DNA of 64,000 bases, taken from assembly GCA_017794925.1 (NCBI GenBank), contig CP051238.1:1163186-1227185 (forward strand), written 5' to 3'. Positions 1 to 64,000 of the stretch are shown one piece after another (the stretch's first letter is position 1; the number at the start of each line of letters is the position of its first letter). The stretch is from Aestuariibacter sp. GTDB lineage: Bacteria; Pseudomonadota; Gammaproteobacteria; Enterobacterales; Alteromonadaceae. A model generated the notes under the pieces. That model saw only the letters and a program-made list of their open reading frames with translations. It was not told the origin of the DNA and did no database searches. Position numbers and translations under genes: made by a program.

Positions 1-453
1 CGATTTGCATATTCGCTGACGGGTAGCATGGCTGACGCCGACGACTTATTACAAAACACCGTGGAAAAATTACTGAGTAAGCCGATCCCGGAAGACGTTG
101 AATTACTGGCCTGGTCCTATCGGGTATGCCGCAATTTATGGATTGATGAATACAGAGCGAACAAAGTGCGACAGGCCGCAGTGCACAAACCAGAACTGCA
201 ACACACAGACATTGATGCGACTTCACAAATCACTGCAGATATCACGCTAAAGCAGGTAGAAAGCGCGATGGCGACCCTGCCTGATGAGCAACGTGAGGTG
301 TTGTCTTTGGTGGCGGTACAGGGGATGTCTTATCAGGATACTGCCACCGTATTGTCGGTGCCATCGGGTACCGTCATGAGCCGATTGGCAAGGGCCAGAA
401 CCAAGCTGGCACAAATACTGAACCTGGATAAAGGCAATGAGGTAACGGCATGA
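1..453 (+). CDS. ECF RNA polymerase sigma factor, 5' end outside window
   Basis: Sigma-70 family extracytoplasmic-function sigma factor, recruiting core RNA polymerase to stress promoters. The frame is open from base 1, and the residues before the first ATG (base 28), RFAYSLTGS, look like ordinary sigma region 2 sequence, so the true start lies upstream. Region 2 continues with DADDLLQNTVEKLL; region 4 has LPDEQREVLSL and the helix-turn-helix MSYQDTATVLSVPSGTVMSRL. The stop overlaps the next gene by four bases (ATGA, 450-453), the usual coupling of a sigma gene to its anti-sigma gene. The regulon is not visible here. Family call is secure; the specific group is not. Confidence 0.9.
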   Translation, partial: RFAYSLTGSMADADDLLQNTVEKLLSKPIPEDVELLAWSYRVCRNLWIDEYRANKVRQAAVHKPELQHTDIDATSQITADITLKQVESAMATLPDEQREVLSLVAVQGMSYQDTATVLSVPSGTVMSRLARARTKLAQILNLDKGNEVTA

Positions 454-1193
454 AGATTACCGATGAACAACTCAGCGGGTTTTTAGACAACGAACTGGAT
501 GAACAGCAAATGTCGCTGGTGCGGGATGCCATAGCCCAGGACGACACATTGTGTGACCGTTTGGCGGCATTGAGCATGGTGGATCACGTTGTGAAAACCG
601 CCGCAGAACAGGCAACCAACAGTCCGGTACCGGCTCACATTGAAGCGTTATGTGATGCCGAACAAGAGAGCAATGTCGTCAGTTTTGTTGAGCGTAAGAC
701 TCAGAATGACGACCAGAAAACGGTTGTTCAAGGGAGCAATGTGCGTTGGTTACGCGGTATGGCGATGGCTGCCAGTGTCGCTCTCGTCGGATTGCTGGGT
801 TGGCAGCAGCTAATGGATGGGCAGTCTTCTGGCAACAGCGAATGGCAACAAGTCGCGGCAGTGCTGGATAGTCAAACCAGTGGTCAGGCATATCAGGCAG
901 GCGCGCAAACAGTAATGCCGCAGTTATCGTTCCTGAATAAAGACGGAGCACTATGCAGACAATTCACCGTTATTGGCACTGAGCGCCATGACGCCATGAT
1001 TGCATGTAAGCAAGCGGGTAATTGGCAGCAACGCGCCGCAGTAGCACTGGATATGCCTGTAGGGCAACCTGGTGAATACCAAACAGCAACCTCAGAGACT
1101 GCACTGGATAACGTGCTGGACGAGATAATGCTAGGTGCCCCGCTAAATCGGGAGCAGGAACAAAACGCGATTCAAACGAACTGGCAGCAGTAA
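450..1193 (+). CDS. Membrane-anchored anti-sigma factor
   Basis: Predicted single-pass inner-membrane anti-sigma factor of 247 residues that would hold the preceding ECF sigma factor inactive. The N-terminal cytoplasmic part (TDEQLSGFLDNELDEQQ) has the acidic FLDNEL pattern seen in RseA-like and zinc-free anti-sigma domains; one hydrophobic segment (about residues 98-115, MAMAASVALVGLLGW) separates it from a C-terminal periplasmic region. It overlaps the sigma gene by 4 bp and is followed after 18 bp by a lipoprotein gene, so the three are probably cotranscribed. No HxxxCxxC zinc motif is apparent. The signal it senses is unknown. Confidence 0.8.
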   Translation: MKITDEQLSGFLDNELDEQQMSLVRDAIAQDDTLCDRLAALSMVDHVVKTAAEQATNSPVPAHIEALCDAEQESNVVSFVERKTQNDDQKTVVQGSNVRWLRGMAMAASVALVGLLGWQQLMDGQSSGNSEWQQVAAVLDSQTSGQAYQAGAQTVMPQLSFLNKDGALCRQFTVIGTERHDAMIACKQAGNWQQRAAVALDMPVGQPGEYQTATSETALDNVLDEIMLGAPLNREQEQNAIQTNWQQ

Positions 1194-1211
1194 CTGCCGT
1201 TGGAGGTTAAG

Positions 1212-1736
1212 ATGAAGACTGTAATGAAATTTGCCACCCTGATAATGGGATTAACATTGGCCGCTTGTGCCAGTCAGCCTGCCTATCGCGCAGCAGAAAA
1301 CGGCGGATATGGCTACTCGGAAACCAAACTGACCGATACCCAATATCGTGTGTACTTTAAAGGTAAGGGCAGTGACAAAACCAAGGCAATGGATTATGCC
1401 ATGCTGCGTGCAGCAGAAGTAACGTTGAACGAAGGTTATGATTGGTTTGTGGTCGCAAATCGCGAGACCATGGTCGACCGCGAGAAGGTATCAGTTGAGC
1501 CTGAAATTGGATTTTCAAAGCGTTATACCCGCGTGACCGATTGCGGTCTGGTGACCTGCAGTACCCGTGTCTATCCAGAGTCGACGCTATCTACCGGCAT
1601 TTTTGTAGGTGGTCAGGAGAAAAGTGTCATTGAAAGCGCACTGGATATTCAGTTGGGACGTGGTACGCGCCCTGATTCAAGCTCAAGCTTTGACGCGCGG
1701 CAGGTAAAAGAAAACTTGTCGCCTAAGGAAGAATAG
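1212..1736 (+). CDS. CC0125/CC1285-type lipoprotein
   Basis: Small predicted lipoprotein of 174 residues. The signal peptide MKTVMKFATLIMGLTLAAC ends in a lipobox (LAAC), so the mature protein would begin with a lipidated cysteine. The body contains the TQYRVYFKGKGSDKTKAMDY and LLRAAEVTLNEGYDWFVV type segments characteristic, to my knowledge, of the CC0125/CC1285 lipoprotein family, whose function is unknown. The ATG at 1212 has GGAGG at 1202-1206; a TTG at 1200 in the same frame is rejected because it would sit on that ribosome site. It lies immediately behind the sigma/anti-sigma pair and may belong to that operon. Confidence 0.8.
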   Translation: MKTVMKFATLIMGLTLAACASQPAYRAAENGGYGYSETKLTDTQYRVYFKGKGSDKTKAMDYAMLRAAEVTLNEGYDWFVVANRETMVDREKVSVEPEIGFSKRYTRVTDCGLVTCSTRVYPESTLSTGIFVGGQEKSVIESALDIQLGRGTRPDSSSSFDARQVKENLSPKEE

Positions 1737-1753
1737 TCACCCAACACCAAAAG

Positions 1754-1958
1754 CGTCATCCCGGGCTTGCCCCGGGATCTACTCAAAAAGGCTTTGATTT
1801 CAAAAAGACCACTGTCTGATGTTTCTAAGATCCCGGATATCGCTGCGCGATTCCGGGACGACGGATGGGGAGAATCGCGTCACATTTTCCGGGACGACAA
1901 CCACACCGTCATCCCGGGCTCGCCCCGGGACCTATACAAAAAGGCCGTGATTTCAAAA
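1754..1958. repeat. Cluster of palindromic intergenic repeats (CCCGGG-CTTGC-CCCGGG type)
   Basis: Two 52-bp direct copies (1754-1805 and 1907-1958, about seven differences) each begin with a hairpin of stem ATCCCGGG, loop CTTGC or CTCGC, and stem CCCGGGAT/C, and end in a shared AAAAAGGC..GATTTCAAAA tail. Between them, near 1829-1862, lies a related element in the opposite orientation with stem CCCGGA/TCCGGG around a CGCTGCGCGA centre. The cluster fills the gap between the convergent lipoprotein gene and tetR gene and could also end transcription from both sides. A short open frame across it is repeat-derived and not a gene. Related elements lie at 8041 and 45492. Confidence 0.85.
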
Positions 1959-1966
1959 CAACGAAG

Positions 1967-2575
1967 CTAGCGCCACTTTCCAAAGAACACACCAAATAAC
2001 TTAGGTGCCATTTCTTTCAGCGAAAACTCGTCAGGATTTTCCAAATATTCCACCACAATCCCACGGAAAAAGCAGTTTAACGCCATAGTTAAAATCTTCG
2101 GATCCAAATCGGCTGATAAGGTCCCTTGCGCCTGAGCCTTGGCAAAAAACTTCTCTAGTGTTTGCTGCTTTTCTTCCTTCGCCAAGCGGGTCCTTTCCTG
2201 ACAAACCTGCAGGCTTCCACTATAGTCACATTTAACCAGAAACAGCGACAACACGCGCTGTAAATGGGGGTCTTCTTCGAGTCGGATGGTAAGGTCGCAA
2301 CATACTTCTTCTAACTGGCGGAGCGGGTCATCGTAGGTTTTCTCTAACCCGTCTACCAGCTCTTGTATGAACGGCTTATGCAGTTCATCGTAGAGGGCCA
2401 TAAAGATGTCAGTTTTGTTTTTGAAGTGCCAGTAAACGGCACCTCGTGTGACGTTAGCGGCCTTCGCAATTTGTTCCAGGGTCGCACGGGCCACCCCTTG
2501 AGAGGAAAAGACATCGACCGCGGCATCGAGGATAGCAGCCCGGGTTTGTTCGGCTTCTTCTTTAGTTCGTCGCAT
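1967..2575 (-). CDS. TetR-family repressor of the RND efflux operon (AcrR-like)
   Basis: TetR/AcrR-family repressor, about 202 residues from the ATG at 2575. The N-terminal helix-turn-helix reads ATLEQIAKAANVTRGAVYWHF, almost as in AcrR/TtgR/NalC-type regulators; the C-terminal part is the variable ligand-binding helical domain. An upstream in-frame ATG at 2605 is rejected since it would lie inside the divergent promoter and operator. It is transcribed away from the RND membrane fusion and pump genes and very likely represses them, being released by toxic compounds. Upstream at 2604-2621 lies an operator with the geometry of the E. coli acrAB site. Ligands are unknown. Confidence 0.9.
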   Translation of the reverse strand: MRRTKEEAEQTRAAILDAAVDVFSSQGVARATLEQIAKAANVTRGAVYWHFKNKTDIFMALYDELHKPFIQELVDGLEKTYDDPLRQLEEVCCDLTIRLEEDPHLQRVLSLFLVKCDYSGSLQVCQERTRLAKEEKQQTLEKFFAKAQAQGTLSADLDPKILTMALNCFFRGIVVEYLENPDEFSLKEMAPKLFGVFFGKWR

Positions 2576-2595
2576 TTTTGACTTTCTTGGTCTGA

Positions 2596-2624
2596 TTGAC
2601 AACATACATACACGAATGTATTTT
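2596..2624 (+). promoter_or_regulatory. Efflux operon promoter with AcrR-type operator in its spacer
   Basis: A perfect -35 TTGACA (2596-2601) is followed after 17 bp by a -10 TATTTT (2619-2624). The spacer holds ATACAT-N6-ATGTAT (2604-2609, 2616-2621), the same half-sites and spacing as the known E. coli AcrR operator. A repressor bound there would block polymerase directed at the efflux genes. Direction and role are inferred from sequence and gene layout. Confidence 0.75.
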
Positions 2625-2701
2625 AAACTATATCTAAGTTGCCTAATTGTCCAGCTTTCCTGTCTCAGCAGTCCTCAGGAATTTACTAAGTAAAGAATTT
2701 T

Positions 2702-3835
2702 ATGATCAAAAAACTTGTTCTCGCTGCACTCTCAGTGTCAGTTATTGCTATTACCGGTTGTTCTCAGGAGTCTTCCGGCCAACAAGCTGCCGGTGGCCAG
2801 GCTGCGCCATCGGGTGTTCCTGTGAATGTGGTAACCGTTGAGCAGCAAAATGTCTCCACGACACTTGAATTGCCTGGCCGGGTGAGTGCGTTCAGACAGT
2901 CCCACGTGCGCCCTCAGGTTACCGGCGTTATTACCCAACGTTTATTTGAGCAGGGTACGGTGGTAGAAAAAGGTCAGCAGTTATATCAGATTGATGACTT
3001 GCAATATAAAGCGGCACTGGCGAGTGCTAAAGCCGATGTGGCCTCTGCTAATGCCAATGTTAAAACGCTGAAAGCCAAGGCCGCGCGTTACAAAGACCTG
3101 ACCAAAATCAACGCTATTAGTGGTCAGGAATACGATGACGTTGTTGCTCAGCTCGACCAGGCAGTGGCAGCAGTAAGTGTTGCCGAAGCACAGGTGGCAT
3201 TGGCTGAAGTGAATATGGATTACACCAAGGTGTATGCGCCGATTAGCGGTCGCATTAGTCGTTCATTCTACACAGAAGGCGCGCTGGTTACGGCGAACCA
3301 AACTGATCCTCTTGCAACCATTACCCAGTTAGATCCGGTTTATGTGGATGTGCAGGTATCAAGCGAACAAGCGCTGGGCTTGCAAATGGCACTACGCGAC
3401 AAAGGCAGCTTAACCGTTGACCTGACTATTCCCGGTTCGCATCAGTCGCTTGAAGGCCTGAAAGGTACTGTCGAGTTTTCAGAAGTGATCGTGAATGAAT
3501 CTACCGGCTCGGTGACCATTCGTGCCCGTTTCCCTAACCCGGACAACATCCTATTGCCTGGTCTTTATGTACGGGCCACTATCCATTTAGCAGATACGTC
3601 AGCATTGGTGGTACCGCAGCGGGCAACGATTCGCCAGCCAGACGGTGGCTTGTCAGTGTGGGTAGTTAAAGGCGACAACCCTGAACTGCGCCCTATTGGT
3701 GTGTTACAGGCATTCGATGGCAACTGGCAGGTAAGCAACGGTTTATCCGCGGGCGAGCAGATTATTGTGGCGGGTTATCACAAACTTCGTCCGGGCGCGA
3801 AAGTCATGCCTATTCCATTGTCGAACGACGCATAA
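2702..3835 (+). CDS. RND efflux periplasmic adaptor (AcrA-like lipoprotein)
   Basis: Membrane fusion protein of a tripartite multidrug efflux system, 377 residues, bridging an inner-membrane RND pump and a TolC-type outer-membrane channel. The leader MIKKLVLAALSVSVIAITGC ends in a lipobox, so it is probably anchored as a lipoprotein. A lipoyl/barrel-sandwich half-motif occurs near GRVSAFRQSHVRPQVTG, a coiled-coil hairpin follows (ALASAKADVASANANVKTL region), and the second lipoyl half contains VYAPISGRISRSF; beta-barrel and membrane-proximal domains complete the protein. It lies 15 bp ahead of the pump gene. No outer-membrane channel gene is in this operon, so a TolC from elsewhere is presumed. 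Confidence 0.93.
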   Translation: MIKKLVLAALSVSVIAITGCSQESSGQQAAGGQAAPSGVPVNVVTVEQQNVSTTLELPGRVSAFRQSHVRPQVTGVITQRLFEQGTVVEKGQQLYQIDDLQYKAALASAKADVASANANVKTLKAKAARYKDLTKINAISGQEYDDVVAQLDQAVAAVSVAEAQVALAEVNMDYTKVYAPISGRISRSFYTEGALVTANQTDPLATITQLDPVYVDVQVSSEQALGLQMALRDKGSLTVDLTIPGSHQSLEGLKGTVEFSEVIVNESTGSVTIRARFPNPDNILLPGLYVRATIHLADTSALVVPQRATIRQPDGGLSVWVVKGDNPELRPIGVLQAFDGNWQVSNGLSAGEQIIVAGYHKLRPGAKVMPIPLSNDA

Positions 3836-3850
3836 TTACAGGATCCATTA

Positions 3851-6800
3851 ATGGCTAGATTTTTTATCGATCGCCCGGTTTTCGCATGGGTGCTTGCAAT
3901 TATTACCATGATGGCTGGTGCCATGGCTATTACCAGCCTGCCTATTCAGCAATATCCAACGGTGGCTCCGCCATCGGTAACCATTTCTGCGTCGTACCCT
4001 GGAGCTTCTGCACAAACTGTTGAAAACGCGGTGACTCAGGTTATTGAGCAGCGTCTAACTGCTATCGACAACCTACGGTATTTTCATTCAAGCAGTGCCA
4101 ATGGCCGTATGACTATCACCCTGACGTTTGAGCCAGAGGCTGATCCAGATATTGCCCAGGTACAAACCCAAAACAAAGTACAGGGCGCGGTATCTCAGTT
4201 GCCGTCGTCTGTACAGCAAATGGGTGTCACGGTTACCAAGTCGAACAACAGCTTTATGATGGCCGTGGGCTTCTATTCGGAAGACGACAGTATTGACCAA
4301 TACGAGCTGGGCGACATTCTTCTCTCTAAATTCCGCGACCCGATTTCACGCGTAGACGGGGTAGGCAGTGTTCGTGCCTTTGGTGCACAAAAAGCCATGC
4401 GCATCTGGTTGGATCCGCAGCGTCTTTATAGCTACAACTTAACACCCCAGGACGTACAAAGTGCCATTGCGGTGCAAAATACCGATGTATCTGCTGGTGA
4501 GTTAGGTGGGCTGCCTGCTATTTCCGGACAGGAAATTAACGCGACTATTCAGGCGCAATCACGTTTGCAAACCGTGGATGACTTTGAACGCATACTGCTG
4601 CGTGTAAATGCCGATGGTTCACAAGTTCGTTTACGCGATGTGGCCCGCGTTGAGCTGGGCTCAGAAAGTTACGGTGTTATTTCGCGTTACAAGCGACATC
4701 CTGCTGCCGGTATGGCGTTATCACTAGCCTCGGGCGCTAATGCGCTGGATACCATCGACCGGGTAAAAGCCCGTGTTGAAGAACTCAGAAGCAATCTGCC
4801 TGCCGGGGTTAAAGTGATTTACCCTATCGACAACGGACCCTTTATCGAACTGTCTATTAAGTCGGTAGTGCAAACCCTACTGGAAGCCATTGTACTGGTA
4901 TTCCTGGTCATGCTGCTGTTCCTGCAAAACTGGCGTGCAACGTTAATTCCAACCATCGCTGTACCCGTTGTACTACTTGGTACGTTTGCTGTCCTGTACG
5001 CATTTGGTTTCAGTATCAACGTACTTACCATGTTTGGTTTAGTACTGGCTATCGGCTTGCTGGTAGATGACGCCATTGTGGTAGTAGAAAACGTTGAACG
5101 GATTATTCATGAAGAAGGTTTAAGCCCGAAAGAAGCCACCAAGAAATCCATGACCCAAATCACCAGTGCGCTGGTGGGGATTGCCGCGGTACTGTCGACG
5201 GTGTTTATTCCAATGGCATTTTTCTCGGGTTCTGCAGGGGCCATTTATCGTCAGTTCTCTATTACCATTGTATCTGCCATGGTGTTGTCGGTACTGGTAG
5301 CTATTATTCTTTCGCCGTCGCTGTGCGCCACTTTCCTGCGCGCGGCCGATGCAGAAGGCGAAGCAAAAACCGGGTTCTTTGGTTGGTTCAACCGTACCTT
5401 TAACAAAGGCCGAGACCGTTACCAGGGCGCAACCCGCTTTATGGCGAATCGCCTGGCGCGCTTTGTGGCGCTGTATACCTTACTCGTTGCGGGTATGGTG
5501 GTTATTTTTATGCGTTTACCGGGCTCGTTTCTACCGAACGAAGATCAGGGTTTCCTGATGATGATGCTGAACACACCGGCGGGCTCCAGCGCAGAGCGTA
5601 CACTTGAGTCGGTAGCCAAAGTAGAAGATCACTTCCTTGAACAAGAAGGAAATTTGGTTGATCACATGTTTACCGTTACCGGCTTCAGCTTTGCAGGATC
5701 TGCGCAGTCATCGGCATTGGGCTTTATTCGTCTGAAAGACTGGTCTGAACGGACCGAGCCTGGCACCAGTGTCGAAGCGGTAGCTGGGCGTGCTTATCCG
5801 GCGCTTGCTCAAATCATTGATGCCAGTGCTTTTGCATTCTTCCCACCGCCTATTCGCGAACTGGGGAATGCGTCGGGCTTTGATATGCAGCTGCTGGATG
5901 TCGCGGGCCGCGGGCATGAAGCATTAATGCAGGCGCGTAACCAACTGCTTGGTGCAGCAGCACAGAATCCAAAGCTGGTAGGCGTGCGTCCAAATGGGCT
6001 TAACGATGTACCTCAGTACAAAATCGACATCGACAGCGAAAAGGCGACGGCGTTAGGTGTGTCACTAAGCGACATCAACAGCACGCTACAAATCGCCTGG
6101 GGGTCATCGTATGTGAACGACTTCATCGATGACGGCCGTATTAAGAGAGTGTACCTGCAAGCCGATGCCCCGCACCGCATGATGCCGGATGACCTGAACA
6201 AATGGTATTTGCGCAACAGCGCCGGTGATATGGTGCCGTTCAGTGCGTTTGCTACATCGAAGTGGACCTATGGTTCACCCCAGTTAGAACGATTTGATGG
6301 CGTGTCTTCCGTAAACCTGCAAGGTTCAGCTGCGCCGGGAATCAGCTCGGGTGAAGCCATGCAGGAAATGGAAAAGCTGGTCGCTGAGATGTTACCTGAA
6401 GGTTTCGAGATAGCCTGGTCAGGCTTGTCCTATGAAGAACGAGCTGCGGGTTCGCAAGCAGGCTTCCTGTATGCGGTTTCTATTCTGGTTGTATTCCTGT
6501 GTCTGGCTGCGTTGTACGAAAGCTGGGCAGTACCTTTCTCGGTAATTCTGATTGTGCCGCTTGGTATTTTGGGTGCTGTGGTAGCGGCTTACCTGTTTAA
6601 CCTGTCTAACGACGTATACCTGCAGGTGGCGTTCTTAACCACTATCGGTCTGGCTGCAAAGAACGCCATTCTGATTGTGGAGTTTGCCAAGGTGCTGCAG
6701 GAAGAAGAAGGCAAGACGGTTATGGAAGCGGTGACCATGGCGGCAAAACAGCGTTTCCGCCCCATTCTGATGACCTCAATGGCGTTTATTCTTGGGGTAA

Positions 6801-6958
6801 CCCCGCTGGCAATCGCAAACGGTCCGGGGGCAGCAAGTCAAAACGCAATAGGGATTACCGTTATCGGCGGTATGTTTGCAGCTACCTTCCTGGCTATCTT
6901 CTTCGTACCCATGTTCTACGTGTTGATATCCAAATTCTCCAGGGCCAAACAGGACTAA
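3851..6958 (+). CDS. RND multidrug efflux pump, HAE-1 family (AcrB-like)
   Basis: Inner-membrane proton-driven drug exporter of 1035 residues, the usual AcrB length. The opening MARFFIDRPVFAWVLAIITM is the hallmark start of the HAE-1 group. Two six-helix halves each carry a large periplasmic loop. The proton-relay aspartate pair is present in GLLVDDAIVVVEN (about residue 406), and the partner lysine in GLAAKNAILIVEFAK (about residue 936). It forms an operon with the adaptor gene and is followed by a terminator. Expected substrates are hydrophobic or amphiphilic toxicants, but specificity cannot be read from sequence. Confident family call; the symbol is withheld because several acrB-like paralogues are usual. 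Confidence 0.95.
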   Translation: MARFFIDRPVFAWVLAIITMMAGAMAITSLPIQQYPTVAPPSVTISASYPGASAQTVENAVTQVIEQRLTAIDNLRYFHSSSANGRMTITLTFEPEADPDIAQVQTQNKVQGAVSQLPSSVQQMGVTVTKSNNSFMMAVGFYSEDDSIDQYELGDILLSKFRDPISRVDGVGSVRAFGAQKAMRIWLDPQRLYSYNLTPQDVQSAIAVQNTDVSAGELGGLPAISGQEINATIQAQSRLQTVDDFERILLRVNADGSQVRLRDVARVELGSESYGVISRYKRHPAAGMALSLASGANALDTIDRVKARVEELRSNLPAGVKVIYPIDNGPFIELSIKSVVQTLLEAIVLVFLVMLLFLQNWRATLIPTIAVPVVLLGTFAVLYAFGFSINVLTMFGLVLAIGLLVDDAIVVVENVERIIHEEGLSPKEATKKSMTQITSALVGIAAVLSTVFIPMAFFSGSAGAIYRQFSITIVSAMVLSVLVAIILSPSLCATFLRAADAEGEAKTGFFGWFNRTFNKGRDRYQGATRFMANRLARFVALYTLLVAGMVVIFMRLPGSFLPNEDQGFLMMMLNTPAGSSAERTLESVAKVEDHFLEQEGNLVDHMFTVTGFSFAGSAQSSALGFIRLKDWSERTEPGTSVEAVAGRAYPALAQIIDASAFAFFPPPIRELGNASGFDMQLLDVAGRGHEALMQARNQLLGAAAQNPKLVGVRPNGLNDVPQYKIDIDSEKATALGVSLSDINSTLQIAWGSSYVNDFIDDGRIKRVYLQADAPHRMMPDDLNKWYLRNSAGDMVPFSAFATSKWTYGSPQLERFDGVSSVNLQGSAAPGISSGEAMQEMEKLVAEMLPEGFEIAWSGLSYEERAAGSQAGFLYAVSILVVFLCLAALYESWAVPFSVILIVPLGILGAVVAAYLFNLSNDVYLQVAFLTTIGLAAKNAILIVEFAKVLQEEEGKTVMEAVTMAAKQRFRPILMTSMAFILGVTPLAIANGPGAASQNAIGITVIGGMFAATFLAIFFVPMFYVLISKFSRAKQD

Positions 6959-6973
6959 GTACTTAAACGATAA

Positions 6974-7003
6974 AAGCCCGCTCATTCGAAGCGGGTTTTT
7001 TTA
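6974..7003 (+). terminator. Rho-independent terminator of the RND operon
   Basis: Stem CCCGCT (6977-6982) pairs with AGCGGG (6990-6995) across a 7-nt loop, followed by a run of eight T. It begins 18 bp after the pump stop codon. A degenerate copy of this sequence lies at 7904, beyond the toxin-antitoxin genes. Confidence 0.85.
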
Positions 7004-7034
7004 TTGGTGTTAGCTTTGAAAGGAGAGAGGTTTG

Positions 7035-7532
7035 CTAACCTATGCTCGCTCTTACATCAGCAATGGTGATAAAGAGTTTGTTGTCTGTATTCCGAAAGGC
7101 TTGAAAGCCATAGCGTTCATAGAATTGTTTTGCACCGTCTTTGGCATCAACGATAATAACTGGAAACGCCACACTGTCACTAGCAGCTAACAGCTTTCGC
7201 AGTGCGTCGATAAGTAGCCACTCTCCGAACCTTTTTCCTTTATACCGCTCATCGATAGCAAGGCGAGCAATAAGGCCACCAGAGGTCGATGATTGGTGCT
7301 TTTTTTGTAATTTATCGGGTAATGCCTTCAATTCAATAGGCGTCATTGTAAGCGTATAAAAGCCAATAATAGATGAGCCGTCTTTATCATCTTCTAAAAC
7401 AAACGTTCTGGAGTTGTCTTTCCTGGCTTGCTGATTTGCCATTACTTTTAAGTAATTATTTAAGGCTTCAATACCACAGTTGAATCGGTTTCTATCGTGT
7501 TTTGCTTTGTCTAAAAGCACCGTATACATCAT
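7035..7532 (-). CDS. GNAT-family acetyltransferase toxin (TacT/AtaT-like)
   Basis: 165-residue GCN5-type acetyltransferase paired with an RHH antitoxin. Toxins of this TacT/AtaT class are known to acetylate the amino group of charged aminoacyl-tRNA and stop translation. Acetyl-CoA-binding motif A is seen in RLAIDERYKGKRFGEWLL, and the C-terminal FYERYGFQAF contains the tyrosines typical of the active site. The N-terminus (FNCGIEALNNYLKV) matches the DRF/CG-type opening of these toxins. Its ATG overlaps the antitoxin stop by 4 bp (ATGA, 7529-7532). The target tRNA and actual toxicity are inferred from the family, not seen. Confidence 0.88.
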   Translation of the reverse strand: MMYTVLLDKAKHDRNRFNCGIEALNNYLKVMANQQARKDNSRTFVLEDDKDGSSIIGFYTLTMTPIELKALPDKLQKKHQSSTSGGLIARLAIDERYKGKRFGEWLLIDALRKLLAASDSVAFPVIIVDAKDGAKQFYERYGFQAFRNTDNKLFITIADVRASIG

Positions 7533-7801
7533 TGAGTTTTGCTTTCATACCGATCAGAGGCAGCCTTTAGCCTTGAGTTTACTTCCGCAGGACGGTCCAA
7601 AGCTTCCATTAATAACATTGCATCGTCCTGACTCAACTTTAAAACCTGCTCACGTTCGATGACTTGTTTCGCCTTTTCAATTGCGGCATTGAGTACAAAT
7701 GAATTAATACTCGTCATGCCAGCGATCGCTGCGGCCTTGGTAAGTAATTCTTGTGTATCAGCATCAACTCTAGCAGTGATGCGAGGCAGAGTAGTCGCCA
7801 T
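7529..7801 (-). CDS. DUF1778 ribbon-helix-helix antitoxin
   Basis: Antitoxin of about 90 residues with an N-terminal ribbon-helix-helix DNA-binding domain (LPRITARVDADTQELLTKAA) and a C-terminal tail that would wrap and neutralise the GNAT toxin (LSQDDAMLLMEALDRP is typical of DUF1778). The start at 7801 is chosen because AGGGGG stands 7 bases upstream; an in-frame ATG at 7822 falls within the operator palindrome. Overlap with the toxin start couples translation. It probably represses its own promoter through the inverted repeat at 7812-7834. Confidence 0.9.
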   Translation of the reverse strand: MATTLPRITARVDADTQELLTKAAAIAGMTSINSFVLNAAIEKAKQVIEREQVLKLSQDDAMLLMEALDRPAEVNSRLKAASDRYESKTQ

Positions 7802-7811
7802 AATAAACCCC

Positions 7812-7834
7812 CTATGTGACAAAGTGTCACATAG
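7812..7834 (-). promoter_or_regulatory. Operator palindrome of the toxin-antitoxin operon
   Basis: Perfect 10-bp inverted repeat CTATGTGACA / TGTCACATAG with a 3-bp spacer, ending 11 bp upstream of the antitoxin start codon. RHH antitoxins commonly bind such sites for autoregulation. A weaker GTGTCA..GCAC half-site pair occurs near 7871-7884. Confidence 0.7.
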
Positions 7835-7903
7835 AGATTATGCTCCCTGCCTGTGCAAAAATCAATCACTGTGTCATTTTGGCACTCGGGCCTACATTGC
7901 TAT

Positions 7904-7948
7904 AAGCCCGCTCATTCGGAGCCGGATTTTTGTGTGTTGGGATTTTGA
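7904..7948 (+). repeat. Degenerate second copy of the RND operon terminator region
   Basis: Shares AAGCCCGCTCATTCG and most of the following 30 bases with 6974-7019, including the GT-rich tail ending in TTTGA. The right arm of the hairpin is damaged (AGCCGG instead of AGCGGG). The two copies bracket the toxin-antitoxin genes as a direct repeat. Confidence 0.65.
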
Positions 7949-8325
7949 TTAATTCGCGAATGAAAGTAGTGGTGAAGTCGGCTTTGAGCGAAAAGCGGTC
8001 ACATTCAGCAACCCATCTAACATTTGAAACCACCCAAGTTCGTCATCCCTGAATCGCGAAGCGATGTCAGGGATCTCTTCAAAAGGCTGGCTCACCATGA
8101 ACAGTTCTTTTTCGCTCATCCAAATAAATCATTGGGAACTGGCTCTTAATCAGGTGTAAGGTATTGCTATCAACAAATTATGTTGGGAGTTCAGGGATGA
8201 GTAAGACTTCGTGTTACTGTGAATTCTCTCTAACAAGTTGTTAGGTACACAGTGAAATTTTGTAGTGGTCAAGTATTTTTGGCCACGGTTGATGTGGTCA
8301 ATATTTCTTATACAAAGGGATTTTT
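7949..8325. other. Intergenic stretch with one palindromic repeat and a short palindrome
   Basis: About 380 bp without a convincing gene. It contains the repeat at 8041-8087 and a perfect 7-bp inverted repeat CTAACAA-G-TTGTTAG at 8230-8244, about 80 bp before the diguanylate cyclase start, which could be a regulator site. No clear promoter was identified. Confidence 0.5.
8041..8087. repeat. Palindromic intergenic repeat, CCCTGA variant
   Basis: Begins CGTCATCCCTGAATCGCG and folds as ATCCCTGA / (G)TCAGGGAT around an ATCGCGAAGCGAT centre, followed by CTCTTCAAAAGGC. The framing CGTCAT..GGATCT..AAAAGGC matches the elements at 1754 and 1907, showing one family with differing stems. Confidence 0.75.
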
Positions 8326-10230
8326 GTGTATAAAACTAAACCTTCTAAATACTTAACTCTTTTTTGCTTTTTATTGCTTGTTTCATTATCGAATATCACA
8401 CTTGCCAATCCGATTCAGAGTGAGATTCATGAATATGCAACGCTAGTAGACCCGGATCACACTGATAAATCAGCATTTATTGAAGCAGTAAGAAAAACTA
8501 CATTACTAAGCTCTACAACATCTATTGCCCGTATATTCAGATATCTCTACTTGAAAGACCATCCTGAATTGGCAGAAGAGCTCGGCTTTCCAACTATTGC
8601 TCTCCCAACTGAAAATGACTGGCTGGAATTTCAAGAAAAAGATGTGGTTTATTATGCGGTTACGCGAGCGATTAGCTTTATCTCCGAAGGAAATGCTCTT
8701 GAAAGGCTTCTGACGTTAAAACAACAACAGTTGTTGCGTGGCAATAAAGCAGCAGTAGCACAAGTGGCTTGCGTATTAGCAATTTACTACTTCGATTTTG
8801 CGAAGGACTCCTTAAACGCGATTGCTGAGCTGCTATACGCTCTACCCGAAGTTGCTCCAGCGGATAACGACGTTAGCGACGCGCTTATATATAACAAAGC
8901 ATTTGTACTCTACCATTTGTTTTCCATTTTATATGACTTAGGAGCTTACGAGGCCTCATTCCGGTATGGTCAGGTTTATTTTGAACATATTCGTCAGAGC
9001 CCCGTATATGAACTAGAAAGCTATGATTACTTTTTAATGGTCATGCTTGCTAATCAGTTAGGCAAATTTGATATAGCAATGAGTAATGCAGATGAGTTGT
9101 TACACAAAGCTACCAGCATGAGTCCTTCGGCAGAACTGTTTGCTTTATTGGCCAAAGTCTCCGTTCATGCCAGAAGAAATCAGCCGGGTGATTTAGATAC
9201 CGCTTATGCGTTGTTGGATTTGGTTGACTTAAAGAGTCAGCCTGAGGATTGGAGCGAGGTTGACCAAGCTCGCTTACTCGCAGTAAAAGCCATTCGATTT
9301 GGCTTGCAAGGCGATATGCCGGCGACTGAAGAAAACATTAGCTCACTGAGAGCTCTTATGGTTAGCAATCCAAATGCCTTTAATGGCGTTGATTTCAAAT
9401 ACTTGTCGATTCTTGAAGGGTTTCTGGCGGAATTCAATCATAATTCAGCTATTGCGATAAAAACCAAACTAGAGCGCCTGGAAATAGAGCACGCCTCACT
9501 GGTTAATGCGTTAAATAACAGACTAGATACATTGGGTCATTTAATGCAATCAGATATTGATTTAATAAGATTAGAAAGCTTAAAAGCAAAGGAGTTAGCA
9601 AATCGACAAGCTCTCGAAACCGCTAGGCTCAAATCTATTATCCTTGCCCTTATCATAGCGTTAGTGTCGCTTGTTTCAGCGTGGCTCTTCATACAACGCA
9701 ATAAGGTAAGACGCCTGGCTCACTTTGATCCGTTAACAGGCGCGCCAAACCGACGCTATATGTTTAGCCTTCTCAATAGTGTCTTTAGCAAAACTTCTAG
9801 CGGAAATTGTATAGCACTGATAGATATCGATTACTTTAAAAAAGTTAATGATACCTACGGGCACCAAACGGGTGACGAAGTACTTATAAAATGCAGTGAT
9901 GTTATCAAAAGTCGATTGCGCAAAAGCGATCAATACTGTCGCTATGGTGGTGAAGAATTCTTGTTATTACTCAAAGATACTAATGAAGCCGATGCGAAAG
10001 AGGTGTTGGACGACATACGCGACACATTAGTGCAAATCACCCAATGGAATACCACTTCACAAACTTTTTCAGTTTCTTTTTCATCGGGTTTAGTGGAATT
10101 GGGCCCTTATCAAGATTTAGATGACGCAATTTCGCGTTGTGATGAGCTGCTATATTCTGCAAAAAATAATGGCCGCGGTTGCACCATGTTAAATGATGAC
10201 CGGATATTCAGCTCGGCAGCTGCTGTTTGA
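8326..10230 (+). CDS. Membrane diguanylate cyclase with TPR-like sensor domain
   Basis: 634-residue protein predicted to make cyclic di-GMP. A signal peptide (about residues 1-27) precedes a long helical periplasmic region resembling TPR-like repeats, one membrane helix (about 440-460, SIILALIIALVSLVSAWLF), then a GGDEF domain starting DPLTGAPNRRYM. The active loop is GGEEF (about 541-545), preceded five residues earlier by RKSD, an intact RxxD product-inhibition site. Start is GTG at 8326, with GGGAT upstream. It stands alone between intergenic stretches and looks more AT-rich than the efflux genes. The sensed signal is unknown. Confidence 0.9.
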   Translation: MYKTKPSKYLTLFCFLLLVSLSNITLANPIQSEIHEYATLVDPDHTDKSAFIEAVRKTTLLSSTTSIARIFRYLYLKDHPELAEELGFPTIALPTENDWLEFQEKDVVYYAVTRAISFISEGNALERLLTLKQQQLLRGNKAAVAQVACVLAIYYFDFAKDSLNAIAELLYALPEVAPADNDVSDALIYNKAFVLYHLFSILYDLGAYEASFRYGQVYFEHIRQSPVYELESYDYFLMVMLANQLGKFDIAMSNADELLHKATSMSPSAELFALLAKVSVHARRNQPGDLDTAYALLDLVDLKSQPEDWSEVDQARLLAVKAIRFGLQGDMPATEENISSLRALMVSNPNAFNGVDFKYLSILEGFLAEFNHNSAIAIKTKLERLEIEHASLVNALNNRLDTLGHLMQSDIDLIRLESLKAKELANRQALETARLKSIILALIIALVSLVSAWLFIQRNKVRRLAHFDPLTGAPNRRYMFSLLNSVFSKTSSGNCIALIDIDYFKKVNDTYGHQTGDEVLIKCSDVIKSRLRKSDQYCRYGGEEFLLLLKDTNEADAKEVLDDIRDTLVQITQWNTTSQTFSVSFSSGLVELGPYQDLDDAISRCDELLYSAKNNGRGCTMLNDDRIFSSAAAV

Positions 10231-10420
10231 GACTCAAATGAGCGATAAGCGGAAATAAGATGCATAACGCTTGTTGCTCAAAGCGGAAGTTTATCAACAG
10301 TGAAAATCAAAGTAGACTTTGGTATTTTTCGAGAAGTTACAGAAAACTTTATCTTCAAATCATATTGATAGAGTCTGGGAAGTCCAGTCATTACAAAAAA
10401 CTACTGAAGAAAATTAATCT

Positions 10421-10810
10421 ATGGTTTTAAGTAAAAATTCAAAACAATTAGTTAATGAAGCTAATAAGCAGATTAGAACCTTGGCCATTGATGAGGCTAT
10501 ACAGGCTTATTCATCGGCGTCAGCAATTTTCATAGATATTCGTGAGCAATTTGAACTTGAACAGAGAGGGCGTATTCCTGGATCTATTCATATTCCTCGA
10601 GGTGTTCTGGAGTTTAAAGTGGATCCCGACACCCCGTATTATGATCCGGTGTTTGATAAGCAGGAAGCTATTATTTTGTTTTGCCAAAGTGGTTGGCGTT
10701 CTGCGTTAGCAACATTGGCTTTGCAAAATATGGGCATTCGTTCTGTTGCCCATATTGATGGTGGGTATGCTGCGTGGCTCGATGCGGGTGGTAAAGTAGA
10801 AGGGCGTTAG
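10421..10810 (+). CDS. Single-domain rhodanese-like sulfurtransferase
   Basis: 129-residue rhodanese domain, expected to carry a persulfide on its catalytic cysteine. The active loop CQSGWR (C88) has the Cys-x4-Arg form of sulfurtransferases; the N-terminal [19 protein letters not shown] and C-terminal [14 protein letters not shown] segments are typical for the fold. No signal peptide is evident, so it is probably cytoplasmic. It converges on mnmA with stop codons overlapping by four bases. Because MnmA inserts sulfur into tRNA, a link in sulfur transfer is possible but only inferred from proximity on the opposite strand. Confidence 0.88.
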
Positions 10811-11916
10811 TCGATTACGGCACCGCCCAGACATATTTCTCCGTTGTAAATAACAACAGATTGTCCCGGTGTTACCGCTGAAACCGGTGAATCAAACTCA
10901 ACTGAAATAGTGTCTTTGTTAGCCAAAGTAATATTTGCCGCAATATCTTGCTGCCGGTATCTCGTTTTAACTGTTAAAGGTTGATTCAGGTAACTGTCAG
11001 TGGAGCCACCAATCCAATTCACTTTTGAGGCAGTAAGATGCTGCGTATAAAGTTTAGGATGGTCTTTTCCCTGGGCGACAATCAATCGGTTAGTGCTGAC
11101 TTCTTTGTCCACCACATACCAAGGTTCGTCTGAACTGTTATTGCGTCCCCCAATGCCCAGCCCCTTGCGCTGCCCTAATGTATGAAACATTAAGCCTTGG
11201 TGGCGTCCAATAATGTCGCCATTGGTGTTGACTATTTCGCCAGGTTTAGCAGGTAAAAATTGACCGATAAAGTCGGTAAATTTTCTTTCGCCAATAAAGC
11301 AAATTCCAGTTGAATCCTTTTTCCTTGCCGTTACTAATTGTTGGGTTTCGGCAATATGCCGAACTGTTTGTTTGGACAATTCACCTACGGGAAACAATGC
11401 CTTTGCTATTTGTTCTTGGGCCAGAGCATAAAGAAAATAGCTTTGATCCTTGTTGCTATCGAGCCCTCGCAATAATTGCCAATGGCTATTGTGGAAGCGT
11501 TTTCTTACGTAGTGCCCGGTGGCAATATAATCAGCCTGTAAATCTTCGCAGGCATATTCCAAAAATGCCTTAAATTTGATTTCCTTATTGCACAAAATGT
11601 CCGGATTAGGTGTTCGTCCAATTTTGTATTCATTAAGGAAATGTTCAAACACGTTATCCCAGTATTCCGCTGAAAAATTTATCGCGTGAAGGTGAATTCC
11701 CAATTTGTCACAGACTGCTTGAGCATCGGCGAGATCCTGAGCCGCAGAACAGTATTCTTCGGTATCATCTTCTTCCCAGTTTTTCATAAAAAGGCCTTCA
11801 ACCTGAAAGCCTTGCTGGAGCAAAAGATATGCTGCCACAGAAGAATCTACGCCGCCGGACATCCCTACGATGACTTTTGGCTGATCAGAATTTGTAGCGG
11901 TTAGCGTTCTGTGCAT
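10807..11916 (-). CDS. mnmA: tRNA-specific 2-thiouridylase MnmA
   Basis: Makes the 2-thio group of uridine-34 in tRNA for Lys, Glu and Gln, using ATP to activate the base and a persulfide sulfur. 369 residues, the family's normal length. The PP-loop is [20 protein letters not shown]; the catalytic cysteine lies in [14 protein letters not shown] and the second in [11 protein letters not shown]. Its ATG is one base after the stop of the upstream DUF2938 gene, so the two are translated together. This is not the usual mnmA-hflD-purB setting of gammaproteobacteria, which raises the possibility of relocation or a second copy. Confidence 0.95.
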
Positions 11917-11917
11917 A

Positions 11918-12397
11918 TTAGTAAATTATTGCCAGGCCATATTGGGCAAAGGCAAACACCCCATGGGCGACTATCAGGTAAATGTAAGTCACTAATTTAT
12001 TGGGCAGTAAGCGACCAAAGAAACCGCCCCCTAAGCCAGGCATTAAGATAGCCAGTCCGGCGAATGTACTAAGAATTAAGCCCACAACAATAGTTGGGAG
12101 TAATGTTGGGGCACTGATAAATTCACTGCCGAAGATAATGATAATCAGTGCGGCGTAAGCGATACCTACAACATAATGAAATAGCCAACCAATGATTTTT
12201 TCTAACGTAGAAGGTGGATTGGGGTTGCTATTGTCAACCACAAACTGACCAGTAGGAAATGCCTTTAACCAGCGCCCGACTACTCCCCAGTCAGTTGGTG
12301 GTATGCCTGTTATTTTTTTTACAAGGGTCACCCAAATGTCCAGGGCGATTGTTGAGCCTATGCCTACAAACAGGCAAAACACGACTATGTTTTCCAT
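11918..12397 (-). CDS. DUF2938 family membrane protein
   Basis: 159-residue integral membrane protein with about four hydrophobic segments (residues 5-25, 70-90, 100-120, 138-158). It resembles DUF2938 proteins, with [15 protein letters not shown] near the N-terminus and a glycine-rich [19 protein letters not shown] loop between helices. Function of the family is unknown. It is the first gene of a two-gene leftward unit with mnmA, separated by one base. No signal for a catalytic site is apparent. Confidence 0.75.
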
Positions 12398-12464
12398 ATT
12401 CCTATTGACTCCCAGGATTAATCTCTTCGGTACTAATGAATCAATTCTCTAACTTGAATATCAA

Positions 12465-12486
12465 TTATGGATCAATTAGTCTATAA
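12465..12486. promoter_or_regulatory. TetR operator copy A, upstream of osmC
   Basis: 22-bp imperfect inverted repeat of form TTATGGA-N8-TCTATAA. Its half-sites match those at 13642-13663 and 13695-13716. It lies 63 bp before the osmC start codon. A looser similar sequence (ATGAATCAATT..CTAA) occurs at about 12436-12453. Confidence 0.75.
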
Positions 12487-12549
12487 ATGCTAGTAGTCCT
12501 GTATTAGGGCTGCAAATGTTTTCGTAAACATCATGTTTGGAGTATAAAT

Positions 12550-12969
12550 ATGAACATTAATTTACAGTCAACCTGGACCGGTGGAAAAAGCGGAAAAGGA
12601 GAAGTTAAAAATGACAACTTCAGTGCTACCGTTACTATACCTGCGGTATATGGTGGTCAGGGAACGGACTCCAATCCGAAAGAGTTATTTGTGGCATCAA
12701 CAGCTACCTGTTTTATTTCAACACTGACAGCGATGATTGAAGGCAAAAGGTTGGATATTGTTAGTTTGAGTGTTGATACCGAAGCGAACGCAGGTGATGA
12801 AGACTTTTCGATTACCCACACAGCGAATGTCGTATTACCTCAGGGCGCAAGCGAGAGTGATATTGCTAAAGCTGAAACGCTTGTAGCGTCAGCAGATAAA
12901 ATATGCGCTGTTGGAAATCTAGCGAGAAAAGCGGGCGTAAAAATTGACGCCATTGCAAATATTTCTTAA
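12550..12969 (+). CDS. OsmC/Ohr-family peroxidase-like protein
   Basis: 139-residue OsmC-superfamily protein, a group of cytoplasmic thiol peroxidases that reduce organic hydroperoxides. Two conserved cysteines are present: C54 in ASTATCF and C119 in DKICAVG, placed as expected for the catalytic pair. The N-terminal strand region (STWTGGKSGKGEVK) and NPKELFVAS motif also fit. It belongs more to the YhfA/OsmC-like subgroup than to Ohr, but this is uncertain. It has a copy of the operator shared with the adjacent tetR and MFS genes, so it is likely induced together with them by the TetR ligand. Confidence 0.88.
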   Translation: MNINLQSTWTGGKSGKGEVKNDNFSATVTIPAVYGGQGTDSNPKELFVASTATCFISTLTAMIEGKRLDIVSLSVDTEANAGDEDFSITHTANVVLPQGASESDIAKAETLVASADKICAVGNLARKAGVKIDAIANIS

Positions 12970-12975
12970 TTTCCA

Positions 12976-13011
12976 TGATATTACCTGCGCCGGTGAGCGC
13001 GGGTAATATCA
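12976..13011. terminator. Hairpin between convergent osmC and tetR genes
   Basis: Fifteen-base arms 12976-12990 and 12997-13011 (TGATATTACC-TGCGC / GCGCG-GGTAATATCA) pair with one G-T wobble around a 6-nt loop. There is no strong T-run, but the position exactly between two converging stops makes a bidirectional terminator likely. Confidence 0.7.
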
Positions 13012-13016
13012 GTAAG

Positions 13017-13619
13017 TTAGTTCATTGGACTAGTCCAGTTCATCAATAAATAATCAACAGCAGCCAAAAGTTGTTCTTCAGTCGCGCCATCTTTGGCTTG
13101 GATTGAAATTCCTTTAACAAAGCTATCGAGCATCAGGGTATAACTTTCGGCATCAGTTGTGGCAGCTAATTCACCTCGTTCAATACCGCGCTTTACGCAG
13201 CGAAAAATAGCATCCCGGGTTTGCTTTCTGACTGAGTAGGTGAGTGTTTCTACCTCTTTGTTGTCGTCACAACAATTCATTCCGGATAGTACTGCCATGC
13301 ATCCTTGTGGTGAGGTGGAAGAGGTTTGCACTGTTACGGTATGTCTTAACATGCTTTGAATCGCTTGTTTAGGAGATTTAGAGCTATCGTCCAGGTACGA
13401 AGTTACTTCACCACAGGTATCTGTGTAGCGTTTTAAGCACTCTTCATAAAGCGCCTTCTTCGATCCAAAGGCAGCATAAAAACTCGCTGATGATAGATTA
13501 AGTACAGTACGCAAATCTGCTAAAGATGTACTTTCGAAGCCTTTTTCCCAAAATGTATTCATTGCTGTTTCAATCGCTTTCTCGCGGTCAAACTCTCTTG
13601 GACGGCCGGTTCTCGCCAT
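13017..13619 (-). CDS. TetR-family repressor of the osmC/MFS/thioredoxin group
   Basis: About 200 residues. The N-terminus MARTGRPREFDREKAIETAM and helix-turn-helix (TSLADLRTVLNLSSASFYAAF) are of the YxaF/LmrA/AcrR-like TetR subgroup, which often controls responses to electrophiles or quinones. Start at 13619 is preferred since GGAGG lies 7 bases upstream; the ATG at 13625 is too close to it. Cysteines in SGMNCCDDN of the ligand domain might sense thiol-reactive compounds, which is inference. Matching operators lie in its own promoter, in the MFS promoter and upstream of osmC, so it probably represses all three. Confidence 0.9.
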   Translation of the reverse strand: MARTGRPREFDREKAIETAMNTFWEKGFESTSLADLRTVLNLSSASFYAAFGSKKALYEECLKRYTDTCGEVTSYLDDSSKSPKQAIQSMLRHTVTVQTSSTSPQGCMAVLSGMNCCDDNKEVETLTYSVRKQTRDAIFRCVKRGIERGELAATTDAESYTLMLDSFVKGISIQAKDGATEEQLLAAVDYLLMNWTSPMN

Positions 13620-13641
13620 ATTCATTCCTCCAAAACATATA

Positions 13642-13663
13642 TTATAGATTAATCATTCCATAA
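13642..13663 (-). promoter_or_regulatory. TetR operator copy C over the tetR promoter
   Basis: On the minus strand this reads TTATGGA-N8-TCTATAA. Its right half overlaps a perfect -10 TATAAT of the leftward tetR promoter, so binding would give autorepression. Confidence 0.75.
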
Positions 13664-13667
13664 AAGT

Positions 13668-13716
13668 TTGACAAGTTTGTTCTGCTCCTTTAATTTATGG
13701 ATCAATCGTTCTATAA
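13668..13716 (+). promoter_or_regulatory. MFS promoter with TetR operator copy B
   Basis: A -35 TTGACA (13668-13673) and -10 TAATTT (13691-13696) are 17 bp apart. The operator TTATGGA-N8-TCTATAA (13695-13716) starts at the end of the -10 and covers the expected transcription start, a classic repression position. Confidence 0.75.
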
Positions 13717-13731
13717 GTGAGTTTTACTATT

Positions 13732-14931
13732 ATGCCAATTGCTTTATACGCACTTGCCGCAGCTTCTTTTGCCATAGGTATGGCGGAATTTGTTGTGGTA
13801 GGTATTTTGCCCGCTATTGCCAGAGACATGAGTGTCGACATACCAACAGCGGGTCAACTTGTTTCTTTGTACGCCCTTGGTGTGGCGTTGGCTGCACCTT
13901 TGCTTACTGCCGCTACCGGAAGAATTGATCGCAGAAAGTTATCTGTAGGGTTAATGATCGCCTTTGTTGCGGCTAATTTAATTGCCTGGCAAGCAAGCAG
14001 TTACCCCATGTTGTTGGTAGGTCGTGTACTCGCTGGCATGGTTCAGGGGGTGTTTTATTCTATGGCCACGGTACTGGCTGCCAATTTAGTTAGTAAAGAA
14101 AAGTCAGGGCAAGCGATTGCGCTGGTGTTCATGGGATTAACGGTTGCGTTAGTGTCCGGTGTGCCTTTGGGAACCTTTATTTCGGACCTGTTTGGATGGC
14201 GAGCTACCTTTCTGTTTATCAGTGTACTAGGGCTAGCTTCAGCAATCGCTCAGTGGATGTTACTGCCGAAAGTAATTGAGCGTCCAGAGCCAGCAAAGTT
14301 GCACCAACAATTAAGTGTGGTCTTGGTGCCGCGCATGATGTTGGTATTTTTAATCACCTGTTTAAGTTATGGCGGTGCGTTTATTGCCTTTACTTATTTG
14401 TCTGAAATTCTGCAAAAAGTAACCGGATTTTCGGTTAGCACAGTCAGTATGGTGTTAATTCTTTATGGGGCTGCGGTAACTATGGGCAATATTTATTGCG
14501 CTAAATATGCGGGACGTAAAGGTGCAATTAAAGCGATGGTGGTGATGTTCGCTGTGCTGACCGTTATTTTGGCGCTAATCGAACCTGTCGCCGCTAATCC
14601 CTATTTAATGGTGCCACTCATTATGGTGTGGGGAGCCATGGCGTTTGGCAGTATTCCCGTGCTTCAGCTTTATGTTGTGCAGCAAGCTGAAAAGCATGCG
14701 CCACGCTCTGTTGATGCCGCTTCTGGCATGAACATTTCTGCCTTCAATGCTGGCATTGCCCTAGGTGCCTGGTTAGGTGGGATAGTGGTTGCCAACTACG
14801 GTCTACTCGCTACCGGAAGTGCTGCGGCGGTAGTAGTTGCGTTCAGTATCTTACTGGTTTTACTAAGTGGGTATTTCGATAAAAAGCATACCCAAACTAC
14901 ACAAGAACAATCCTTAACTGATGTTGCCTGA
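13732..14931 (+). CDS. MFS transporter, DHA1/AraJ-like exporter
   Basis: Twelve-helix major facilitator of about 399 residues, similar to the NepI/SotB/YdhP/AraJ exporters of sugars, purine nucleosides or drugs. The first helix carries AIGMAEFVVVGILPAIA, and the loop 2-3 motif A region reads LLTAATGRIDRRKL. The ATG at 13732 is chosen because an in-frame GTG at 13717 directly abuts the operator and would leave almost no leader. It is driven by a TetR-controlled promoter and followed 32 bp later by a thioredoxin gene. Substrate unknown; the oxidative-stress company suggests export of a toxic electrophile or metabolite. Confidence 0.88.
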   Translation: MPIALYALAAASFAIGMAEFVVVGILPAIARDMSVDIPTAGQLVSLYALGVALAAPLLTAATGRIDRRKLSVGLMIAFVAANLIAWQASSYPMLLVGRVLAGMVQGVFYSMATVLAANLVSKEKSGQAIALVFMGLTVALVSGVPLGTFISDLFGWRATFLFISVLGLASAIAQWMLLPKVIERPEPAKLHQQLSVVLVPRMMLVFLITCLSYGGAFIAFTYLSEILQKVTGFSVSTVSMVLILYGAAVTMGNIYCAKYAGRKGAIKAMVVMFAVLTVILALIEPVAANPYLMVPLIMVWGAMAFGSIPVLQLYVVQQAEKHAPRSVDAASGMNISAFNAGIALGAWLGGIVVANYGLLATGSAAAVVVAFSILLVLLSGYFDKKHTQTTQEQSLTDVA

Positions 14932-14963
14932 ACAACCAGTATTTCAAATATTAAGAGGTAATT

Positions 14964-15284
14964 ATGTCTGTTAGACCAATCACAATTGATAACTTTACTA
15001 CCCTAACCAATGAACCTGGAGTGAAACTGTTGCGTTTCTGGGCTGAATGGTGTGCGCCATGTATGATGATGGCACCCATGTATAAAAATGCCGCAGAAGA
15101 TTTAAAAGATAGTGCGTTACTTGGTGAAGTTGATGTCGTACTTCAACCTGAACTAGCCAATATGCACGGTATCCGCAGCATTCCAACTGTTGTCGTTTAC
15201 AAAGACGGTGAAATTGTTGATAGGATTTCAGGAGTAATGAATGAGCGAGAATTAGCGTCGCTTGTTGCAAGAGTGCAGGAGTAA
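14964..15284 (+). CDS. Thioredoxin-family protein with WCAPC active site
   Basis: 106-residue thioredoxin fold protein, probably a cytoplasmic disulfide reductant. The active site is FWAEWCAPC (C30, C33), differing from the canonical WCGPC by alanine for glycine, which is expected to shift redox potential; the cis-proline loop is IRSIPTVVVYKDGE. Ribosome site AAGAGG precedes the ATG. It is the second gene of the MFS transcription unit, ending at a strong hairpin, so it should be induced with the exporter. It is not the housekeeping trxA by context. Confidence 0.88.
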   Translation: MSVRPITIDNFTTLTNEPGVKLLRFWAEWCAPCMMMAPMYKNAAEDLKDSALLGEVDVVLQPELANMHGIRSIPTVVVYKDGEIVDRISGVMNERELASLVARVQE

Positions 15285-15293
15285 AGTACAGTT

Positions 15294-15319
15294 AAGGGCC
15301 AGTATCACTACTGGCCCTT
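15294..15319 (+). terminator. Terminator after the thioredoxin gene
   Basis: Perfect stem AAGGGCCAGTA / TACTGGCCCTT with a TCAC loop, followed by TTAATTG. It begins 10 bp after the stop codon and closes the MFS-thioredoxin unit. Confidence 0.85.
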
Positions 15320-15664
15320 TAATTGCGGCTAACCAAATATGATAACGTCCAATGTTTCAATTTAAGACTACCTATTCATAGTCCGCTCGCGACGCAAACT
15401 AATCGGATCAAAATTAATGTTTAATGTCCGCTTCTGACCAATAGCCGCCGTCTACAATGTCGTTTATTGGTTGAGTAGCTCACGTTATTAATATGCTCAA
15501 TACTCTTCTTTCCTCAGCTATCTAATCCATTGGTAGCAAATACTCTAAACCAGATCAATATTCGGTCATTTCAGCCTGTTCTGTGTTGAGTAATGTGGCA
15601 TCATTACTGTCAGTAAATTCAAAGTGAATCGGTGTTGGAAATACCGATAACAGGGAGCACAGCG
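15320..15664. other. Intergenic stretch upstream of the acetyl-CoA hydrolase operon
   Basis: About 345 bp with no convincing gene. It contains a perfect inverted repeat AGTAATG-TGGCAT-CATTACT at 15589-15608, 57 bp before the operon start, which may be a regulator site or small hairpin in the leader. No strong sigma-70 promoter could be fixed. Confidence 0.5.
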
Positions 15665-17521
15665 ATGACAGTAGCATTGCCCCAGCGACCAGACTGGTCG
15701 CAGCTTATAAAGTCCGGAAGCCGGGTTTTTTTGGGCGGGAACGCAGGCGTACCCTATGCACTTATCGATGATTTAATCGCTAACAGTAAGGCGTTCAGTG
15801 ATATTGAGTTGGTCCATATGCTGGCGCTTGGTGATAATCGCTGGGCCAGGGAAGAATATCGCCAGCTGTTTAAGGTAAATACTTTCTTTATTCATGGTGA
15901 TGAAGTACGCCGCGCCGTTGATGAGGGCAGGGCGGATTATACGCCGGTTTTCTTGTCAGAAATGTCGAGCCTGTTCAGCGATGGCACGCTGCCATTGGAT
16001 GCCGCCTTGGTAATGGTGAGTCCTCCCGATGAATTTGGCTATTGCTCGCTGGGTGTCTCGGTAGATATCTGTATGTCTGCCGCACGTCATGCCAATAAGG
16101 TCATCGCGCAGATTAATCCGCAAATGCCGCGCACAGCGGGGCATTCCTATTTACATATTAGCGAATTTGCAGCGGTGATTGAAGCCGATCAGCCGCTGCA
16201 GGAAATCGAAGCGCCGCCCATCGACAGTGTCACTGAGCGTATAGGTCAGTATGTTGCCATGCTGGTCGAGGATGGTGCGACACTGCAATTTGGCGTGGGG
16301 AAAATCCCCAGCGCTACCCTGAAATACCTGGAGCGTCACAACGATTTAGGTATTCACAGTGAAATGTTGTCCGACAGTATTATGGAGGTGATTGCCGCTG
16401 GTGCAATCAGTAACCGCAAGAAGACCTTTCACCCAGGTAAAATCGTCACCAGCTTTTGTATGGGAAGTCAGAAACTCTATGACTTTGTGAACAACAATCC
16501 GCATATTGAGTTTTACCCTAGCAGCTATGTAAACAAGCCCACCAATATTGCTAAAAATGACAACATGATAGCCATTAACAGTGCGCTGGAAGTGGATTTA
16601 ACCGGCCAGGTGGTGGCCGATTCACTGGGTTTTGATTTTTACAGCGGCATTGGTGGTCAGGTCGATTTTGTTTCCGGTGCGTCTATGAGCAAAGGCGGAA
16701 AGCCCATTATTGCCTTGCCTTCTACCGCTAAAAACGAAACGGTGTCGCGTATTGTGCCGCATATTGCGGAAGGTTCTGGGGTAGTGACCTCCCGCGGTAA
16801 TGTGCATTACATTGTTACCGAATACGGCATTGCTTCGCTGCGTGGTAAGAGTATTCGTGAACGCGCACTGGAGCTTATCCGGGTGGCCCATCCTAAATTT
16901 CGTGCCAAGCTACTGGCAGAGGTGCGTCAGAATTATTGGGTACCGCACTATCAGCAAAAATACCCAACGGATATTCCTGAGCTGGGTGCCATTCAGTTAC
17001 ACAAAATGGTGGTAAACGGCGAGACCTTTTACTTACGGCCGCTGAACCCGGCCGATGAACGTCGCTTGCAAGAGTTTTTCTATTCCCATACCAAAGAAAC
17101 GCTGCGGCTGCGTTACAACTACGATCCCAAACAAATGTCCCGGGAGAAATCCTGTAATTTGGTGAGTGTGGATCAAAGCTCGGATGCGGCCTTGTGCATT
17201 GTACGACAGGAAGGCTCGCGTATCACTATTCACGCGGTTGGCCGTTTCTATTACAACGAACATGACAACACCTGTGAAGCGGCGTTTGTGACCAGAGAAA
17301 CTCAGCAGGGCAAGGGTATGGCCAGCAAATTATTGACCACCCTTATCGATATTGCACAAAAGCGCAACATCAGCAAAATGCTGGCTTTCTGCCGGGCCGA
17401 CAACAAGCCCATGATAGCTATATTTGAACACCATGGATTTAAGCGATTGTTCAGCGGTGACCCGAGTGAAGTCGAACTTGCTTTGCCATTACAGGACGCG
17501 AATCAGGAGGAAAGCGCATGA
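15665..17521 (+). CDS. Acetyl-CoA hydrolase/CoA-transferase fused to a GNAT acetyltransferase
   Basis: 618-residue two-part protein. Residues about 1-430 form an acetyl-CoA hydrolase/transferase (class of acetate and 4-hydroxybutyrate CoA-transferases), with AINSALEVDLTGQV at the place of the catalytic glutamate and SGIGGQVDFVSGA in the glycine-rich C-domain. Residues about 450-605 are a GNAT domain with acetyl-CoA motif TQQGKGMASKLL. The ATG at 15665 has GGGAGC upstream; a TTG at 15632 is less likely. The stop overlaps the next gene (ATGA). Family knowledge supports CoA transfer; a role in protein or small-molecule acetylation by the GNAT part is inferred. Confidence 0.9.
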   Translation: MTVALPQRPDWSQLIKSGSRVFLGGNAGVPYALIDDLIANSKAFSDIELVHMLALGDNRWAREEYRQLFKVNTFFIHGDEVRRAVDEGRADYTPVFLSEMSSLFSDGTLPLDAALVMVSPPDEFGYCSLGVSVDICMSAARHANKVIAQINPQMPRTAGHSYLHISEFAAVIEADQPLQEIEAPPIDSVTERIGQYVAMLVEDGATLQFGVGKIPSATLKYLERHNDLGIHSEMLSDSIMEVIAAGAISNRKKTFHPGKIVTSFCMGSQKLYDFVNNNPHIEFYPSSYVNKPTNIAKNDNMIAINSALEVDLTGQVVADSLGFDFYSGIGGQVDFVSGASMSKGGKPIIALPSTAKNETVSRIVPHIAEGSGVVTSRGNVHYIVTEYGIASLRGKSIRERALELIRVAHPKFRAKLLAEVRQNYWVPHYQQKYPTDIPELGAIQLHKMVVNGETFYLRPLNPADERRLQEFFYSHTKETLRLRYNYDPKQMSREKSCNLVSVDQSSDAALCIVRQEGSRITIHAVGRFYYNEHDNTCEAAFVTRETQQGKGMASKLLTTLIDIAQKRNISKMLAFCRADNKPMIAIFEHHGFKRLFSGDPSEVELALPLQDANQEESA

Positions 17522-18450
17522 CCATTAAAATCTTCCGGGGCAAAGACTGTGTACATCACGATGTATCCGGCGAGCATCCTGAACACCCGGATCGCTTGTA
17601 CGCGATAGACGACCAGTTGCTGTCATCGGGATTGGATATGGTGTGTCAGCACGCCGACGCCAAACCGGTAAAGCGAGAGAACCTGGCACTGGCCCACGAC
17701 CCCTATTACATCGATAGTATCTTTCAGCGGGCACCCAAAACCGGGGTGATTTGGCTGGAGCAGGATACCGGTATGACGCCTATTACGCTGAGCGCAGCAC
17801 TGTATGCCGCCGGCGCGGGTTGTGATGCAGTTGACTGGGTCATGGACGGCGAGAACCGTCAGGCATTTTGTGCAGTAAGGCCGCCGGGTCACCACGCAGA
17901 ATACGACAATGCCATGGGATTTTGCCTGTTTAACAATATTGCAGTTGCTGCGCGTTATGCCGTGAAGAAATATGACCTGTCTCGCGTTGCGATAGTGGAT
18001 TTTGATGTACACCATGGTAACGGCACCGAACATATCATAGCGGGTGATCAGAGAATTATGATGTGTTCCTCATTTCAGCACCCGTTTTACCCGCATAGCG
18101 GCTCCCCTGTCTCTGCAAGCAATATTCTGTGTGCACCTTTGGAGGCCGGTGCAAACGGCGAAGCCTTTCGCAAAGCAGTAAGTTACTGGTTTGATGCACT
18201 GATTAATTATCAGCCTCAGCTTATTTTGATCAGCGCCGGATTCGATGCCCATGCCGAAGACCATATGGGGCAATTACGTTTGCGCGAAGACGACTACCAT
18301 TGGGTCAGTCAGCAACTGCGTAAAGTCGCCGACAAGGTGTGTCACGGTCGCATTGTGAGTATGCTGGAAGGTGGCTACAACCTCAGTGCCTTGGGGCGAA
18401 GCGTGGTGGCACACATTAAAGGGCTGCATGGCGACGATACCACTCACTAA
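17518..18450 (+). CDS. Histone-deacetylase-family zinc amidohydrolase
   Basis: 310-residue class II HDAC-like enzyme (also called acetoin utilisation/acetylpolyamine amidohydrolase family) that removes acetyl groups from lysine side chains or acetylated amines. Active-site features are visible: the histidine pair in RPPGHHAEYDNAMGFC, zinc ligands in IVDFDVHHGNG and SAGFDAHAED, and the transition-state tyrosine in LEGGYNLSAL. It overlaps the acetyl-CoA hydrolase-GNAT gene by 4 bp, so an acetyltransferase and a deacetylase are produced together. Its stop overlaps a converging gene by 4 bp. Substrate unknown. Confidence 0.92.
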   Translation: MTIKIFRGKDCVHHDVSGEHPEHPDRLYAIDDQLLSSGLDMVCQHADAKPVKRENLALAHDPYYIDSIFQRAPKTGVIWLEQDTGMTPITLSAALYAAGAGCDAVDWVMDGENRQAFCAVRPPGHHAEYDNAMGFCLFNNIAVAARYAVKKYDLSRVAIVDFDVHHGNGTEHIIAGDQRIMMCSSFQHPFYPHSGSPVSASNILCAPLEAGANGEAFRKAVSYWFDALINYQPQLILISAGFDAHAEDHMGQLRLREDDYHWVSQQLRKVADKVCHGRIVSMLEGGYNLSALGRSVVAHIKGLHGDDTTH

Positions 18451-19070
18451 CTAAAAAGCCAGAAGCCGAGAGGCCAACAGGCAAGCAGCACATAAGTTAT
18501 CCGGTTGGCATTTCTGACTGTGTATTTAATGTTGGTCTTTGGCAGTGAGGCATTTACCTTCTTCGCTACCCAGTATTCCGACCACCAGGACGCAAAATAG
18601 AAGGGGAACAGTAAAACCAAACCTGCGACCGGCACCATCCAGTTGAGGTCCTCTTCATAAGGTATTAGCCAGGGAGCCTGCCAGGTTACAGCGAGTACCT
18701 TATCCACGTTTGAGTCTACGCCGTACGCACTGCCACCGCCGGTGGCAATTTGAATGCCCAACAGCAGGAGCCAGGTCACGGGCACACCTACCAGCGTCGA
18801 CGCCAGATTAGACAAACTTACTGTTTTAAGGGACTGCCCGAACGAAAGAGATAATCTTTGCCCATAGTACACTGACTCGATGATGATAATGGGTAGCAGT
18901 GACATTAACAGTGCCGGCATCGCCAGAAACAGCATGGGGACGCCCGCATTCGCATTGGCCGTGAACGGACATGCAATCAACCCTAATAGAATGGAGAGCG
19001 AAGGAAGCTTGTGTTTAGTACTGGCGCGATTGAGAGTGGCAATCGGCATGATACGGATAAAGGCAGGCAT
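18447..19070 (-). CDS. Predicted multi-pass membrane protein of unknown function
   Basis: About 207 residues with four or five hydrophobic segments (for example LSILLGLIACPFTANANAG, MLFLAMPALLMSLLPIIII, PVTWLLLLGIQIATGG, PVAGLVLLFPFYFASWW and a C-terminal ITYVLLACWPLGFWLF). I do not recognise a family. The ATG at 19070 is used; a GTG at 19106 would add 12 residues, and neither has a strong ribosome site. It converges on the HDAC-like gene with overlapping stops and lies 165 bp downstream of the next leftward gene, so it may be a separate unit. Confidence 0.65.
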   Translation of the reverse strand: MPAFIRIMPIATLNRASTKHKLPSLSILLGLIACPFTANANAGVPMLFLAMPALLMSLLPIIIIESVYYGQRLSLSFGQSLKTVSLSNLASTLVGVPVTWLLLLGIQIATGGGSAYGVDSNVDKVLAVTWQAPWLIPYEEDLNWMVPVAGLVLLFPFYFASWWSEYWVAKKVNASLPKTNIKYTVRNANRITYVLLACWPLGFWLFS

Positions 19071-19235
19071 CGTGTTCTGATCCCTCTTAACACGGCTTAA
19101 TGACACTCAATTAGTAAATATTTTGTCAGGTTAGTTCCCATAAAATTTTGCAGTTGGTTACTTGGGGGAGGTTGCAGAGCGGGTAAGTGAGTCTTCTTTT
19201 TTCGGAAACCCGAGGTAATAAATGAAGGTAAGGGG

Positions 19236-19763
19236 TCAGGCGTTGCAAAAACATCCGCGTGCTTCGGTGTTGATGGTGGCGCCAAAAAACGTCTCGTTGG
19301 TGGTAATGCGGGCAATATCCTCTACTAAATTATTGCCAGTAAAGCAGCCAAAGCCGGTTGCGTAGGGGCCGAGGTAGCGAAGCTGCCCGCTTTTGTCTAT
19401 AACGGCCAATGCCGGGAAGTGGTTAATAACTTTACTGACTGCGGGGTAATCGTCCAGAGACAGGGTATTGAACCCATACCCTTCATCGGCCAGTGAGTCA
19501 GTAATTTCCCGTTGATGAGATTCACTCAGCTCGTTACAAAAGCAACGCGTGCTAGCCGTAAAGTGCACGATAGAGCCGTTTTCCACGCCCGCTTCCTGCA
19601 GCATACCGGTAAAGGTTTCGTCGAAGTGCTGTTGGCTTGCAGCCTGGGCTAGTACAGCATCAGGATCAAAGTCCTGCATTTGGCTGGTATTGGCCATTAA
19701 CAGGGCAACCAGTATGGCGGTTGCCCAGATGCCAACCAGAACGACGGTTAAGCGGGTACTCAT
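19236..19763 (-). CDS. Thioredoxin-like CxC protein (DUF6436-like)
   Basis: 175 residues with one N-terminal membrane anchor (about 5-24) and an extracytoplasmic domain. Five cysteines are patterned: C74-F-C76, C140 in ATGFGCFTG, and a C-terminal C171-F-C173. HFPALAVIDKSGQLRYLGP looks like the cis-proline strand of a thioredoxin fold, and the CFC pair sits where CxxC would be. I believe this matches DUF6436, but that name is from memory. Its ATG overlaps the stop of the chemoreceptor gene by one base (TGATG), so the two form an operon. Function unknown; a periplasmic thiol or metal role is plausible. Confidence 0.7.
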   Translation of the reverse strand: MSTRLTVVLVGIWATAILVALLMANTSQMQDFDPDAVLAQAASQQHFDETFTGMLQEAGVENGSIVHFTASTRCFCNELSESHQREITDSLADEGYGFNTLSLDDYPAVSKVINHFPALAVIDKSGQLRYLGPYATGFGCFTGNNLVEDIARITTNETFFGATINTEARGCFCNA

Positions 19764-21241
19764 CAGACTACAAAGCGTCTAACCATAGATTGAAGATCCT
19801 GACACAAGGTGGCCAGGGCTTTCGACTGCTGCTCCAGCTCTGCCGCTGTGCGGGCTTCCTGAGTTGCCAGCTCGTAAATTTTGGCCGTGCTGGCAGCAAT
19901 GGACGAAGAGGCGCTTTCCTGCTCGACGGCTGACGTAGCGACTTCCATCATGTTGTTGGACGCTTCCTGGATCTTCGATTCAATACCCTGCATATGACTG
20001 GCTGCGTTGTCTGATGCCCCCACTGCTTCATCTACCAGTTCGATACACTGGTTCATCTGAGTCACCGAAGACGCGGTACTCGACACCAATTGCTCAGTAA
20101 TGGTCGTGATTTCATCTGCACTTTCTTTTGAACGGATCGCCAGCGTACGTACTTCATCGGCAACCACCGCAAAACCCCGGCCATGCTCGCCAGCCCGGGC
20201 AGATTCAATGGCGGCATTTAATGCCAGTAAGTTGGTCTGCTCTGCTACGGCAGTGATAGAGCGCATCGCGTCAGAAATACTGGCGCAGCGTTCGTTGAGT
20301 TCCTGATTGGTTTGCGCTGCACTATTTAAACGGTCTCGCAATGAGCTGATAGTTGCTTTGGTACTTTCAACCGATGAACGAGATTCTGATGTGTTGGCTT
20401 TGGCGTCCTGGGTAATGTCATTTGCTGCGTTGGTACGTTCAGAGGTGTCCTGCATGGTTACGGCGATTTCTTCGGAAGCAGCTGAAATACTGCCAATTTC
20501 CTGTTGGCTCTGCTGAGAATGCTCGCTGAGCTCACGGGTTGCATTCTGCATGAATGCACTGGTGTTAGCCACGTCGTCAGCCAATTTTGAGGCATTGCGA
20601 ACCAGTTGACGAATACCTTCCAGCAGGTCGTCGAAGCGCTTCATTACCGGAATTGATTTGTCGATATTAACAGCCAGATTCAGACTGCTGGGATCACGAA
20701 TGATTTCAGCTATCGCTGATTCCAGCATGGCGCCGCCGACGCCATCTTCATGGCTGCGCTTGGTCATGTACATCAGCGTTAAGCCCTCTGCCAGCGCAAA
20801 GGCTGCATGCAATAACAGAATGGAAAACGAGATATGGTTATCTTCGAAGATGTACACGCCGGCCCCGCCCGATTGCATAAAGAAAAAGGCAATATGATGC
20901 ACCGCGACGGTAGCTGTAGAGGAGGCAATAATCATCCAGTTGCGGAAATATGCCAGCATGGCAAGCAACACAAATATCTCAAAATGGATTTCAATCAGTC
21001 CGAAGGCCTGATGGATATGCAGCGCGGTCATGAGTTGCACGCCAATACCCACAGCATGGCCACTTACCTCAGATTCCGGGTTGCTGTAGCTCAGATAAAG
21101 AGGCAGTGCAATGATAGGGATGCCTAGCCAAAACGCGATCATGAGTTCGCCGGTAATGAGCCCAATTACCACAGCGATAACCAGTTGAACAATCAGGATA
21201 ACCCTGAATATCTGGTGGCCTTCTTTCACCCAAGAGAACAT
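19763..21241 (-). CDS. Methyl-accepting chemotaxis protein with membrane-embedded sensor
   Basis: Chemoreceptor of about 492 residues. The N-terminal 180 residues form about six membrane helices with little periplasmic domain, including conserved [20 protein letters not shown], an arrangement seen in some MCPs and cyclases whose sensor lies in the membrane. No clear HAMP domain is present. The signalling hairpin tip [19 protein letters not shown] is canonical. Start at 21241 is favoured by GGAG upstream; a longer frame to 21292 lacks one. It is cotranslated with the CxC thioredoxin-like gene, suggesting redox or metal sensing, which is inference. Confidence 0.9.
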
Positions 21242-21504
21242 ACAACACACTCCAATTTGCCTTTTACACGCTAAGTGTAGGACAGCATTCACAACTCGCC
21301 AGTTAATTTGTAAAGCTTAATTCACATCTTAAAAAGATGAATTGACGCGCATCAACTGACAAAGAAAAACCCACGAAGGGGAAAAAATCGAAAAAACGTG
21401 ATAAGTAATTATTTAACAGGGAAAAAGATCAGTCGATTAGCAATTAGTTGGAAGGCATCGGGGCAACTGTCTGCCCCGTATGATTAGAGAGGTGATATGG
21501 CGAA
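21242..21504. other. Intergenic region between two leftward units
   Basis: About 260 bp, AT-rich in the middle (21300-21430). It should hold the promoter of the chemoreceptor gene on the minus strand and the end of the zntB transcript. Nothing sharper than this can be assigned. Confidence 0.4.
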
Positions 21505-22476
21505 TTACAGCCAGCGCCTCCACAGCATGGCAATAAGCATAACCACGGCAATACCGCCCATTGCCATCATCAGTGTGGCGAAGGCATCAGGTGCTTCTGT
21601 ACCGGGTAAGCCAGCGACGTTCATGCCGAAGACACCGGTTAAGAACGACAGCGGTAAAAATATCGCGGTAATCATCGACAGTACGTACATTCGTATGCCT
21701 TGCTGATCGGCAATTTGGTTACGTAATTCGTCTTGTAATACCACAGAACGTTCACGCGCCAGGTCGAGGTCTTCTACATAACGGGTCATACGATCTGCCT
21801 GATCACGTAGTTCGAAGATCAGACTGTCATTAATCAGGTTCGGTAAGCGAATTAATGTGTCCAACGCATCACGCTGCGGAGCAAGGTGGCGTCGAATACT
21901 GGCAGTTTGGCGACGCAGCATGGCCAGTTGCTGACGATCTCGTTTATTCAGCGCATCGGCGACTTCATACTGGCCGAGTTGCTCATCAATGTCTTCAATC
22001 TTGTCATGGATACGGTCTGCGATTCGCGTTAATAGCGCGATAAGCAGTTCGGCACTGCTTGCTGGTGCTTCGCCACTGTCTATCATGGCGCGCGTATCCT
22101 GCACGCTCATTAGTCGTCGGTTTTGACGGCGCGCAGTCACAATTAAATTCGGCGTTAACCACAAACGCAGTGACACCATGTCGTCGGCATCTGCACCAGG
22201 GTTAACATTAATTCCCCGAAGAAAGATAAGCGCCCCCTCTTTAATAGGCAGGGCACGCGGGCGGGTTTGAAGAGCCATCAGACTGTCGGTGACGGATGGC
22301 GGCAAGGCCATACTATCCAGTAGTTGCTCGGCGTCGGATTCGTCAGATTGTAAGTGCACCCAGCGGTAGCTGTCTTCTGCCACCGGTGTGGTGACGTCTG
22401 TGTGACTTATCTGGGTAATTTGGCCTTCGGCGCTAATATCGTACGCCCATAAAAAAGCCTGGTCTGCATTACTCAT
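21505..22476 (-). CDS. zntB: CorA-family transporter, ZntB type
   Basis: 323-residue pentameric inner-membrane metal transporter. A large cytoplasmic N-terminal funnel is followed by two C-terminal helices joined by the signature loop FLTGVFGMNVAGLPG, where GMN is the selectivity motif and the VAGLPG extension is typical of the ZntB branch (zinc transport, driven by protons in E. coli). The C-terminus ends in MLWRRWL, a basic stop anchor. Its start overlaps the mscS-type stop by 4 bp (ATGA), so it is the second gene of a two-gene unit. Confidence 0.88.
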   Translation of the reverse strand: MSNADQAFLWAYDISAEGQITQISHTDVTTPVAEDSYRWVHLQSDESDAEQLLDSMALPPSVTDSLMALQTRPRALPIKEGALIFLRGINVNPGADADDMVSLRLWLTPNLIVTARRQNRRLMSVQDTRAMIDSGEAPASSAELLIALLTRIADRIHDKIEDIDEQLGQYEVADALNKRDRQQLAMLRRQTASIRRHLAPQRDALDTLIRLPNLINDSLIFELRDQADRMTRYVEDLDLARERSVVLQDELRNQIADQQGIRMYVLSMITAIFLPLSFLTGVFGMNVAGLPGTEAPDAFATLMMAMGGIAVVMLIAMLWRRWL

Positions 22477-23351
22477 GCATTGTCCTTAGGAGGTTGAACA
22501 AGTTGTAAGGTGCCATCCAAATGCACATCGCGCTGAGGATAGGCAATGACGATGTTGTGTTGGTTGAACAGTTCGTCAATGGTAAATCGGATATCACTGC
22601 GTATTTTACGCAAGTCACGCTCGGCCGTGGCATTGATCCAGAAGTACACCTCGAAAACCAACGCGTTGTCGCCAAAATCGTCGAAAATGACGAGTGGTTT
22701 GGGCTCCGGTAAAATCTCTGACTGCTGAATCACCGCGTCTTCAATGAGCTTTGCCACCAGTTTGCAATCAGAGCCGTAGGCAACACCCACCTTAACGGTA
22801 GTGCGGGTCAGCAGGTCAATCAGTGTCCAGTTGATAACGGTATTTTCCAGCAGTTTACTGTTTGGAATTAGCATGTGTACGCCATCAACGCGGCGGATTC
22901 TGGTGGAACGGGTGTTGATGGCTTCCACAACACCACGCGCGCCATCGACTTCCAGAACATCGCCAATACGGATTGGTCGCTCCCACATCAATATCCAGCC
23001 GGAGATAAAGTTGTTGATGATGTTTTGCGCGCCAAAGCCCACACCTATGGCGACTGCGCCGGATAAAAACGCAAACGCGGTTAAAGGCACGTTCATGACA
23101 TCCAGCGAGGTAACCACCAATATGGCGATTGCCAGTATGTAAAAGATACGTTTGAACAGGTGAATGGTATCCGGGCTGGCGCCTGAAGCGCGTAACCGAT
23201 ACGTTGCCAGGTGAGCCAGTTTACCGATCACCCAAATCCCTATGACATAGATAAGTGGTACGGCGACTAGGTCTCCGGTCGTGAAGGTAACGTCGAACAG
23301 GGTAAACAACTCCGTAGACAGAAAGTTCTTAACTTGTTCAAAAGTTTGCAT
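22473..23351 (-). CDS. MscS-family mechanosensitive channel
   Basis: 292-residue small-conductance mechanosensitive channel opening under osmotic downshock. Three membrane segments precede the cytoplasmic vestibule; the pore helix and following beta domain carry VAIGVGFGAQNIINNFISG and the PIRIGDVLEVDGARGVVE loop typical of MscS. It lies directly upstream of zntB with a 4-bp overlap, linking ion release and metal transport in one transcript. Close in size to E. coli MscS (286), though the gene symbol is withheld because paralogues are common. Confidence 0.9.
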   Translation of the reverse strand: MQTFEQVKNFLSTELFTLFDVTFTTGDLVAVPLIYVIGIWVIGKLAHLATYRLRASGASPDTIHLFKRIFYILAIAILVVTSLDVMNVPLTAFAFLSGAVAIGVGFGAQNIINNFISGWILMWERPIRIGDVLEVDGARGVVEAINTRSTRIRRVDGVHMLIPNSKLLENTVINWTLIDLLTRTTVKVGVAYGSDCKLVAKLIEDAVIQQSEILPEPKPLVIFDDFGDNALVFEVYFWINATAERDLRKIRSDIRFTIDELFNQHNIVIAYPQRDVHLDGTLQLVQPPKDNA

Positions 23352-23466
23352 GGTGGAACTCGTTGTTTGTGTTTGCGCACATCATAATGTTGCAGGCTCT
23401 CGTGGAGCAATTCTTTTATACAAAATTATGCTAGAATGCGACAAATTTACTGGTGTCTATAAATAT

Positions 23467-23988
23467 ATGAAGTACATCTTTGCCGGCGCACTCGCGCTTT
23501 GGTTATGGGCGGTAGCAGGTACACATCAAGCACACGCCTTTATGCTAACGTTATCTGAGTCCCAACTGAACAGCATGGTCTCTGCGGTCTTTCCACAAAC
23601 CCGTAACTACGAAGGCACCCTGTTTACGTTTTCAAACCCTTCAGTGGAGCTGGATCCATTGGAAGACGAGATCAGCGTAAACGTCACCGTACTGGCAGTG
23701 CGCGATGGCCTGCAATTGAGAGCAAATGCCACGTTGTCCGGTGAATTGTTTTATCACGCTCAGTTAGGGCAACTTCAAATTAAAGAGCCCACTCTGGATG
23801 AGTTGCATTGGGAAGATAACCCTAATTTAGTGCCTGAGTCGTTACTTAACAGTTTAAAGCGTATGGAAGGCAAGCGCTTCCCGGTTATCCTGCTGCTCGA
23901 CTTTGAACAGTTGGATTTATCTGCGTGGGGGATTCGCCAACCCAAGCGAGTTGAAATTACGCCCAATGGCCTGTTAATCGAATTATAG
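23467..23988 (+). CDS. DUF1439 family exported protein
   Basis: 173 residues with a signal peptide (MKYIFAGALALWLWAVAGTH..AHA) and a beta-rich body resembling DUF1439/YceB-like proteins, a group of small lipid-binding-like periplasmic proteins of uncertain function. The leader lacks a lipobox cysteine, unlike YceB. The ATG at 23467 is chosen because it begins a proper signal peptide; the frame remains open upstream without a leader-like start. Its stop is only 4 bases before the ATP-grasp gene, suggesting an operon. Confidence 0.7.
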   Translation: MKYIFAGALALWLWAVAGTHQAHAFMLTLSESQLNSMVSAVFPQTRNYEGTLFTFSNPSVELDPLEDEISVNVTVLAVRDGLQLRANATLSGELFYHAQLGQLQIKEPTLDELHWEDNPNLVPESLLNSLKRMEGKRFPVILLLDFEQLDLSAWGIRQPKRVEITPNGLLIEL

Positions 23989-23992
23989 ACTT

Positions 23993-24865
23993 ATGAAAAA
24001 AATTGCATTTTTGTCGATGGATAGTCTTGAAGACTTTTTTGTTTATGACGATTTACTCATCGAACCGTTTGCTAAAGTGGGTTATACCATTGACACCGTG
24101 TCATGGCGCAATGCTGACTTTGACTTCAGTGATTATGAGTCGGTGATCGTGCGCAGCCCCTGGGACTACCAGCAAGCCCCGGATGCGTTTATGGCCTGCC
24201 TTGAGAGGATAGACAGCCAGACACAACTGATTAATCCACTGGCGCTAATGCAATGGAACCTGGATAAGCGTTATTTACGCGATCTTGATGCTCAGCAAGT
24301 GGCTGTTCTGCCTACTGTTTGGCTTGAAGACTATGAGCATGACACCTTGGTTTCCGCTTTCTCTGAATTCAACAGTGATGAAATTGTGATTAAGCCCTGC
24401 ATAAGTGCAAACGCAGATGATACGTTTCGACTGACTCGCGAGGCATTGGCGGCGCAACAGGACTTACTGGCCGGGGTATTTTCAAAGCGTTCTGCCATGG
24501 TGCAGCCCTTTGTCACCAGTGTAGTTGAAAAAGGCGAGGTATCGTTGTTTTACTTTGCTGGTGAATTGAGCCATGCCATTTTGAAAACACCGAAGCAAGG
24601 GGATTTCAGGGTACAGGAAGAACACGGCGGCAGTCTGTCTGTCATTTCTCCTGACGCGTCAATTCTCGAAAGTGCTGAGCTGGCTTTACATGCCATGCCT
24701 ACCGACTATTTGTATGCCCGGGTGGACTTACTTCAGCATAACGGGCAATGGTGCATTATTGAGTTAGAGCTTATTGAACCGTCGTTGTATTTTAATTTGG
24801 ACGAGCGGTCACCACAGTGCTTTGTAAGTGCTTACTTGCGTTATATGTCATCTAAGAAGGAATGA
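23993..24865 (+). CDS. ATP-grasp enzyme (DcsG/RimK-like)
   Basis: 290-residue ATP-grasp ligase-like protein. The central domain contains VIKPCISANADDTFRL and the C-terminal metal/ATP site WCIIELELIEPSLYF, a sequence pattern shared with the DcsG (cycloserine biosynthesis cyclo-ligase) and glutathione-synthetase-like group. Such enzymes form amide bonds through acyl phosphates; the substrate here is unknown and cycloserine production should not be assumed. It follows the DUF1439 gene by 4 bases and ends at a strong bidirectional hairpin. Confidence 0.78.
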   Translation: MKKIAFLSMDSLEDFFVYDDLLIEPFAKVGYTIDTVSWRNADFDFSDYESVIVRSPWDYQQAPDAFMACLERIDSQTQLINPLALMQWNLDKRYLRDLDAQQVAVLPTVWLEDYEHDTLVSAFSEFNSDEIVIKPCISANADDTFRLTREALAAQQDLLAGVFSKRSAMVQPFVTSVVEKGEVSLFYFAGELSHAILKTPKQGDFRVQEEHGGSLSVISPDASILESAELALHAMPTDYLYARVDLLQHNGQWCIIELELIEPSLYFNLDERSPQCFVSAYLRYMSSKKE

Positions 24866-24870
24866 TAAAA

Positions 24871-24896
24871 ATAAGGCATACCGAAGTATGCCTTAT
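24871..24896. terminator. Bidirectional terminator between ATP-grasp and DUF3300 genes
   Basis: Perfect 11-bp stem ATAAGGCATAC / GTATGCCTTAT with loop CGAA, flanked by A-rich sequence on the left and TTACG on the right. It sits between two convergent genes, so can serve both. Confidence 0.85.
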
Positions 24897-24906
24897 TACG
24901 TTGCAG

Positions 24907-26193
24907 TTAGTGTTGCTTAGTGTGTTGCCTGTTCTGATGCGACGCGGTTTGACGGTGTTGTTGTTTAACCTGCCGTTGTTGAGACACCTGGCGGTGCTGT
25001 GACGGTTGACGTTGCATCGTTGTTTCCCTGTTTACTCTTTTCTCGTGCTTTTCCTGTTTGTAATACTGTTTCTCGGGCTTAGTGTGCGCTTTCGGCGTCA
25101 GCTTCTGCTGTTTTCCATAGTCGTGTTGCGCTCGTTGTGAATTGGCCTGTTGCCCCTGTGTTACGGGTCGTTGCGGCTTGTTCGCATGGGTGTACCGTTT
25201 CTGTTGATCCTGACCGTTGTGCTGGGCATGGGGTTGTTGCTTTAACTTTTTTTCCATACGTTGCTGATGTACTACCGGGCGATCGGCATTGGTATAAGCC
25301 GTTTGCGTATTGTGGTAACGCACGGTTTTATGTTGTTTCACTATCGTGGGTTTACGTTCAACAACGCGGTGTGAGTAGCGGGCGTGACGATTCGAACTGT
25401 TGTGTTGCCAGCGATGGTATTCACGCACATTGTAACGCTTGCGATAAGACACGCTGGGGTAGTGATAAACGGTCCTGTGACTCACAACAATGTGGCGATC
25501 CGGCCAGAAAATATGCCCGAAGTAAAAGCCCGCCCCTATAGTGACGCGGCTGCCCCAGTAAAACCCATGATGCAGACGTACGTTCACGTATCCGGGCCAC
25601 ACTACCGGCGCGATTGGGTGATGCCAATGACCATAGGTAATGAGCGGATCATAGTAAGGTACGTACACAACCCGGGGCTGGCGGGGCTCAATAACGATTA
25701 CCCTGTCTTGGTAGCTGACTTGCTGGTAATCGTTGGTTTCCAGATTACCTTGTTGCCAGGCCTGCAAGCGCAGTGCTTGTACCCTATCTAACACCCAGTC
25801 CTCGTCGGTCAGCACGGCATCGCCCAGTGTTTCTAACCAATTCAGATCATTACTCATGCGAGACAGGATGTCTGGAAAGGGCACCAGTGCTTTTATACTC
25901 GGATCCCAGGGCTTGGTTTCCAGCAGGTCTGCGAGTGTATCGTCGCTGAGATTCTCGTTAGATTGCTGCCAACGCTGGGCGTCTATTACCTGGAGCGGAT
26001 AGGTGCTGGCAATCAGAATATGGGTAACGACTGAGTCGGGGTACAGGGCTATGGGGGCAAGCAGGGCGTCCAGTTCCGCTTCAGAAACACGTTGTTGCTG
26101 AACTAAATCAACGGTTTCCGGCGCCGTCATTGCGTTAACCTGAGTGCTGCCCAGCAGTGATATAAACAGTAGTGACAGTATACGCTTGTGCAT
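24907..26193 (-). CDS. DUF3300 exported protein with His/Gln-rich tail
   Basis: 428 residues. A signal peptide (about 1-21) leads into the DUF3300 domain, seen in ELDALLAPIALYPDSVVTHI and the WVLDRVQALRLQAWQQG segment. The middle is Tyr/His/Pro-rich (VYVPYYDPLITYGHWHHP), and the last 160 residues are low-complexity, rich in His, Gln, Lys and Arg, which is consistent with metal binding or an unfolded surface tail. The family's function is unknown. It is monocistronic by context, between two hairpins. Confidence 0.85.
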   Translation of the reverse strand: MHKRILSLLFISLLGSTQVNAMTAPETVDLVQQQRVSEAELDALLAPIALYPDSVVTHILIASTYPLQVIDAQRWQQSNENLSDDTLADLLETKPWDPSIKALVPFPDILSRMSNDLNWLETLGDAVLTDEDWVLDRVQALRLQAWQQGNLETNDYQQVSYQDRVIVIEPRQPRVVYVPYYDPLITYGHWHHPIAPVVWPGYVNVRLHHGFYWGSRVTIGAGFYFGHIFWPDRHIVVSHRTVYHYPSVSYRKRYNVREYHRWQHNSSNRHARYSHRVVERKPTIVKQHKTVRYHNTQTAYTNADRPVVHQQRMEKKLKQQPHAQHNGQDQQKRYTHANKPQRPVTQGQQANSQRAQHDYGKQQKLTPKAHTKPEKQYYKQEKHEKRVNRETTMQRQPSQHRQVSQQRQVKQQHRQTASHQNRQHTKQH

Positions 26194-26261
26194 ACAGACT
26201 CCTCGCGCCTTCGCGCTGATTAGTTGGTCTGTATACTGTTATACGCAAGTGTAAATTAACT

Positions 26262-26297
26262 TTACCTGAACCATTGGCAACCCATTGGTTCAGGTAA
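26262..26297 (-). terminator. Hairpin downstream of ribA
   Basis: Arms TTACCTGAACCA (26262-26273) and TGGTTCAGGTAA (26286-26297) pair perfectly over a 12-nt loop. On the minus strand the hairpin is followed by AGTTAATTTAC. It lies 19 bp after the ribA stop and before the DUF3300 start. Confidence 0.7.
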
Positions 26298-26315
26298 GGC
26301 AAGAGAATGACGGTT

Positions 26316-26933
26316 TTAGTCGCCTAATACGTGGGGATCAAACGCGTGTCCGAGTTTCTCGGTTTTGGTGCGAATATAATGTTTGTTGTCTTTGGTTACA
26401 CCGTGATCAATAGGTTTACGTGCAACCACATTAATACCCAGCGCTTCTAATGCGGCGGTCTTTCGCGGATTGTTGGTCATTAATTCCACGTTCTTCACAT
26501 TCAGGGTGTCCAGCATCACTTTGCACATATCATAGGTGCGCATATCGGCATCAAAACCCAGATGTTCATTGGCTTCTACCGTGTCCATACCATTATCTTG
26601 CAGATGGTAGGCGCGGATTTTGTTGATTAAACCAATGCCTCGCCCTTCCTGACGCAGGTACAACAATACGCCATAGCCTCGCTCAACAATGTTCTCCATG
26701 GCGCGTTCTAGCTGAAAGCCACAGTCACAGCGCGTGGAAAACAGCGCGTCACCGGTTAAGCACTCGGAGTGAATGCGAATAGGCACCACGTCGTCGGGCT
26801 GCCAGGAACCATAAGACAGTGCAACGTGTTCGGTGCCACCGTCTTCAACAAAGCCATGAATAGTGAACTCACCTTTTCGGGTAGGGAGTTTGGCTGCGCT
26901 AACAAAGCGATACTGTGGGGATGTACTGGTCAT
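26316..26933 (-). CDS. ribA: GTP cyclohydrolase II
   Basis: First enzyme of riboflavin synthesis, converting GTP to the diaminopyrimidine with loss of formate and pyrophosphate. About 205 residues, near the E. coli length. Zinc ligands are seen in SECLTGDALFSTRCDCGFQLE, and the catalytic region YLRQEGRGIGLINKI is typical. The ATG at 26933 gives a protein starting just before AAKLPTRKGEF; a frame open to 27002 would add an atypical extension. It lies 90 bp downstream of the selO-linked small gene and ends at a hairpin. Confidence 0.95.
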   Translation of the reverse strand: MTSTSPQYRFVSAAKLPTRKGEFTIHGFVEDGGTEHVALSYGSWQPDDVVPIRIHSECLTGDALFSTRCDCGFQLERAMENIVERGYGVLLYLRQEGRGIGLINKIRAYHLQDNGMDTVEANEHLGFDADMRTYDMCKVMLDTLNVKNVELMTNNPRKTAALEALGINVVARKPIDHGVTKDNKHYIRTKTEKLGHAFDPHVLGD

Positions 26934-27023
26934 GAAACTCAATGCCGGTTTAAATCTGATAGTGCTATATGGGGGTCGAGACAGGGTTTGCAAGGCCCGC
27001 AATTGATATAATATAGCATTTTT

Positions 27024-27353
27024 TCACTCAGAAGCCACGCGTGAAAGTAGTGCGTGTAATGCCTCACTCGGATTTTTGTAGTCCTGACTGTAACCCGACG
27101 GGGTTAACCACATGGCTTCGCAAAGCCATTCAGCCTGCAACAATAAGTCCATGTCGGGCAGTGAATAACGCGCCTGAGCCCGGTCAGCCCCCCATTCTTG
27201 TTCGGTAGGTGCTTTGCCAAACAGTATACCGAGTGCGTCGCAAAGCCGGGTAAATGCTATGGGTTTAGTGGGTAATGGCAGGTTAACCATAAGCTGGCCG
27301 TCTGGGCTAACGCTCAATGCGTCGAACAACACTGACGGCGTTAACTGCTGCAT
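27024..27353 (-). CDS. Small protein of unknown function coupled to selO
   Basis: 109 residues, no signal peptide or membrane segment, slightly acidic, with DALGILFGKAPTEQEWGADR and ARYSLPDMDLLLQAEWLCEA as the most distinctive stretches. I do not recognise a family. Its start lies inside the 3' end of selO (13-bp overlap, 27341-27353), so translation is probably coupled to SelO. It could be a partner or substrate of SelO, but this rests only on position. Confidence 0.65.
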   Translation of the reverse strand: MQQLTPSVLFDALSVSPDGQLMVNLPLPTKPIAFTRLCDALGILFGKAPTEQEWGADRAQARYSLPDMDLLLQAEWLCEAMWLTPSGYSQDYKNPSEALHALLSRVASE

Positions 27354-28765
27354 GACAGGCTCACGGCTTCATTATTTTCGCCCGCTTGCTCGAAGGGCTC
27401 GCTGGCATTGGTTGATTGATACGGCGTATTGAGTGCCAGCAATAATTGTTCAGCAACTGAAAAGTCGTCCTGTTCAGCAGCCTCAATGGCTTTCTGTAAC
27501 GAATGGGTTCGCGCAATGACGGCCGGGTTTCTGGCGAGTATGGCGTCTTTGCTGTGAGAACACGATTGCCGGCGTTGACGATAATCCTGCCACCACCCGT
27601 CGAACGCGTTACGGTCGACAAAGTGATCGCGCAGGCCGGTGGTTTGGTCCTCAGGTTCCGCATCGGCTAACCAGCGGAAACTTTGTGTATAGTCGATAGG
27701 GTTTTGTGCCAGCATGGAAAGCCACTGATTCAGACAGGCCTCGTGTTCCGCATCGTTATCCAGGCCAATACGCTCCAGCATGGTTTGTCGGTAAATAGCC
27801 AGAAACGCAGGTTCAAACCGGGTAAGGCAGTCTTTGATCTCGTCGACGCTCATATAACGGGAAAACGCATAAGCCAGCGCATTTAAGTTCCAAAGCGCGA
27901 TGCCGGGTTGGCGATCAAACGCATAGCGCCCCTCGTGATCGGAGTGATTAAACACAGCGTCTGATTTAAATTGTTCCATGAACGCATACGGGCCATAGTC
28001 AAAGGTAATGCCGTGAATCGACATATTGTCGGTATTCATGACCCCGTGCACAAAACCGTGTACCTGCCACAATGCCACCATTCTGGCTGTTCGCAAGGTA
28101 ATGGCTTTCAATAATGCCTTATGGGGTTCTGTTTGTGTCGCACAGTCCGGGAAATGACGTGTCAGGGTGTAGTCCATGAGCTTGTCTAAAATGACGAGTT
28201 CTTTACTGTGAAAGTAATATTCGAAATGTCCGAAGCGCAAGTGACTGGGCGCCATTCTAATCATCATGGCGCCGGGTTCAGGCAGTTCCCGGTACACGCG
28301 TTCATTGCTGGTTAGCAAACAGAGCGAACGCGAAGAAGGAATACCCAGATGATGGAGTGCTTCCGAGCCAATATATTCCCGCAGCGTTGAACGCAAAACC
28401 GCTCTGCCGTCGGCGTGACGGGAATAAGGGGTTTGACCCGCCCCTTTCAGATGCAAATCAAATTGCTCTCCGCTGTGATTCGTCACTTCTCCTAACAGTA
28501 ACCCCCGGCCATCACCCAGATAGGGGTTCCATTGTCCAAACTGATGCCCACCGTACTTTTGTGCGACTGCATGTTTTCCCAGTGTGCCCTGTTCAGCAAA
28601 AAGTTGCTCGACTAACCCTTCTTGGGTAAACCATTCAGTGGGTAAGTTGAATTGCTTTATAAGACTATCATTCGACATGCGTAGCGAGATATCACTCAGC
28701 GATTGCGGTCGAACCGGGCTTACGGTGTCTGCCAATTCAGTAGCGTAGTGGTGAGTTAACTGCAT
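27341..28765 (-). CDS. selO: Protein adenylyltransferase SelO (YdiU)
   Basis: 474-residue pseudokinase-fold enzyme that transfers AMP to Ser, Thr or Tyr of proteins, tied in E. coli to redox homeostasis. The glycine-rich nucleotide region HQFGQWNPYLGDGRGLLLG and metal-binding NTDNMSIHGITFDYGPYAF are present. The protein ends in LSCSS, retaining the conserved C-terminal cysteine that is selenocysteine in animals. It is followed by an overlapping small gene of unknown function. Symbol is used on strong sequence identity in conserved motifs. Confidence 0.93.
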   Translation of the reverse strand: MQLTHHYATELADTVSPVRPQSLSDISLRMSNDSLIKQFNLPTEWFTQEGLVEQLFAEQGTLGKHAVAQKYGGHQFGQWNPYLGDGRGLLLGEVTNHSGEQFDLHLKGAGQTPYSRHADGRAVLRSTLREYIGSEALHHLGIPSSRSLCLLTSNERVYRELPEPGAMMIRMAPSHLRFGHFEYYFHSKELVILDKLMDYTLTRHFPDCATQTEPHKALLKAITLRTARMVALWQVHGFVHGVMNTDNMSIHGITFDYGPYAFMEQFKSDAVFNHSDHEGRYAFDRQPGIALWNLNALAYAFSRYMSVDEIKDCLTRFEPAFLAIYRQTMLERIGLDNDAEHEACLNQWLSMLAQNPIDYTQSFRWLADAEPEDQTTGLRDHFVDRNAFDGWWQDYRQRRQSCSHSKDAILARNPAVIARTHSLQKAIEAAEQDDFSVAEQLLLALNTPYQSTNASEPFEQAGENNEAVSLSCSS

Positions 28766-28891
28766 AGTGAACCTTTATCTCAGAATTCACCGTATCTTAT
28801 CACTCTACACGCTAATTCCGTAATCAAACAAACAAGTGATCGGTTTGGGCAGTTACCCCGTAAGTATCAGCCTTAGTTAACAGGAGCCTCA

Positions 28892-29566
28892 ATGACAACT
28901 TCACCGGAAATCGTGCTACATCACCTGAACAACAGCCGTTCTCAACGTATTCTTTGGCTTCTGGAAGAGATAGGCGTAGCGTACTCGGTGAAGCATTACC
29001 AGCGCGACGCAAAAACGAACCTGGCTCCGCCAGAACTCAAATCGATTCATGCGCTCGGTCGTTCCCCGGTCCTGACGCATGGCGATTTGGTGATCGCGGA
29101 ATCCGGAGCAATTATCGAATTCCTGGTAGATAACTATGCCCCGCATTTAAAACCCATATCAACCCAAGACAACCTGCAGTATCGATTCTGGATGCACTTT
29201 GCCGAAGGGAGTCTGATGCCTCCTCTGGTCGCGCGATTGGTATTGGGCAAAGCTCGTGAAAAAGCCGGTCCGTTTTTCATTAAGCCAATAGTGAATAAGC
29301 TGGTAGATGGGATCATTGATGCCTACTACGGCCCGAATCTGGAGCAAAGCCTGAAGTACGTAAACGACCACTTAACCGATAACGAATGGTTTGCGGGGGA
29401 TAACCTCAGTGGCGCAGATATCCAGATGAGTTTTCCACTGGAAGCCATGCAAGGCCGTGTGGGTAAAGGTTTATATCCTGCCATCGATGAGTTTGTGCAG
29501 CGGATTCATGCTCGGGACGCGTACCAGCGTGGATTAGAAAAGGGCGGTGAGTACGCATACGCGTAA
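28892..29566 (+). CDS. Glutathione S-transferase family protein
   Basis: 224 residues with an N-terminal thioredoxin-like domain (VLHHLNNSRSQRILWLLEE) and an all-helical C-terminal domain. The SRSQRILW segment holds the serine/arginine expected near the glutathione thiol, and ALGRSPVLTHGDLVIAESGAI has the cis-proline and glutathione gamma-Glu-binding ES pair. Likely a cytoplasmic conjugating or thiol-transfer enzyme; the substrate cannot be told. It is divergent from selO and followed by a terminator. Confidence 0.92.
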   Translation: MTTSPEIVLHHLNNSRSQRILWLLEEIGVAYSVKHYQRDAKTNLAPPELKSIHALGRSPVLTHGDLVIAESGAIIEFLVDNYAPHLKPISTQDNLQYRFWMHFAEGSLMPPLVARLVLGKAREKAGPFFIKPIVNKLVDGIIDAYYGPNLEQSLKYVNDHLTDNEWFAGDNLSGADIQMSFPLEAMQGRVGKGLYPAIDEFVQRIHARDAYQRGLEKGGEYAYA

Positions 29567-29584
29567 TGCATAGTTAAATAAAAG

Positions 29585-29606
29585 GAGCCCTTTTTGAAGG
29601 GCTCTT
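29585..29606 (+). terminator. Terminator after the GST gene
   Basis: Stem GAGCCCTT / AAGGGCTC with loop TTTG, starting 18 bp after the GST stop and lying before the converging lipoprotein gene; can act on either strand. Confidence 0.75.
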
Positions 29607-29638
29607 AGTCTTCGATACATCTGGATTCGTTCGTAGCT

Positions 29639-30172
29639 CTACTGGAAGCGGTAGCTCACGTAGTTATCGCCCGGAATTTCCAGAATAACCTCATTTTCTA
29701 TGCCGATTGTGTTGAGTTCTACGAGCAGCTTTGTCACTGTGCTGGCGACTTCCACCTGACGGTACATACTGCCATTTGCATCAGTTTTAGCGACGGTCAG
29801 CAGTGCTTTATTTTGCAGCCTTTCATCATCCAGTTCCGTTATTTCGCTGTCGATAACTGAAATGAATATCAGCGTATTACTTAGTGCTTGCCCATTCGCG
29901 CCCGTTGCATTGATGTCCAGCGTCACCACCTTGAAGGTGTCAAAGTCAAAATCCGTTTCGACATACAGCTCCGTTGATTTATTCGCTGATTCATCGAGTG
30001 CTGCTGTATCCGGGGTGTAATCCACTGTTTCTGCAGGCGCGGGTGTCGGTGGGGCAGGCGCCGGGGTGTTGGTACTGCTTTCCCCACCACCGCCTCCGCA
30101 GGCCGATAGCACAATCAGGCACAACAACGCGGCGAATACATGTACATTTCTTTTGATAGTTAACATCGTCAT
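29639..30172 (-). CDS. Small lipoprotein partnered with an LruC-domain protein
   Basis: 177 residues with leader HVFAALLCLIVLSACGGGGG, a lipobox followed by a glycine run, then a Pro/Ala linker and a beta-sandwich-like body (VVTLDINATGANGQALSNTL). The linker plus fold suggest a surface or periplasmic domain tethered to a membrane. It begins 12 bp after the LruC-domain gene, with GGAG overlapping that gene's stop, so they form one operon. No family is assigned with confidence. Confidence 0.75.
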   Translation of the reverse strand: MTMLTIKRNVHVFAALLCLIVLSACGGGGGESSTNTPAPAPPTPAPAETVDYTPDTAALDESANKSTELYVETDFDFDTFKVVTLDINATGANGQALSNTLIFISVIDSEITELDDERLQNKALLTVAKTDANGSMYRQVEVASTVTKLLVELNTIGIENEVILEIPGDNYVSYRFQ

Positions 30173-30184
30173 TGCCGGTTTCTC

Positions 30185-31807
30185 CTAGCGAGTGGGGACA
30201 TAGTAAAGGTGATCATGAGGGCTGGTCTGGAACCAGTCTGGCGCGTTTTCACCAGAGCTCTCTACCCAGGCTTCGTAGTGGGGGTAACACCACACAATGT
30301 CTTTATATTCCTGAGGATAATGCCATGCACCGCTGATTTTCAGCCCCCAGGGCAAGTTTGCTGCACTGCGATAATAGCGGCCGTTTGCGACGTCGGTAGT
30401 ATCGGCGTGTTTACCAAACAAGCTGGTGTCCATTTTGTCGGTAGGTGGGTAACCGGCAAAGTGTATCTCGTGTCCGCGCTTAGCGGTGCGGAAAATAAAG
30501 AAGTCGAGGTCTGAGTGCAGTAACGCATTCACGCCACTGGTAAAGGCAATGTCGGCCGAAAAGGGGACGGGGTCATACTCCGGGCAGGTTTTTTCTGTAT
30601 TGAAGAACTTACAGCCGGGATCGTTACTGGTAGAGGTAAAGTCATGAGTGTCGTCCCAAAGTACCACCACCATGTTGGTTTGCCCTTGTTCGGCCAGCAG
30701 GGCGAACGAATTATTTCCAATCTGAATCGATCCTTCCTTGAACAAAGACGCGTCGCTGCCGAGCAACCTTACGGCAAAGCCGTTGTTAAAATCAGCCCCT
30801 CGGGCATCAATGTAGCCAGAAAGCTTAAAGCCGGTTATCGCGCCTTCCGCACTGTAGATAATTTGCATTTGCTCGCGAATGACCAGGTCGTTCATGTCGT
30901 AATCACCCAGCTGTGGCCATTTGTCTTCAAAAGCCAGTGAAACGTAGGCATTGTTCGATGGGTAATAGCTGCTAAAGGCGCGTTGGTAATTGTTTGGGAA
31001 TTGGTCAAAGGGATCGGCAATACCATCGGCGTCGCTGTCATCAGCTTCCGGAATAATAATCAAACTGTCTTTGTCCAGCGCGCTGCTTGGTGTGGTTTTT
31101 ACTGAGAAAACCGCATCGTTGAAGTCGTTATCTCCCCAGGTGCGAGGCAGATCCTCAAAGCCCAGTACCACCTCGTCAACATAAGGGTCGTAAAGTGCGG
31201 CCATGTGCTGACGCAGACTGTCAGTTGATTCCGGGTTAAGGTGTTTTAATGAATAATAATAGGGGACTGCGCTACTTTTTACCCCAGTGCTACTGGAAAA
31301 GCCATTCGCTGCAATAAAAAATCCAATACTGGTGCCAGCCGGGAATGTACCCAGACTGACTCTGTCACCCTGACGCAGATGAGGGTAAGAGAGATTGGGA
31401 AATACAATGGTTTCGCTCACATCGTTAATGGTAGCTGGTGGATTGTTAGCATCAAAGGTGAAGTAGCCAAATGAATTTAGATAACCCGCACCTTCGTGAA
31501 GAAACGTCACAAATACCTCACCTTCCTCGATAAGGTGAATCGTTGACCCTGCATCATCGGTAATAAAGGCTTCGTTTAGCTCTGACTCAGGAAGCGCATT
31601 CGCAATACGAGCAAAGAAGTCCTCAGGGTAGTAATCTATATAGACGACATTGTCAGGCTTTCCTGTACTCTGATCATAGCCTTCTGGCCAGGCTTCACCG
31701 TTTAAGAATTGCCAAACGTACTGGCCGTTGGCAAGTTCCACAGCGTCCGTCGCGGGCGTTACCAAAGCCAGAGCAATGGCGGAGTAAATGGCATGCTTTA
31801 GTTTCAT
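30185..31807 (-). CDS. Exported LruC-domain protein
   Basis: 540 residues with a signal peptide. A DUF4114-like segment (VLGFEDLPRTWGDNDFNDAV) lies near the middle, followed by a calcium-binding-like DSDADGIADPFDQFP and the LruC domain (AFEDKWPQLGDYDMNDLVI). The two motifs W-GDNDFND and LGDYDMNDLV are similar acidic repeats. LruC-type proteins are extracellular or surface proteins of unclear role, named from Leptospira. It is followed in the same operon by a lipoprotein. Adhesion or matrix function is a guess; only export and domain content are supported. Confidence 0.82.
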   Translation of the reverse strand: MKLKHAIYSAIALALVTPATDAVELANGQYVWQFLNGEAWPEGYDQSTGKPDNVVYIDYYPEDFFARIANALPESELNEAFITDDAGSTIHLIEEGEVFVTFLHEGAGYLNSFGYFTFDANNPPATINDVSETIVFPNLSYPHLRQGDRVSLGTFPAGTSIGFFIAANGFSSSTGVKSSAVPYYYSLKHLNPESTDSLRQHMAALYDPYVDEVVLGFEDLPRTWGDNDFNDAVFSVKTTPSSALDKDSLIIIPEADDSDADGIADPFDQFPNNYQRAFSSYYPSNNAYVSLAFEDKWPQLGDYDMNDLVIREQMQIIYSAEGAITGFKLSGYIDARGADFNNGFAVRLLGSDASLFKEGSIQIGNNSFALLAEQGQTNMVVVLWDDTHDFTSTSNDPGCKFFNTEKTCPEYDPVPFSADIAFTSGVNALLHSDLDFFIFRTAKRGHEIHFAGYPPTDKMDTSLFGKHADTTDVANGRYYRSAANLPWGLKISGAWHYPQEYKDIVWCYPHYEAWVESSGENAPDWFQTSPHDHLYYVPTR

Positions 31808-31979
31808 CGCATTTCCTGCATGTTTACATTATCGATGCAGAGGAATAGCGACTTATGTGCCAATTATGACTTGTTAATTAAATCAATGGGTTAGGTTTTA
31901 ACGTTGATATGCATTTATTGCGTTTTCGCATATTGCAACGCAGTCTTGAGGTTTGTTTTATCGTTAGGAGGTGCTCATA

Positions 31980-32312
31980 ATGCCGTTAAACAGGCCAGGC
32001 AGCCGTCATGCCCGGCTTAGTCCTGGTAACGTGATAACGAGTTGTGTGGTAGCTGGTGTATTAGCCGGATTAGTCAGCATTAAAATACGACATATAGCCA
32101 CTATGCCAATCGCGGTTTATTTGGCTATTGCGGGGATTAGTGCCATTGCGCTTATTGTTGCATTTAAATACAAATTCGCCTTGTCTCCATGGGGAAGCAG
32201 TAGAGTTGAGAAAAGCCCGTTGGCGTTCTATGTGTCGCTAACATTCTGGCTGTATCTGTTTTTTATGATCAATATTGGTTTATGTATCAGCGTGTTGAAC
32301 CGTTCTGGTTAG
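31980..32312 (+). CDS. Small predicted membrane protein
   Basis: 110 residues with three hydrophobic segments (ITSCVVAGVLAGLVSI, MPIAVYLAIAGISAIALIVA, FWLYLFFMINIGLCISVL). AGGAGG lies 9 bases before the ATG at 31980, which is preferred to the GTG at 31971. I do not recognise the family; a resemblance to DUF1294-type proteins is weak. Its stop overlaps the converging recQ stop by four bases. Confidence 0.65.
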   Translation: MPLNRPGSRHARLSPGNVITSCVVAGVLAGLVSIKIRHIATMPIAVYLAIAGISAIALIVAFKYKFALSPWGSSRVEKSPLAFYVSLTFWLYLFFMINIGLCISVLNRSG

Positions 32313-34162
32313 TCGTCGCGTTGTAAATAGTCCTGAATGAGCTGTAAAAAGGCATCACCATAACGTTGTAGCTTGGTTCGGCCAACACCACTTACCGCTA
32401 AAAGCTGATCCTCGCTGGTGGGTTTGGCATCAGACATCTCAGCCAACGTTGCGTCACTGAAAATGACAAATGGCGGTACATCGTGCTCTTGCGCCAGCAC
32501 CTTTCGCAGGTGTTTTAAGCGAGCAAACAATGCTTTGTCGTAGTTTTTTAGTGCGCCTTTTACGGGTTTATCCTGTTTGATCTCGAGTCTTGGCGTGGCC
32601 AGCTCCACAGGTACTTCGCCTTTCAGGACGGCCCGTGCGGCTTCTGTGAGTCGAAGCACTGCGTGGTTAGCCACGTCAATTCGCACATAGCCCCGGTGTA
32701 TGAGCTGATTAATAATGTTGTGCCAGTATTGATCGCTTTGTGATTTGCCAATGCCCCAGGTTGAGAGCTTTTCGTGGCCGGATTCCTGAATGCGTTTGTG
32801 TGATTTTCCGCGCAGCACGTCAATAACGTACTGGGTGGCAAAGCGTTGTTCCAGTCGAAGAATACAGCTAAGTACCATCTGTGCAGTCACCAGTCCATCG
32901 AAAGGTCTGGGTGGGTCCAGACAGATATCGCAGTTACCACAGGCTTTATCACTGAACTGAGAAAAATAGTTGAGCAGTACCTGACGACGGCAGGTCTGTG
33001 CTTCGGAGAACGATTCCATGGCGCTGAATTTCTGTAATTCTATGGCATTGCGTTCGGCGTTTTCGCCTTGGTCAATCCATTGTTTTACCCGCGCACTGTC
33101 TTTTTCATCGAATAGCAGCATGGCTTCAGCTGGCAGACCGTCACGCCCGGCACGGCCGGTTTCCTGATAGTAGCTCTCAATACTTCGAGGCACGTCATGG
33201 TGAACAACGTAGCGGACGTTGGATTTGTTTATACCCATACCAAAGGCAACCGTGGCAACCACAATGTCGATTTTATCGGTAATAAACTGGCGTTGTACAA
33301 ACGCGCGTTCATCTGCCTCCATGCCAGCGTGATAGGCTGCACAGCGCATGCCCTGGCGGTGAAGTTTGGCGTTCAAATCATCCACCTTGGCGCGTGAATT
33401 ACAGTAAATAATCCCGCTGCCATCCTGTTGCTTGATATAAGTAACAATCTGGTCGAATGCTCGGTATTTTGGCACCACCCTGTAGCGAATATTGGGCCGG
33501 TCGAAGCTTCCCCGATACACCAGTGGATCGATTAATCCTAACTGAAGCAGGATATCCTGCTGCGTGGTGGTATCCGCAGTGGCCGTTAAGCCAATGAGCG
33601 GGATGTCAGGAAAACGTTGCTTCAATAATCCAAGACCACGGTAATCCTGCCGGAAGTCATGACCCCAGTGTGACACACAGTGCGCTTCATCTACGGCAAA
33701 CAAGGCAATGGGTAAACCTGCCAGCATATTCAGAAAATATGGCTGCAACAGGCGTTCAGGGGAGACATAGACCATGTCATAATCGCCGTCTTTGAGTGCC
33801 TGTGTTGTGTTGTGTAACGTTTCTGGCTCCAGACTCGAGTTAATATAGGCTGCTTTAACACCCGCTTCCTTGAGCTGTTCCACCTGATCCTGCATTAACG
33901 AAATTAGCGGCGATACTACAATGCCCGTGCCTTCTCGCACCATGGCGGGTATTTGATAACACAGTGACTTTCCGCCACCGGTAGGTAATAACACCAGCGC
34001 ATCGGCACCGTTAATTAGTTGCGCGATGACTTCGGCTTGCCCATCGCGGAACTCGCGATAACCGAAGGTATCTTCCAATACTTGTTGGGCACGCGCTAGT
34101 GCCTCGGGGTTATCCGTGGGTATGGTTTGCTGTGGGAGTGGGGATAGAGATGTCACTGTCAT
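32309..34162 (-). CDS. recQ: ATP-dependent DNA helicase RecQ
   Basis: 3'-5' DNA helicase of the RecF recombination pathway, 617 residues. Helicase motifs are clear: Walker A LLPTGGGKSLCYQIPAM, DEAH box AVDEAHCVSHWGHDFR, and motif VI YYQETGRAGRDGLPAEA. The RQC zinc-binding cysteines lie in CRRQVLLNYF..CGNCDIC, and a C-terminal HRDC domain follows (LLAVSGVGRTKLQRYG). It is divergent from mgtE and converges on a small membrane protein gene. Confidence 0.97.
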   Translation of the reverse strand: MTVTSLSPLPQQTIPTDNPEALARAQQVLEDTFGYREFRDGQAEVIAQLINGADALVLLPTGGGKSLCYQIPAMVREGTGIVVSPLISLMQDQVEQLKEAGVKAAYINSSLEPETLHNTTQALKDGDYDMVYVSPERLLQPYFLNMLAGLPIALFAVDEAHCVSHWGHDFRQDYRGLGLLKQRFPDIPLIGLTATADTTTQQDILLQLGLIDPLVYRGSFDRPNIRYRVVPKYRAFDQIVTYIKQQDGSGIIYCNSRAKVDDLNAKLHRQGMRCAAYHAGMEADERAFVQRQFITDKIDIVVATVAFGMGINKSNVRYVVHHDVPRSIESYYQETGRAGRDGLPAEAMLLFDEKDSARVKQWIDQGENAERNAIELQKFSAMESFSEAQTCRRQVLLNYFSQFSDKACGNCDICLDPPRPFDGLVTAQMVLSCILRLEQRFATQYVIDVLRGKSHKRIQESGHEKLSTWGIGKSQSDQYWHNIINQLIHRGYVRIDVANHAVLRLTEAARAVLKGEVPVELATPRLEIKQDKPVKGALKNYDKALFARLKHLRKVLAQEHDVPPFVIFSDATLAEMSDAKPTSEDQLLAVSGVGRTKLQRYGDAFLQLIQDYLQRDD

Positions 34163-34244
34163 TGGGCGTCGATTTTACGCGTTTTTGGCGAAATAATCAG
34201 GCCTTTTTAAGATCAGTTTTTCTCATTCTGAATTTACTGAAAAG

Positions 34245-34253
34245 TGCTATAGT
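34245..34253 (+). promoter_or_regulatory. Candidate extended -10 promoter for mgtE
   Basis: TGCTATAGT forms an extended -10 element (TG at 34245-34246, TATAGT at 34248-34253), 36 bp upstream of the mgtE start. No good -35 is present, as expected for extended -10 promoters. Sequence inspection only. Confidence 0.4.
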
Positions 34254-34289
34254 GACGCCCAGTTATCCACTTCTAAGGCGGAGTCCTTT

Positions 34290-35627
34290 ATGGCCGAACC
34301 ATTACCAACCCTGATTGAAGAAATTGTTGCCGACAACGGAAATGACGATATGCAATCGGTAGCGGAGTCGTTATTGCCGGCTGAACACGTGGAAATTGCA
34401 ACACTGTTGGAATCACTGCCGGTTGAAGAACGCTTGTCGTTATGGGAAGCCTTACCTGACGACCGAAAAATTGACGTGCTGGTAGAAATGCGGAGCGACC
34501 CTCGTGAAGTGCTGATTTCAGCCACCGAGGATGATCAGTGGAGCAAAATCCTCACCGGTATTGATGCGGAAGATTTACTTGAGCTGATGGACTCATTGCC
34601 GGCCAAGCTTATGGAGCTGGCATTTCAGGCATTGGACGACCAGCAACAAGGCTACTTCCGTGACGCGACACAGTTTCCTGACGAGCAAATAGGTCACTGG
34701 ATTTCACATGATGTGCTGGCTATGCCATTAAATGCCAAGGTACGCGACGGTTTGCGCCGCATTCGCCGTAATGTGCCACCGCATTGTGATACGATCTTTC
34801 TGATTAATCGCTCCGGTCAGTTTTCAGCGGCCGTGAAATTAACCAAAGTGTTTGGCGCGCCGGAGCATTTACCATTGGTGGAGCTTACTGAAGAATTTAT
34901 TCCGGTGATTAAAGGCTCTGACGACAGCACAACCGCGTCTTTACAGGTGCAGCGTAGTGGCTTTGCTGCGTTGCCGGTGGTCGACGATACCAACAAACTA
35001 CTAGGCCGGGTCGATATTTTAAGTGCCTGTGAACTGGTCAATGAAAACTACGAGCGTCAGGTGATGGCCACCGCGGGTATGGATGAAGACGAGGATTTAT
35101 TTGCGCCCGTCGCTAAAAGTGCCCGCAGTCGCGCGCTGTGGTTGGGGATCAACCTGCTCACCGCATTTCTGGCTTCCTGGTTTATTGGGTTGTTCGAAGC
35201 AACGTTACAGCAAGTTGTTGCGCTGGCCGTGCTGATGCCTGTGGTAGCAAGCATGGGCGGGATTGCAGGAAGCCAGACGCTAACACTGATTGTACGGGGT
35301 CTGGCATTAGGCCAGGTTACAGGTGCCAACCTGAAAGCCCTGATGACCAAAGAACTGAAAGTCGGCGGGGTGAACGGCGTTATCTGGGCGTTAGTTATCG
35401 GCATTGTGGCGTTTTTCTGGTTTAGTGACCCGCTGCTGGGCTTAGTGATCTGCCTGGCTATTTTCATGAATATTCTGGCCGCTGCCCTGGCCGGAGTATT
35501 GCTGCCTGTGGTGTTGGATAAGTTGAAAATCGATCCTGCGCTTTCCGGGTCGGTTATTCTCACCACGGTTACTGATATTGTGGGATTTGTTGCATTCCTT
35601 GGCCTCGGCAGCCTGTTTTTATTGTAG
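34290..35627 (+). CDS. mgtE: Magnesium transporter MgtE
   Basis: 445-residue dimeric Mg2+ channel. The cytoplasmic N domain (ESLPVEERLSLWEALPDD repeats) and CBS pair form the magnesium sensor; five membrane helices follow, including the signature PVVASMGGIAGSQTLTLIVRG and LKVGGVNGVIWALV. Intracellular magnesium is known to close the channel through the N and CBS domains. It is read divergently from recQ and lies 9 bp before rarD, so the two may share a transcript. Confidence 0.93.
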   Translation: MAEPLPTLIEEIVADNGNDDMQSVAESLLPAEHVEIATLLESLPVEERLSLWEALPDDRKIDVLVEMRSDPREVLISATEDDQWSKILTGIDAEDLLELMDSLPAKLMELAFQALDDQQQGYFRDATQFPDEQIGHWISHDVLAMPLNAKVRDGLRRIRRNVPPHCDTIFLINRSGQFSAAVKLTKVFGAPEHLPLVELTEEFIPVIKGSDDSTTASLQVQRSGFAALPVVDDTNKLLGRVDILSACELVNENYERQVMATAGMDEDEDLFAPVAKSARSRALWLGINLLTAFLASWFIGLFEATLQQVVALAVLMPVVASMGGIAGSQTLTLIVRGLALGQVTGANLKALMTKELKVGGVNGVIWALVIGIVAFFWFSDPLLGLVICLAIFMNILAAALAGVLLPVVLDKLKIDPALSGSVILTTVTDIVGFVAFLGLGSLFLL

Positions 35628-35636
35628 GGAGATAGT

Positions 35637-36554
35637 GTGTCAGCCAAACCGGTTGCTTTTGCGGGTATGTTTTACGCTATCGCGGCGTATACCATGTGGG
35701 GTATTGCACCGCTGTATTTCAAGCAAATTACAGAGGTTCCGCCTACCGATATTTTAATGCACCGGGTGATTTGGTCGGCGTTATTGCTGTGCGTATTGCT
35801 GGTGGTGTTAAAGCAAATCGGCAAAATGAAGGCGATTTTTGCCAGCAAAAAACTGATGCTAAGCCTGGCCGCGGCCAGCGTATTGCTGGGTGCAAACTGG
35901 CTGTTGTTCATTTGGGCCATTAACAGCAACTACATGCTGGAGGCCAGTTTAGGCTATTACATCAATCCCATTATTAACGTGTTTCTCGGGCGGTTGATTC
36001 TGCAGGAGCGCCTGCGGCCATTGCAAAAGTTTGCTGTATTACTGGCCATCGCCGGTGTGGTAAACATTATTGTTGCGCACGGTACACTGCCCTGGATTGC
36101 ATTGACGCTGGCGTGCACCTTCAGTGTCTACGGCTTAATCCGCAAGCAAATCCCGGTAGAGCCTATGCCGGGACTCTTTATGGAAACCCTGGTCTTATTA
36201 CCCTTCGCAATACTGTACTGGGTAATGTTCGCGGGTGAGCAAAGCAATATGCTTACCAATGACTGGGAGCTCAATGGCTGGCTGCTTGCTGCCGGTGTTG
36301 TGACGACCATGCCATTACTTGCCTTTAACGCCGCGGCAAAACGCATCCTGTTCACTACCCTGGGCCTGTTTCAGTACATTGGCCCTACCCTGATGTTCAT
36401 TCTGGCGGTATGGCTTTATCAGGAGCCACTTGAACCGGCTCGATTAACCACTTTCGCCCTGGTGTGGGTTGGTTTGCTGTTATTTAGCATTGATGCCTGG
36501 CGCGGCTTTAGGAAGCAGCGCAAAGTGGTTGCCAGTGTGGTGACTGAAGAGTAA
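35637..36554 (+). CDS. rarD: EamA-family permease RarD
   Basis: 305-residue, ten-helix DMT superfamily transporter of the RarD group (chloramphenicol-sensitive protein family; physiological substrate unknown). Typical opening GMFYAIAAYTMWGIAPLYFK and motif LLGANWLLFIWAINSNYMLE are present. The start is GTG at 35637 with GGAG 5 bases upstream; no ATG suits. It follows mgtE by 9 bp and ends at a hairpin shared with the converging alcohol dehydrogenase gene. Confidence 0.9.
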   Translation: MSAKPVAFAGMFYAIAAYTMWGIAPLYFKQITEVPPTDILMHRVIWSALLLCVLLVVLKQIGKMKAIFASKKLMLSLAAASVLLGANWLLFIWAINSNYMLEASLGYYINPIINVFLGRLILQERLRPLQKFAVLLAIAGVVNIIVAHGTLPWIALTLACTFSVYGLIRKQIPVEPMPGLFMETLVLLPFAILYWVMFAGEQSNMLTNDWELNGWLLAAGVVTTMPLLAFNAAAKRILFTTLGLFQYIGPTLMFILAVWLYQEPLEPARLTTFALVWVGLLLFSIDAWRGFRKQRKVVASVVTEE

Positions 36555-36557
36555 ACA

Positions 36558-36587
36558 CCAGAGCGATTTACTAAACATTCGCTCTGG
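36558..36587. terminator. Hairpin between rarD and alcohol dehydrogenase genes
   Basis: Perfect 9-bp arms CCAGAGCGA / TCGCTCTGG around a 12-nt loop, exactly between two convergent stops; a bidirectional terminator is likely although no long T-run follows. Confidence 0.65.
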
Positions 36588-36594
36588 CTTCTGA

Positions 36595-37635
36595 TCAAAA
36601 GTGAGTTACTACGGTCACGCCAACAGATGTTGATGTGTCCATGTCTACCATTGCATCAATAGCATCTTCCAGTGCAATGGTTTTACCAAGTAGCTTTTCA
36701 GGTTGAAGTTTACCTGACAAGATTAGTGCCATCATGGCGTTGTACCGAAAAGCCTGCATACCGTGACTACCAAGAATTTGCAGTTCGTTAGCAACGACAT
36801 TATCCATCGGGATCGGCGGTGTAGCATGTTCAGCCAATAACAAGCCCACCTGAATATGTTTACCGAGCTTACGCAAACAGTTTATTGAATTTACACAGGT
36901 AACTGGATGTCCTAGCGCATCTAATGAAACATGTGCTCCGCCTTTGGTTACCTCTTTGATAGCGGCAGCAACGTCATCGGTATTATTCGCATTCAACGTG
37001 ATGACAGCACCCAGTGATTTAGCTAATGCCAGTTTGTCCTCGGCTATGTCCACAGCGATGACGTTTGCACCTGCTGCGCTTGCGATCATGATGGCAGACA
37101 GCCCGACACCGCCGCAACCGTGAACAGCAACCCACTGACCGGCAGTTACTCCGCCTTGGTCTACGACAGCTCTGAACGCAGTTACAAAGCGGCATCCCAG
37201 GCTGGCTGCTGTAGTAAAATCCATGTGTTCAGGCAGTGTGACCAAATTAACGTCAGCGTGGTCGACAGTCGTATATTCCGCAAATGAACCCCAATGGGTA
37301 AAGCCTGGCTGAGTTTGATTTCCGCACACCTGGTGATTGCCCGAATGGCACTCATTACAATTTCCACAGGCATTAATAAATGGCACGGTTACCCTGTCAC
37401 CTACCTTGAATTTAGACACGTCTTTACCAACAGCTTCAACAATACCTGCAAATTCGTGACCCGGTACATGGGGAAGTACTACATCCGTGTCATGCCCTTG
37501 CCAGCAGTGCCAGTCACTTCGGCACACACCTGTTGCTTTTACACGAATAACAACGCCATGACTGTTGGGTGTAGGGTCAGCTACCTGTTGAATTGTTGGA
37601 CGTTGAGAAAATTGTTCTATGAGGACGGCTTTCAT
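36595..37635 (-). CDS. Zinc-dependent medium-chain alcohol dehydrogenase
   Basis: 346-residue MDR-superfamily dehydrogenase. Catalytic zinc ligands are seen in [14 protein letters not shown] and [14 protein letters not shown]; the structural zinc site has four cysteines in [15 protein letters not shown]. The NAD-binding motif is [15 protein letters not shown]. Substrate is likely an alcohol or aldehyde, not determinable here. It is divergent from an Lrp/AsnC regulator 144 bp away, which is a natural candidate controller. Confidence 0.92.
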
Positions 37636-37779
37636 GGCGAGTCATACTCCCAATGGTCAAATTTTAGATGGGTTAAATGATAGACGGTTGGATTGAAATT
37701 ACCTTGTTTTGTTGCGTTGAATTTTCATAGGTTGTGAAATAGTCTTTTAATAGTTTTTTATTTATAGGGGATTCTTGCT

Positions 37780-38247
37780 ATGAGTGGTTTGGACGAAACA
37801 GATGTATCTATTTTGCATCATTTGCAGGAGGATGGCAGGCTGACTAATGCCAAGTTGTCTACGCGCCTTTCACTTAGTGAGACACCTTGCTGGCGCAGGC
37901 TAAAGCGGCTTGAGTCGGAGGGCTTTATTAACAGCTATCAGGCTAATCTGGATAGACGCAAGCTTGGGTTCGGGGTTCTCGCTTTCGTACAGCTCTCATG
38001 TACACATCATGATGAGGAAAGTACTCGGGCGTTTGAACAAATTATCACAAACTCCGAGAATGTATTGTCGTGTCATAATACAACGGGTGAGTCAGATTTC
38101 ATGTTGCAAGTTGTTGCTAAAGACCTCGACGATTACAGCGTGTTTGTGGAAAAGGTGTTGCGTAAATTACCGGGTATTTCGGCAATTCGTTCAAACATTT
38201 CGTTGCGTGAAGTCAAAGCGTCCAACCGTTTGCCCTTGTTAGGTTAA
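37780..38247 (+). CDS. Lrp/AsnC-family transcriptional regulator
   Basis: 155 residues with an N-terminal helix-turn-helix (LQEDGRLTNAKLSTRLSLSE, then TPCWRRLKRLESEG) and a C-terminal RAM ligand domain (NTTGESDFMLQVVAKDLDDY). Such proteins form octamers that respond to amino acids. Divergent placement beside the zinc alcohol dehydrogenase suggests local control of that gene; the effector is unknown. Confidence 0.92.
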   Translation: MSGLDETDVSILHHLQEDGRLTNAKLSTRLSLSETPCWRRLKRLESEGFINSYQANLDRRKLGFGVLAFVQLSCTHHDEESTRAFEQIITNSENVLSCHNTTGESDFMLQVVAKDLDDYSVFVEKVLRKLPGISAIRSNISLREVKASNRLPLLG

Positions 38248-38421
38248 AGGGCAGAGTAATCCACCAAGACTAATGAAAAGGGCTGGAAGTTAGTTCGATG
38301 CTCGGCTTTAGTTCACGACGTTGCTGGTGACATGATTGGTAACAGTTCGCCAGTTTACAGCCCATACAATTACGTTTAGTTTTTTGGCTACTATGTCTGT
38401 GTGGAGAAAGGAAGCCAAATA

Positions 38422-38868
38422 ATGAAGACTAAACGATGGGGTTTACTGGTATGGTTTGTAGCTGCGCTGTGGACGTCACTTGTACATGCCGCAGAATTGG
38501 ATCCTGAACAGGCTAAAGCCCTGGTGCAGCAACAAGTTGACGCGCAACTGGCGTTTGATGCCACTACGCTGCAACGTATTTTGCACGATAGCTATCTTGA
38601 AGTCTCTCCGGTCGGTGAAATCGACACCAAAGCAAAGGTTGTGGCGTTTTACGATCCCGCAAAAAAACGCTCAGGGCCTGTTGCGACACTCAGCGATCTC
38701 AATGTGCGCGTTTATCAGCAAACCGCGGTGGTGACCGGGCATGTCGTATTTGCGATGACGATGCCGGACGGTAAAGAAAACCGCTTTACCATGACCGGCA
38801 GTTGGGTAATCGCAGAGCTCGAAGGTACTGCTTCAATTGTGTCGGCGCACTACACGCCGGTACGATAA
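38422..38868 (+). CDS. Exported SnoaL/NTF2-like (DUF4440) protein
   Basis: 148 residues with a signal peptide (GLLVWFVAALWTSLVHAAE) and an NTF2-like cone-shaped domain of the DUF4440 type, seen in DATTLQRILHDSYLEVSPVG and VTGHVVFAMTMPDGKENRF. These domains bind small molecules or assist enzymes; no catalytic residue can be identified. The ATG at 38422 is preferred to the in-frame GTG at 38401, which overlaps the AAAGGAAG ribosome site. Convergent with the MATE gene. Confidence 0.75.
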   Translation: MKTKRWGLLVWFVAALWTSLVHAAELDPEQAKALVQQQVDAQLAFDATTLQRILHDSYLEVSPVGEIDTKAKVVAFYDPAKKRSGPVATLSDLNVRVYQQTAVVTGHVVFAMTMPDGKENRFTMTGSWVIAELEGTASIVSAHYTPVR

Positions 38869-38885
38869 TAGCGAGCATCTATGCT

Positions 38886-40250
38886 TCAACTGGCGCTGGT
38901 CGACACCGAACTGGTGTCAGGTTGGAGCGGACGCAAAACACGTCTCACTAAAAACAACGACAAGGCTGATTGCACACACACGGTCGTTACCGACAAATAC
39001 CAGACTTGCTCAATATAAAAGTCGGGCTGTGCGGTTAGCCACATCAGCGGCACCGCAAAGGTGACCAGTCGTGTGGCAGAGCTCCACAGACTCGGCCAGG
39101 TATTGCCAACCCCCTGAAAAATACCTGAGCAGCTAAAAATCACGCCGGATGGCACAAAGTTAAAGCACACAATGCCGAGGAAGCCTGCGCTGACAGCCAG
39201 CACCGCCGCATCGTTGGAGAATGCGCCCAGAAATACGCCAGGTTGCCAAACACAGAACAACGTGAGTGCGAGCATGAGCGAACAGCAGATACCGACCGCA
39301 TGCCTGAAAGCATCTTTCACCCTGTGCGGCAATTGCGCACCAAAGTTCTGACCGGCAACCGCAGGCAAAGCGAATGCCACCGCCATCGCGGGTAACAGAA
39401 GTGCCTGCATCATTCTGGAGCCGATCCCAAAGCCCGCTGTTGCACTTGCGCCAAACCGTTGAATTGCCCAATACACCAATGCCATATAGGTGAACATAAG
39501 GAAAAACTCAGCACCCGCCGGAAAGCCAATTTTAAACAAGCGCTGCCAGGTTGACGGATGAGGAGCCAGGTGTTGTTTATTCACGCTGAGGTATTGTGTC
39601 ATGCGGCTGAAATAGCGCCACAGCAACAGCGTGGCAAACAGTGCCGATAGCGTACTGGCAAGTCCTGCGCCCGCTACGCCCATGGCGTAGCCCGTAAGCC
39701 AGCCGTGGATCAGAATCGGTGTCAGTACAATATTGACCAGCAATGACAGCATTTGCACCTGCATAGCCGGTTTTACAATGCCTGTGCCTCGCATGGCGGC
39801 GGTCATAGCAACAATGGCAAATTGCAACGCCAGGCCGGGCAGGAACCAGTACAGATAATTGGCACCCAGCATTTGAACCTGTGGGTCAAGGCTCATGGTA
39901 TTCATATAGGGTTGGGTCATCGCGATACCAGTAATCAGCACCAGAGCCGCCATAACTGCTGATAGCGTAAGGGACTGGTTAAACACCTTATTGGCGTCAT
40001 TCTGATCTTTGCGGCCTACCGCATGGGAAATTAACGTTGCCGTGCCAATATTCAGCATTTGCGTGAGTGCCAGTACAAACATCGAAATGTTAGCAGCGGC
40101 GCTGACACCAGCCAGTGCGTGTTCACCGAGTTGCCCTACAAAATACAGGTCTATCATGAGGTACAGTGTATGCACCAGCATGCCAATGGCCATGGGTACG
40201 GCAAGTTTAATAAGGTGTTTGGGAATCGATCCCTGTGTCAGGTCTTCCAT
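38886..40250 (-). CDS. MATE-family efflux transporter
   Basis: 454-residue, twelve-helix multidrug and toxin extrusion transporter driven by sodium or protons. The opening DLTQGSIPKHLIKLAVPMAIGM is typical, as is VGQLGEHALAGVSAAANI in the first bundle. It lies 23 bp downstream of a MarR-family gene in the same direction, so it is probably part of a drug-responsive operon under that repressor. Substrate unknown. Confidence 0.92.
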   Translation of the reverse strand: MEDLTQGSIPKHLIKLAVPMAIGMLVHTLYLMIDLYFVGQLGEHALAGVSAAANISMFVLALTQMLNIGTATLISHAVGRKDQNDANKVFNQSLTLSAVMAALVLITGIAMTQPYMNTMSLDPQVQMLGANYLYWFLPGLALQFAIVAMTAAMRGTGIVKPAMQVQMLSLLVNIVLTPILIHGWLTGYAMGVAGAGLASTLSALFATLLLWRYFSRMTQYLSVNKQHLAPHPSTWQRLFKIGFPAGAEFFLMFTYMALVYWAIQRFGASATAGFGIGSRMMQALLLPAMAVAFALPAVAGQNFGAQLPHRVKDAFRHAVGICCSLMLALTLFCVWQPGVFLGAFSNDAAVLAVSAGFLGIVCFNFVPSGVIFSCSGIFQGVGNTWPSLWSSATRLVTFAVPLMWLTAQPDFYIEQVWYLSVTTVCVQSALSLFLVRRVLRPLQPDTSSVSTSAS

Positions 40251-40273
40251 GGGCTTCTCGTTATTCTGCGTTG

Positions 40274-40726
40274 TTAGGAGAGTTGAGCAGCATCAATGGC
40301 TGACAGGTGTAAGCTCGAAAGCAGCCCCATGCATTGCTCAACTTGTTGTTGATTCATCATGTTGGTTACACGCTCAGCAGCATACTCAATACTTTTGGTT
40401 GCCTGCTGATAGGCCTCAAGACCTGCGGGCGTGAGTCTTACCAGGCTAACTCTGGCATCACGGGCGTTGGCTACGCGTTCTATCCAACCTACTTTTTCCA
40501 TAGGTAACAGTAAGCGTGTTACACCAGACGCAGTAACGCCAATACCGTCAGCCAGCGAGACGCGTTTAATGGTGTGGTCACTGGATTGACTTAAGCGGTG
40601 CATCACCAGCCATTCAGTAAAACTAATACCGTGAATAGACAAGGTACTTTCCAGCGGCTTTAATACCTGTCCCTGGGTTTTCACCAGAGTCAAAATCAAT
40701 TGCATAGGGTGTGTCAGCGATGACAT
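40274..40726 (-). CDS. MarR-family transcriptional regulator
   Basis: About 150 residues with a winged helix-turn-helix (KRVSLADGIGVTASGVTRLL) and the wing RVANARDARVSLVRLTPAG, the DxR region typical of MarR proteins. The ATG at 40726 has GAGGA 8 bases upstream; a frame open to 40840 runs through the promoter and is rejected. It precedes the MATE efflux gene in an apparent operon and has a palindrome inside its promoter (40762-40775), indicating autoregulation. Confidence 0.9.
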   Translation of the reverse strand: MSSLTHPMQLILTLVKTQGQVLKPLESTLSIHGISFTEWLVMHRLSQSSDHTIKRVSLADGIGVTASGVTRLLLPMEKVGWIERVANARDARVSLVRLTPAGLEAYQQATKSIEYAAERVTNMMNQQQVEQCMGLLSSLHLSAIDAAQLS

Positions 40727-40755
40727 GGTTTGTTCCTCAATATTTAAGTGTTTGC

Positions 40756-40785
40756 ATAATACTTGAGTAGTCAAGCTTTGCGCAA
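40756..40785 (-). promoter_or_regulatory. marR promoter with palindromic operator in its spacer
   Basis: On the minus strand: -35 TTGCGC (40785-40780), 18-bp spacer, -10 TATTAT (40761-40756). The spacer contains CTTGA-N4-TCAAG (40762-40775), a typical MarR half-site pair. Confidence 0.65.
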
Positions 40786-40930
40786 GTAAAAAATGTTTAT
40801 TTTTTGAACTTAAAGTCATCAGGACGCCAGACGATGACAATAAGAACGCAATAAAGTAATATTATTTCAATTGCTTACATTGGTTTGTATAGCTTGGGAG
40901 TAGGATAGGCTCAATAGAGTGCAGATGTAG

Positions 40931-42169
40931 TTAATCGTGCACTACCCGGTTGCGCCCGGATGATTTGGCCTCGTAGAGTAATTTATCTGCTTGGGTGAGT
41001 AACTCATGAATGTTACCGGATGCATTGATGGTCAGGCCGATGCTAGCCGTAACGGGTAAAGAAACCCCGTTATAGTTAATCGGCGTTGCTGCAATGTGCT
41101 GGCGTAACACCTCAATGCGTTTTACTGCCTCTTCGGCAGGTACGTTGGGTAGAAAAATACAAAACTCTTCGCCGCCAAAGCGCGACACCACCATGTCAGA
41201 GCAATGCTTCGCAATGCGTTTTGCTACGGCCTTTAACACGGCATCACCTGCATCATGGCCATAGCTATCATTGACCTGTTTAAAGTGATCCAAATCGACC
41301 AAAGCCACCGACTGATAACGCAAATCAGACTGCTTGCACTGATCAACTGTATAAAAGAAGTGTCGCCGGTTGGGTAAACCGGTTAGGTAGTCGGTATTTG
41401 CTGTTCGTCGTATTGTTTCTACTTTTTCAATTAAATCAATATTCAACATGATTCGGCAAAGCAACTCTTCATGACAAAAAGGCTTTTTAACAAAGTCGTT
41501 CGCCCCGCTTTTAATAAAACGGGCAGATAGCAGATTGTTCTCGTCTTCTGATAAACCCAGGATGGCAAGGGTTTCCTTATTAAATGACTTACGAAGGTGG
41601 GCAACAAACTGCGTGGGTAACTCGCCCTTTACTTCGCTGTCTATCAATAGCAGTTTGATATTGGGGTAAGTAGACAATAGCCCGTCAATTTCTTCAGTAC
41701 TGGCGCATTCAAACGTAATGAAGTTGTGGCGTCGCAATAGGGCTGCCATTGCCGTTCGGTTTTGCCTTTTAGGATCTGCCACAATCACCCCAATACCTTT
41801 GTTTTTTTCCAATCTGGACAATAAACGCATCAGGTAATCAAACACCTGGGCATTTTCTTTCGGGATGTAGTCTACGACATCTTTTGCCAACACGACGCTG
41901 CGTGTCACGGCATCTACATTACCGGTAGACACAATGGTAGGAATAAAACTGTCTATGGCGTAGTCAATGGCTTCGCCATTGGGCGCATCGGGAAGGTGAT
42001 AATCCACAATGGCGCATAAATAATCTTCGGGATCGCTGTGCAAAAATATGTGCCGGGCCTCAGCGAGTGTGGTGGCGATAACCGGCTTGAGTCCTGCTTG
42101 TTCTACAAGTTTGCGAAGTAGCGCCAGACTGGTGCTACTGTCTTCAATAACCAGGACTTTTTGTTGCAT
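40931..42169 (-). CDS. Response regulator with two receiver domains and GGDEF output
   Basis: 412 residues from the ATG at 42169 (GAGGA 7 bases upstream; a longer frame to 42193 overlaps uvrD). Receiver 1 has acidic VLVIEDSSTS and phospho-acceptor LCAIVDYHLPD; receiver 2 has GVIVADPKRQN, LLLIDSEV and KKPF. The GGDEF domain carries DYLTGLPNRRHF and active loop FGGEEF; no RxxD inhibition site precedes it. A PleD-like diguanylate cyclase activated by phosphorylation is likely. It begins 10 bp after uvrD and no partner kinase is nearby. Confidence 0.9.
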   Translation of the reverse strand: MQQKVLVIEDSSTSLALLRKLVEQAGLKPVIATTLAEARHIFLHSDPEDYLCAIVDYHLPDAPNGEAIDYAIDSFIPTIVSTGNVDAVTRSVVLAKDVVDYIPKENAQVFDYLMRLLSRLEKNKGIGVIVADPKRQNRTAMAALLRRHNFITFECASTEEIDGLLSTYPNIKLLLIDSEVKGELPTQFVAHLRKSFNKETLAILGLSEDENNLLSARFIKSGANDFVKKPFCHEELLCRIMLNIDLIEKVETIRRTANTDYLTGLPNRRHFFYTVDQCKQSDLRYQSVALVDLDHFKQVNDSYGHDAGDAVLKAVAKRIAKHCSDMVVSRFGGEEFCIFLPNVPAEEAVKRIEVLRQHIAATPINYNGVSLPVTASIGLTINASGNIHELLTQADKLLYEAKSSGRNRVVHD

Positions 42170-42179
42170 GGAGAAATCC

Positions 42180-44348
42180 TCATGCTGGTTCAAGCTTCGC
42201 GAAACTTAATACCAACCACTTACTGCCAAACTCGTCAAAATTAACCTGAACCCGGGCGTGATCACCGCTCCCTTCATAGTTTAGCACAACACCTTCACCA
42301 AACTTGCGATGACGCACACGTTGTCCTAGTGAAAAGCCACTTTGTTCGAAGCTTTCATGAGATACAGAGCGGCTAAATCGATTAGGTACAGGTCTTGAAA
42401 CGGTTGTTTTAAGACGAATTTCTTCTACGCAGTCAACGGGAATTTCTCGTAAAAAGCGCGATGCAGTATGGTATTTTTCTTGTCCGTATAACCGGCGCAT
42501 TTCTGCGTAGGTCATGTAAAGTTTTTTCATGGCGCGGGTCATACCCACGTAACACAAGCGGCGTTCCTCTTCCATGCGACCCGGTTCTTCGTTGGTCATC
42601 TGGCTTGGGAACATGCCTTCTTCCACGCCAGCCATAAAGACCAACGGAAATTCCAGACCTTTTGCGGTATGGATAGTCATAAGCTGAACGGCATCCTGCT
42701 CACCAGTGGCCTGTGTCTCGCCTGCTTCAAGGGAAGCGTGAGCTAAGAACGCGGCCAGTGGTGTCATTTCATCAGCTTCTTCAGGCACTACAAATTGCTT
42801 ACAGGCAGTAACCAGCTCCTCTAAGTTTTCCAGTCTTGCCTGGGCCTTTTCGCCTTTCTCGGCCTGATACATCGCGTACAAACCAGACTGCCTGAAAGCA
42901 TATTCCGCTTGCTCTTCGAGTGGCAGTTCTGCACAGGCATCATCCATGGCGGTAATAAGGTTAATGAACTGTTCAAGGGCATTGGCAGCACGACCTTTCA
43001 GGCCTTTGTCCTGCAATAATTGCAAACTGGCCTGCCACATCGAACAGTTTTGAACCCGGGCGTGCTCACGGATTGTGGCCAGGGTTCGCTCGCCTAACCC
43101 TCTGCTGGGTGTATTGACGACTCGCTCAAAAGCGGCGTCATCATGGGCGTGGCTCACTAAGCGCATATAGCCCAGCGCGTCTTTGATTTCCTGACGCTCG
43201 AAGAATCGCAATCCGCCGTATATACGATACGGTAGTCCTTGATGAAGCAACGCCTCTTCCAGCACACGAGATTGTGCGTTGTTGCGATATAAAATGGCGC
43301 TTTCGCGCAATTGATTGCCCTGGTTCTGCCAGTCGGCAATTTGCGAAATAATAAACCGGGCTTCGTCGAGTTCGTTGAACCCGGCATAAATGGAAATGGG
43401 TTCACCATTGTCACCGTCGGTCCACAACTCTTTACCCAAACGCCCCTGGTTGTGCTCAATGACCGCGTTGGCGGCTTTCAATATAGTGCCGGTAGACCGG
43501 TAATTTTGCTCCAGACGAATCGTGGTGGCGTCGTTAAAGTCACGCAGAAAGTGCTGAATGTTATCGACATTCGCACCACGCCAGCCATATATCGACTGGT
43601 CGTCATCACCCACAATCATAATATTGTTGTCATGGCCGCATAGCAGACGCAGCCAGGCGTACTGAATGTTATTGGTATCCTGGAACTCGTCTACCAGTAC
43701 CGCCCGGAACCGGCGCTGATAGTGGCTCAGTAGTTCCGGGTTCTTGACCCACAGTTCGTGGGCGCGCAGTAGGAGCTCAGCAAAGTCGACTAACCCTGAA
43801 CGGTCACACGCATCCTGATACGCCGCATAAATATCGCGCATTTTCTGCTGAGTGTGATCACCGTGGGTTTCAATGTGCTGCGGGCGCAGACCTTCGTCTT
43901 TATTGCCGTTGATGTACCACTGAATCTGACGCGGTGCCCAGTGCTTCTCGTCCAGGTTCATGGCTTTTAATACGCGACGCACCAGCCGGTATTGGTCGTC
44001 AGAATCCAGGATCTGGAAGTTTTCCGGTAAGTTGGCTTCGGCGTAGTGGGCGCGCAACAAACGGTGCGCGAGGCCGTGGAATGTACCAATCCACATGGTA
44101 TTCAGCGGACGCCCCATCAAGCTTTCGATACGCCCGCGCATCTCTCTGGCGGCCTTGTTGGTAAAGGTTACAGCCAGAATACTGTAAGGCGCGATGTTCT
44201 CGACTTGCATTAACCAAGCGATGCGGTGCACCAGGACACGGGTTTTACCACTGCCGGCACCAGCCAGAATAAGGCTGTTAGACAAAGGGGCGGCAACGGC
44301 TTCGCGTTGTTTATCGTTTAATTCGTCGAGTAACTCGGAGACATCCAT
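42180..44348 (-). CDS. uvrD: DNA helicase II UvrD
   Basis: 722-residue superfamily 1 helicase acting in nucleotide excision and mismatch repair. Walker A is ILAGAGSGKTRVLVHR, motif II VDEFQDTNNIQYAWLRLL, motif IV QNYRSTGTIL, and motif VI RLCYVGMTRAMKKLYMTY. The C-terminal Tudor-like domain (GVVLNYEGSGDHARVQVNF) that contacts RNA polymerase is retained. It stands near the xerC-yigB block as in E. coli, though cysE is inserted between them here. Confidence 0.97.
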   Translation of the reverse strand: MDVSELLDELNDKQREAVAAPLSNSLILAGAGSGKTRVLVHRIAWLMQVENIAPYSILAVTFTNKAAREMRGRIESLMGRPLNTMWIGTFHGLAHRLLRAHYAEANLPENFQILDSDDQYRLVRRVLKAMNLDEKHWAPRQIQWYINGNKDEGLRPQHIETHGDHTQQKMRDIYAAYQDACDRSGLVDFAELLLRAHELWVKNPELLSHYQRRFRAVLVDEFQDTNNIQYAWLRLLCGHDNNIMIVGDDDQSIYGWRGANVDNIQHFLRDFNDATTIRLEQNYRSTGTILKAANAVIEHNQGRLGKELWTDGDNGEPISIYAGFNELDEARFIISQIADWQNQGNQLRESAILYRNNAQSRVLEEALLHQGLPYRIYGGLRFFERQEIKDALGYMRLVSHAHDDAAFERVVNTPSRGLGERTLATIREHARVQNCSMWQASLQLLQDKGLKGRAANALEQFINLITAMDDACAELPLEEQAEYAFRQSGLYAMYQAEKGEKAQARLENLEELVTACKQFVVPEEADEMTPLAAFLAHASLEAGETQATGEQDAVQLMTIHTAKGLEFPLVFMAGVEEGMFPSQMTNEEPGRMEEERRLCYVGMTRAMKKLYMTYAEMRRLYGQEKYHTASRFLREIPVDCVEEIRLKTTVSRPVPNRFSRSVSHESFEQSGFSLGQRVRHRKFGEGVVLNYEGSGDHARVQVNFDEFGSKWLVLSFAKLEPA

Positions 44349-44545
44349 AAGATCGAAAATGCCTGTATTTTTATTCAGGGGTTAGTTAATGGTGAGAGTA
44401 TGCCATTAATGTGCAATGCGTTAAACCTTAAAGCCAAAGTGAATAAACCGCGTCGTTCAACACGATGAAATTATAGTCATCTTTATGGTATGCTCTCGCG
44501 TATTCAGTACACTCGACTTATTAAGCATTTAAACGGTGTTGTTTA

Positions 44546-44656
44546 ATGCTTTACGGGTTTCTGCGCTTGAATTTTTTTGAACAGGCACTATCTCCTCGTC
44601 GTTATCAGGAACTGTTGTCCGCCTTACACATTGGGAAAGTCACATGCAAGCAATGA
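44546..44656 (+). CDS. Possible 36-residue leader ORF overlapping the cysE start
   Basis: Open frame beginning MLYGFLRLNFFEQALSPR and ending at TGA 44654-44656. It overlaps the annotated cysE start by 13 bp, and its stop overlaps the second cysE ATG (44653) in an ATGA arrangement. No convincing ribosome site is seen, and only one cysteine is encoded. It could be a leader peptide, a coupled small gene, or chance. The rest of the 44349-44545 gap holds the uvrD and cysE promoters without a clear match. Confidence 0.3.
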   Translation: MLYGFLRLNFFEQALSPRRYQELLSALHIGKVTCKQ

Positions 44657-45453
44657 CCGCTACAGCCGATTTTTGGCTAACGCTAAAGCACGAAGCAAAA
44701 CGTATCGTTGAGCAAGAACCGCTACTGGCGAGCTTTATTCATGCCTGTATTCTAACGCACCATAATTTTGAGTCGTCGCTGAGCTTTATTCTGTCGAATA
44801 AAATGGCTGATGACGTGATGCCGGCGCTGGCTATACGAGAAGTGTTTGATGAAGCCTATCTGCTTGAGCCTGCCATTGTTGAAGCGGCGATCGAAGATAT
44901 TCGCGCCATATTCAATCGCGACCCTGCTGTGAAAGACTATCTGACCGTACTGATTCACTTTAAAGGTTTTCAGTCTGTGCAGGTGCATCGACTCGCGCAT
45001 TATTTGTGGCAACAGAAGCGTTACCAATTGGCGTTGTTCCTGCAAAGCCGGAATTCTGAAGCGTTTGCCGTGGATATTCACCCTGCCGCAACAATTGGTA
45101 AAGGCGTCATGTTCGACCACGCTACGGGGATCGTGGTAGGTGAAACTGCCGTCATTGAAGACAATGTTTCTATCCTGCAAAACGTTACCCTGGGTGGTAC
45201 TGGTAACGAAAGCGGCGATCGCCATCCCAAGATTCGTCAGGGCGTGATGTTAGGGTCAGGCGCGAAAGTACTGGGTAATATTGAAATTGGCGAGGGTTCT
45301 AAAGTCGGCGCAGGGAGCGTGGTGCTGAACGACGTACCACCTCATGTTACGGTGGTGGGTGTACCTGCCAAAGTGGTGGGCCGTCCCTGTTGTAGCCGCC
45401 CATGCGACTCCATGCAGCAAAACGTACTGGAAGACAATCAGCCGGTGGATTAA
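44644..45453 (+). CDS. cysE: Serine O-acetyltransferase CysE
   Basis: 269-residue enzyme making O-acetylserine from serine and acetyl-CoA, the first step of cysteine synthesis. The N-terminal helical domain is followed by a left-handed beta-helix of hexapeptide repeats (IGKGVMFDHATGIVVGETAV, then SILQNVTLGGTG). The catalytic histidine region and the C-terminal tail, which inhibits in response to cysteine, are present, the latter unusually cysteine-rich (GRPCCSRPCDSM). Start is either 44644 or the ATG at 44653. Convergent with the yigB-like gene. Confidence 0.93.
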   Translation: MQAMTATADFWLTLKHEAKRIVEQEPLLASFIHACILTHHNFESSLSFILSNKMADDVMPALAIREVFDEAYLLEPAIVEAAIEDIRAIFNRDPAVKDYLTVLIHFKGFQSVQVHRLAHYLWQQKRYQLALFLQSRNSEAFAVDIHPAATIGKGVMFDHATGIVVGETAVIEDNVSILQNVTLGGTGNESGDRHPKIRQGVMLGSGAKVLGNIEIGEGSKVGAGSVVLNDVPPHVTVVGVPAKVVGRPCCSRPCDSMQQNVLEDNQPVD

Positions 45454-45491
45454 TCGGGGTTATTGAGGTCCCGAATTTTCCTCCGCCGTCT

Positions 45492-45560
45492 TCCCGGCCT
45501 TGCGCCGGGATCTTATTGAGCCTTGCGCCGGGATCCTTTGACAGCTTGCGCCGGGATCTT
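45492..45560. repeat. Palindrome plus three 23-bp tandem repeats overlapping a gene end
   Basis: A hairpin TCCCGGC-CTTGC-GCCGGGA (45492-45510) begins the array, then the core CTTGCGCCGGGATC is repeated three times at 23-bp intervals (45499, 45522, 45545). The loop CTTGC and stem are those of the repeat family at 1754, so these look like reiterated half-elements. The last copies lie within the 3' end of the YigB-like gene. The hairpin may also end cysE transcription. Confidence 0.85.
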
Positions 45561-46277
45561 GTCAACCATCAGCAATAACTCGTCCAGCGAGGACAACTGC
45601 ACGCCTGGCAGGACAGCCATTGTTTCCGTGCTTAAATTCATTTCACGATTGCAGGCAAACCAGGCGGTTTGCATGCCGACTTTATGGGCACCCAGAACAT
45701 CTTTGATCAGGTTATCACCAACGTGCATGATCTGTTGAGGTGGCAGTGAAAGATGCTCAATGGCTTCTTCGAACATATCCGGGTAGGGTTTGCGAGGGCG
45801 GGTCACACTGGCGTGTAGCGTTAAACTAAAAAATGGTGCCAGGCCAATTTTTCCGGTGTCTACGTTGCCATTTGTGATTGCGACTAGCGGGACTTTTTCA
45901 GCCAGCTTTTCCATTACCGTGATAATGTCCGGTGCGACCTGGAAATCACTACGAGCAGCATAGAAAAAATCGAATAAATCACTTGCCGCCTGAGCACGTT
46001 CAGTATCAGGTAACTGTGCTTTACCTAACGCGGTAAATAACGTCTGCCAGCGCAATTTACCCATATCTGATGCGAGTTTCGGGTTTTTGTTAATGAGGGC
46101 TTTTTTAATGGTAAACCAGTCGTCGTTGGTCATTGCGCTGAGTGCTGGATAATCGTTCCGAATCTTTTGATTCAGGGCGGCATCAGCGTGCTGAATAACG
46201 GGCTCGTTATTGTACAGGGTGTCATCCAGGTCGAAGGTTAGGGCTTTAACCGGGTGCACCGGGCGATAACATTGCAT
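45513..46277 (-). CDS. yigB: HAD-family phosphatase, YigB-like
   Basis: 254-residue haloacid dehalogenase hydrolase. Motif I is LTFDLDDTLYNNE, motif II VAITNGNVDTG, and motif IV MHVGDNLIKDVLGAHKVG. E. coli YigB dephosphorylates FMN and the riboflavin precursor ribitylaminouracil phosphate, and also sits next to xerC, which supports the symbol. The last 15 residues (KIPAQAVKGSRRKAQ) are encoded by the tandem repeats, in two different frames because the period is 23 bp, so the C-terminus is likely a late addition. Confidence 0.85.
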   Translation of the reverse strand: MQCYRPVHPVKALTFDLDDTLYNNEPVIQHADAALNQKIRNDYPALSAMTNDDWFTIKKALINKNPKLASDMGKLRWQTLFTALGKAQLPDTERAQAASDLFDFFYAARSDFQVAPDIITVMEKLAEKVPLVAITNGNVDTGKIGLAPFFSLTLHASVTRPRKPYPDMFEEAIEHLSLPPQQIMHVGDNLIKDVLGAHKVGMQTAWFACNREMNLSTETMAVLPGVQLSSLDELLLMVDKIPAQAVKGSRRKAQ

Positions 46278-46300
46278 AACAGACTCCTGAAGACGATGAA

Positions 46301-47224
46301 TTACTTTTTACGGGCGCGAGGATGAGCGTTGTCGTACACTTTAGCCAAATGCTGAAAATCCAAATGGGTGTACACCTGAGTGGTAGACAAATTGGCGTGT
46401 CCAAGCAGTTCCTGCACTGCGCGCAAATCTCCGCTGGACTCTAGTACGTGCGTGGCAAAAGAATGGCGCAGTTTGTGTGGGTTTACGCCCTGACTCATGG
46501 CCTGGCGTTTGGCCATTTCGTTTAATCGGTTTGCTACCTGGCGATTTGAAATACGGTTTTGTCGCTTGCTGATAAAAAGCGCAGACTCGGCTTCTTTGGT
46601 AAGCCATTGCCGTCTCACCTTTAGCCATTTGGCAATGGCTTCGCGGGCTTTTTTGCCGACCGGGAGCAGCCGTTGTTTGTTGCCTTTACCGGTTACCCGG
46701 ACCTGATGGTCCCGGGTGAAATCAAATACGTTCAGCGATGTCAGCTCGTTCAGACGCAATCCACAGCCATACATCAACTCGAACATGGCCTGATCGCGGA
46801 TCAGAATCTCTTCGTCGTCCTCGTCATTTAACAGCACCGCCATATCATCGACCGACAGTTGTTTGGGGAGCGGTTTGTCAGCCTTCGGTGCTGATACGCC
46901 GTCCACGGGGTCGGTGTCTAATATCTCCTGCTGCATTAAATACTGCACAAACGTGCGCAGTGAAGACAGGCGCAGTGCAATACTGCGTGGATGCAGATTT
47001 TGTTTTCGGGCAATGGCTAATGCTTGCTTTACTTTGGATTGCGTCAGCGCCTGCCAGTCCTGGATTTCCAGGGACAGTGCGACCTGAGTGAGCTGTCGCT
47101 CGTAATTACTCAGAGTATGGGAAGATAAACCGCGTTCATAACGTAAATGCGCGAGAAACTTTTGCAGCCAGTGCGCGCAATCGGGGGCAAGCTGCAGGTC
47201 GGTGTCTGCGGCTTTCTTCGGCAT
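46301..47224 (-). CDS. xerC: Site-specific tyrosine recombinase XerC
   Basis: 307-residue recombinase that with XerD resolves chromosome dimers at dif. The N-terminal SAM-like DNA-binding domain (FLAHLRYERGLSSHTLSNY) is followed by the catalytic domain with arginine in YGCGLRLNELTSL, the HxxR motif HKLRHSFATHVLE, second histidine LLGHANLSTTQ and nucleophile tyrosine VYTHLDF. Overlaps the DUF484 stop by one base (TGATG). Conserved context marks it as the housekeeping enzyme rather than a mobile-element integrase. Confidence 0.96.
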   Translation of the reverse strand: MPKKAADTDLQLAPDCAHWLQKFLAHLRYERGLSSHTLSNYERQLTQVALSLEIQDWQALTQSKVKQALAIARKQNLHPRSIALRLSSLRTFVQYLMQQEILDTDPVDGVSAPKADKPLPKQLSVDDMAVLLNDEDDEEILIRDQAMFELMYGCGLRLNELTSLNVFDFTRDHQVRVTGKGNKQRLLPVGKKAREAIAKWLKVRRQWLTKEAESALFISKRQNRISNRQVANRLNEMAKRQAMSQGVNPHKLRHSFATHVLESSGDLRAVQELLGHANLSTTQVYTHLDFQHLAKVYDNAHPRARKK

Positions 47225-47922
47225 CAGTAAGGCAGTTTTGTGGGCAGTATATAATTCAATACTTCGCGCAGCTGATTTAACAACAGGGTATCCATATCCG
47301 GCGTGAAGTGATCGGCATTGCGACTGCCTACAGCCAGAATACCAATATCGCGAAGATTGCCCAGTAGTATCAATGCTGCTGATTCAGCGGTCTGATCACC
47401 AAACATAAGCTGGCGTTCATGTTCACTCAGGCGGCCAAAGAAATAGGGAGAGTCTTTAAAACGCTTTTCCAAAAACAAACGACGCTGTAATTCTGGCAGG
47501 GCGTTGGCCCCTTTAAATGGCTTAAACTCCACAGTAGCCAGGCCTAGGTCTTCTTGTAGGGTTTCCTGCAAAGCCAATAAAATATCGGCTGTGGTATCAC
47601 AGGTTAGCAGACGCAGATTCAGGTCGGCATAGGCGCGATAAATCTTTTCATTTTGCTTGGCGATGCTAATTAGCTGGGTAAGTTTGTAGTTGAGCAGTCG
47701 GACTTTTTTGCGTAGTTGCTCGCTTTGGATTTCAACCAGCGACACGCTGCCTTTTTGGACATGTGGAATTTGCAGCTGTTCGAGAATACTTGGGTGTTGA
47801 ATGAAAAAGTCTGGGTTTTCAATTAAGTACTGACTTACTTGCTCAGCAGTGACATCACCGACTTCCGGAAACTCGGTGTCGAACTGTAACGAGGTATTGC
47901 CCTGACCTGATAACTCATTCAT
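47224..47922 (-). CDS. DUF484 family protein (YigA-like)
   Basis: 232-residue GAF-like protein of the DUF484 family, conserved between dapF and xerC in many gammaproteobacteria. The N-terminal [20 protein letters not shown] is diagnostic; a coiled region ([19 protein letters not shown]) precedes the GAF-like part. Function is unknown. It overlaps dapF by 4 bp and xerC by 1 bp, so the three are tightly coupled. Confidence 0.9.
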
Positions 47923-48749
47923 ATATTTATTGTTCCGTCGTATACATGCTCAGCAGGCCCCGTCATTTTTAACGGGCTTCCCACACCTTGCCAGCGAATT
48001 CGTAAACTGCCGCCGGGCAGATCAACCCGAACGTCCTTGCTTAATTTACCCTGAATCTGACCTATTGCAACAGCTGCGCACGCGCCGCTGCCACAAGCCA
48101 GCGTTTCACCTGCACCGCGTTCAAATACGCGCAGGCGAATATGTTCTGCATTGACCACTTGCATAAAACCCACATTGACGCCTTCAGGAAAGCGTTCGTG
48201 GCGTTCAAGTGTCGGGCCGATTGTTTCCACTTCGGCAGTGTCCACGTTGTCGACTTCCAGCACGCAATGCGGGTTGCCCATAGAGACTGCACCGCAAAAA
48301 AAAGTACTGTCATCGGCGCGAACCAGATAGGTTTTTTCTTCTTTATTGGCTTTTAACGGAATTTCTGCCGGCGTAAAGTTCGGCACGCCCATGTTCACCG
48401 TGACCTGGCCGTCTTTCTCAAGATACAGAATCATTTTACCGGCTTTGGTGCTTACCACAATTTTATTGCGGTTGATCAGCCCTTTTAGTTTCACGAAGCG
48501 GGCAAAACAGCGAGCGCCATTACCGCATTGGGATACTTCTGAGCCGTCGGCATTAAAAATACGGTAGTGAAAATCCTGGTCTGGATCATAAGGGGGTTCA
48601 ACCATTAAAAGTTGGTCAAACCCAATACCAAAGTTACGGTCGGCGAGCTGCTGGATTTTCTCTTTGGAAAAGAAAACATTCTGGGTAACGTTATCGATGA
48701 CCATAAAGTCATTACCCAGACCGTGCATTTTAGAAAAATTTACCAGCAT
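47919..48749 (-). CDS. dapF: Diaminopimelate epimerase
   Basis: 276 residues; interconverts LL- and meso-diaminopimelate for lysine and peptidoglycan synthesis. The two catalytic cysteines are seen in [13 protein letters not shown] and [13 protein letters not shown], the usual proton donor/acceptor pair. The N-terminal [15 protein letters not shown] is a family signature. It lies 36 bp after lysA, which uses its product, and overlaps DUF484. Confidence 0.97.
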
Positions 48750-48785
48750 TTCAGCGCAACAAGAATTATTAGAATTCCCTCTAGT

Positions 48786-50036
48786 TTACGTAAGTTTATG
48801 CTCACCTTTCCAGAGATCTTTTAGATTTTCTCGTTCTCGCACAACATGAACATCACTTCCGTCTACCATGAGTTCGGCCGGACGGCAGCGGCTGTTGTAG
48901 TTTGACGCCATAACAAAGCCATATGCACCGGCACTTCGCACGGCCAGGTAGTCGCCACTTTCAATGCCCAGCTCCCGGTCTTTACCAATGAAATCACCGG
49001 TTTCGCATACCGGACCAACAACATCGTAATTGTGTGTTTCGCGGTCTAGCCCTTCGACAACCGGGATAATGCTCATCCAGGCGGAATACAAAGACGGACG
49101 AATCAGGTCGTTCATGGCAGCGTCGACAATGGCGAAGTTCTTTTCTTCACCGGACTTAACGAATTCTACTTTGGTCACCATGATGCCCGCATTGGCGGCA
49201 ATCGCGCGGCCAGGTTCCATAATCAGCGTCAGGTTTTCACGGCCTTTCATTTTTTCCGCAATGGCTGCGGCATATTCACGAGGATGAGGCGGTGTTTCGT
49301 CGCGGTACGTTACGCCCAGTCCGCCACCGACATCCAAATGCTTGATGTGAATGCCTTTCGTTGCGAGCTCATCAATGAGTACCAGCAAACGCTCCAATGC
49401 ATCGACAAACGGACCGGTTTCAGTCAACTGCGAACCAATGTGGCAGTCCATTCCGACGACGTTTAAGTTAGGTAAGCTGTTGGCTAACTCGTAAACCGCA
49501 ATAGCGCGTTCCCGAGCAATACCGAATTTGTTGGCTTTCAGGCCGGTAGAAATATACGGGTGCGTTTTAGCGTCAACATCGGGATTGATACGCAGAGAAA
49601 TAGGCGCCTGCTTGCTCACTTTACCAGCGACGTCGTTGATGCGGTGCAGTTCAGGCTCCGATTCCACGTTAAAACAGTGAATGCCTTCTTCCAGCGCAAA
49701 TTCAATTTCTTCCGGGGTTTTGCCCACGCCGGAAAACACGACTTTACTCATGTCGCCGCCAGCGGCTTTAACACGGGCCAGTTCACCGCCTGATACGATA
49801 TCAAAGCCAGAGCCCAGCTTAGCCAATACACTGAGTACGCCAATATTTGAATTGGCTTTAACGGCGTAACAAATCAGGTGAGGGTGGTCGCCTAAGGCTT
49901 CGTCAAACGCTTTCCAGTGGCGCTCTAGGGTAGCGCGGGAGTAGATGTACAGAGGCGTACCATATTGACTGGCAAGGTCTTTAACACTGACATCTTCAGC
50001 GTGCAGCGTTTGATTTTGATAACTGAAGTGATCCAC
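48786..50036 (-). CDS. lysA: Diaminopimelate decarboxylase
   Basis: 416-residue PLP enzyme, last step of lysine synthesis. The PLP lysine lies in LICYAVKANSNIGVL, the glycine loop in LDVGGGLGVTY, and the active-site cysteine in VGPVCETGDFIGKDR. The start is GTG at 50036, sharing its first base with the stop of the small lipoprotein gene (TAGTG) and with GGAGA upstream. A longer open frame to 50174 runs through the lptM gene in another phase and is rejected. Confidence 0.95.
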   Translation of the reverse strand: MDHFSYQNQTLHAEDVSVKDLASQYGTPLYIYSRATLERHWKAFDEALGDHPHLICYAVKANSNIGVLSVLAKLGSGFDIVSGGELARVKAAGGDMSKVVFSGVGKTPEEIEFALEEGIHCFNVESEPELHRINDVAGKVSKQAPISLRINPDVDAKTHPYISTGLKANKFGIARERAIAVYELANSLPNLNVVGMDCHIGSQLTETGPFVDALERLLVLIDELATKGIHIKHLDVGGGLGVTYRDETPPHPREYAAAIAEKMKGRENLTLIMEPGRAIAANAGIMVTKVEFVKSGEEKNFAIVDAAMNDLIRPSLYSAWMSIIPVVEGLDRETHNYDVVGPVCETGDFIGKDRELGIESGDYLAVRSAGAYGFVMASNYNSRCRPAELMVDGSDVHVVRERENLKDLWKGEHKLT

Positions 50037-50188
50037 TAGCGAACATCTCCGGATGATGGGGGAGTAGCTTGTGTACCTTGATTGGCGGGTGTTGCAGGGG
50101 CTTCTTTGGGCAAATACAATGCACCTCGATACCCGCAGGCACTCAGCATAAATACCAGCGCCATTACCACACAAACACGTTTCGCCAC
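50036..50188 (-). CDS. lptM: Small lipoprotein LptM (YifL)
   Basis: 50 residues: GTG start, signal peptide VAKRVCVVMALVFMLSAC ending in a lipobox, then GYRGALYLPKEA, the sequence typical of LptM/YifL, and a Pro/Ala/Thr-rich tail. In E. coli LptM binds the LptD/LptE translocon and helps LptD disulfide maturation. GGGAG lies 7 bases upstream. The stop overlaps the lysA GTG by one base, and lptM beside the lysine/DAP genes is the common arrangement. Easily missed because of its size and GTG start. Confidence 0.88.
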   Translation of the reverse strand: MAKRVCVVMALVFMLSACGYRGALYLPKEAPATPANQGTQATPPSSGDVR

Positions 50189-50240
50189 GCGCCTACTCCC
50201 AGAGCAAAGAAAAAGGAGCGGATATCATCGCAGAGCAAAA

Positions 50241-51308
50241 TTAAAATGCAAGCGACATCAGCCTTTCACGCGTTTTTGGGCCAAATTTAACTTGTTGCCA
50301 AAGTGCGTTGCAGAGTGGTTTTGTGTCAGACCAGTTACCTGCCACCAGCCAGTCGAGCATGGGCGTTGGGTCGTTAGGAAACTGAATGCCTTCGTTGTCA
50401 GGTTCGCTTAACCATTCTTCAACGGTATCCGTATCCAGTTGGTACAGAGGCTGACATAAACCCAGTGTGATTAATGTGCGAAGGTTAGATAGCTGCTCAA
50501 ACTGGCCGTGTAGCGGTTTAACCAGTAATTTTTTACCCAGTTGCAGTGATTCGCTGGCCAGTTCAAAACCGCCATTACTGACTACGCCCGAACTGTGTTG
50601 CAATGCCTGTTGAAAACCCGGTTTAGAAGGTGGGTTCCACTGGATGTGGCCTTGTTTGGACGGTGTTTTTACTTTGGGGTGGAAGCACACAAATTGCTGT
50701 TCGGTTAACGGCTCAAGTAACTGCTGGATGTCCTGCAGCTCTTCAAATGGCAGGTATACCAATGTGTGCGCTTTACTGGGATGTATGGCGGGTTCATCAA
50801 TAATAAATGGCGGCACGATAGGCTGGTCAAAATGGTACCAGTGCACGCCCAGTTGTATATCGGTTGGCGCAAAGGCACGCATGATGAATCGGTCGCTGAT
50901 ACTTTCGCCTTCCCGCGGTACATTGTATGCAAAAGCCGCCTGATGGCTGACCGAAATGGAGGTCAATCCCTGACGCTTAGCGGCCCAGGCGGTAATGGGT
51001 TCAAAATCATTCAGCAACACGTCGTAGCCTGAGACATCGAATTGTTTGATATCTTTCACTAACTGTAGGGGCTTGGCCTGCTTCAGGGTCTGCCACTGAC
51101 TGACCTTACCCTTTGCGGTAACAAAGGTGAGACCGTTGAAAGTACGGTAGTTCCCAAAGCATTCCATGTCGAAATAACCGTCCGGCTCTCGCCCTGAGAA
51201 CACGAAATCTACCTCTATGTCGTCACGCTTGGCCATTGCTGCAGCCATAATACGAGCACGGGCAATGTGACCATTACCGGTGCCTTGTACACCATATAAA
51301 ACTTTCAT
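50241..51308 (-). CDS. MJ1255/VC2487-type glycosyltransferase
   Basis: 355-residue GT-B-fold protein of a conserved uncharacterised glycosyltransferase group. The N-terminal loop VLYGVQGTGNGHIARARIM is the nucleotide-sugar enzyme signature, with VVSNGGFELASESLQLGK in the donor-binding domain. Acceptor and donor are unknown; related proteins resemble UDP-sugar lipid transferases. Its ATG is one base after the stop of the PAP2 phosphatase gene, so they are translated together. Confidence 0.85.
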   Translation of the reverse strand: MKVLYGVQGTGNGHIARARIMAAAMAKRDDIEVDFVFSGREPDGYFDMECFGNYRTFNGLTFVTAKGKVSQWQTLKQAKPLQLVKDIKQFDVSGYDVLLNDFEPITAWAAKRQGLTSISVSHQAAFAYNVPREGESISDRFIMRAFAPTDIQLGVHWYHFDQPIVPPFIIDEPAIHPSKAHTLVYLPFEELQDIQQLLEPLTEQQFVCFHPKVKTPSKQGHIQWNPPSKPGFQQALQHSSGVVSNGGFELASESLQLGKKLLVKPLHGQFEQLSNLRTLITLGLCQPLYQLDTDTVEEWLSEPDNEGIQFPNDPTPMLDWLVAGNWSDTKPLCNALWQQVKFGPKTRERLMSLAF

Positions 51309-51309
51309 G

Positions 51310-51828
51310 CTAAACCAGAATTGTCAGACTCAGTTGTGCGATTGTGATGCCGAGTAATGTGCCGGCAATAACGTCGGTGGGGTAGTGCACGCCGAGTAGT
51401 ATGCGTGACAAACCAATCAATGTTGCCCAGGTATAAGCCAGGACAGCGAATGGGGGATAAAAGTGCGCAATAATGGTGGCCATTAGCCAGGCTGCGGCTG
51501 TATGGCCTGAAGGCAGGCTAAATTTATCGGAAGGGGTGACATGTGCAGTCAGGTTATTTATGAAGTCGCAAGGACGCGGGCGTTTAAAAGCGCGTTTTAA
51601 TACAACATAAATGGGTAATTCCAGGCCATACGCCATGAGTGCAGTATATAAAAACAGTTCACCGTACTCAGGTTCAAACCACATCAGTGCCAGGCCAATG
51701 ACCAAATACAAATAACCGTCACCAGTACGTGATAACCAAATAATCGCGCGACAATCGCGATTTAGGGTTAAACCGTATAACCAGTGAAATAAAACAGTAT
51801 CGTACTTAGTAACGCTTTTCAGGCCCAT
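51310..51828 (-). CDS. PAP2-family membrane phosphatase
   Basis: 172 residues with about five membrane helices. The three phosphatase motifs are complete: KRAFKRPRPC, LPSGHTAAAW and SRILLGVHYPTDVIAG. Such enzymes dephosphorylate phosphatidate, undecaprenyl pyrophosphate or related lipids. Coupled by one base to a glycosyltransferase gene, suggesting a lipid-linked sugar step at the membrane. Likely first gene of the leftward block running to yigB. Confidence 0.9.
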   Translation of the reverse strand: MGLKSVTKYDTVLFHWLYGLTLNRDCRAIIWLSRTGDGYLYLVIGLALMWFEPEYGELFLYTALMAYGLELPIYVVLKRAFKRPRPCDFINNLTAHVTPSDKFSLPSGHTAAAWLMATIIAHFYPPFAVLAYTWATLIGLSRILLGVHYPTDVIAGTLLGITIAQLSLTILV

Positions 51829-52033
51829 CCCGAAGGCTCCTATTTTTCGACTGTTTCAGGTTAAAAAGTCTCTGTGAAGTCCGGGTTACACTTTTGCGAA
51901 ACCTTTATGACAATGCTTATGCATTAAATTAATCCGATAATTTATTGATTTAGGGCACTCTGGCCCTAGCTGTTATGGTCGCTCCAGTGCTATGCTTGCA
52001 GCACACACGCTTGTTTCTTATGAAGGTAATACC

Positions 52034-52519
52034 ATGGACTACAACACTTCTGAGTTATGTGATTTATTCGCCGACAACGTAGATGTGGTGGAGCCAATGT
52101 TCACCAGTTACGGTGGCCGCTATTCATTTGGCGGAGAGGTGACGACGGTTAAGTGTTTTGAAGACCGCGAATTAATCGACCGTATTCTTAGTGAACCCGG
52201 TGACGGCAAAGTCCTGTTGATTGATGGTGGTGGTTCGTTGCGCCGAGCATTAATTGACACTGAGTCTGCACAACTGGCGGTTGAGAATAACTGGGAAGGT
52301 ATCGTGTGTTACGGGTGTGTGCGTGAAGTCGATAACCTGGCTGATTTCGACATAGGCATCTTTGCCATAAATGCGATCCCGGTCAATGCCGATATTCAGG
52401 GCATTGGTGAAGTGGATATTCCGGTGAATTTTGGTGGGGTGACCTTCCTGCCCGAAGATCACCTGTATGCTGATAGCACAGGCGTTATCTTGTCGCCTGA
52501 GCCGCTGGATATCGATTAA
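52034..52519 (+). CDS. rraA: Ribonuclease E activity regulator RraA
   Basis: 161-residue trimeric protein that binds RNase E and lowers its activity. Typical segments [34 protein letters not shown] and [14 protein letters not shown] are present. The ATG at 52034 has AAGG upstream; an in-frame ATG at 51992 would add an unlikely extension. Convergent with the S1/P1 nuclease gene, stops overlapping by 4 bp. Confidence 0.95.
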
Positions 52520-53313
52520 TCAGCGAATACTGCGTTTAAGTACGCTGCAATCCGAATACCCGCCTGCTGCAAGCGTTTTTTCGCAGTAGGCAAATGTTCG
52601 TACTGGTAGTCCCACGACATACGATTAGCGTCTTCAGGGTAAATTGTATCCCGTATTACCGTACTTTCTGTAATCCAGACTTCCGGATCTGTGGTAGACC
52701 AGTCTTTTATTTCCTGCTCTGTGATTTTGCGATCCAGCCAGTTACTCCATTCGGTATACGACAGGTCTCGTTGATCCAGCATTTGAGAATCCCATACGCG
52801 GTGCAGGTTTGAGTCTTGCCAGAAAAAACGCACTTTTACATCGTTTCCGCCTTTATCCGTGCCGTTACCTGCATGCAGCGGTTGGTGTAAATCACCGATG
52901 ATATGCACAATAAAGCGCAACGCTAATTGCTTGTCTGCAACAGAGGCTTTGGGATCTTTTAATGTCTTGGTGAATGATGCCAGCGCCGATGCCGCGTCAC
53001 CTTGTTCCGGGGCACCTACTTCGTGATAGTGTTTGCCGGCTGGAACCGTAACATAGTGCCAGGGCCCGGCGGTTTTCTGCCAGAATACATCCGGGTTTGA
53101 GCGCATATCGTCGGCATAGGTGGACGCCTCTGCCAGTGATTCGTTGGGAATGAGTGCTTCAATGTGTTGTTTTGCTGAAGGTGTCAGGTGACGCTCGGCA
53201 ATTTCGCCGGTCACCCGGTGGCCGGTTTGCCCCCAGCCTAACGCTGGTAAACTCATTACCATGGATACGGCGCACACCAGTGAAGCTGATTTAGAAAAGG
53301 CGCGTTGGAACAT
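52516..53313 (-). CDS. S1/P1-family nuclease
   Basis: 265 residues with a signal peptide (about 1-26, ending near PALG). The mature N-terminus [17 protein letters not shown] supplies the first zinc ligand, tryptophan, and histidine; further ligands lie in [13 protein letters not shown] and [16 protein letters not shown]. Expected to be a periplasmic or secreted trinuclear-zinc nuclease that degrades RNA and single-stranded DNA, perhaps for nucleotide scavenging. Leftward, 22 bp after this comes ubiX in the same direction. Confidence 0.92.
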
Positions 53314-53334
53314 TCTGTCTTCCTTTAATACTTG

Positions 53335-53955
53335 TTATTTTGAATCAGGTTGATAACCCCAGCGTGCCATTAATGACTGGTCCACGCCCAGGTGGTCGAG
53401 AATCCTGGCGACAACAAAATCAACCAAATCACTGATCTGTTGTGGTTGATGATAGAAACCAGGTGCGGCCGGCATAATGGTTGCGCCCATCTTCGACAGT
53501 TTCAGCATATTTTCTAAATGTATCGTCGACAGCGGCATTTCCCGAGGGACCAGTATAAGCTGCCCACGCTCTTTGAGCACTACGTCTGCACTGCGTTCTA
53601 TCAGATTATCACAGGCACCTATCGAAATTGCCGACAAGGTGCCAGTGGAACAAGGGCAAACGACCATTTGTTTCGGCGCTGCAGACCCTGAGGCAACCGG
53701 AGCAAACCATTCTTCCTTTCCGCATACGCGAATCTGGCCAGGTTTGGCATGATATCGGTTAGTGAAAAACTCGCTGGCTGCGTCGGGCTGAGCAGGAATC
53801 TTTACGTCTTCTTCAGTGGCAAACACGACTTTCGCGGCAGACGAAATTAACACGAATATTTCCTGATAGTCTGCTGCTACCAGCTGTTCGAGTAATCGCA
53901 GGGCGTATGGCGCGCCGGACGCGCCCGTAATGGCAAGGGTGATAGACTTTTTCAT
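53335..53955 (-). CDS. ubiX: Flavin prenyltransferase UbiX
   Basis: 206 residues; joins dimethylallyl phosphate to FMN to make the prenylated cofactor of UbiD decarboxylase in ubiquinone synthesis. The opening [18 protein letters not shown] and [20 protein letters not shown] and [19 protein letters not shown]-type segments are typical (the last seen as [17 protein letters not shown]). It sits 11 bp downstream of mpl and just ahead of the S1/P1 gene. Confidence 0.95.
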
Positions 53956-53966
53956 AATGGCCTTTT

Positions 53967-55319
53967 TTAAGCTTTACCGGCTAATACATCCAGCAGCTTC
54001 TGATGGATCCCACCAAAACCGCCGTTACTCATTATTAGCACGTGGTCGCCTGGCTGCAACTGAGTGGTTAGCTGATGAATTATCGCATCTACGCTTCTGA
54101 ACACCTGACAAGGGGCCGTACTTTGCTTGGCCAGTTGAGACAGCGACCAGCCCAGGTTATCGGGTTCAAACAGAAGCACTTCATCGGCGGCTTGCCAGGA
54201 GTCCACTAATTGTTGTTTGTGCACGCCCATTTTCATGGTGTTAGAGCGCGGTTCCAATACGGCAAAAATGCGTGCGTTACCTACTTTTTTACGCAACCCG
54301 TCAATGGTGGTGTCAATGGCGGTGGGGTGATGGGCAAAGTCATCGTACACCGTGATGTTCTTCACGCAGCCACGGATTTCCATACGACGCTTCACATTTA
54401 CAAACTCGCCAAGAGCGGCAATGGCATCGGGTAAGGTTACACCGGCATGATGTGCCGCAGCGATAGCCATGAGGGCGTTATCGACATTGTGTTGACCCAG
54501 CAACTGCCAGTTTACTTCACCTACTTTATCCTGTTGGTAGAATACTGAGAACGCAGAACCGTCCTGATTAATCAGTTCAGCGTGCCAGTGACGTCCCAGA
54601 TACTGTTGTTCACTCCAGCAGCCCCGTTCCAGAACGGTCTGCAAGTTTTCATCGTTCTCAGGAGAAAGGACCAGGCCAGTTGCGGGAACTGTGCGTACCA
54701 GATGATGGAACTGGGTTTGTATGGCCGCCAGATCTGCAAAAATATCGGCATGGTCGAATTCAAGGTTGTTCATTACCAGCGTACGTGGACGGTAATGCAC
54801 GAACTTAGAGCGTTTGTCGAAGAATGCACTGTCGTATTCATCGGCTTCAATAACAAAGAAAGGGCTGGCGCCAACACGGGCTGAAATACCAAAATTTTGT
54901 GGAATACCGCCTATCAGAAACCCGGGTTCCAGGCCTGCGTATTCCAATATCCAGGCTACCATGGAAGAGGTAGTGGTTTTCCCATGGGTACCGGAAACGC
55001 CTACCACCCAGCGGTCGGTGAGCAGGTTGTCGAGCAACCACTGGGGCCCGCTGGTGTAGGGCAGATTGCGGTCCAATACATATTCAACAGCAGGATTACC
55101 CCGCGACATGGCATTGCCAATGATTACCATATCCGGCACCGGGTTAAACTGTGCCGGGTCATAGCCTTCTGTTAGCGTAATACCCAACGATTCCAACTGT
55201 GTGCTCATAGGAGGATAAACATTGCGGTCGGAGCCGGTCACCGTGTGGCCCAGTGATTTAGCAATGGCGGCAATACCCCCCATGAAGCTACCGCAAATCC
55301 CCAAAATATGTACGTGCAT
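53967..55319 (-). CDS. mpl: UDP-MurNAc tripeptide ligase Mpl
   Basis: 450-residue peptidoglycan recycling ligase, attaching the tripeptide L-Ala-gamma-D-Glu-meso-DAP to UDP-MurNAc. Mur-ligase ATP motif is [17 protein letters not shown], with [17 protein letters not shown] and [15 protein letters not shown] downstream. Start [16 protein letters not shown] is characteristic of Mpl rather than MurC. Divergent from fbp, a common pairing in this group. Confidence 0.95.
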
Positions 55320-55520
55320 TAACCTTCCTGCAGTAATTTCATATCCGGATACTTTAACAGAAGCCTGCGGTGTTGCCTAAACATCTGATTTCCTTTCGGG
55401 GCTCAGTCAGTTTACAATCTATACAGGCTCGATTGCTGGCAGGCAGCAACGGAGAGAGCCAGCATTATTCTCCCCGTTTAATGCGACGTTACCCTACACA
55501 ATTAAAGGCTTACACAAACC

Positions 55521-56489
55521 ATGAAACGACTTAACTCTCAACTGCAAAAAGACGGCGCACCGCTGGAACTAATTTTGTTGATCAGAACTCTGCTGGCTGG
55601 CTGTAAGGAAATTTCCTTCCGGGTTAGCCAAGGCGCGTTGGCAGGAGTACTGGGTTCAACACTGAGTGAAAACGTACAAGGCGAAACACAAAAGAAACTG
55701 GATGTGATTTCGAACCAGATTCTAAAAGACATACTGAAAGAATCAGGCTATGTGAAAGCCATTTCCTCTGAAGAAGAAGACGACGTGGTACCTTGCCATC
55801 CCGATGGTAATTACCTGGTAAGCTTCGACCCACTGGATGGCTCGTCTAACACTGAAATTAACAGCTTAATCGGTACGATTTTCTCTATTGCTCATGCGCC
55901 GCAATGGATGGAGCCGGACGATCCGTCTGCGTTCCTACAGCCAGGCACCCAAATGGTAGCTGCTGGTTATGTGCTGTATGGTCCTTCTACCATGCTGGCA
56001 ATGACCACCGGTAAAGGCACTCATATTTATACACTGGACAAAACCCACGGTGGTTTCCTGCTGACCCATTCTAATGTGAAAGTGCCTGAGCAAACGTCAG
56101 AGTTTTCGATTAATGCATCTAATCAGCGTCACTGGGAAGCGCCAATGCAAGACTATGTGGCTGATCTTCTGGCCGGAGAAGAAGGCCCGCGTGAGAAAAA
56201 CTACAACATGCGCTGGGTTGCGGCCATGGTTGGTGACATTCACCGCGTGTTGTGTCGAGGTGGTATTTTTATGTACCCATTCGACAAGCGTAACCCTGCG
56301 AAGCCCGGCAAACTGCGTTTGTTGTACGAAGCCAACCCCATGGCCTTCCTGATGGAGCAAGCGGGTGGCCTGGCGTCTACCGGTGAATGCCGTATCATGG
56401 AAGTCATGCCTACTGAAATCCACCAACGTGTCCCCGTTATTATTGGCTCTAAAGACGAGGTTGAGGCCTGTCTGAGTTATTACGACTAA
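55521..56489 (+). CDS. fbp: Class I fructose-1,6-bisphosphatase
   Basis: 322-residue gluconeogenic phosphatase. The metal site is [19 protein letters not shown]; the sugar-phosphate region includes [18 protein letters not shown] and [18 protein letters not shown]. Divergent from mpl and followed by a clear terminator. Start at 55521 gives [14 protein letters not shown], with AAAGG somewhat far upstream. Confidence 0.96.
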
Positions 56490-56506
56490 TTGGTTAGTGA
56501 AAATAG

Positions 56507-56547
56507 CCCATGAGTATGGCCGAATATGGCCTCATGGGTTTTTATTT
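56507..56547 (+). terminator. Terminator after fbp
   Basis: Arms CCCATGAG (56507-56514) and CTCATGGG (56531-56538), with an inner GGCC-containing loop, followed by TTTTTATTTTTG. Confidence 0.85.
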
Positions 56548-56608
56548 TTGTTGTGTTGGCCTTATACTTGACGCACATTTTTTTTGATTAACGAAAGGAC
56601 AATTAAGC

Positions 56609-57142
56609 ATGAGCTTGAATGCCGTACCTGCAGGTAAGAAACTGCCTGATGAAGTAAACGTAATCATTGAGATCCCAGCACATGCTGATCCAGTGAAATA
56701 CGAAGTAGACAAAGACACCGGCGCGATTTTCGTTGACCGCTTCATGGCGACTTGTATGCACTATCCTACTAACTACGGTTATGTGCCTAACACACTGTCT
56801 GAAGACGGTGACCCGGTAGACGTACTGGTTATCACGCCTTTCCCTCTGCTGGCAGGTTCTGTGATCAAGTGTCGTCCAATCGGCGTACTGAATATGACCG
56901 ATGAATCTGGCAAAGATGCGAAAGTACTGGCTGTACCAATCGATAAACTGTCGACTTTGTACCGTGAAGTATTTGAAACGACTGACGTGCAGCCGCTATT
57001 ATTGAAGCAAATCGAGCACTTCTTCGAGCATTATAAAGATCTTGAAGCGGGTAAGTGGGTTAAAATCGACGGCTGGGCCGACGCTGCCGCTGCCAAAGCT
57101 GAAATCGTAAATAGCGTTAAGCGTTACGAAGAAGGCGAGTAA
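56609..57142 (+). CDS. ppa: Inorganic pyrophosphatase, family I
   Basis: 177-residue cytoplasmic soluble enzyme hydrolysing pyrophosphate. Active-site aspartates lie in [18 protein letters not shown] and [16 protein letters not shown]-type [18 protein letters not shown] is typical. AAAGGA precedes the ATG. Monocistronic, between the fbp terminator and its own. Confidence 0.96.
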
Positions 57143-57173
57143 GTCGCATAAGCGCATCAAAAAATTTATGCAT

Positions 57174-57203
57174 AAAGGCTCGTGAAAACGGGCCTTTTTT
57201 ATT
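57174..57203 (+). terminator. Terminator after ppa
   Basis: AAAGGCTCG pairs with CGGGCCTTT (one G-T) around TGAAAA, followed by a T-run and ATTAG; ends just before the DUF3299 gene. Confidence 0.8.
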
Positions 57204-57215
57204 AGTGGAGAATTC

Positions 57216-57698
57216 ATGATTAAGTTGTTGTCTTTCCGGGTGTTGTGGGCGGGTTTACTGCTGTGCCTGACGGTTGGTGCTGCCAACGCAAGTGATCCAA
57301 TTGAACTGTACTGGGAAGACTTAGTGCCGCCTGACTTCAACGAACTGGCGCCTCAATCAACCAACCACGACAATAAAATGGCTCAGCTTCAGCCGGACGC
57401 ACCGGTAGTAACCTTGTATAATAACAAACGGGTTAAGCTACCCGGTTTTATAGTGCCTCTGGAAGGTACTGCTGAACTGACTACCGAGTTTTTACTTGTC
57501 CCGTTCTTTGGTGCGTGTATTCATGTGCCGCCGCCAGCGTCTAATCAAATTGTGTATGTCAAAATGGACGAAGGTGTACCGGTAGAAAACCTGTACGATG
57601 CCGTTTGGGTAGAGGGTGTGTTTAATACCGTGCGTTGGGAAGGCGATATCGCAGCCGCCGGTTACAGCATGCAAGGGAAAACTGTAACAGCGTATTAA
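57216..57698 (+). CDS. DUF3299 exported protein
   Basis: 160 residues with a signal peptide (LLSFRVLWAGLLLCLTVGAANA). The DUF3299 core contains LPGFIVPLEGTAELTTEFLL and PFFGACIHVPPPASNQIVYV, the CxHxPPP motif being diagnostic. Family members occur beside ABC transporters of a metal or lipid; function unknown. Here it follows ppa's terminator and precedes the bPH gene by 83 bp without a transporter. Confidence 0.85.
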   Translation: MIKLLSFRVLWAGLLLCLTVGAANASDPIELYWEDLVPPDFNELAPQSTNHDNKMAQLQPDAPVVTLYNNKRVKLPGFIVPLEGTAELTTEFLLVPFFGACIHVPPPASNQIVYVKMDEGVPVENLYDAVWVEGVFNTVRWEGDIAAAGYSMQGKTVTAY

Positions 57699-57781
57699 CC
57701 CTTGCCACCGTCGCATTGCAACTTTCTACCGGGCATGAGATAACAGCAAACAACATATAACGTGATCAAGGAGCGATACTC

Positions 57782-58315
57782 ATGTCTGAAACCGTATTGT
57801 TACGCGCCTCGTTTAACCCTGCCGTTAAAAAATACTGGCTGGTGAGCTGGTTAATTGTGTCGTTCTTTACCGTTATTGGTATACCGCTGCTTATCTTATC
57901 CATTCCTATCTTTTTGTTCGTCAGCAGCAAGATGCTGAATGCGATGTCGGCGACGCTGACTGAGCGCAAGCTGGTAGTAAAGCGCGGTATTCTGTTTAAA
58001 GTGGAAAAGTCTATCCCGCTTGAAAAGATCACCGATGTAGCCATGAGCCAAGGGCCGTTAATGCGCGCCTTTGATTTACAGAGCTTAAGTTTTGAAACTG
58101 CCGGACAGTCTGGCCCGGGGGCGCTGGTTTCACTGATAGGAATAGAAGACGCCGCTGATTTCAGAGAAGCCATTCTATCGCAGAAAGACAAAATGAGTGG
58201 TGATGCCAAACCTGTGAAGACGAGTTCAGAGCCATCAGAAGGTGACTTTGCTGAGTTGACCGCCAGCGTAAAACGTATTGAAGCATTGCTGGAAAAGCTG
58301 GTGGCGTCGAAGTAA
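57782..58315 (+). CDS. Bacterial PH-domain membrane protein
   Basis: 177 residues: two adjacent membrane helices (about 20-60) followed by a bPH2/YdbS-like domain (SATLTERKLVVKRGILFKVE, SIPLEKITDVAMSQGPLM). The C-terminal end is a charged tail (SVKRIEALLEKLVASK), probably a short coiled coil. Function of the group is unclear. AGGAG precedes the ATG. Convergent with the GH43 gene, 15 bp apart. Confidence 0.85.
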   Translation: MSETVLLRASFNPAVKKYWLVSWLIVSFFTVIGIPLLILSIPIFLFVSSKMLNAMSATLTERKLVVKRGILFKVEKSIPLEKITDVAMSQGPLMRAFDLQSLSFETAGQSGPGALVSLIGIEDAADFREAILSQKDKMSGDAKPVKTSSEPSEGDFAELTASVKRIEALLEKLVASK

Positions 58316-58330
58316 CGCCACCGTATTGAA

Positions 58331-59959
58331 TTAAAGTGTTTCTGCTATGGCCCTGTATTGGAAATCCCGCAGGGTGACATTGCCCTCTCCAGCACAGAAA
58401 AGCGCGACTTTCAGACTCAAAAATCCGCCGAATACGTTGTGATGCATGCCCGAGACTTCCATTCGGGTGCCGTGCAGTTGCCAGGTTTTGCCGTTATCAA
58501 ATGAATAATGATACGTCACTACGTGGCGATTGTTGGTGAGTTTGAAGCGCACTTCCCGACTGTCGATTGGACGTCCTGCCCACTTGAGCTCTTCAGAATA
58601 CTGATACAGTTTGAGGGTATTCTGTGTAAAACCCAGTCCCACGTAGGCTTTGTGGTTGTAAAACAATAAAATGCCAGCTTCCGTATTTGTGTTATCTGAT
58701 AGCGTCATGGCGACTTCTACTTCATAGGCTCTATCACTTACCGGACAGGTTAGTGGCGCACTGTCTGCGGGAGAACTGCCATGGGCAGATAGCAGCAATG
58801 CTTTGTCGCCATACCGTACCCGAGCCATCTCGTCAGGGCCTGGGTTGTGAAAACTCCACTGAATGCCAAATTTGTTTTGGCTGAAGTCGTCAGACAACGC
58901 GAACCCAGACGTGGAAAGGGCTTTTCTTGTGGGTTTGGGTAACGGTTTGGACAAGTCTCCGCCGGTCGCATAGAACCAGCCATCATCCCGCCATTCAATC
59001 GGTTCAAGCAGGGTCTGGCGACCGAGTGTTCTGAAGCCGTTTTCGTAGCCGTGGTAAATCATCCACCAGTCACCTGCCGGGCCTTGCGCCACCGTAGCGT
59101 GTCCTTTTGACCACCATGGCTCTTGTTCAGATTGGGTGCGTACAAGAGGATTGTGTGGACAGTGTTCCCAGGGACCGTGAATGGACTTTGAACGCGCCGC
59201 AATGACCATATGGCCTGTTACCGGGCCAGCCGTGCCACCTACTGCGGTCACCAGATAAAACCAGTCGTTATGGCGAAATAATTTAGGTCCTTCTGGCGCA
59301 AAGTTCTCTACTATCCAATCGCTGGGGTAACGCCAGGGATCGTAGGCCATTTCCAGTTCACCATCGGTGGCCAGTCCATCGTCGGTGAGTCTGATTTTGC
59401 GAATGCCGTTTACAAACAGATAGCGTTTACCGTCTTCACCAACGATATGACCCGGATCGATACAGCCGTCGATGTGCAGGTTGACCGGTTCACTCCAGGG
59501 ACCTGCTATTTCATCTGCCCAAATTGCGTAAATAGACCAGCCTTCGCCTTTTGGGTCGGCGGGAATATAAATGAAGTAGCGATCATCGTGCTTGCACAAA
59601 TCGACGGCCCAGATAACCCCTAGCGATGTGGTTAGCGTAGGGCCAATTGGGGCCCAGTTAACCAAATCTTTCGAATGCCAGATAATCAGCCCCGGATAGG
59701 AGTAAAACGACGAAAACGTCATGTAGTAGTCGTCGCCGTCCTTTAAAATAGTGGGGTCCGGATGATCACCGCTCACAATCGGGTTTAAGAATGTACCGTT
59801 GCCTAAATCGGCTTTGCGTTGGCCCTCAACGCCTGGAGGCCAGGTTTTTGCTGGCTTGTTGCATGCTGATGGCGTTGAGCTGGCGGCTAACAGTGAAAAA
59901 GGTGCGGCAGTGGCACCGGCGACCATCGATTTTAAGAGGGTCCGTCTACTTGTGGTCAT
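58331..59959 (-). CDS. Glycoside hydrolase family 43 enzyme, Tat-exported
   Basis: 542 residues from the ATG at 59959. A twin-arginine leader (TTSRRTLLKSMVAGATAAP) marks Tat export. The GH43 five-blade propeller shows the catalytic base in SGDHPDPTILKDGDDYYM, the pKa-modulating aspartate in GCIDPGHIVGEDGK, and the acid in FAPEGPKLFRHN. A C-terminal beta-sandwich (about 350-540) resembles that of beta-xylosidases. Activity on xylan or arabinan side chains is expected. No sugar transporter or TonB receptor is beside it, so it stands outside a utilisation locus. Confidence 0.9.
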   Translation of the reverse strand: MTTSRRTLLKSMVAGATAAPFSLLAASSTPSACNKPAKTWPPGVEGQRKADLGNGTFLNPIVSGDHPDPTILKDGDDYYMTFSSFYSYPGLIIWHSKDLVNWAPIGPTLTTSLGVIWAVDLCKHDDRYFIYIPADPKGEGWSIYAIWADEIAGPWSEPVNLHIDGCIDPGHIVGEDGKRYLFVNGIRKIRLTDDGLATDGELEMAYDPWRYPSDWIVENFAPEGPKLFRHNDWFYLVTAVGGTAGPVTGHMVIAARSKSIHGPWEHCPHNPLVRTQSEQEPWWSKGHATVAQGPAGDWWMIYHGYENGFRTLGRQTLLEPIEWRDDGWFYATGGDLSKPLPKPTRKALSTSGFALSDDFSQNKFGIQWSFHNPGPDEMARVRYGDKALLLSAHGSSPADSAPLTCPVSDRAYEVEVAMTLSDNTNTEAGILLFYNHKAYVGLGFTQNTLKLYQYSEELKWAGRPIDSREVRFKLTNNRHVVTYHYSFDNGKTWQLHGTRMEVSGMHHNVFGGFLSLKVALFCAGEGNVTLRDFQYRAIAETL

Positions 59960-60098
59960 AATGATAAGTTGTCCTGAGTTGTGGCTTGCAGACCGTTTTA
60001 CGTCTGCTAAAAATGCATCACGACAGCTTAAAAACTCACCGGTATTTCTCATTTACTTAATTTGCCAGGCCGGTTGCGAAAAATACCTATTAAGTAAA

Positions 60099-60126
60099 AA
60101 AGGACTGAATAGTCGTTCAGTCCTTT
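60099..60126. terminator. Terminator-like hairpin between divergent GH43 and amt genes
   Basis: Perfect arms AAAGGACTGAA / TTCAGTCCTTT around TAGTCG. On the minus strand it is followed by TTTTTTACTT, a good intrinsic terminator. It lies 140 bp before the GH43 start and 245 bp before amt, where no gene end calls for it. Confidence 0.75.
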
Positions 60127-60371
60127 GATATTTCATTAAAAATGAATAACGATGAATAAATATGCATAAAATTAGACTTTTTAATAATACGTCTGTCAGG
60201 TATATTTTTGCTAAAAATACGCTTCGTAAAAATAATTTTAAAAACGCGCGGCACGGAACGAGGTTATTGACGTGATTTTTTCACTGTGAAAGCCACGGCC
60301 CACAAAAATAAAACAAGCGCCAATAAGGCGTGAAAGATCCAAAACTCATTTTTACAATTCAGGACAACATT
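60127..60371. other. AT-rich intergenic region upstream of amt
   Basis: About 245 bp without a protein gene. It carries three direct repeats at exact 10-bp spacing (ATGAATAA, ATGAATAA, ATGCATAA at 60142, 60152 and 60162), which face the same side of the helix. The amt promoter must lie here; no convincing sigma-54 or NtrC site was found. A small RNA reading left to the 60099 hairpin is possible. Confidence 0.4.
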
Positions 60372-61658
60372 ATGCGTAACTGGCTTTTAGCTGTTGCTTT
60401 ACTTTTGCCGTGCTCGGCATTTGCGCAGGAAACCGCAGACAGCGGTGACACTGCATGGATCCTTACCTCTACCGCACTCGTGTTATTTATGACCTTACCT
60501 GGCTTATCGTTTTTCTACGGTGGTCTGGTTCGCAGTAAAAACGTGCTGTCGGTCCTTATGCAGTGCTTTGCCATTGCATGTGGTGCATCACTGATTTGGC
60601 TAATAGCCGGTTATAGCCTGGCGTTTACCGAGGGTAATAGCTTTATCGGTGACTTTTCTAAAATGTTTCTGGATGGTGTCACTAAAGACAGCTTGTCCGG
60701 GACTATCCCGGAACCGCTGTTTTTTATGTTCCAGCTGACTTTTGCTGTGATTACGCCAGCGCTGATGGTGGGGGGCTTTGCTGAACGCATGAAGTTCTCG
60801 TCCGTGTTGATTTTTGCCCTGGTTTGGCTTGTGCTGGTTTATTTACCTGTGTGTCACTGGGTGTGGGGCGGCGGCTGGCTGGCCGAAATGGGCTTGCTGG
60901 ACTTTGCTGGTGGTACGGTGGTGCATATTACAGCCGGTGTAGGCGCATTAGTCGCAGCGCTGGTGATTGGTAATCGCAATGGTTACGGCAGTGCGTCACT
61001 TATTCCGCATAACCTTACGATGACTGTCGGCGGCGCCGGTATGCTATGGGTTGGCTGGTTTGGCTTTAATGGCGGCAGTGCTGTAGCAGCAAATGGCGAT
61101 GCATCTATGGCTATGTTGGTGACACACATCAGTGCAGCGGCGGGTTCTCTTGCCTGGATGACACTGGAATGGGTGAAATACGGTAAACCTTCCGTGCTGG
61201 GCATTGTAACGGGTATGGTTGCTGGTTTGGGTACCATTACGCCGGCTTCAGGTTTTGTTAGCCCGGCTGCGGGCCTGATCATTGGGTTATCTGCTGGTGT
61301 GATTTGCTTCTACTGTACCGTTCTCATTAAACAGAAGTGGAAAATCGACGACTCGCTGGACGTATTCCCGGTGCATGGTGTTGGCGGAATTTTAGGTACA
61401 TTATTGGCTGGCGTATTCTGTTCACCTGATTTGGGGCTGTTCAGCGGTTATGGCTTTGGTGGTGACAATGCCAGCATTGGTGATCAGGTAACGGTGCAAA
61501 TCATCGGTATCGTTAGCGTATTTGTTTACACCGCGGTGGTGTCCTGGATCCTGCTTAAAGTGGTTTCTGTGTTAACGAAAGGCTTGCGTGTAGACACGGA
61601 AACCGAGCATCAGGGCCTGGATATTTCAAGCCACGATGAGCGAGGTTATAACTTGTAA
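60372..61658 (+). CDS. amt: Ammonium transporter Amt
   Basis: 428-residue trimeric ammonium channel. A cleavable signal peptide (MRNWLLAVALLLPCSAFA) precedes eleven helices; LPGLSFFYGGLVRSKNVL, the histidine in FAGGTVVHITAGVGALVAAL and the second in DVFPVHGVGGILGTLLAG form the twin-His pore. The ATG at 60372 has AGGA 8 bases upstream; a longer frame from 60330 lacks one. No glnK gene is adjacent, unlike the common glnK-amtB pair. Ends at a clear terminator. Confidence 0.94.
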   Translation: MRNWLLAVALLLPCSAFAQETADSGDTAWILTSTALVLFMTLPGLSFFYGGLVRSKNVLSVLMQCFAIACGASLIWLIAGYSLAFTEGNSFIGDFSKMFLDGVTKDSLSGTIPEPLFFMFQLTFAVITPALMVGGFAERMKFSSVLIFALVWLVLVYLPVCHWVWGGGWLAEMGLLDFAGGTVVHITAGVGALVAALVIGNRNGYGSASLIPHNLTMTVGGAGMLWVGWFGFNGGSAVAANGDASMAMLVTHISAAAGSLAWMTLEWVKYGKPSVLGIVTGMVAGLGTITPASGFVSPAAGLIIGLSAGVICFYCTVLIKQKWKIDDSLDVFPVHGVGGILGTLLAGVFCSPDLGLFSGYGFGGDNASIGDQVTVQIIGIVSVFVYTAVVSWILLKVVSVLTKGLRVDTETEHQGLDISSHDERGYNL

Positions 61659-61682
61659 TTCAGTGCAGGTTGAACAGATAAA

Positions 61683-61712
61683 ACAATGCACCGCTAGTCG
61701 GTGCATTGTTGT
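61683..61712 (+). terminator. Terminator after amt
   Basis: Perfect 11-bp arms ACAATGCACCG / CGGTGCATTGT with loop CTAGT, followed by TGTTTC, 24 bp after the amt stop. Confidence 0.8.
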
Positions 61713-61753
61713 TTCTGGGAGGATGGAAAACACCTTTGTAGTGTTTATGATGT

Positions 61754-61816
61754 TTAATCTAATCAAAACTTGAGTTGAATAATTAAGTTTTTCTGATTAT
61801 ATTTTGATTAGATTAA
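61754..61816 (+). promoter_or_regulatory. fic promoter enclosed by 15-bp inverted repeats
   Basis: -35 TTGAAT (61775-61780), 17-bp spacer, -10 TATATT (61798-61803). Identical 15-bp arms TTAATCTAATCAAAA (61754-61768) and its complement (61802-61816) flank it, the right arm overlapping the -10. Likely operator for autoregulation. Confidence 0.75.
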
Positions 61817-61844
61817 GGTCTGTAATCACATCAAGCGAGTAACT

Positions 61845-62945
61845 ATGTGGATATGGCAACAGCCCGGCTGGCCCAAGTTTAGCTGGAATAATGAACGTAT
61901 CGAGCCGATGCTCAGAAAGGTCAGGCTGAATCAAGGCATTTTGATTGGAAAGATGCGCAGTCAACCTTCAGATGAGAAGCAGCAATTGCTTGATACGTTG
62001 TTGGCAAATATTGTGCATTCCAGTGCTATTGAAGGTGAAACACTCAATGCATTTTCAGTGCGATCTTCATTAGCAAATAGACTTGGTCTGAAAGAAGAAG
62101 CGACGTATCCGACAACCGAGCAGTCTGATGGTTTGGCAGAGATAATGTTAGACGCGGTTGAGCGATATGACTCCCCTTTAACGTTGAAGCGAATCCTCGG
62201 TTGGCATCAGCTGTTGTTTCCCAATGGGCATAGTTTGATCCATCCGGTTAATGCGGGTGCACTAAGAGGTAAAGCACCTATGCAGGTTGTGTCTGGCAGG
62301 ATTGAAAAACCAACAGTTTATTTTGAAGCTCCGCCGCGGGAAGGCTTGGAAAAAGAAGTTGATACCTTTATTGCGTGGTTTAATACATCGCGGGATGAGT
62401 CTTCGCTAGATCCTATGTTACGCGCGGCTATTACGCATTTTTGGTTTGTTACCCTTCATCCATTTGAGGATGGGAATGGCAGGATCACCCGATTACTCAC
62501 CGATTTGGCTTTAGCACAAGCAGAAAGCCAGTCGGTTCGTTTTTATGCAATGTCTGTTGCTATTTTAGAGCGAAGAGCGAGCTATTACGCCGCGTTGGAG
62601 CACAGTCAAAGAGGGCATTTGGATATAACAGCTTGGATGGAATGGTTCTTGGACACACTGGACAGTGCGTTTAATTCAGTAATGGAAAATATTGACCAAG
62701 TCATTTTTAAAACCCGCTATTGGCAACGGATTGATCAAACTCAACTGACCAAAGAACAATCTAAAGTGTTAAACAAAATGCTGGACGGCAGCTTTTCTGA
62801 TGGCATTAATACTACCCAATACCATCGAGTCGCCAAAGTCAGTAAACCATCTGCAACCAGGCATTTGGCCTATCTTGTTGAAATTGGTTGTTTGGTTAAA
62901 TTGGGTGGTGGTAGAAGCACTCGTTACAAACTAAAGTGTGATTAA
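61845..62945 (+). CDS. Fic-domain AMP-transferase with N-terminal DUF4172 and C-terminal winged helix
   Basis: 366 residues. DUF4172 opens the protein (MWIWQQPGWPKFSWNNER). The inhibitory helix motif SSAIEG (S59-G64, form S/TxxxEG) lies N-terminal to the Fic core, whose catalytic loop HPFEDGNGRITR starts at H205. The C-terminal region (VAKVSKPSATRHLAYLVEIG) is a winged helix, so the protein may bind DNA. Fic enzymes modify proteins with AMP; the glutamate of the inhibitory helix keeps this one off by default. The strong inverted repeats at its promoter suggest self-repression. Target unknown. Confidence 0.92.
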   Translation: MWIWQQPGWPKFSWNNERIEPMLRKVRLNQGILIGKMRSQPSDEKQQLLDTLLANIVHSSAIEGETLNAFSVRSSLANRLGLKEEATYPTTEQSDGLAEIMLDAVERYDSPLTLKRILGWHQLLFPNGHSLIHPVNAGALRGKAPMQVVSGRIEKPTVYFEAPPREGLEKEVDTFIAWFNTSRDESSLDPMLRAAITHFWFVTLHPFEDGNGRITRLLTDLALAQAESQSVRFYAMSVAILERRASYYAALEHSQRGHLDITAWMEWFLDTLDSAFNSVMENIDQVIFKTRYWQRIDQTQLTKEQSKVLNKMLDGSFSDGINTTQYHRVAKVSKPSATRHLAYLVEIGCLVKLGGGRSTRYKLKCD

Positions 62946-62965
62946 CTGCTATATCAACTGCTTGA

Positions 62966-63658
62966 CTAGCCGTACAACTGCTCAGCACGATTAAACAACA
63001 CCCAGGAAGTCAGGATATATTTGTCATTGGAGACCGGGATTTGGCCCCTGTGGGTGTGAGTGAAATACGCGGGAGCAATAACCATGCGACCTGCTTTGGG
63101 CTGAATCGAAGCATCCTGGTAGTAAAAGTCCGTGCTGCCACCTTCATCTACGTCATTCAGGTAAAACATAAACAGCAGGATACGATGCAGGGCCTCGTTG
63201 TGTGGTGCCTGCGGATACACTTCTGAATGCCAGTAAGGATACCCCCCGTTGCCCATTTCATAACGCTGGGCATTGATGTCACCCATTCGGAACAAATGCT
63301 GAATGAGCATGGGGAGTTGTGGAAGTCCCAGGGTTTCAAAATTCTCTGACGTAAGCTTTACCGGCTGACCGGTTTTTGGATCGGGTAGGGTTAATCCCAG
63401 TGGGCCGACGATCGCAAAATAATACTTTTTCAGATAATTAAAAATCCCATTGCTACAAGCCTGAAACACTTGCTGATGATAGGCTTTAAATTCCGGGTTC
63501 TGCGAGAATGACACATCCATTGAGCGCTTCTTGTCAGTATCCACACCTCCCCCGGTGCGTCCTGGCGCCAACTTTTGGCTGGTATCAAAGGTATCAATAA
63601 TGTTGCTGCATAACTCTGCGGGCAGGGCATTATCAATTACTTCAATGAATGTTGTCAT
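62966..63658 (-). CDS. 2OG-Fe(II) oxygenase family protein
   Basis: 230-residue dioxygenase-fold protein. Candidate iron ligands are H and E of YWHSEVYPQAPHNEAL and the distal histidine of YFTHTHRGQIPVSND, with the 2-oxoglutarate-binding arginine in THRG. GGSTDFYYQDASIQPKAGRM is typical of prolyl-hydroxylase-like members. Substrate unknown. It begins just after a partial thioesterase gene (5 bp gap), likely one operon. Confidence 0.85.
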   Translation of the reverse strand: MTTFIEVIDNALPAELCSNIIDTFDTSQKLAPGRTGGGVDTDKKRSMDVSFSQNPEFKAYHQQVFQACSNGIFNYLKKYYFAIVGPLGLTLPDPKTGQPVKLTSENFETLGLPQLPMLIQHLFRMGDINAQRYEMGNGGYPYWHSEVYPQAPHNEALHRILLFMFYLNDVDEGGSTDFYYQDASIQPKAGRMVIAPAYFTHTHRGQIPVSNDKYILTSWVLFNRAEQLYG

Positions 63659-63663
63659 ACTAC

Positions 63664-64000
63664 TTACTCATGGTCTTCAGGCAGCAGGTGCTCGTTTAGC
63701 GCGGCTCTGATATTGTCAGGAATTGCTGCCGTTTTCTGTGTCTCATAATTGTAGTGCACCATGGTCGTGGTGCCAGAATTACAGCGTTTTCCGCTCTGCC
63801 ATGCTTCCTGATAGGCCTCGAATGAGCTGTTTCCAATGCGTTTTACCCAGGTCTTAATGGTGACCGGTTCTCCATAGAAAATTTGTGCATGGAAATCGAC
63901 CTGATAGCTAGCCAGTATCAACGGCCAGCTATCCAGCGCCAGGGTAGGCGTAAACATTTCGAATAGCGGGGTGCGGGCTTCTTCAAACCACACCACCATT
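63664..64000 (-). CDS. Acyl-CoA thioesterase, 4HBT hotdog fold, 5' end outside window
   Basis: C-terminal 111 residues of a YbgC/FadM-like hotdog thioesterase hydrolysing acyl-CoA. VVWFEEARTPLFEMF follows the catalytic region of these proteins (normally a GHVNN segment), which must lie beyond base 64000; the methionine at 63999 is therefore probably internal. DFHAQIFYGEPVTIKTWVKR is the hotdog strand pair. Operon with the 2OG oxygenase. Confidence 0.85.
   Translation of the reverse strand, partial: MVVWFEEARTPLFEMFTPTLALDSWPLILASYQVDFHAQIFYGEPVTIKTWVKRIGNSSFEAYQEAWQSGKRCNSGTTTMVHYNYETQKTAAIPDNIRAALNEHLLPEDHE

Follow-up and report, generated by a model that had tools for sequence, protein, structure and literature searches.

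Results

The window, by which we mean the whole 64,000-nucleotide stretch of Aestuariibacter sp. DNA that was analyzed, contains a 5.08-kb unit (10236-15319) that shares 90.3% identity with Alteromonadaceae bacterium XY-R5, while the flanks in the two genomes are unrelated. When the window was compared by blastn with 19 kb of XY-R5, this unit was the single alignment at an E value of 1e-10; weaker matches spanned only 15 to 27 bases, and the only XY-R5 open reading frames of at least 100 amino acids that matched the window were the unit's seven. The GC content is 0.43 in the unit and 0.488 in the rest of the window. Shared by two genomes with unrelated flanks, the unit is apparently horizontally transferable. 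Its seven genes encode a rhodanese, a second MnmA, a DUF2938 protein, an OsmC protein, a TetR repressor, an MFS exporter, and a thioredoxin, so that the preliminary description of a small osmC/tetR/MFS/thioredoxin regulon was incomplete with respect to the second mnmA and the rhodanese gene that this mobile unit also carries. A distant DNA search of plasmids with the whole unit returned 41 records, each with a coverage below 80%, and the 10 matches listed cover part of mnmA only.

The single-domain, sulfurtransferase-like rhodanese (10421-10810, plus strand; PF00581, E value of 3.6e-18) shows 87% identity in XY-R5. The adjoining second mnmA (10807-11916, minus strand) encodes a tRNA 2-thiouridine synthase that is a full-length equivalog by TIGR00420 (484.7 bits, cutoff of 236.95; residues 14 to 368). 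It is xenologous, sharing 66% identity with the native copy (G000:C1:3478775), which itself is 84 to 91% identical to the 29 same-genus copies compared. One base separates mnmA from the end of the gene for DUF2938, a small membrane protein (11918-12397, minus strand; PF11158, E value of 1e-35) encoded divergently from osmC. Its predicted model (mean pLDDT of 85.4) contains the long helices H4-30, H64-89, H99-116, and H134-158, and a fold comparison among the chains ranked by Foldseek gave Z scores of at most 3.9 and no usable relative, which says nothing about novelty. The OsmC/Ohr-family protein (12550-12969, plus strand; PF02566, E value of 2.1e-12) falls outside the named subfamilies Ohr, OsmC, and SACOL1771 (best match TIGR03563, 83.1 bits, below the cutoff of 166.15), and both redox-active catalytic cysteines align with those of Ohr (1usp). 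Beyond tetR (13017-13619, minus strand) lie the genes for an MFS exporter of the AraJ or Cmx/CmrA type (13732-14931, plus strand; PF07690, E value of 2.7e-46), which scores below the Cmx/CmrA chloramphenicol exporter equivalog (NF033135, 254.2 bits, cutoff of 400), and for a thioredoxin with a WCAPC motif (14964-15284, plus strand; PF00085, E value of 2.3e-22). A terminator-like hairpin (15294-15319, plus strand), read in the sequence and not listed by the scanner, closes both the MFS-trx pair and the shared unit; it is also found at the unit end in XY-R5, with a changed loop.

A pattern search of the window recovered, as previously described, three matching palindromes: operator 1 (12465-12486; TTATGGATCAATTAGTCTATAA), operator 2 (13642-13663; an exact match on the minus strand, TTATGGAATGATTAATCTATAA), and operator 3 (13695-13716; TTATGGATCAATCGTTCTATAA). 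Operators 2 and 3 are 53 bp apart, a spacing that is equal in XY-R5 and in L078. Operator 1 does lie upstream of osmC, but the divergent DUF2938 gene on its other side (minus strand) had been overlooked. In the whole 4.74-Mb genome, the palindromic pattern TTATRGANNNATNNNTCYATAA has three perfect matches, namely operators 1 to 3, compared with 0.004 exact matches per genome expected with equal bases, and the operators are the sole direct-repeat family (at least 14 nt) reported in 10200-15450. Allowing up to two mismatches, the window yields six strand-matches, all at the three operator places (mean of 0.54 and largest value of 4 in 100 dinucleotide shuffles), and the genome yields six places versus seven for the reversed control pattern, so that only the exact operators stand out. 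A site matrix trained on the three window operators alone scores these at 29.7 to 29.8 bits and the other genome sites with one or two mismatches at 16.8 to 18.0 bits; we rejected the latter as regulon members given these scores and a frequency not above that of the reversed control. Among the matches listed for the XY-R5 genome, the only exact sites are two of the three in the unit; the third has one mismatch. Of the rejected sites of the source genome, the one with a single mismatch (L004, 17.3 bits) extends over the beginning of a 242-amino-acid open reading frame that resembles a membrane protein, possibly a YhhQ-type queuosine precursor transporter, and was set aside as an oddity.

The operators coincide with conserved -35/-10 elements. 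The -10 of the predicted osmC promoter (TTGAAT-N17-TAGTCT; 12454-12482, plus strand) lies inside operator 1, with the same geometry in L036-L038, and operator 2 lies over the -10 of the predicted tetR promoter (TTGTCA-N17-TAATCT; 13646-13674, minus strand), whose -35 overlaps that of the MFS promoter. The latter (TTGACA-N17-TAATTT; 13668-13696, plus strand) likewise has a conserved geometry, and operator 3 begins on the last two bases of its -10, at the downstream limit of that element, which fits the earlier placement of this site right after the MFS -10. In all seven tetR and osmC promoters compared, a -35-like element stands 17 bp from a TA(A/G)TCT within the operator. The promoters were read from a loose TTG pattern combined with conservation, and three other loose TTG matches lacked a sensible -10; a consensus promoter scan listed none of the proposed osmC, tetR, and MFS promoters, so their positions rest on conservation and not on the scan. 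The same TTG pattern and conservation comparison revealed no promoter for DUF2938. DUF2938 and mnmA may be cotranscribed and controlled from operator 1.

Outside the two unit-bearing genomes, the matrix placed a single site before osmC and a pair between tetR and MFS in each of the three Salinicola copies. In G365, a genome from the same family search, it detected a pair ahead of trx-trxB-tetR, with a spacing of 53 bp. The best matrix scores were reached by 0 of 1,000 shuffles in all seven intervals, and the second scores of the four two-site intervals were reached by 0, 0, 1, and 0 of 1,000. The Salinicola counterparts of operator 1 score 28.9, 21.0, and 21.5 bits, and the tetR/MFS operators there are degenerate (17 to 19 and 13.6 bits). 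Absence of the motif from orthologous loci, which the preliminary description had named as a refutation, was thus not observed. Its proposal of one repressor gene with predicted operators before osmC, tetR, and MFS-trx is supported, including in orthologous loci, but the regulon was drawn incompletely, operator 1 also facing DUF2938-mnmA. That the repeats belong to a different regulator or arose by chance is conceivable in view of the reversed-control level of weaker matches elsewhere and of related palindromes beside other TetR genes (L034, with one mismatch, L077, L076, and L097), which mean that this type of site is not private to the repressor. We regard this as exceedingly improbable, however, as exact sites in the source genome occur only beside this tetR and its neighbors, and the sites follow tetR into Salinicola and G365. 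Very probably, the three sites are the operators of the unit's own TetR, which would bind all of them.

This repressor matches the TetR_N helix-turn-helix family PF00440 (38.7 bits, cutoff of 24) and the TetR-type C-terminal domain PF16925 (28.9 bits, cutoff of 27), and its predicted model is all-helical, with nine helices and a mean pLDDT of 81.9. Its best PDB match is CifR (6nsn; E value of 3.3e-35, 124.9 bits; profile E value of 1.7e-61), followed by the uncharacterized 2i10 (104.3 bits) and a next chain at 38.4 bits; by this comparison, CifR is by far its closest characterized solved relative. The tree and cysteine counts cover 14 chosen sequences, several of them near-copies, with AltR, NemR, and CifR left out; in this set, the module-linked TetRs form a clade with a support of 90/92 (not starred), Cys-61, Cys-69, Cys-107, Cys-116, and Cys-141 are kept in all six of them, and Cys-107 is present in 14/14, while Cys-61 and Cys-69 occur in only 1/8 and 0/8 of the other TetRs, respectively. 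The CifR residue aligned to Cys-107 is also a cysteine, replaced by serine in one deposited construct (6nsm). Sensing cysteines have been described in the related repressors AltR (Cys-100; PMC13178969) and NemR (Cys-106; PMC7464077). Another stress-related TetR, CssR, is described as having cysteines without redox activity (PMC8176726), so that cysteine conservation is no proof of thiol sensing. Residues 109 to 116 of the model, just past Cys-107, have pLDDT values below 50, and the model therefore gives no picture of the switch proposed below.

The core MFS-trx-(trxB)-osmC-(grx)-DUF2938 is found again in Salinicola, where TetR is the regulator, and next to LysR on plasmids of Rhodobacterales. 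MFS, trx, osmC, and DUF2938 are 50 to 71% identical in Salinicola, where trxB is added, and 48 to 55% identical in Salipiger, where they lie beside LysR and not TetR; the Salipiger trxB is 57% identical to that of Salinicola. Conserved beside either regulator, these genes belong together whatever the regulator, and the recurring core is a genuine module. Thioclava L097 lacks trxB and DUF2938. A plasmid search with OsmC gave 11 records at an E value of 1e-20; in the five whose osmC locus was viewed, the module was present in Salipiger and Thioclava and absent from the Priestia, Peribacillus, and Mesobacillus plasmids. On the Peribacillus plasmid, a thioredoxin gene adjoins osmC. Among 53 plasmid records with DUF2938 matches, eight stretches were viewed, five of which (29 to 38% identity; Microvirga, two Pantoea, Gluconobacter, and Tardibacter) show other contexts; on the Tardibacter plasmid, an MFS gene directly precedes DUF2938. 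Besides the source genome, DUF2938 matches occur in 6/258 genomes and, in a second set, 13/279, part of which were used, for alignment only. MFS homologs at 42 to 52% identity were found in four other genomes among 274 of the source class and in 8/289 of the class of G335. In the 12 MFS stretches retrieved (6.8 to 10 kb), nothing matched OsmC, thioredoxin, TrxB, glutaredoxin, or DUF2938 at an E value of 1e-4; five have LysR matches (23 to 39%), and one has a 22% TetR match.

The family search with TetR gave 38 matches in 35 of 250 genomes, and wider stretches of 18 were retrieved; plasmids gave 531 records, three of which were viewed, and five phage records have TetR homologs of at most 36% identity. 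TetR homologs at 40 to 46% mostly adjoin an MFS gene alone, a pattern that a plain drug sensor fits equally well. The unit might then contain a classical multidrug TetR-MFS pair, in which the exported drug is bound noncovalently and thioredoxin, OsmC, and the rest provide general damage control. The affinity of the exporter to Cmx/CmrA chloramphenicol exporters and AraJ, below the family cutoffs, points the same way, as does CssR, reported to be switched by a ligand rather than by a thiol (PMC8176726). This explanation is unlikely, given that the six module-linked TetRs all have the five cysteines, two of which hardly occur outside that group, and that the thiol-redox genes recur as a unit even beside LysR.

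Discussion

We think it reasonably probable that the unit is a self-contained, transferable thiol-stress cassette, in which a cysteine-sensing repressor controls the export of a thiol-reactive compound and the repair of its effects. The gene content and the conserved cysteines suggest a thiol-reactive or peroxide inducer; the inducer class, like cysteine sensing and the export substrate, is inferred. In the resting state, a dimer of the CifR-like TetR would occupy the three 22-bp operators. Two of these, separated by 53 bp, stand on either side of the region where the -35 elements of the divergent tetR and MFS-trx promoters overlap, and the third covers the osmC -10 and lies ahead of the oppositely oriented DUF2938-mnmA pair. 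A thiol-reactive compound, be it an electrophile, a disulfide-forming agent, or a thiosulfinate-like molecule, would modify Cys-107, perhaps together with the additional Cys-61, Cys-69, Cys-116, and Cys-141. The modified repressor would leave the DNA, allowing the MFS exporter, thioredoxin, OsmC/Ohr, and DUF2938 to be made. Thioredoxin would reduce mixed disulfides and might also supply electrons to the OsmC/Ohr peroxidase, and the spare tRNA thiolase is possibly also induced.

The second mnmA opens the way for a further hypothesis, in which the cell would not only export and reduce a thiol-reactive natural antibiotic but also replace its target. The thiol-sensing repressor would also induce DUF2938-mnmA and thereby supply an additional tRNA thiolase, perhaps resistant to the poison, for which the rhodanese would donate sulfur. 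The need for it would arise because the compound would kill the native enzymes of the sulfur relay, which work through reactive cysteines and persulfides. We consider this scenario very unlikely. The spare mnmA of the mobile unit raises the testable idea that thiol-reactive antibiotics target tRNA thiolation. More generally, the locus offers a small regulon that is accessible to experiment, with its operators predicted, together with a redox-export module conserved alongside either of two regulators, TetR or LysR. DUF2938, named in only one paper of the literature searched, gains a concrete context, thiol stress. Should the inducer prove to be a natural product, the repressor would serve as a ready-made biosensor for that compound.

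The earlier statement that no named system has exactly this makeup was fair, our literature search having found none, and the cif, nemRA, alt/allicin, and ditR-mfsBC systems are close in kind. CifR, the closest characterized solved regulator, reportedly has two binding sites (going by the title of Ballok 2012), whereas the unit has a third operator at osmC, with thioredoxin, OsmC, DUF2938, and mnmA as its other content instead. In Pseudomonas aeruginosa, the CifR gene is reported to be divergent from an operon including an MFS gene, and CifR to be released by epoxides (PMC8244358). By analogy, the inducer could be an epoxide or a lipid hydroperoxide, with OsmC, which retains both catalytic cysteines, as the main detoxifier. 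This is quite unlikely, since neither the epoxide hydrolase Cif nor MorB has a counterpart among the unit's seven genes by Pfam and NCBIfam, and the thioredoxin, thioredoxin reductase, and glutaredoxin set of the relatives suggests disulfides. Lacking an epoxide hydrolase, the unit was also rejected as a cif operon.

The alt and allicin tolerance clusters of Pantoea ananatis and Pseudomonas fluorescens PfAR-1 are likewise transferable thiol defense sets with a TetR gene; PfAR-1 is described as also having trx and osmC (PMC7119367), and AltR as repressing through inverted-repeat operators with a sensing cysteine (PMC13178969). The unit, in contrast, has no DsbA-like, AhpD-like, OYE, KefFC, or Gor genes, and the AltR box (CAATCTAC-N6-GTAGATTG) differs from its operators. 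AltR is set apart by its description as NemR-related, the unit's TetR being CifR-like. The alt genes are reported to include a DsbA-like altC and a carboxymuconolactone decarboxylase/AhpD-like altE (PMC8417944); neither was found among the unit's seven genes by Pfam and NCBIfam, and the unit was rejected as an alt cluster. NemR, of the Escherichia coli nemRA-gloA system, is described as a cysteine-switched TetR in electrophile defense (PMC7464077); its homology to the unit's TetR is detectable (4yze, 1.3e-10) but far more distant than that of CifR, and the targets differ. In Stenotrophomonas maltophilia, DitR is reported to be a TetR with two sensing cysteines that represses an MFS operon, mfsBC, protecting from diamide; several boxes (CATAC-N5-GTATG) lie over the promoter, and its nearest relative is TtgW (PMC9342713). 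Thioredoxin and OsmC genes, present in the unit, are not reported for mfsBC in the available parts of that source (PMC9342713). An Acidovorax TetR oxidative stress island, described as controlling pqiAA'B, was rejected for its unrelated content (PMC4204640).

The LysR-linked set trxB-trx-osmC-grxC-DUF2938 plus MFS on Salipiger and Thioclava plasmids differs from the unit in having no mnmA or rhodanese among its annotated neighbors. It shares the same structural genes, with 45 to 55% identity to the unit's, and has LysR for TetR, with trxB (absent in L097) and a glutaredoxin added.

RESULTS

Gene order and family searches place seven genes in the unit (10236-15319) shared with Alteromonadaceae bacterium XY-R5: rhodanese (10421-10810, +), mnmA (10807-11916, -), a DUF2938 gene (11918-12397, -), osmC (12550-12969, +), tetR (13017-13619, -), an MFS transporter gene (13732-14931, +) and trx (14964-15284, +). 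The three TetR-type operators reported in the preliminary description are all present as 22-bp palindromes at 12465, 13642 (minus strand) and 13695, and they are the sole exact matches to TTATRGANNNATNNNTCYATAA in the 4,744,784-bp genome. With up to 2 mismatches, the window holds 6 strand-matches against a mean of 0.54 and a maximum of 4 in 100 dinucleotide shuffles. Genome-wide, the same tolerance gives 6 places versus 7 for a reversed control pattern, so the weaker matches are background. A weight matrix trained on the three operators scores them at 29.7 to 29.8 bits, with the next best window sites at 15.9 and 15.2. One chance-level palindrome with a single mismatch (G000:C1:1934542-1934563; 1501-1522 of stretch L004) overlaps the 5' end of an ORF that resembles a membrane protein and that we take to be YhhQ-like.

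In both the window and XY-R5, a 1-base gap separates the end of the DUF2938 gene from the first mnmA ATG on the same strand, so the two are probably a single transcript, which leaves operator 1 (12465) with osmC on one side and the divergent DUF2938-mnmA unit on the other. The proposal of one regulon under one repressor holds in outline but was incomplete, having overlooked that this operator also faces DUF2938-mnmA. The rhodanese gene lies on the opposite strand and has a 4-base overlap with the 3' end of mnmA.

All seven tetR and osmC promoters inspected (two from the window, five from Salinicola) carry a TTGaCA-like element exactly 17 bp before an in-operator TA(A/G)TCT. The window MFS promoter is TTGACA-N17-TAATTT; its operator begins on the last two bases of TAATTT, and the -35 element of this promoter overlaps that of tetR on the opposite strand. 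In genome G365, the trx promoter reads TTGACA-N17-TATCTT and the operator follows. For the two Salinicola MFS promoters inspected, an N17 spacer leads to CTCAAA and no clear -10, and a pattern scan found no -35/-10 element of this kind on the DUF2938 side of the intergenic interval. A consensus promoter scanner reported none of these candidate promoters.

Close relatives of the TetR occur in XY-R5 (98% identity), in three Salinicola copies (59%) and in G365 (54%; from a search of the Salinicola family). XY-R5 carries all three operators, one of which departs from the pattern at one position, and among the matches listed its genome has no exact match beyond the sites of the unit. We scanned the relatives' promoter intervals with the matrix from the three window sites alone. 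Upstream of osmC, the three Salinicola copies reach 28.9, 21.0 and 21.5 bits; their tetR/MFS intervals hold site pairs 55 bp apart (17.3 and 13.6, 18.6 and 13.6, 18.6 and 13.6), and the interval upstream of trx-trxB-tetR in G365 holds sites of 27.3 and 19.0, 53 bp apart. The best score was reached by 0 of 1,000 shuffles in each of the seven intervals, and the second score by 0, 0, 1 and 0 of 1,000 in the four two-site intervals. Scanning the genome and its relatives, as the preliminary description had proposed, thus finds exact sites in this genome only at this locus, and sites of the same type at orthologous loci.

At 21 more distant TetR loci, several of them near-copies, scores are lower, and the shuffle statistics refer to the seven close-relative intervals. 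Exactly 53 bp separates the two best windows upstream of tetR at 8 of the 21 loci, and 7 others have a spacing of 50 to 59 bp; no comparable pair occurs at the remaining 6. Most distant loci have a different half-site (e.g., TGTAT), with L077 and L076 retaining TGGAT on at least one side. Given these spacings and the sites beside other TetRs, divergent promoters with two sites, and this kind of site in general, look typical of the family, with the full TTATRGAT...TCYATAA form at its strongest among the module-linked loci. In L034 (genome G049), palindromes at 1401-1422 (1 mismatch) and 2063-2084 (3 mismatches) flank a TetR 27% identical to the unit's, and in L097, from a Thioclava plasmid with a LysR-linked module, a 17.6-bit operator-like site (8607-8628) has a different TetR gene on one side and a dehydrogenase gene on the other.

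Against 19 kb of XY-R5, the window's sole alignment (E 1e-10) is 10236-15319 at 90.3%, weaker matches being 15 to 27 bases long, and among XY-R5 ORFs of at least 100 aa only the unit's seven match the window. TetR matches (E 1e-10) in 35 same-genus genomes peak at 39% over 67 residues; 274 genomes of the class, our own aside, give only two at E 1e-30 (33% and 35%). The unit has a G+C of 0.43 versus 0.488 for the rest of the window; the low-G+C stretch starts earlier, near 7000, and is thus wider than the unit. No flanking direct repeat was reported within 10200-15450. Directly left of the unit, a GGDEF gene (8326-10230, G+C 0.408) is missing from the XY-R5 flank.

The unit's mnmA is a second, divergent copy that travels with the unit in both genomes. 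It is 66% identical to the native mnmA (G000:C1:3478775-3479863), which itself is 84 to 91% identical to the 29 copies compared from the 34 other same-genus genomes with a match. XY-R5 likewise has two copies, its native one 83% identical to ours; a single match was found in each Salinicola genome and in G365.

Two of 18 Salinicola genomes hold the module (tetR, MFS, trx, trxB, osmC, DUF2938), three copies in all. A Salipiger plasmid carries MFS, LysR, trxB, trx, osmC, grxC and DUF2938; Thioclava L149 runs from trxB through DUF2938, and the LysR annotated there is a short fragment; Thioclava L097 has MFS, LysR, trx, osmC and grxC without trxB or DUF2938. As the set stands beside TetR in Salinicola and LysR in Salipiger and Thioclava, the redox genes and exporter move as a group, and one regulator can replace another. 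G365 has tetR-trxB-trx with another thioredoxin adjoining; MFS, OsmC and DUF2938 matches are absent from the 10 kb examined. TetR homologues at 40 to 46% (genomes of the Salinicola family search, Pantoea, Agrobacterium) adjoin MFS genes only 28 to 31% identical to the unit's (one 127-aa piece, 37%); no MFS match was found at the locus of a Komagataeibacter homologue (44%) or adjoining tetR for seven homologues at 36 to 37%.

DISCUSSION

We propose that TetR represses the three promoters by occluding their -10/start regions and that cysteine modification would release it. The MFS protein would then export a presumed thiol-reactive compound, OsmC would remove peroxide or adducts, and thioredoxin would repair disulfides; as the window unit lacks trxB, it would rely on a reductase encoded elsewhere.

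Cys107 is present in 14 of 14 aligned TetRs. Cys61, 69, 116 and 141 each occur in 6/6 module-linked TetRs and in 1/8, 0/8, 3/8 and 6/8 others. The nearest characterized relative with a solved structure is CifR, of which one deposited construct (6nsm) has serine at the Cys107-aligned cysteine. Sensing cysteines are also described in related repressors, where AltR Cys100 (PMC13178969) and NemR Cys106 (PMC7464077) act as switches. Against cysteine sensing count the CssR cysteines, described as without redox activity (PMC8176726), and the low confidence of our TetR model at 109-116.

TetR-controlled thiol, electrophile or oxidant defense sets are an already known kind, as accounts of PfAR-1 (PMC7119367), AltR (PMC13178969), the alt clusters (PMC12306174; PMC8417944), DitR (PMC9342713), Cif relatives (PMC8244358) and an Acidovorax island (PMC4204640) indicate. 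Literature searches for this gene combination and for DUF2938, covering few subscription journals, turned up no account of it.

A DUF2938 gene 32 to 35% identical to ours also lies on pTML1 of Pseudoalteromonas sp. SANK 73390 (L148, 8974-9492), among annotated NRPS, P450 and acyl-CoA synthetase genes. This plasmid directs production of the dithiolopyrrolone-containing antibiotic thiomarinol, another thiol-chemistry context for DUF2938. On a Priestia megaterium plasmid (L098, 6001-12114), genes for OsmC, TetR, thioredoxin, carboxymuconolactone decarboxylase, DsbA and a further OsmC lie close together; the arrangement resembles an alt-type thiosulfinate cluster, carried here by a Gram-positive host.
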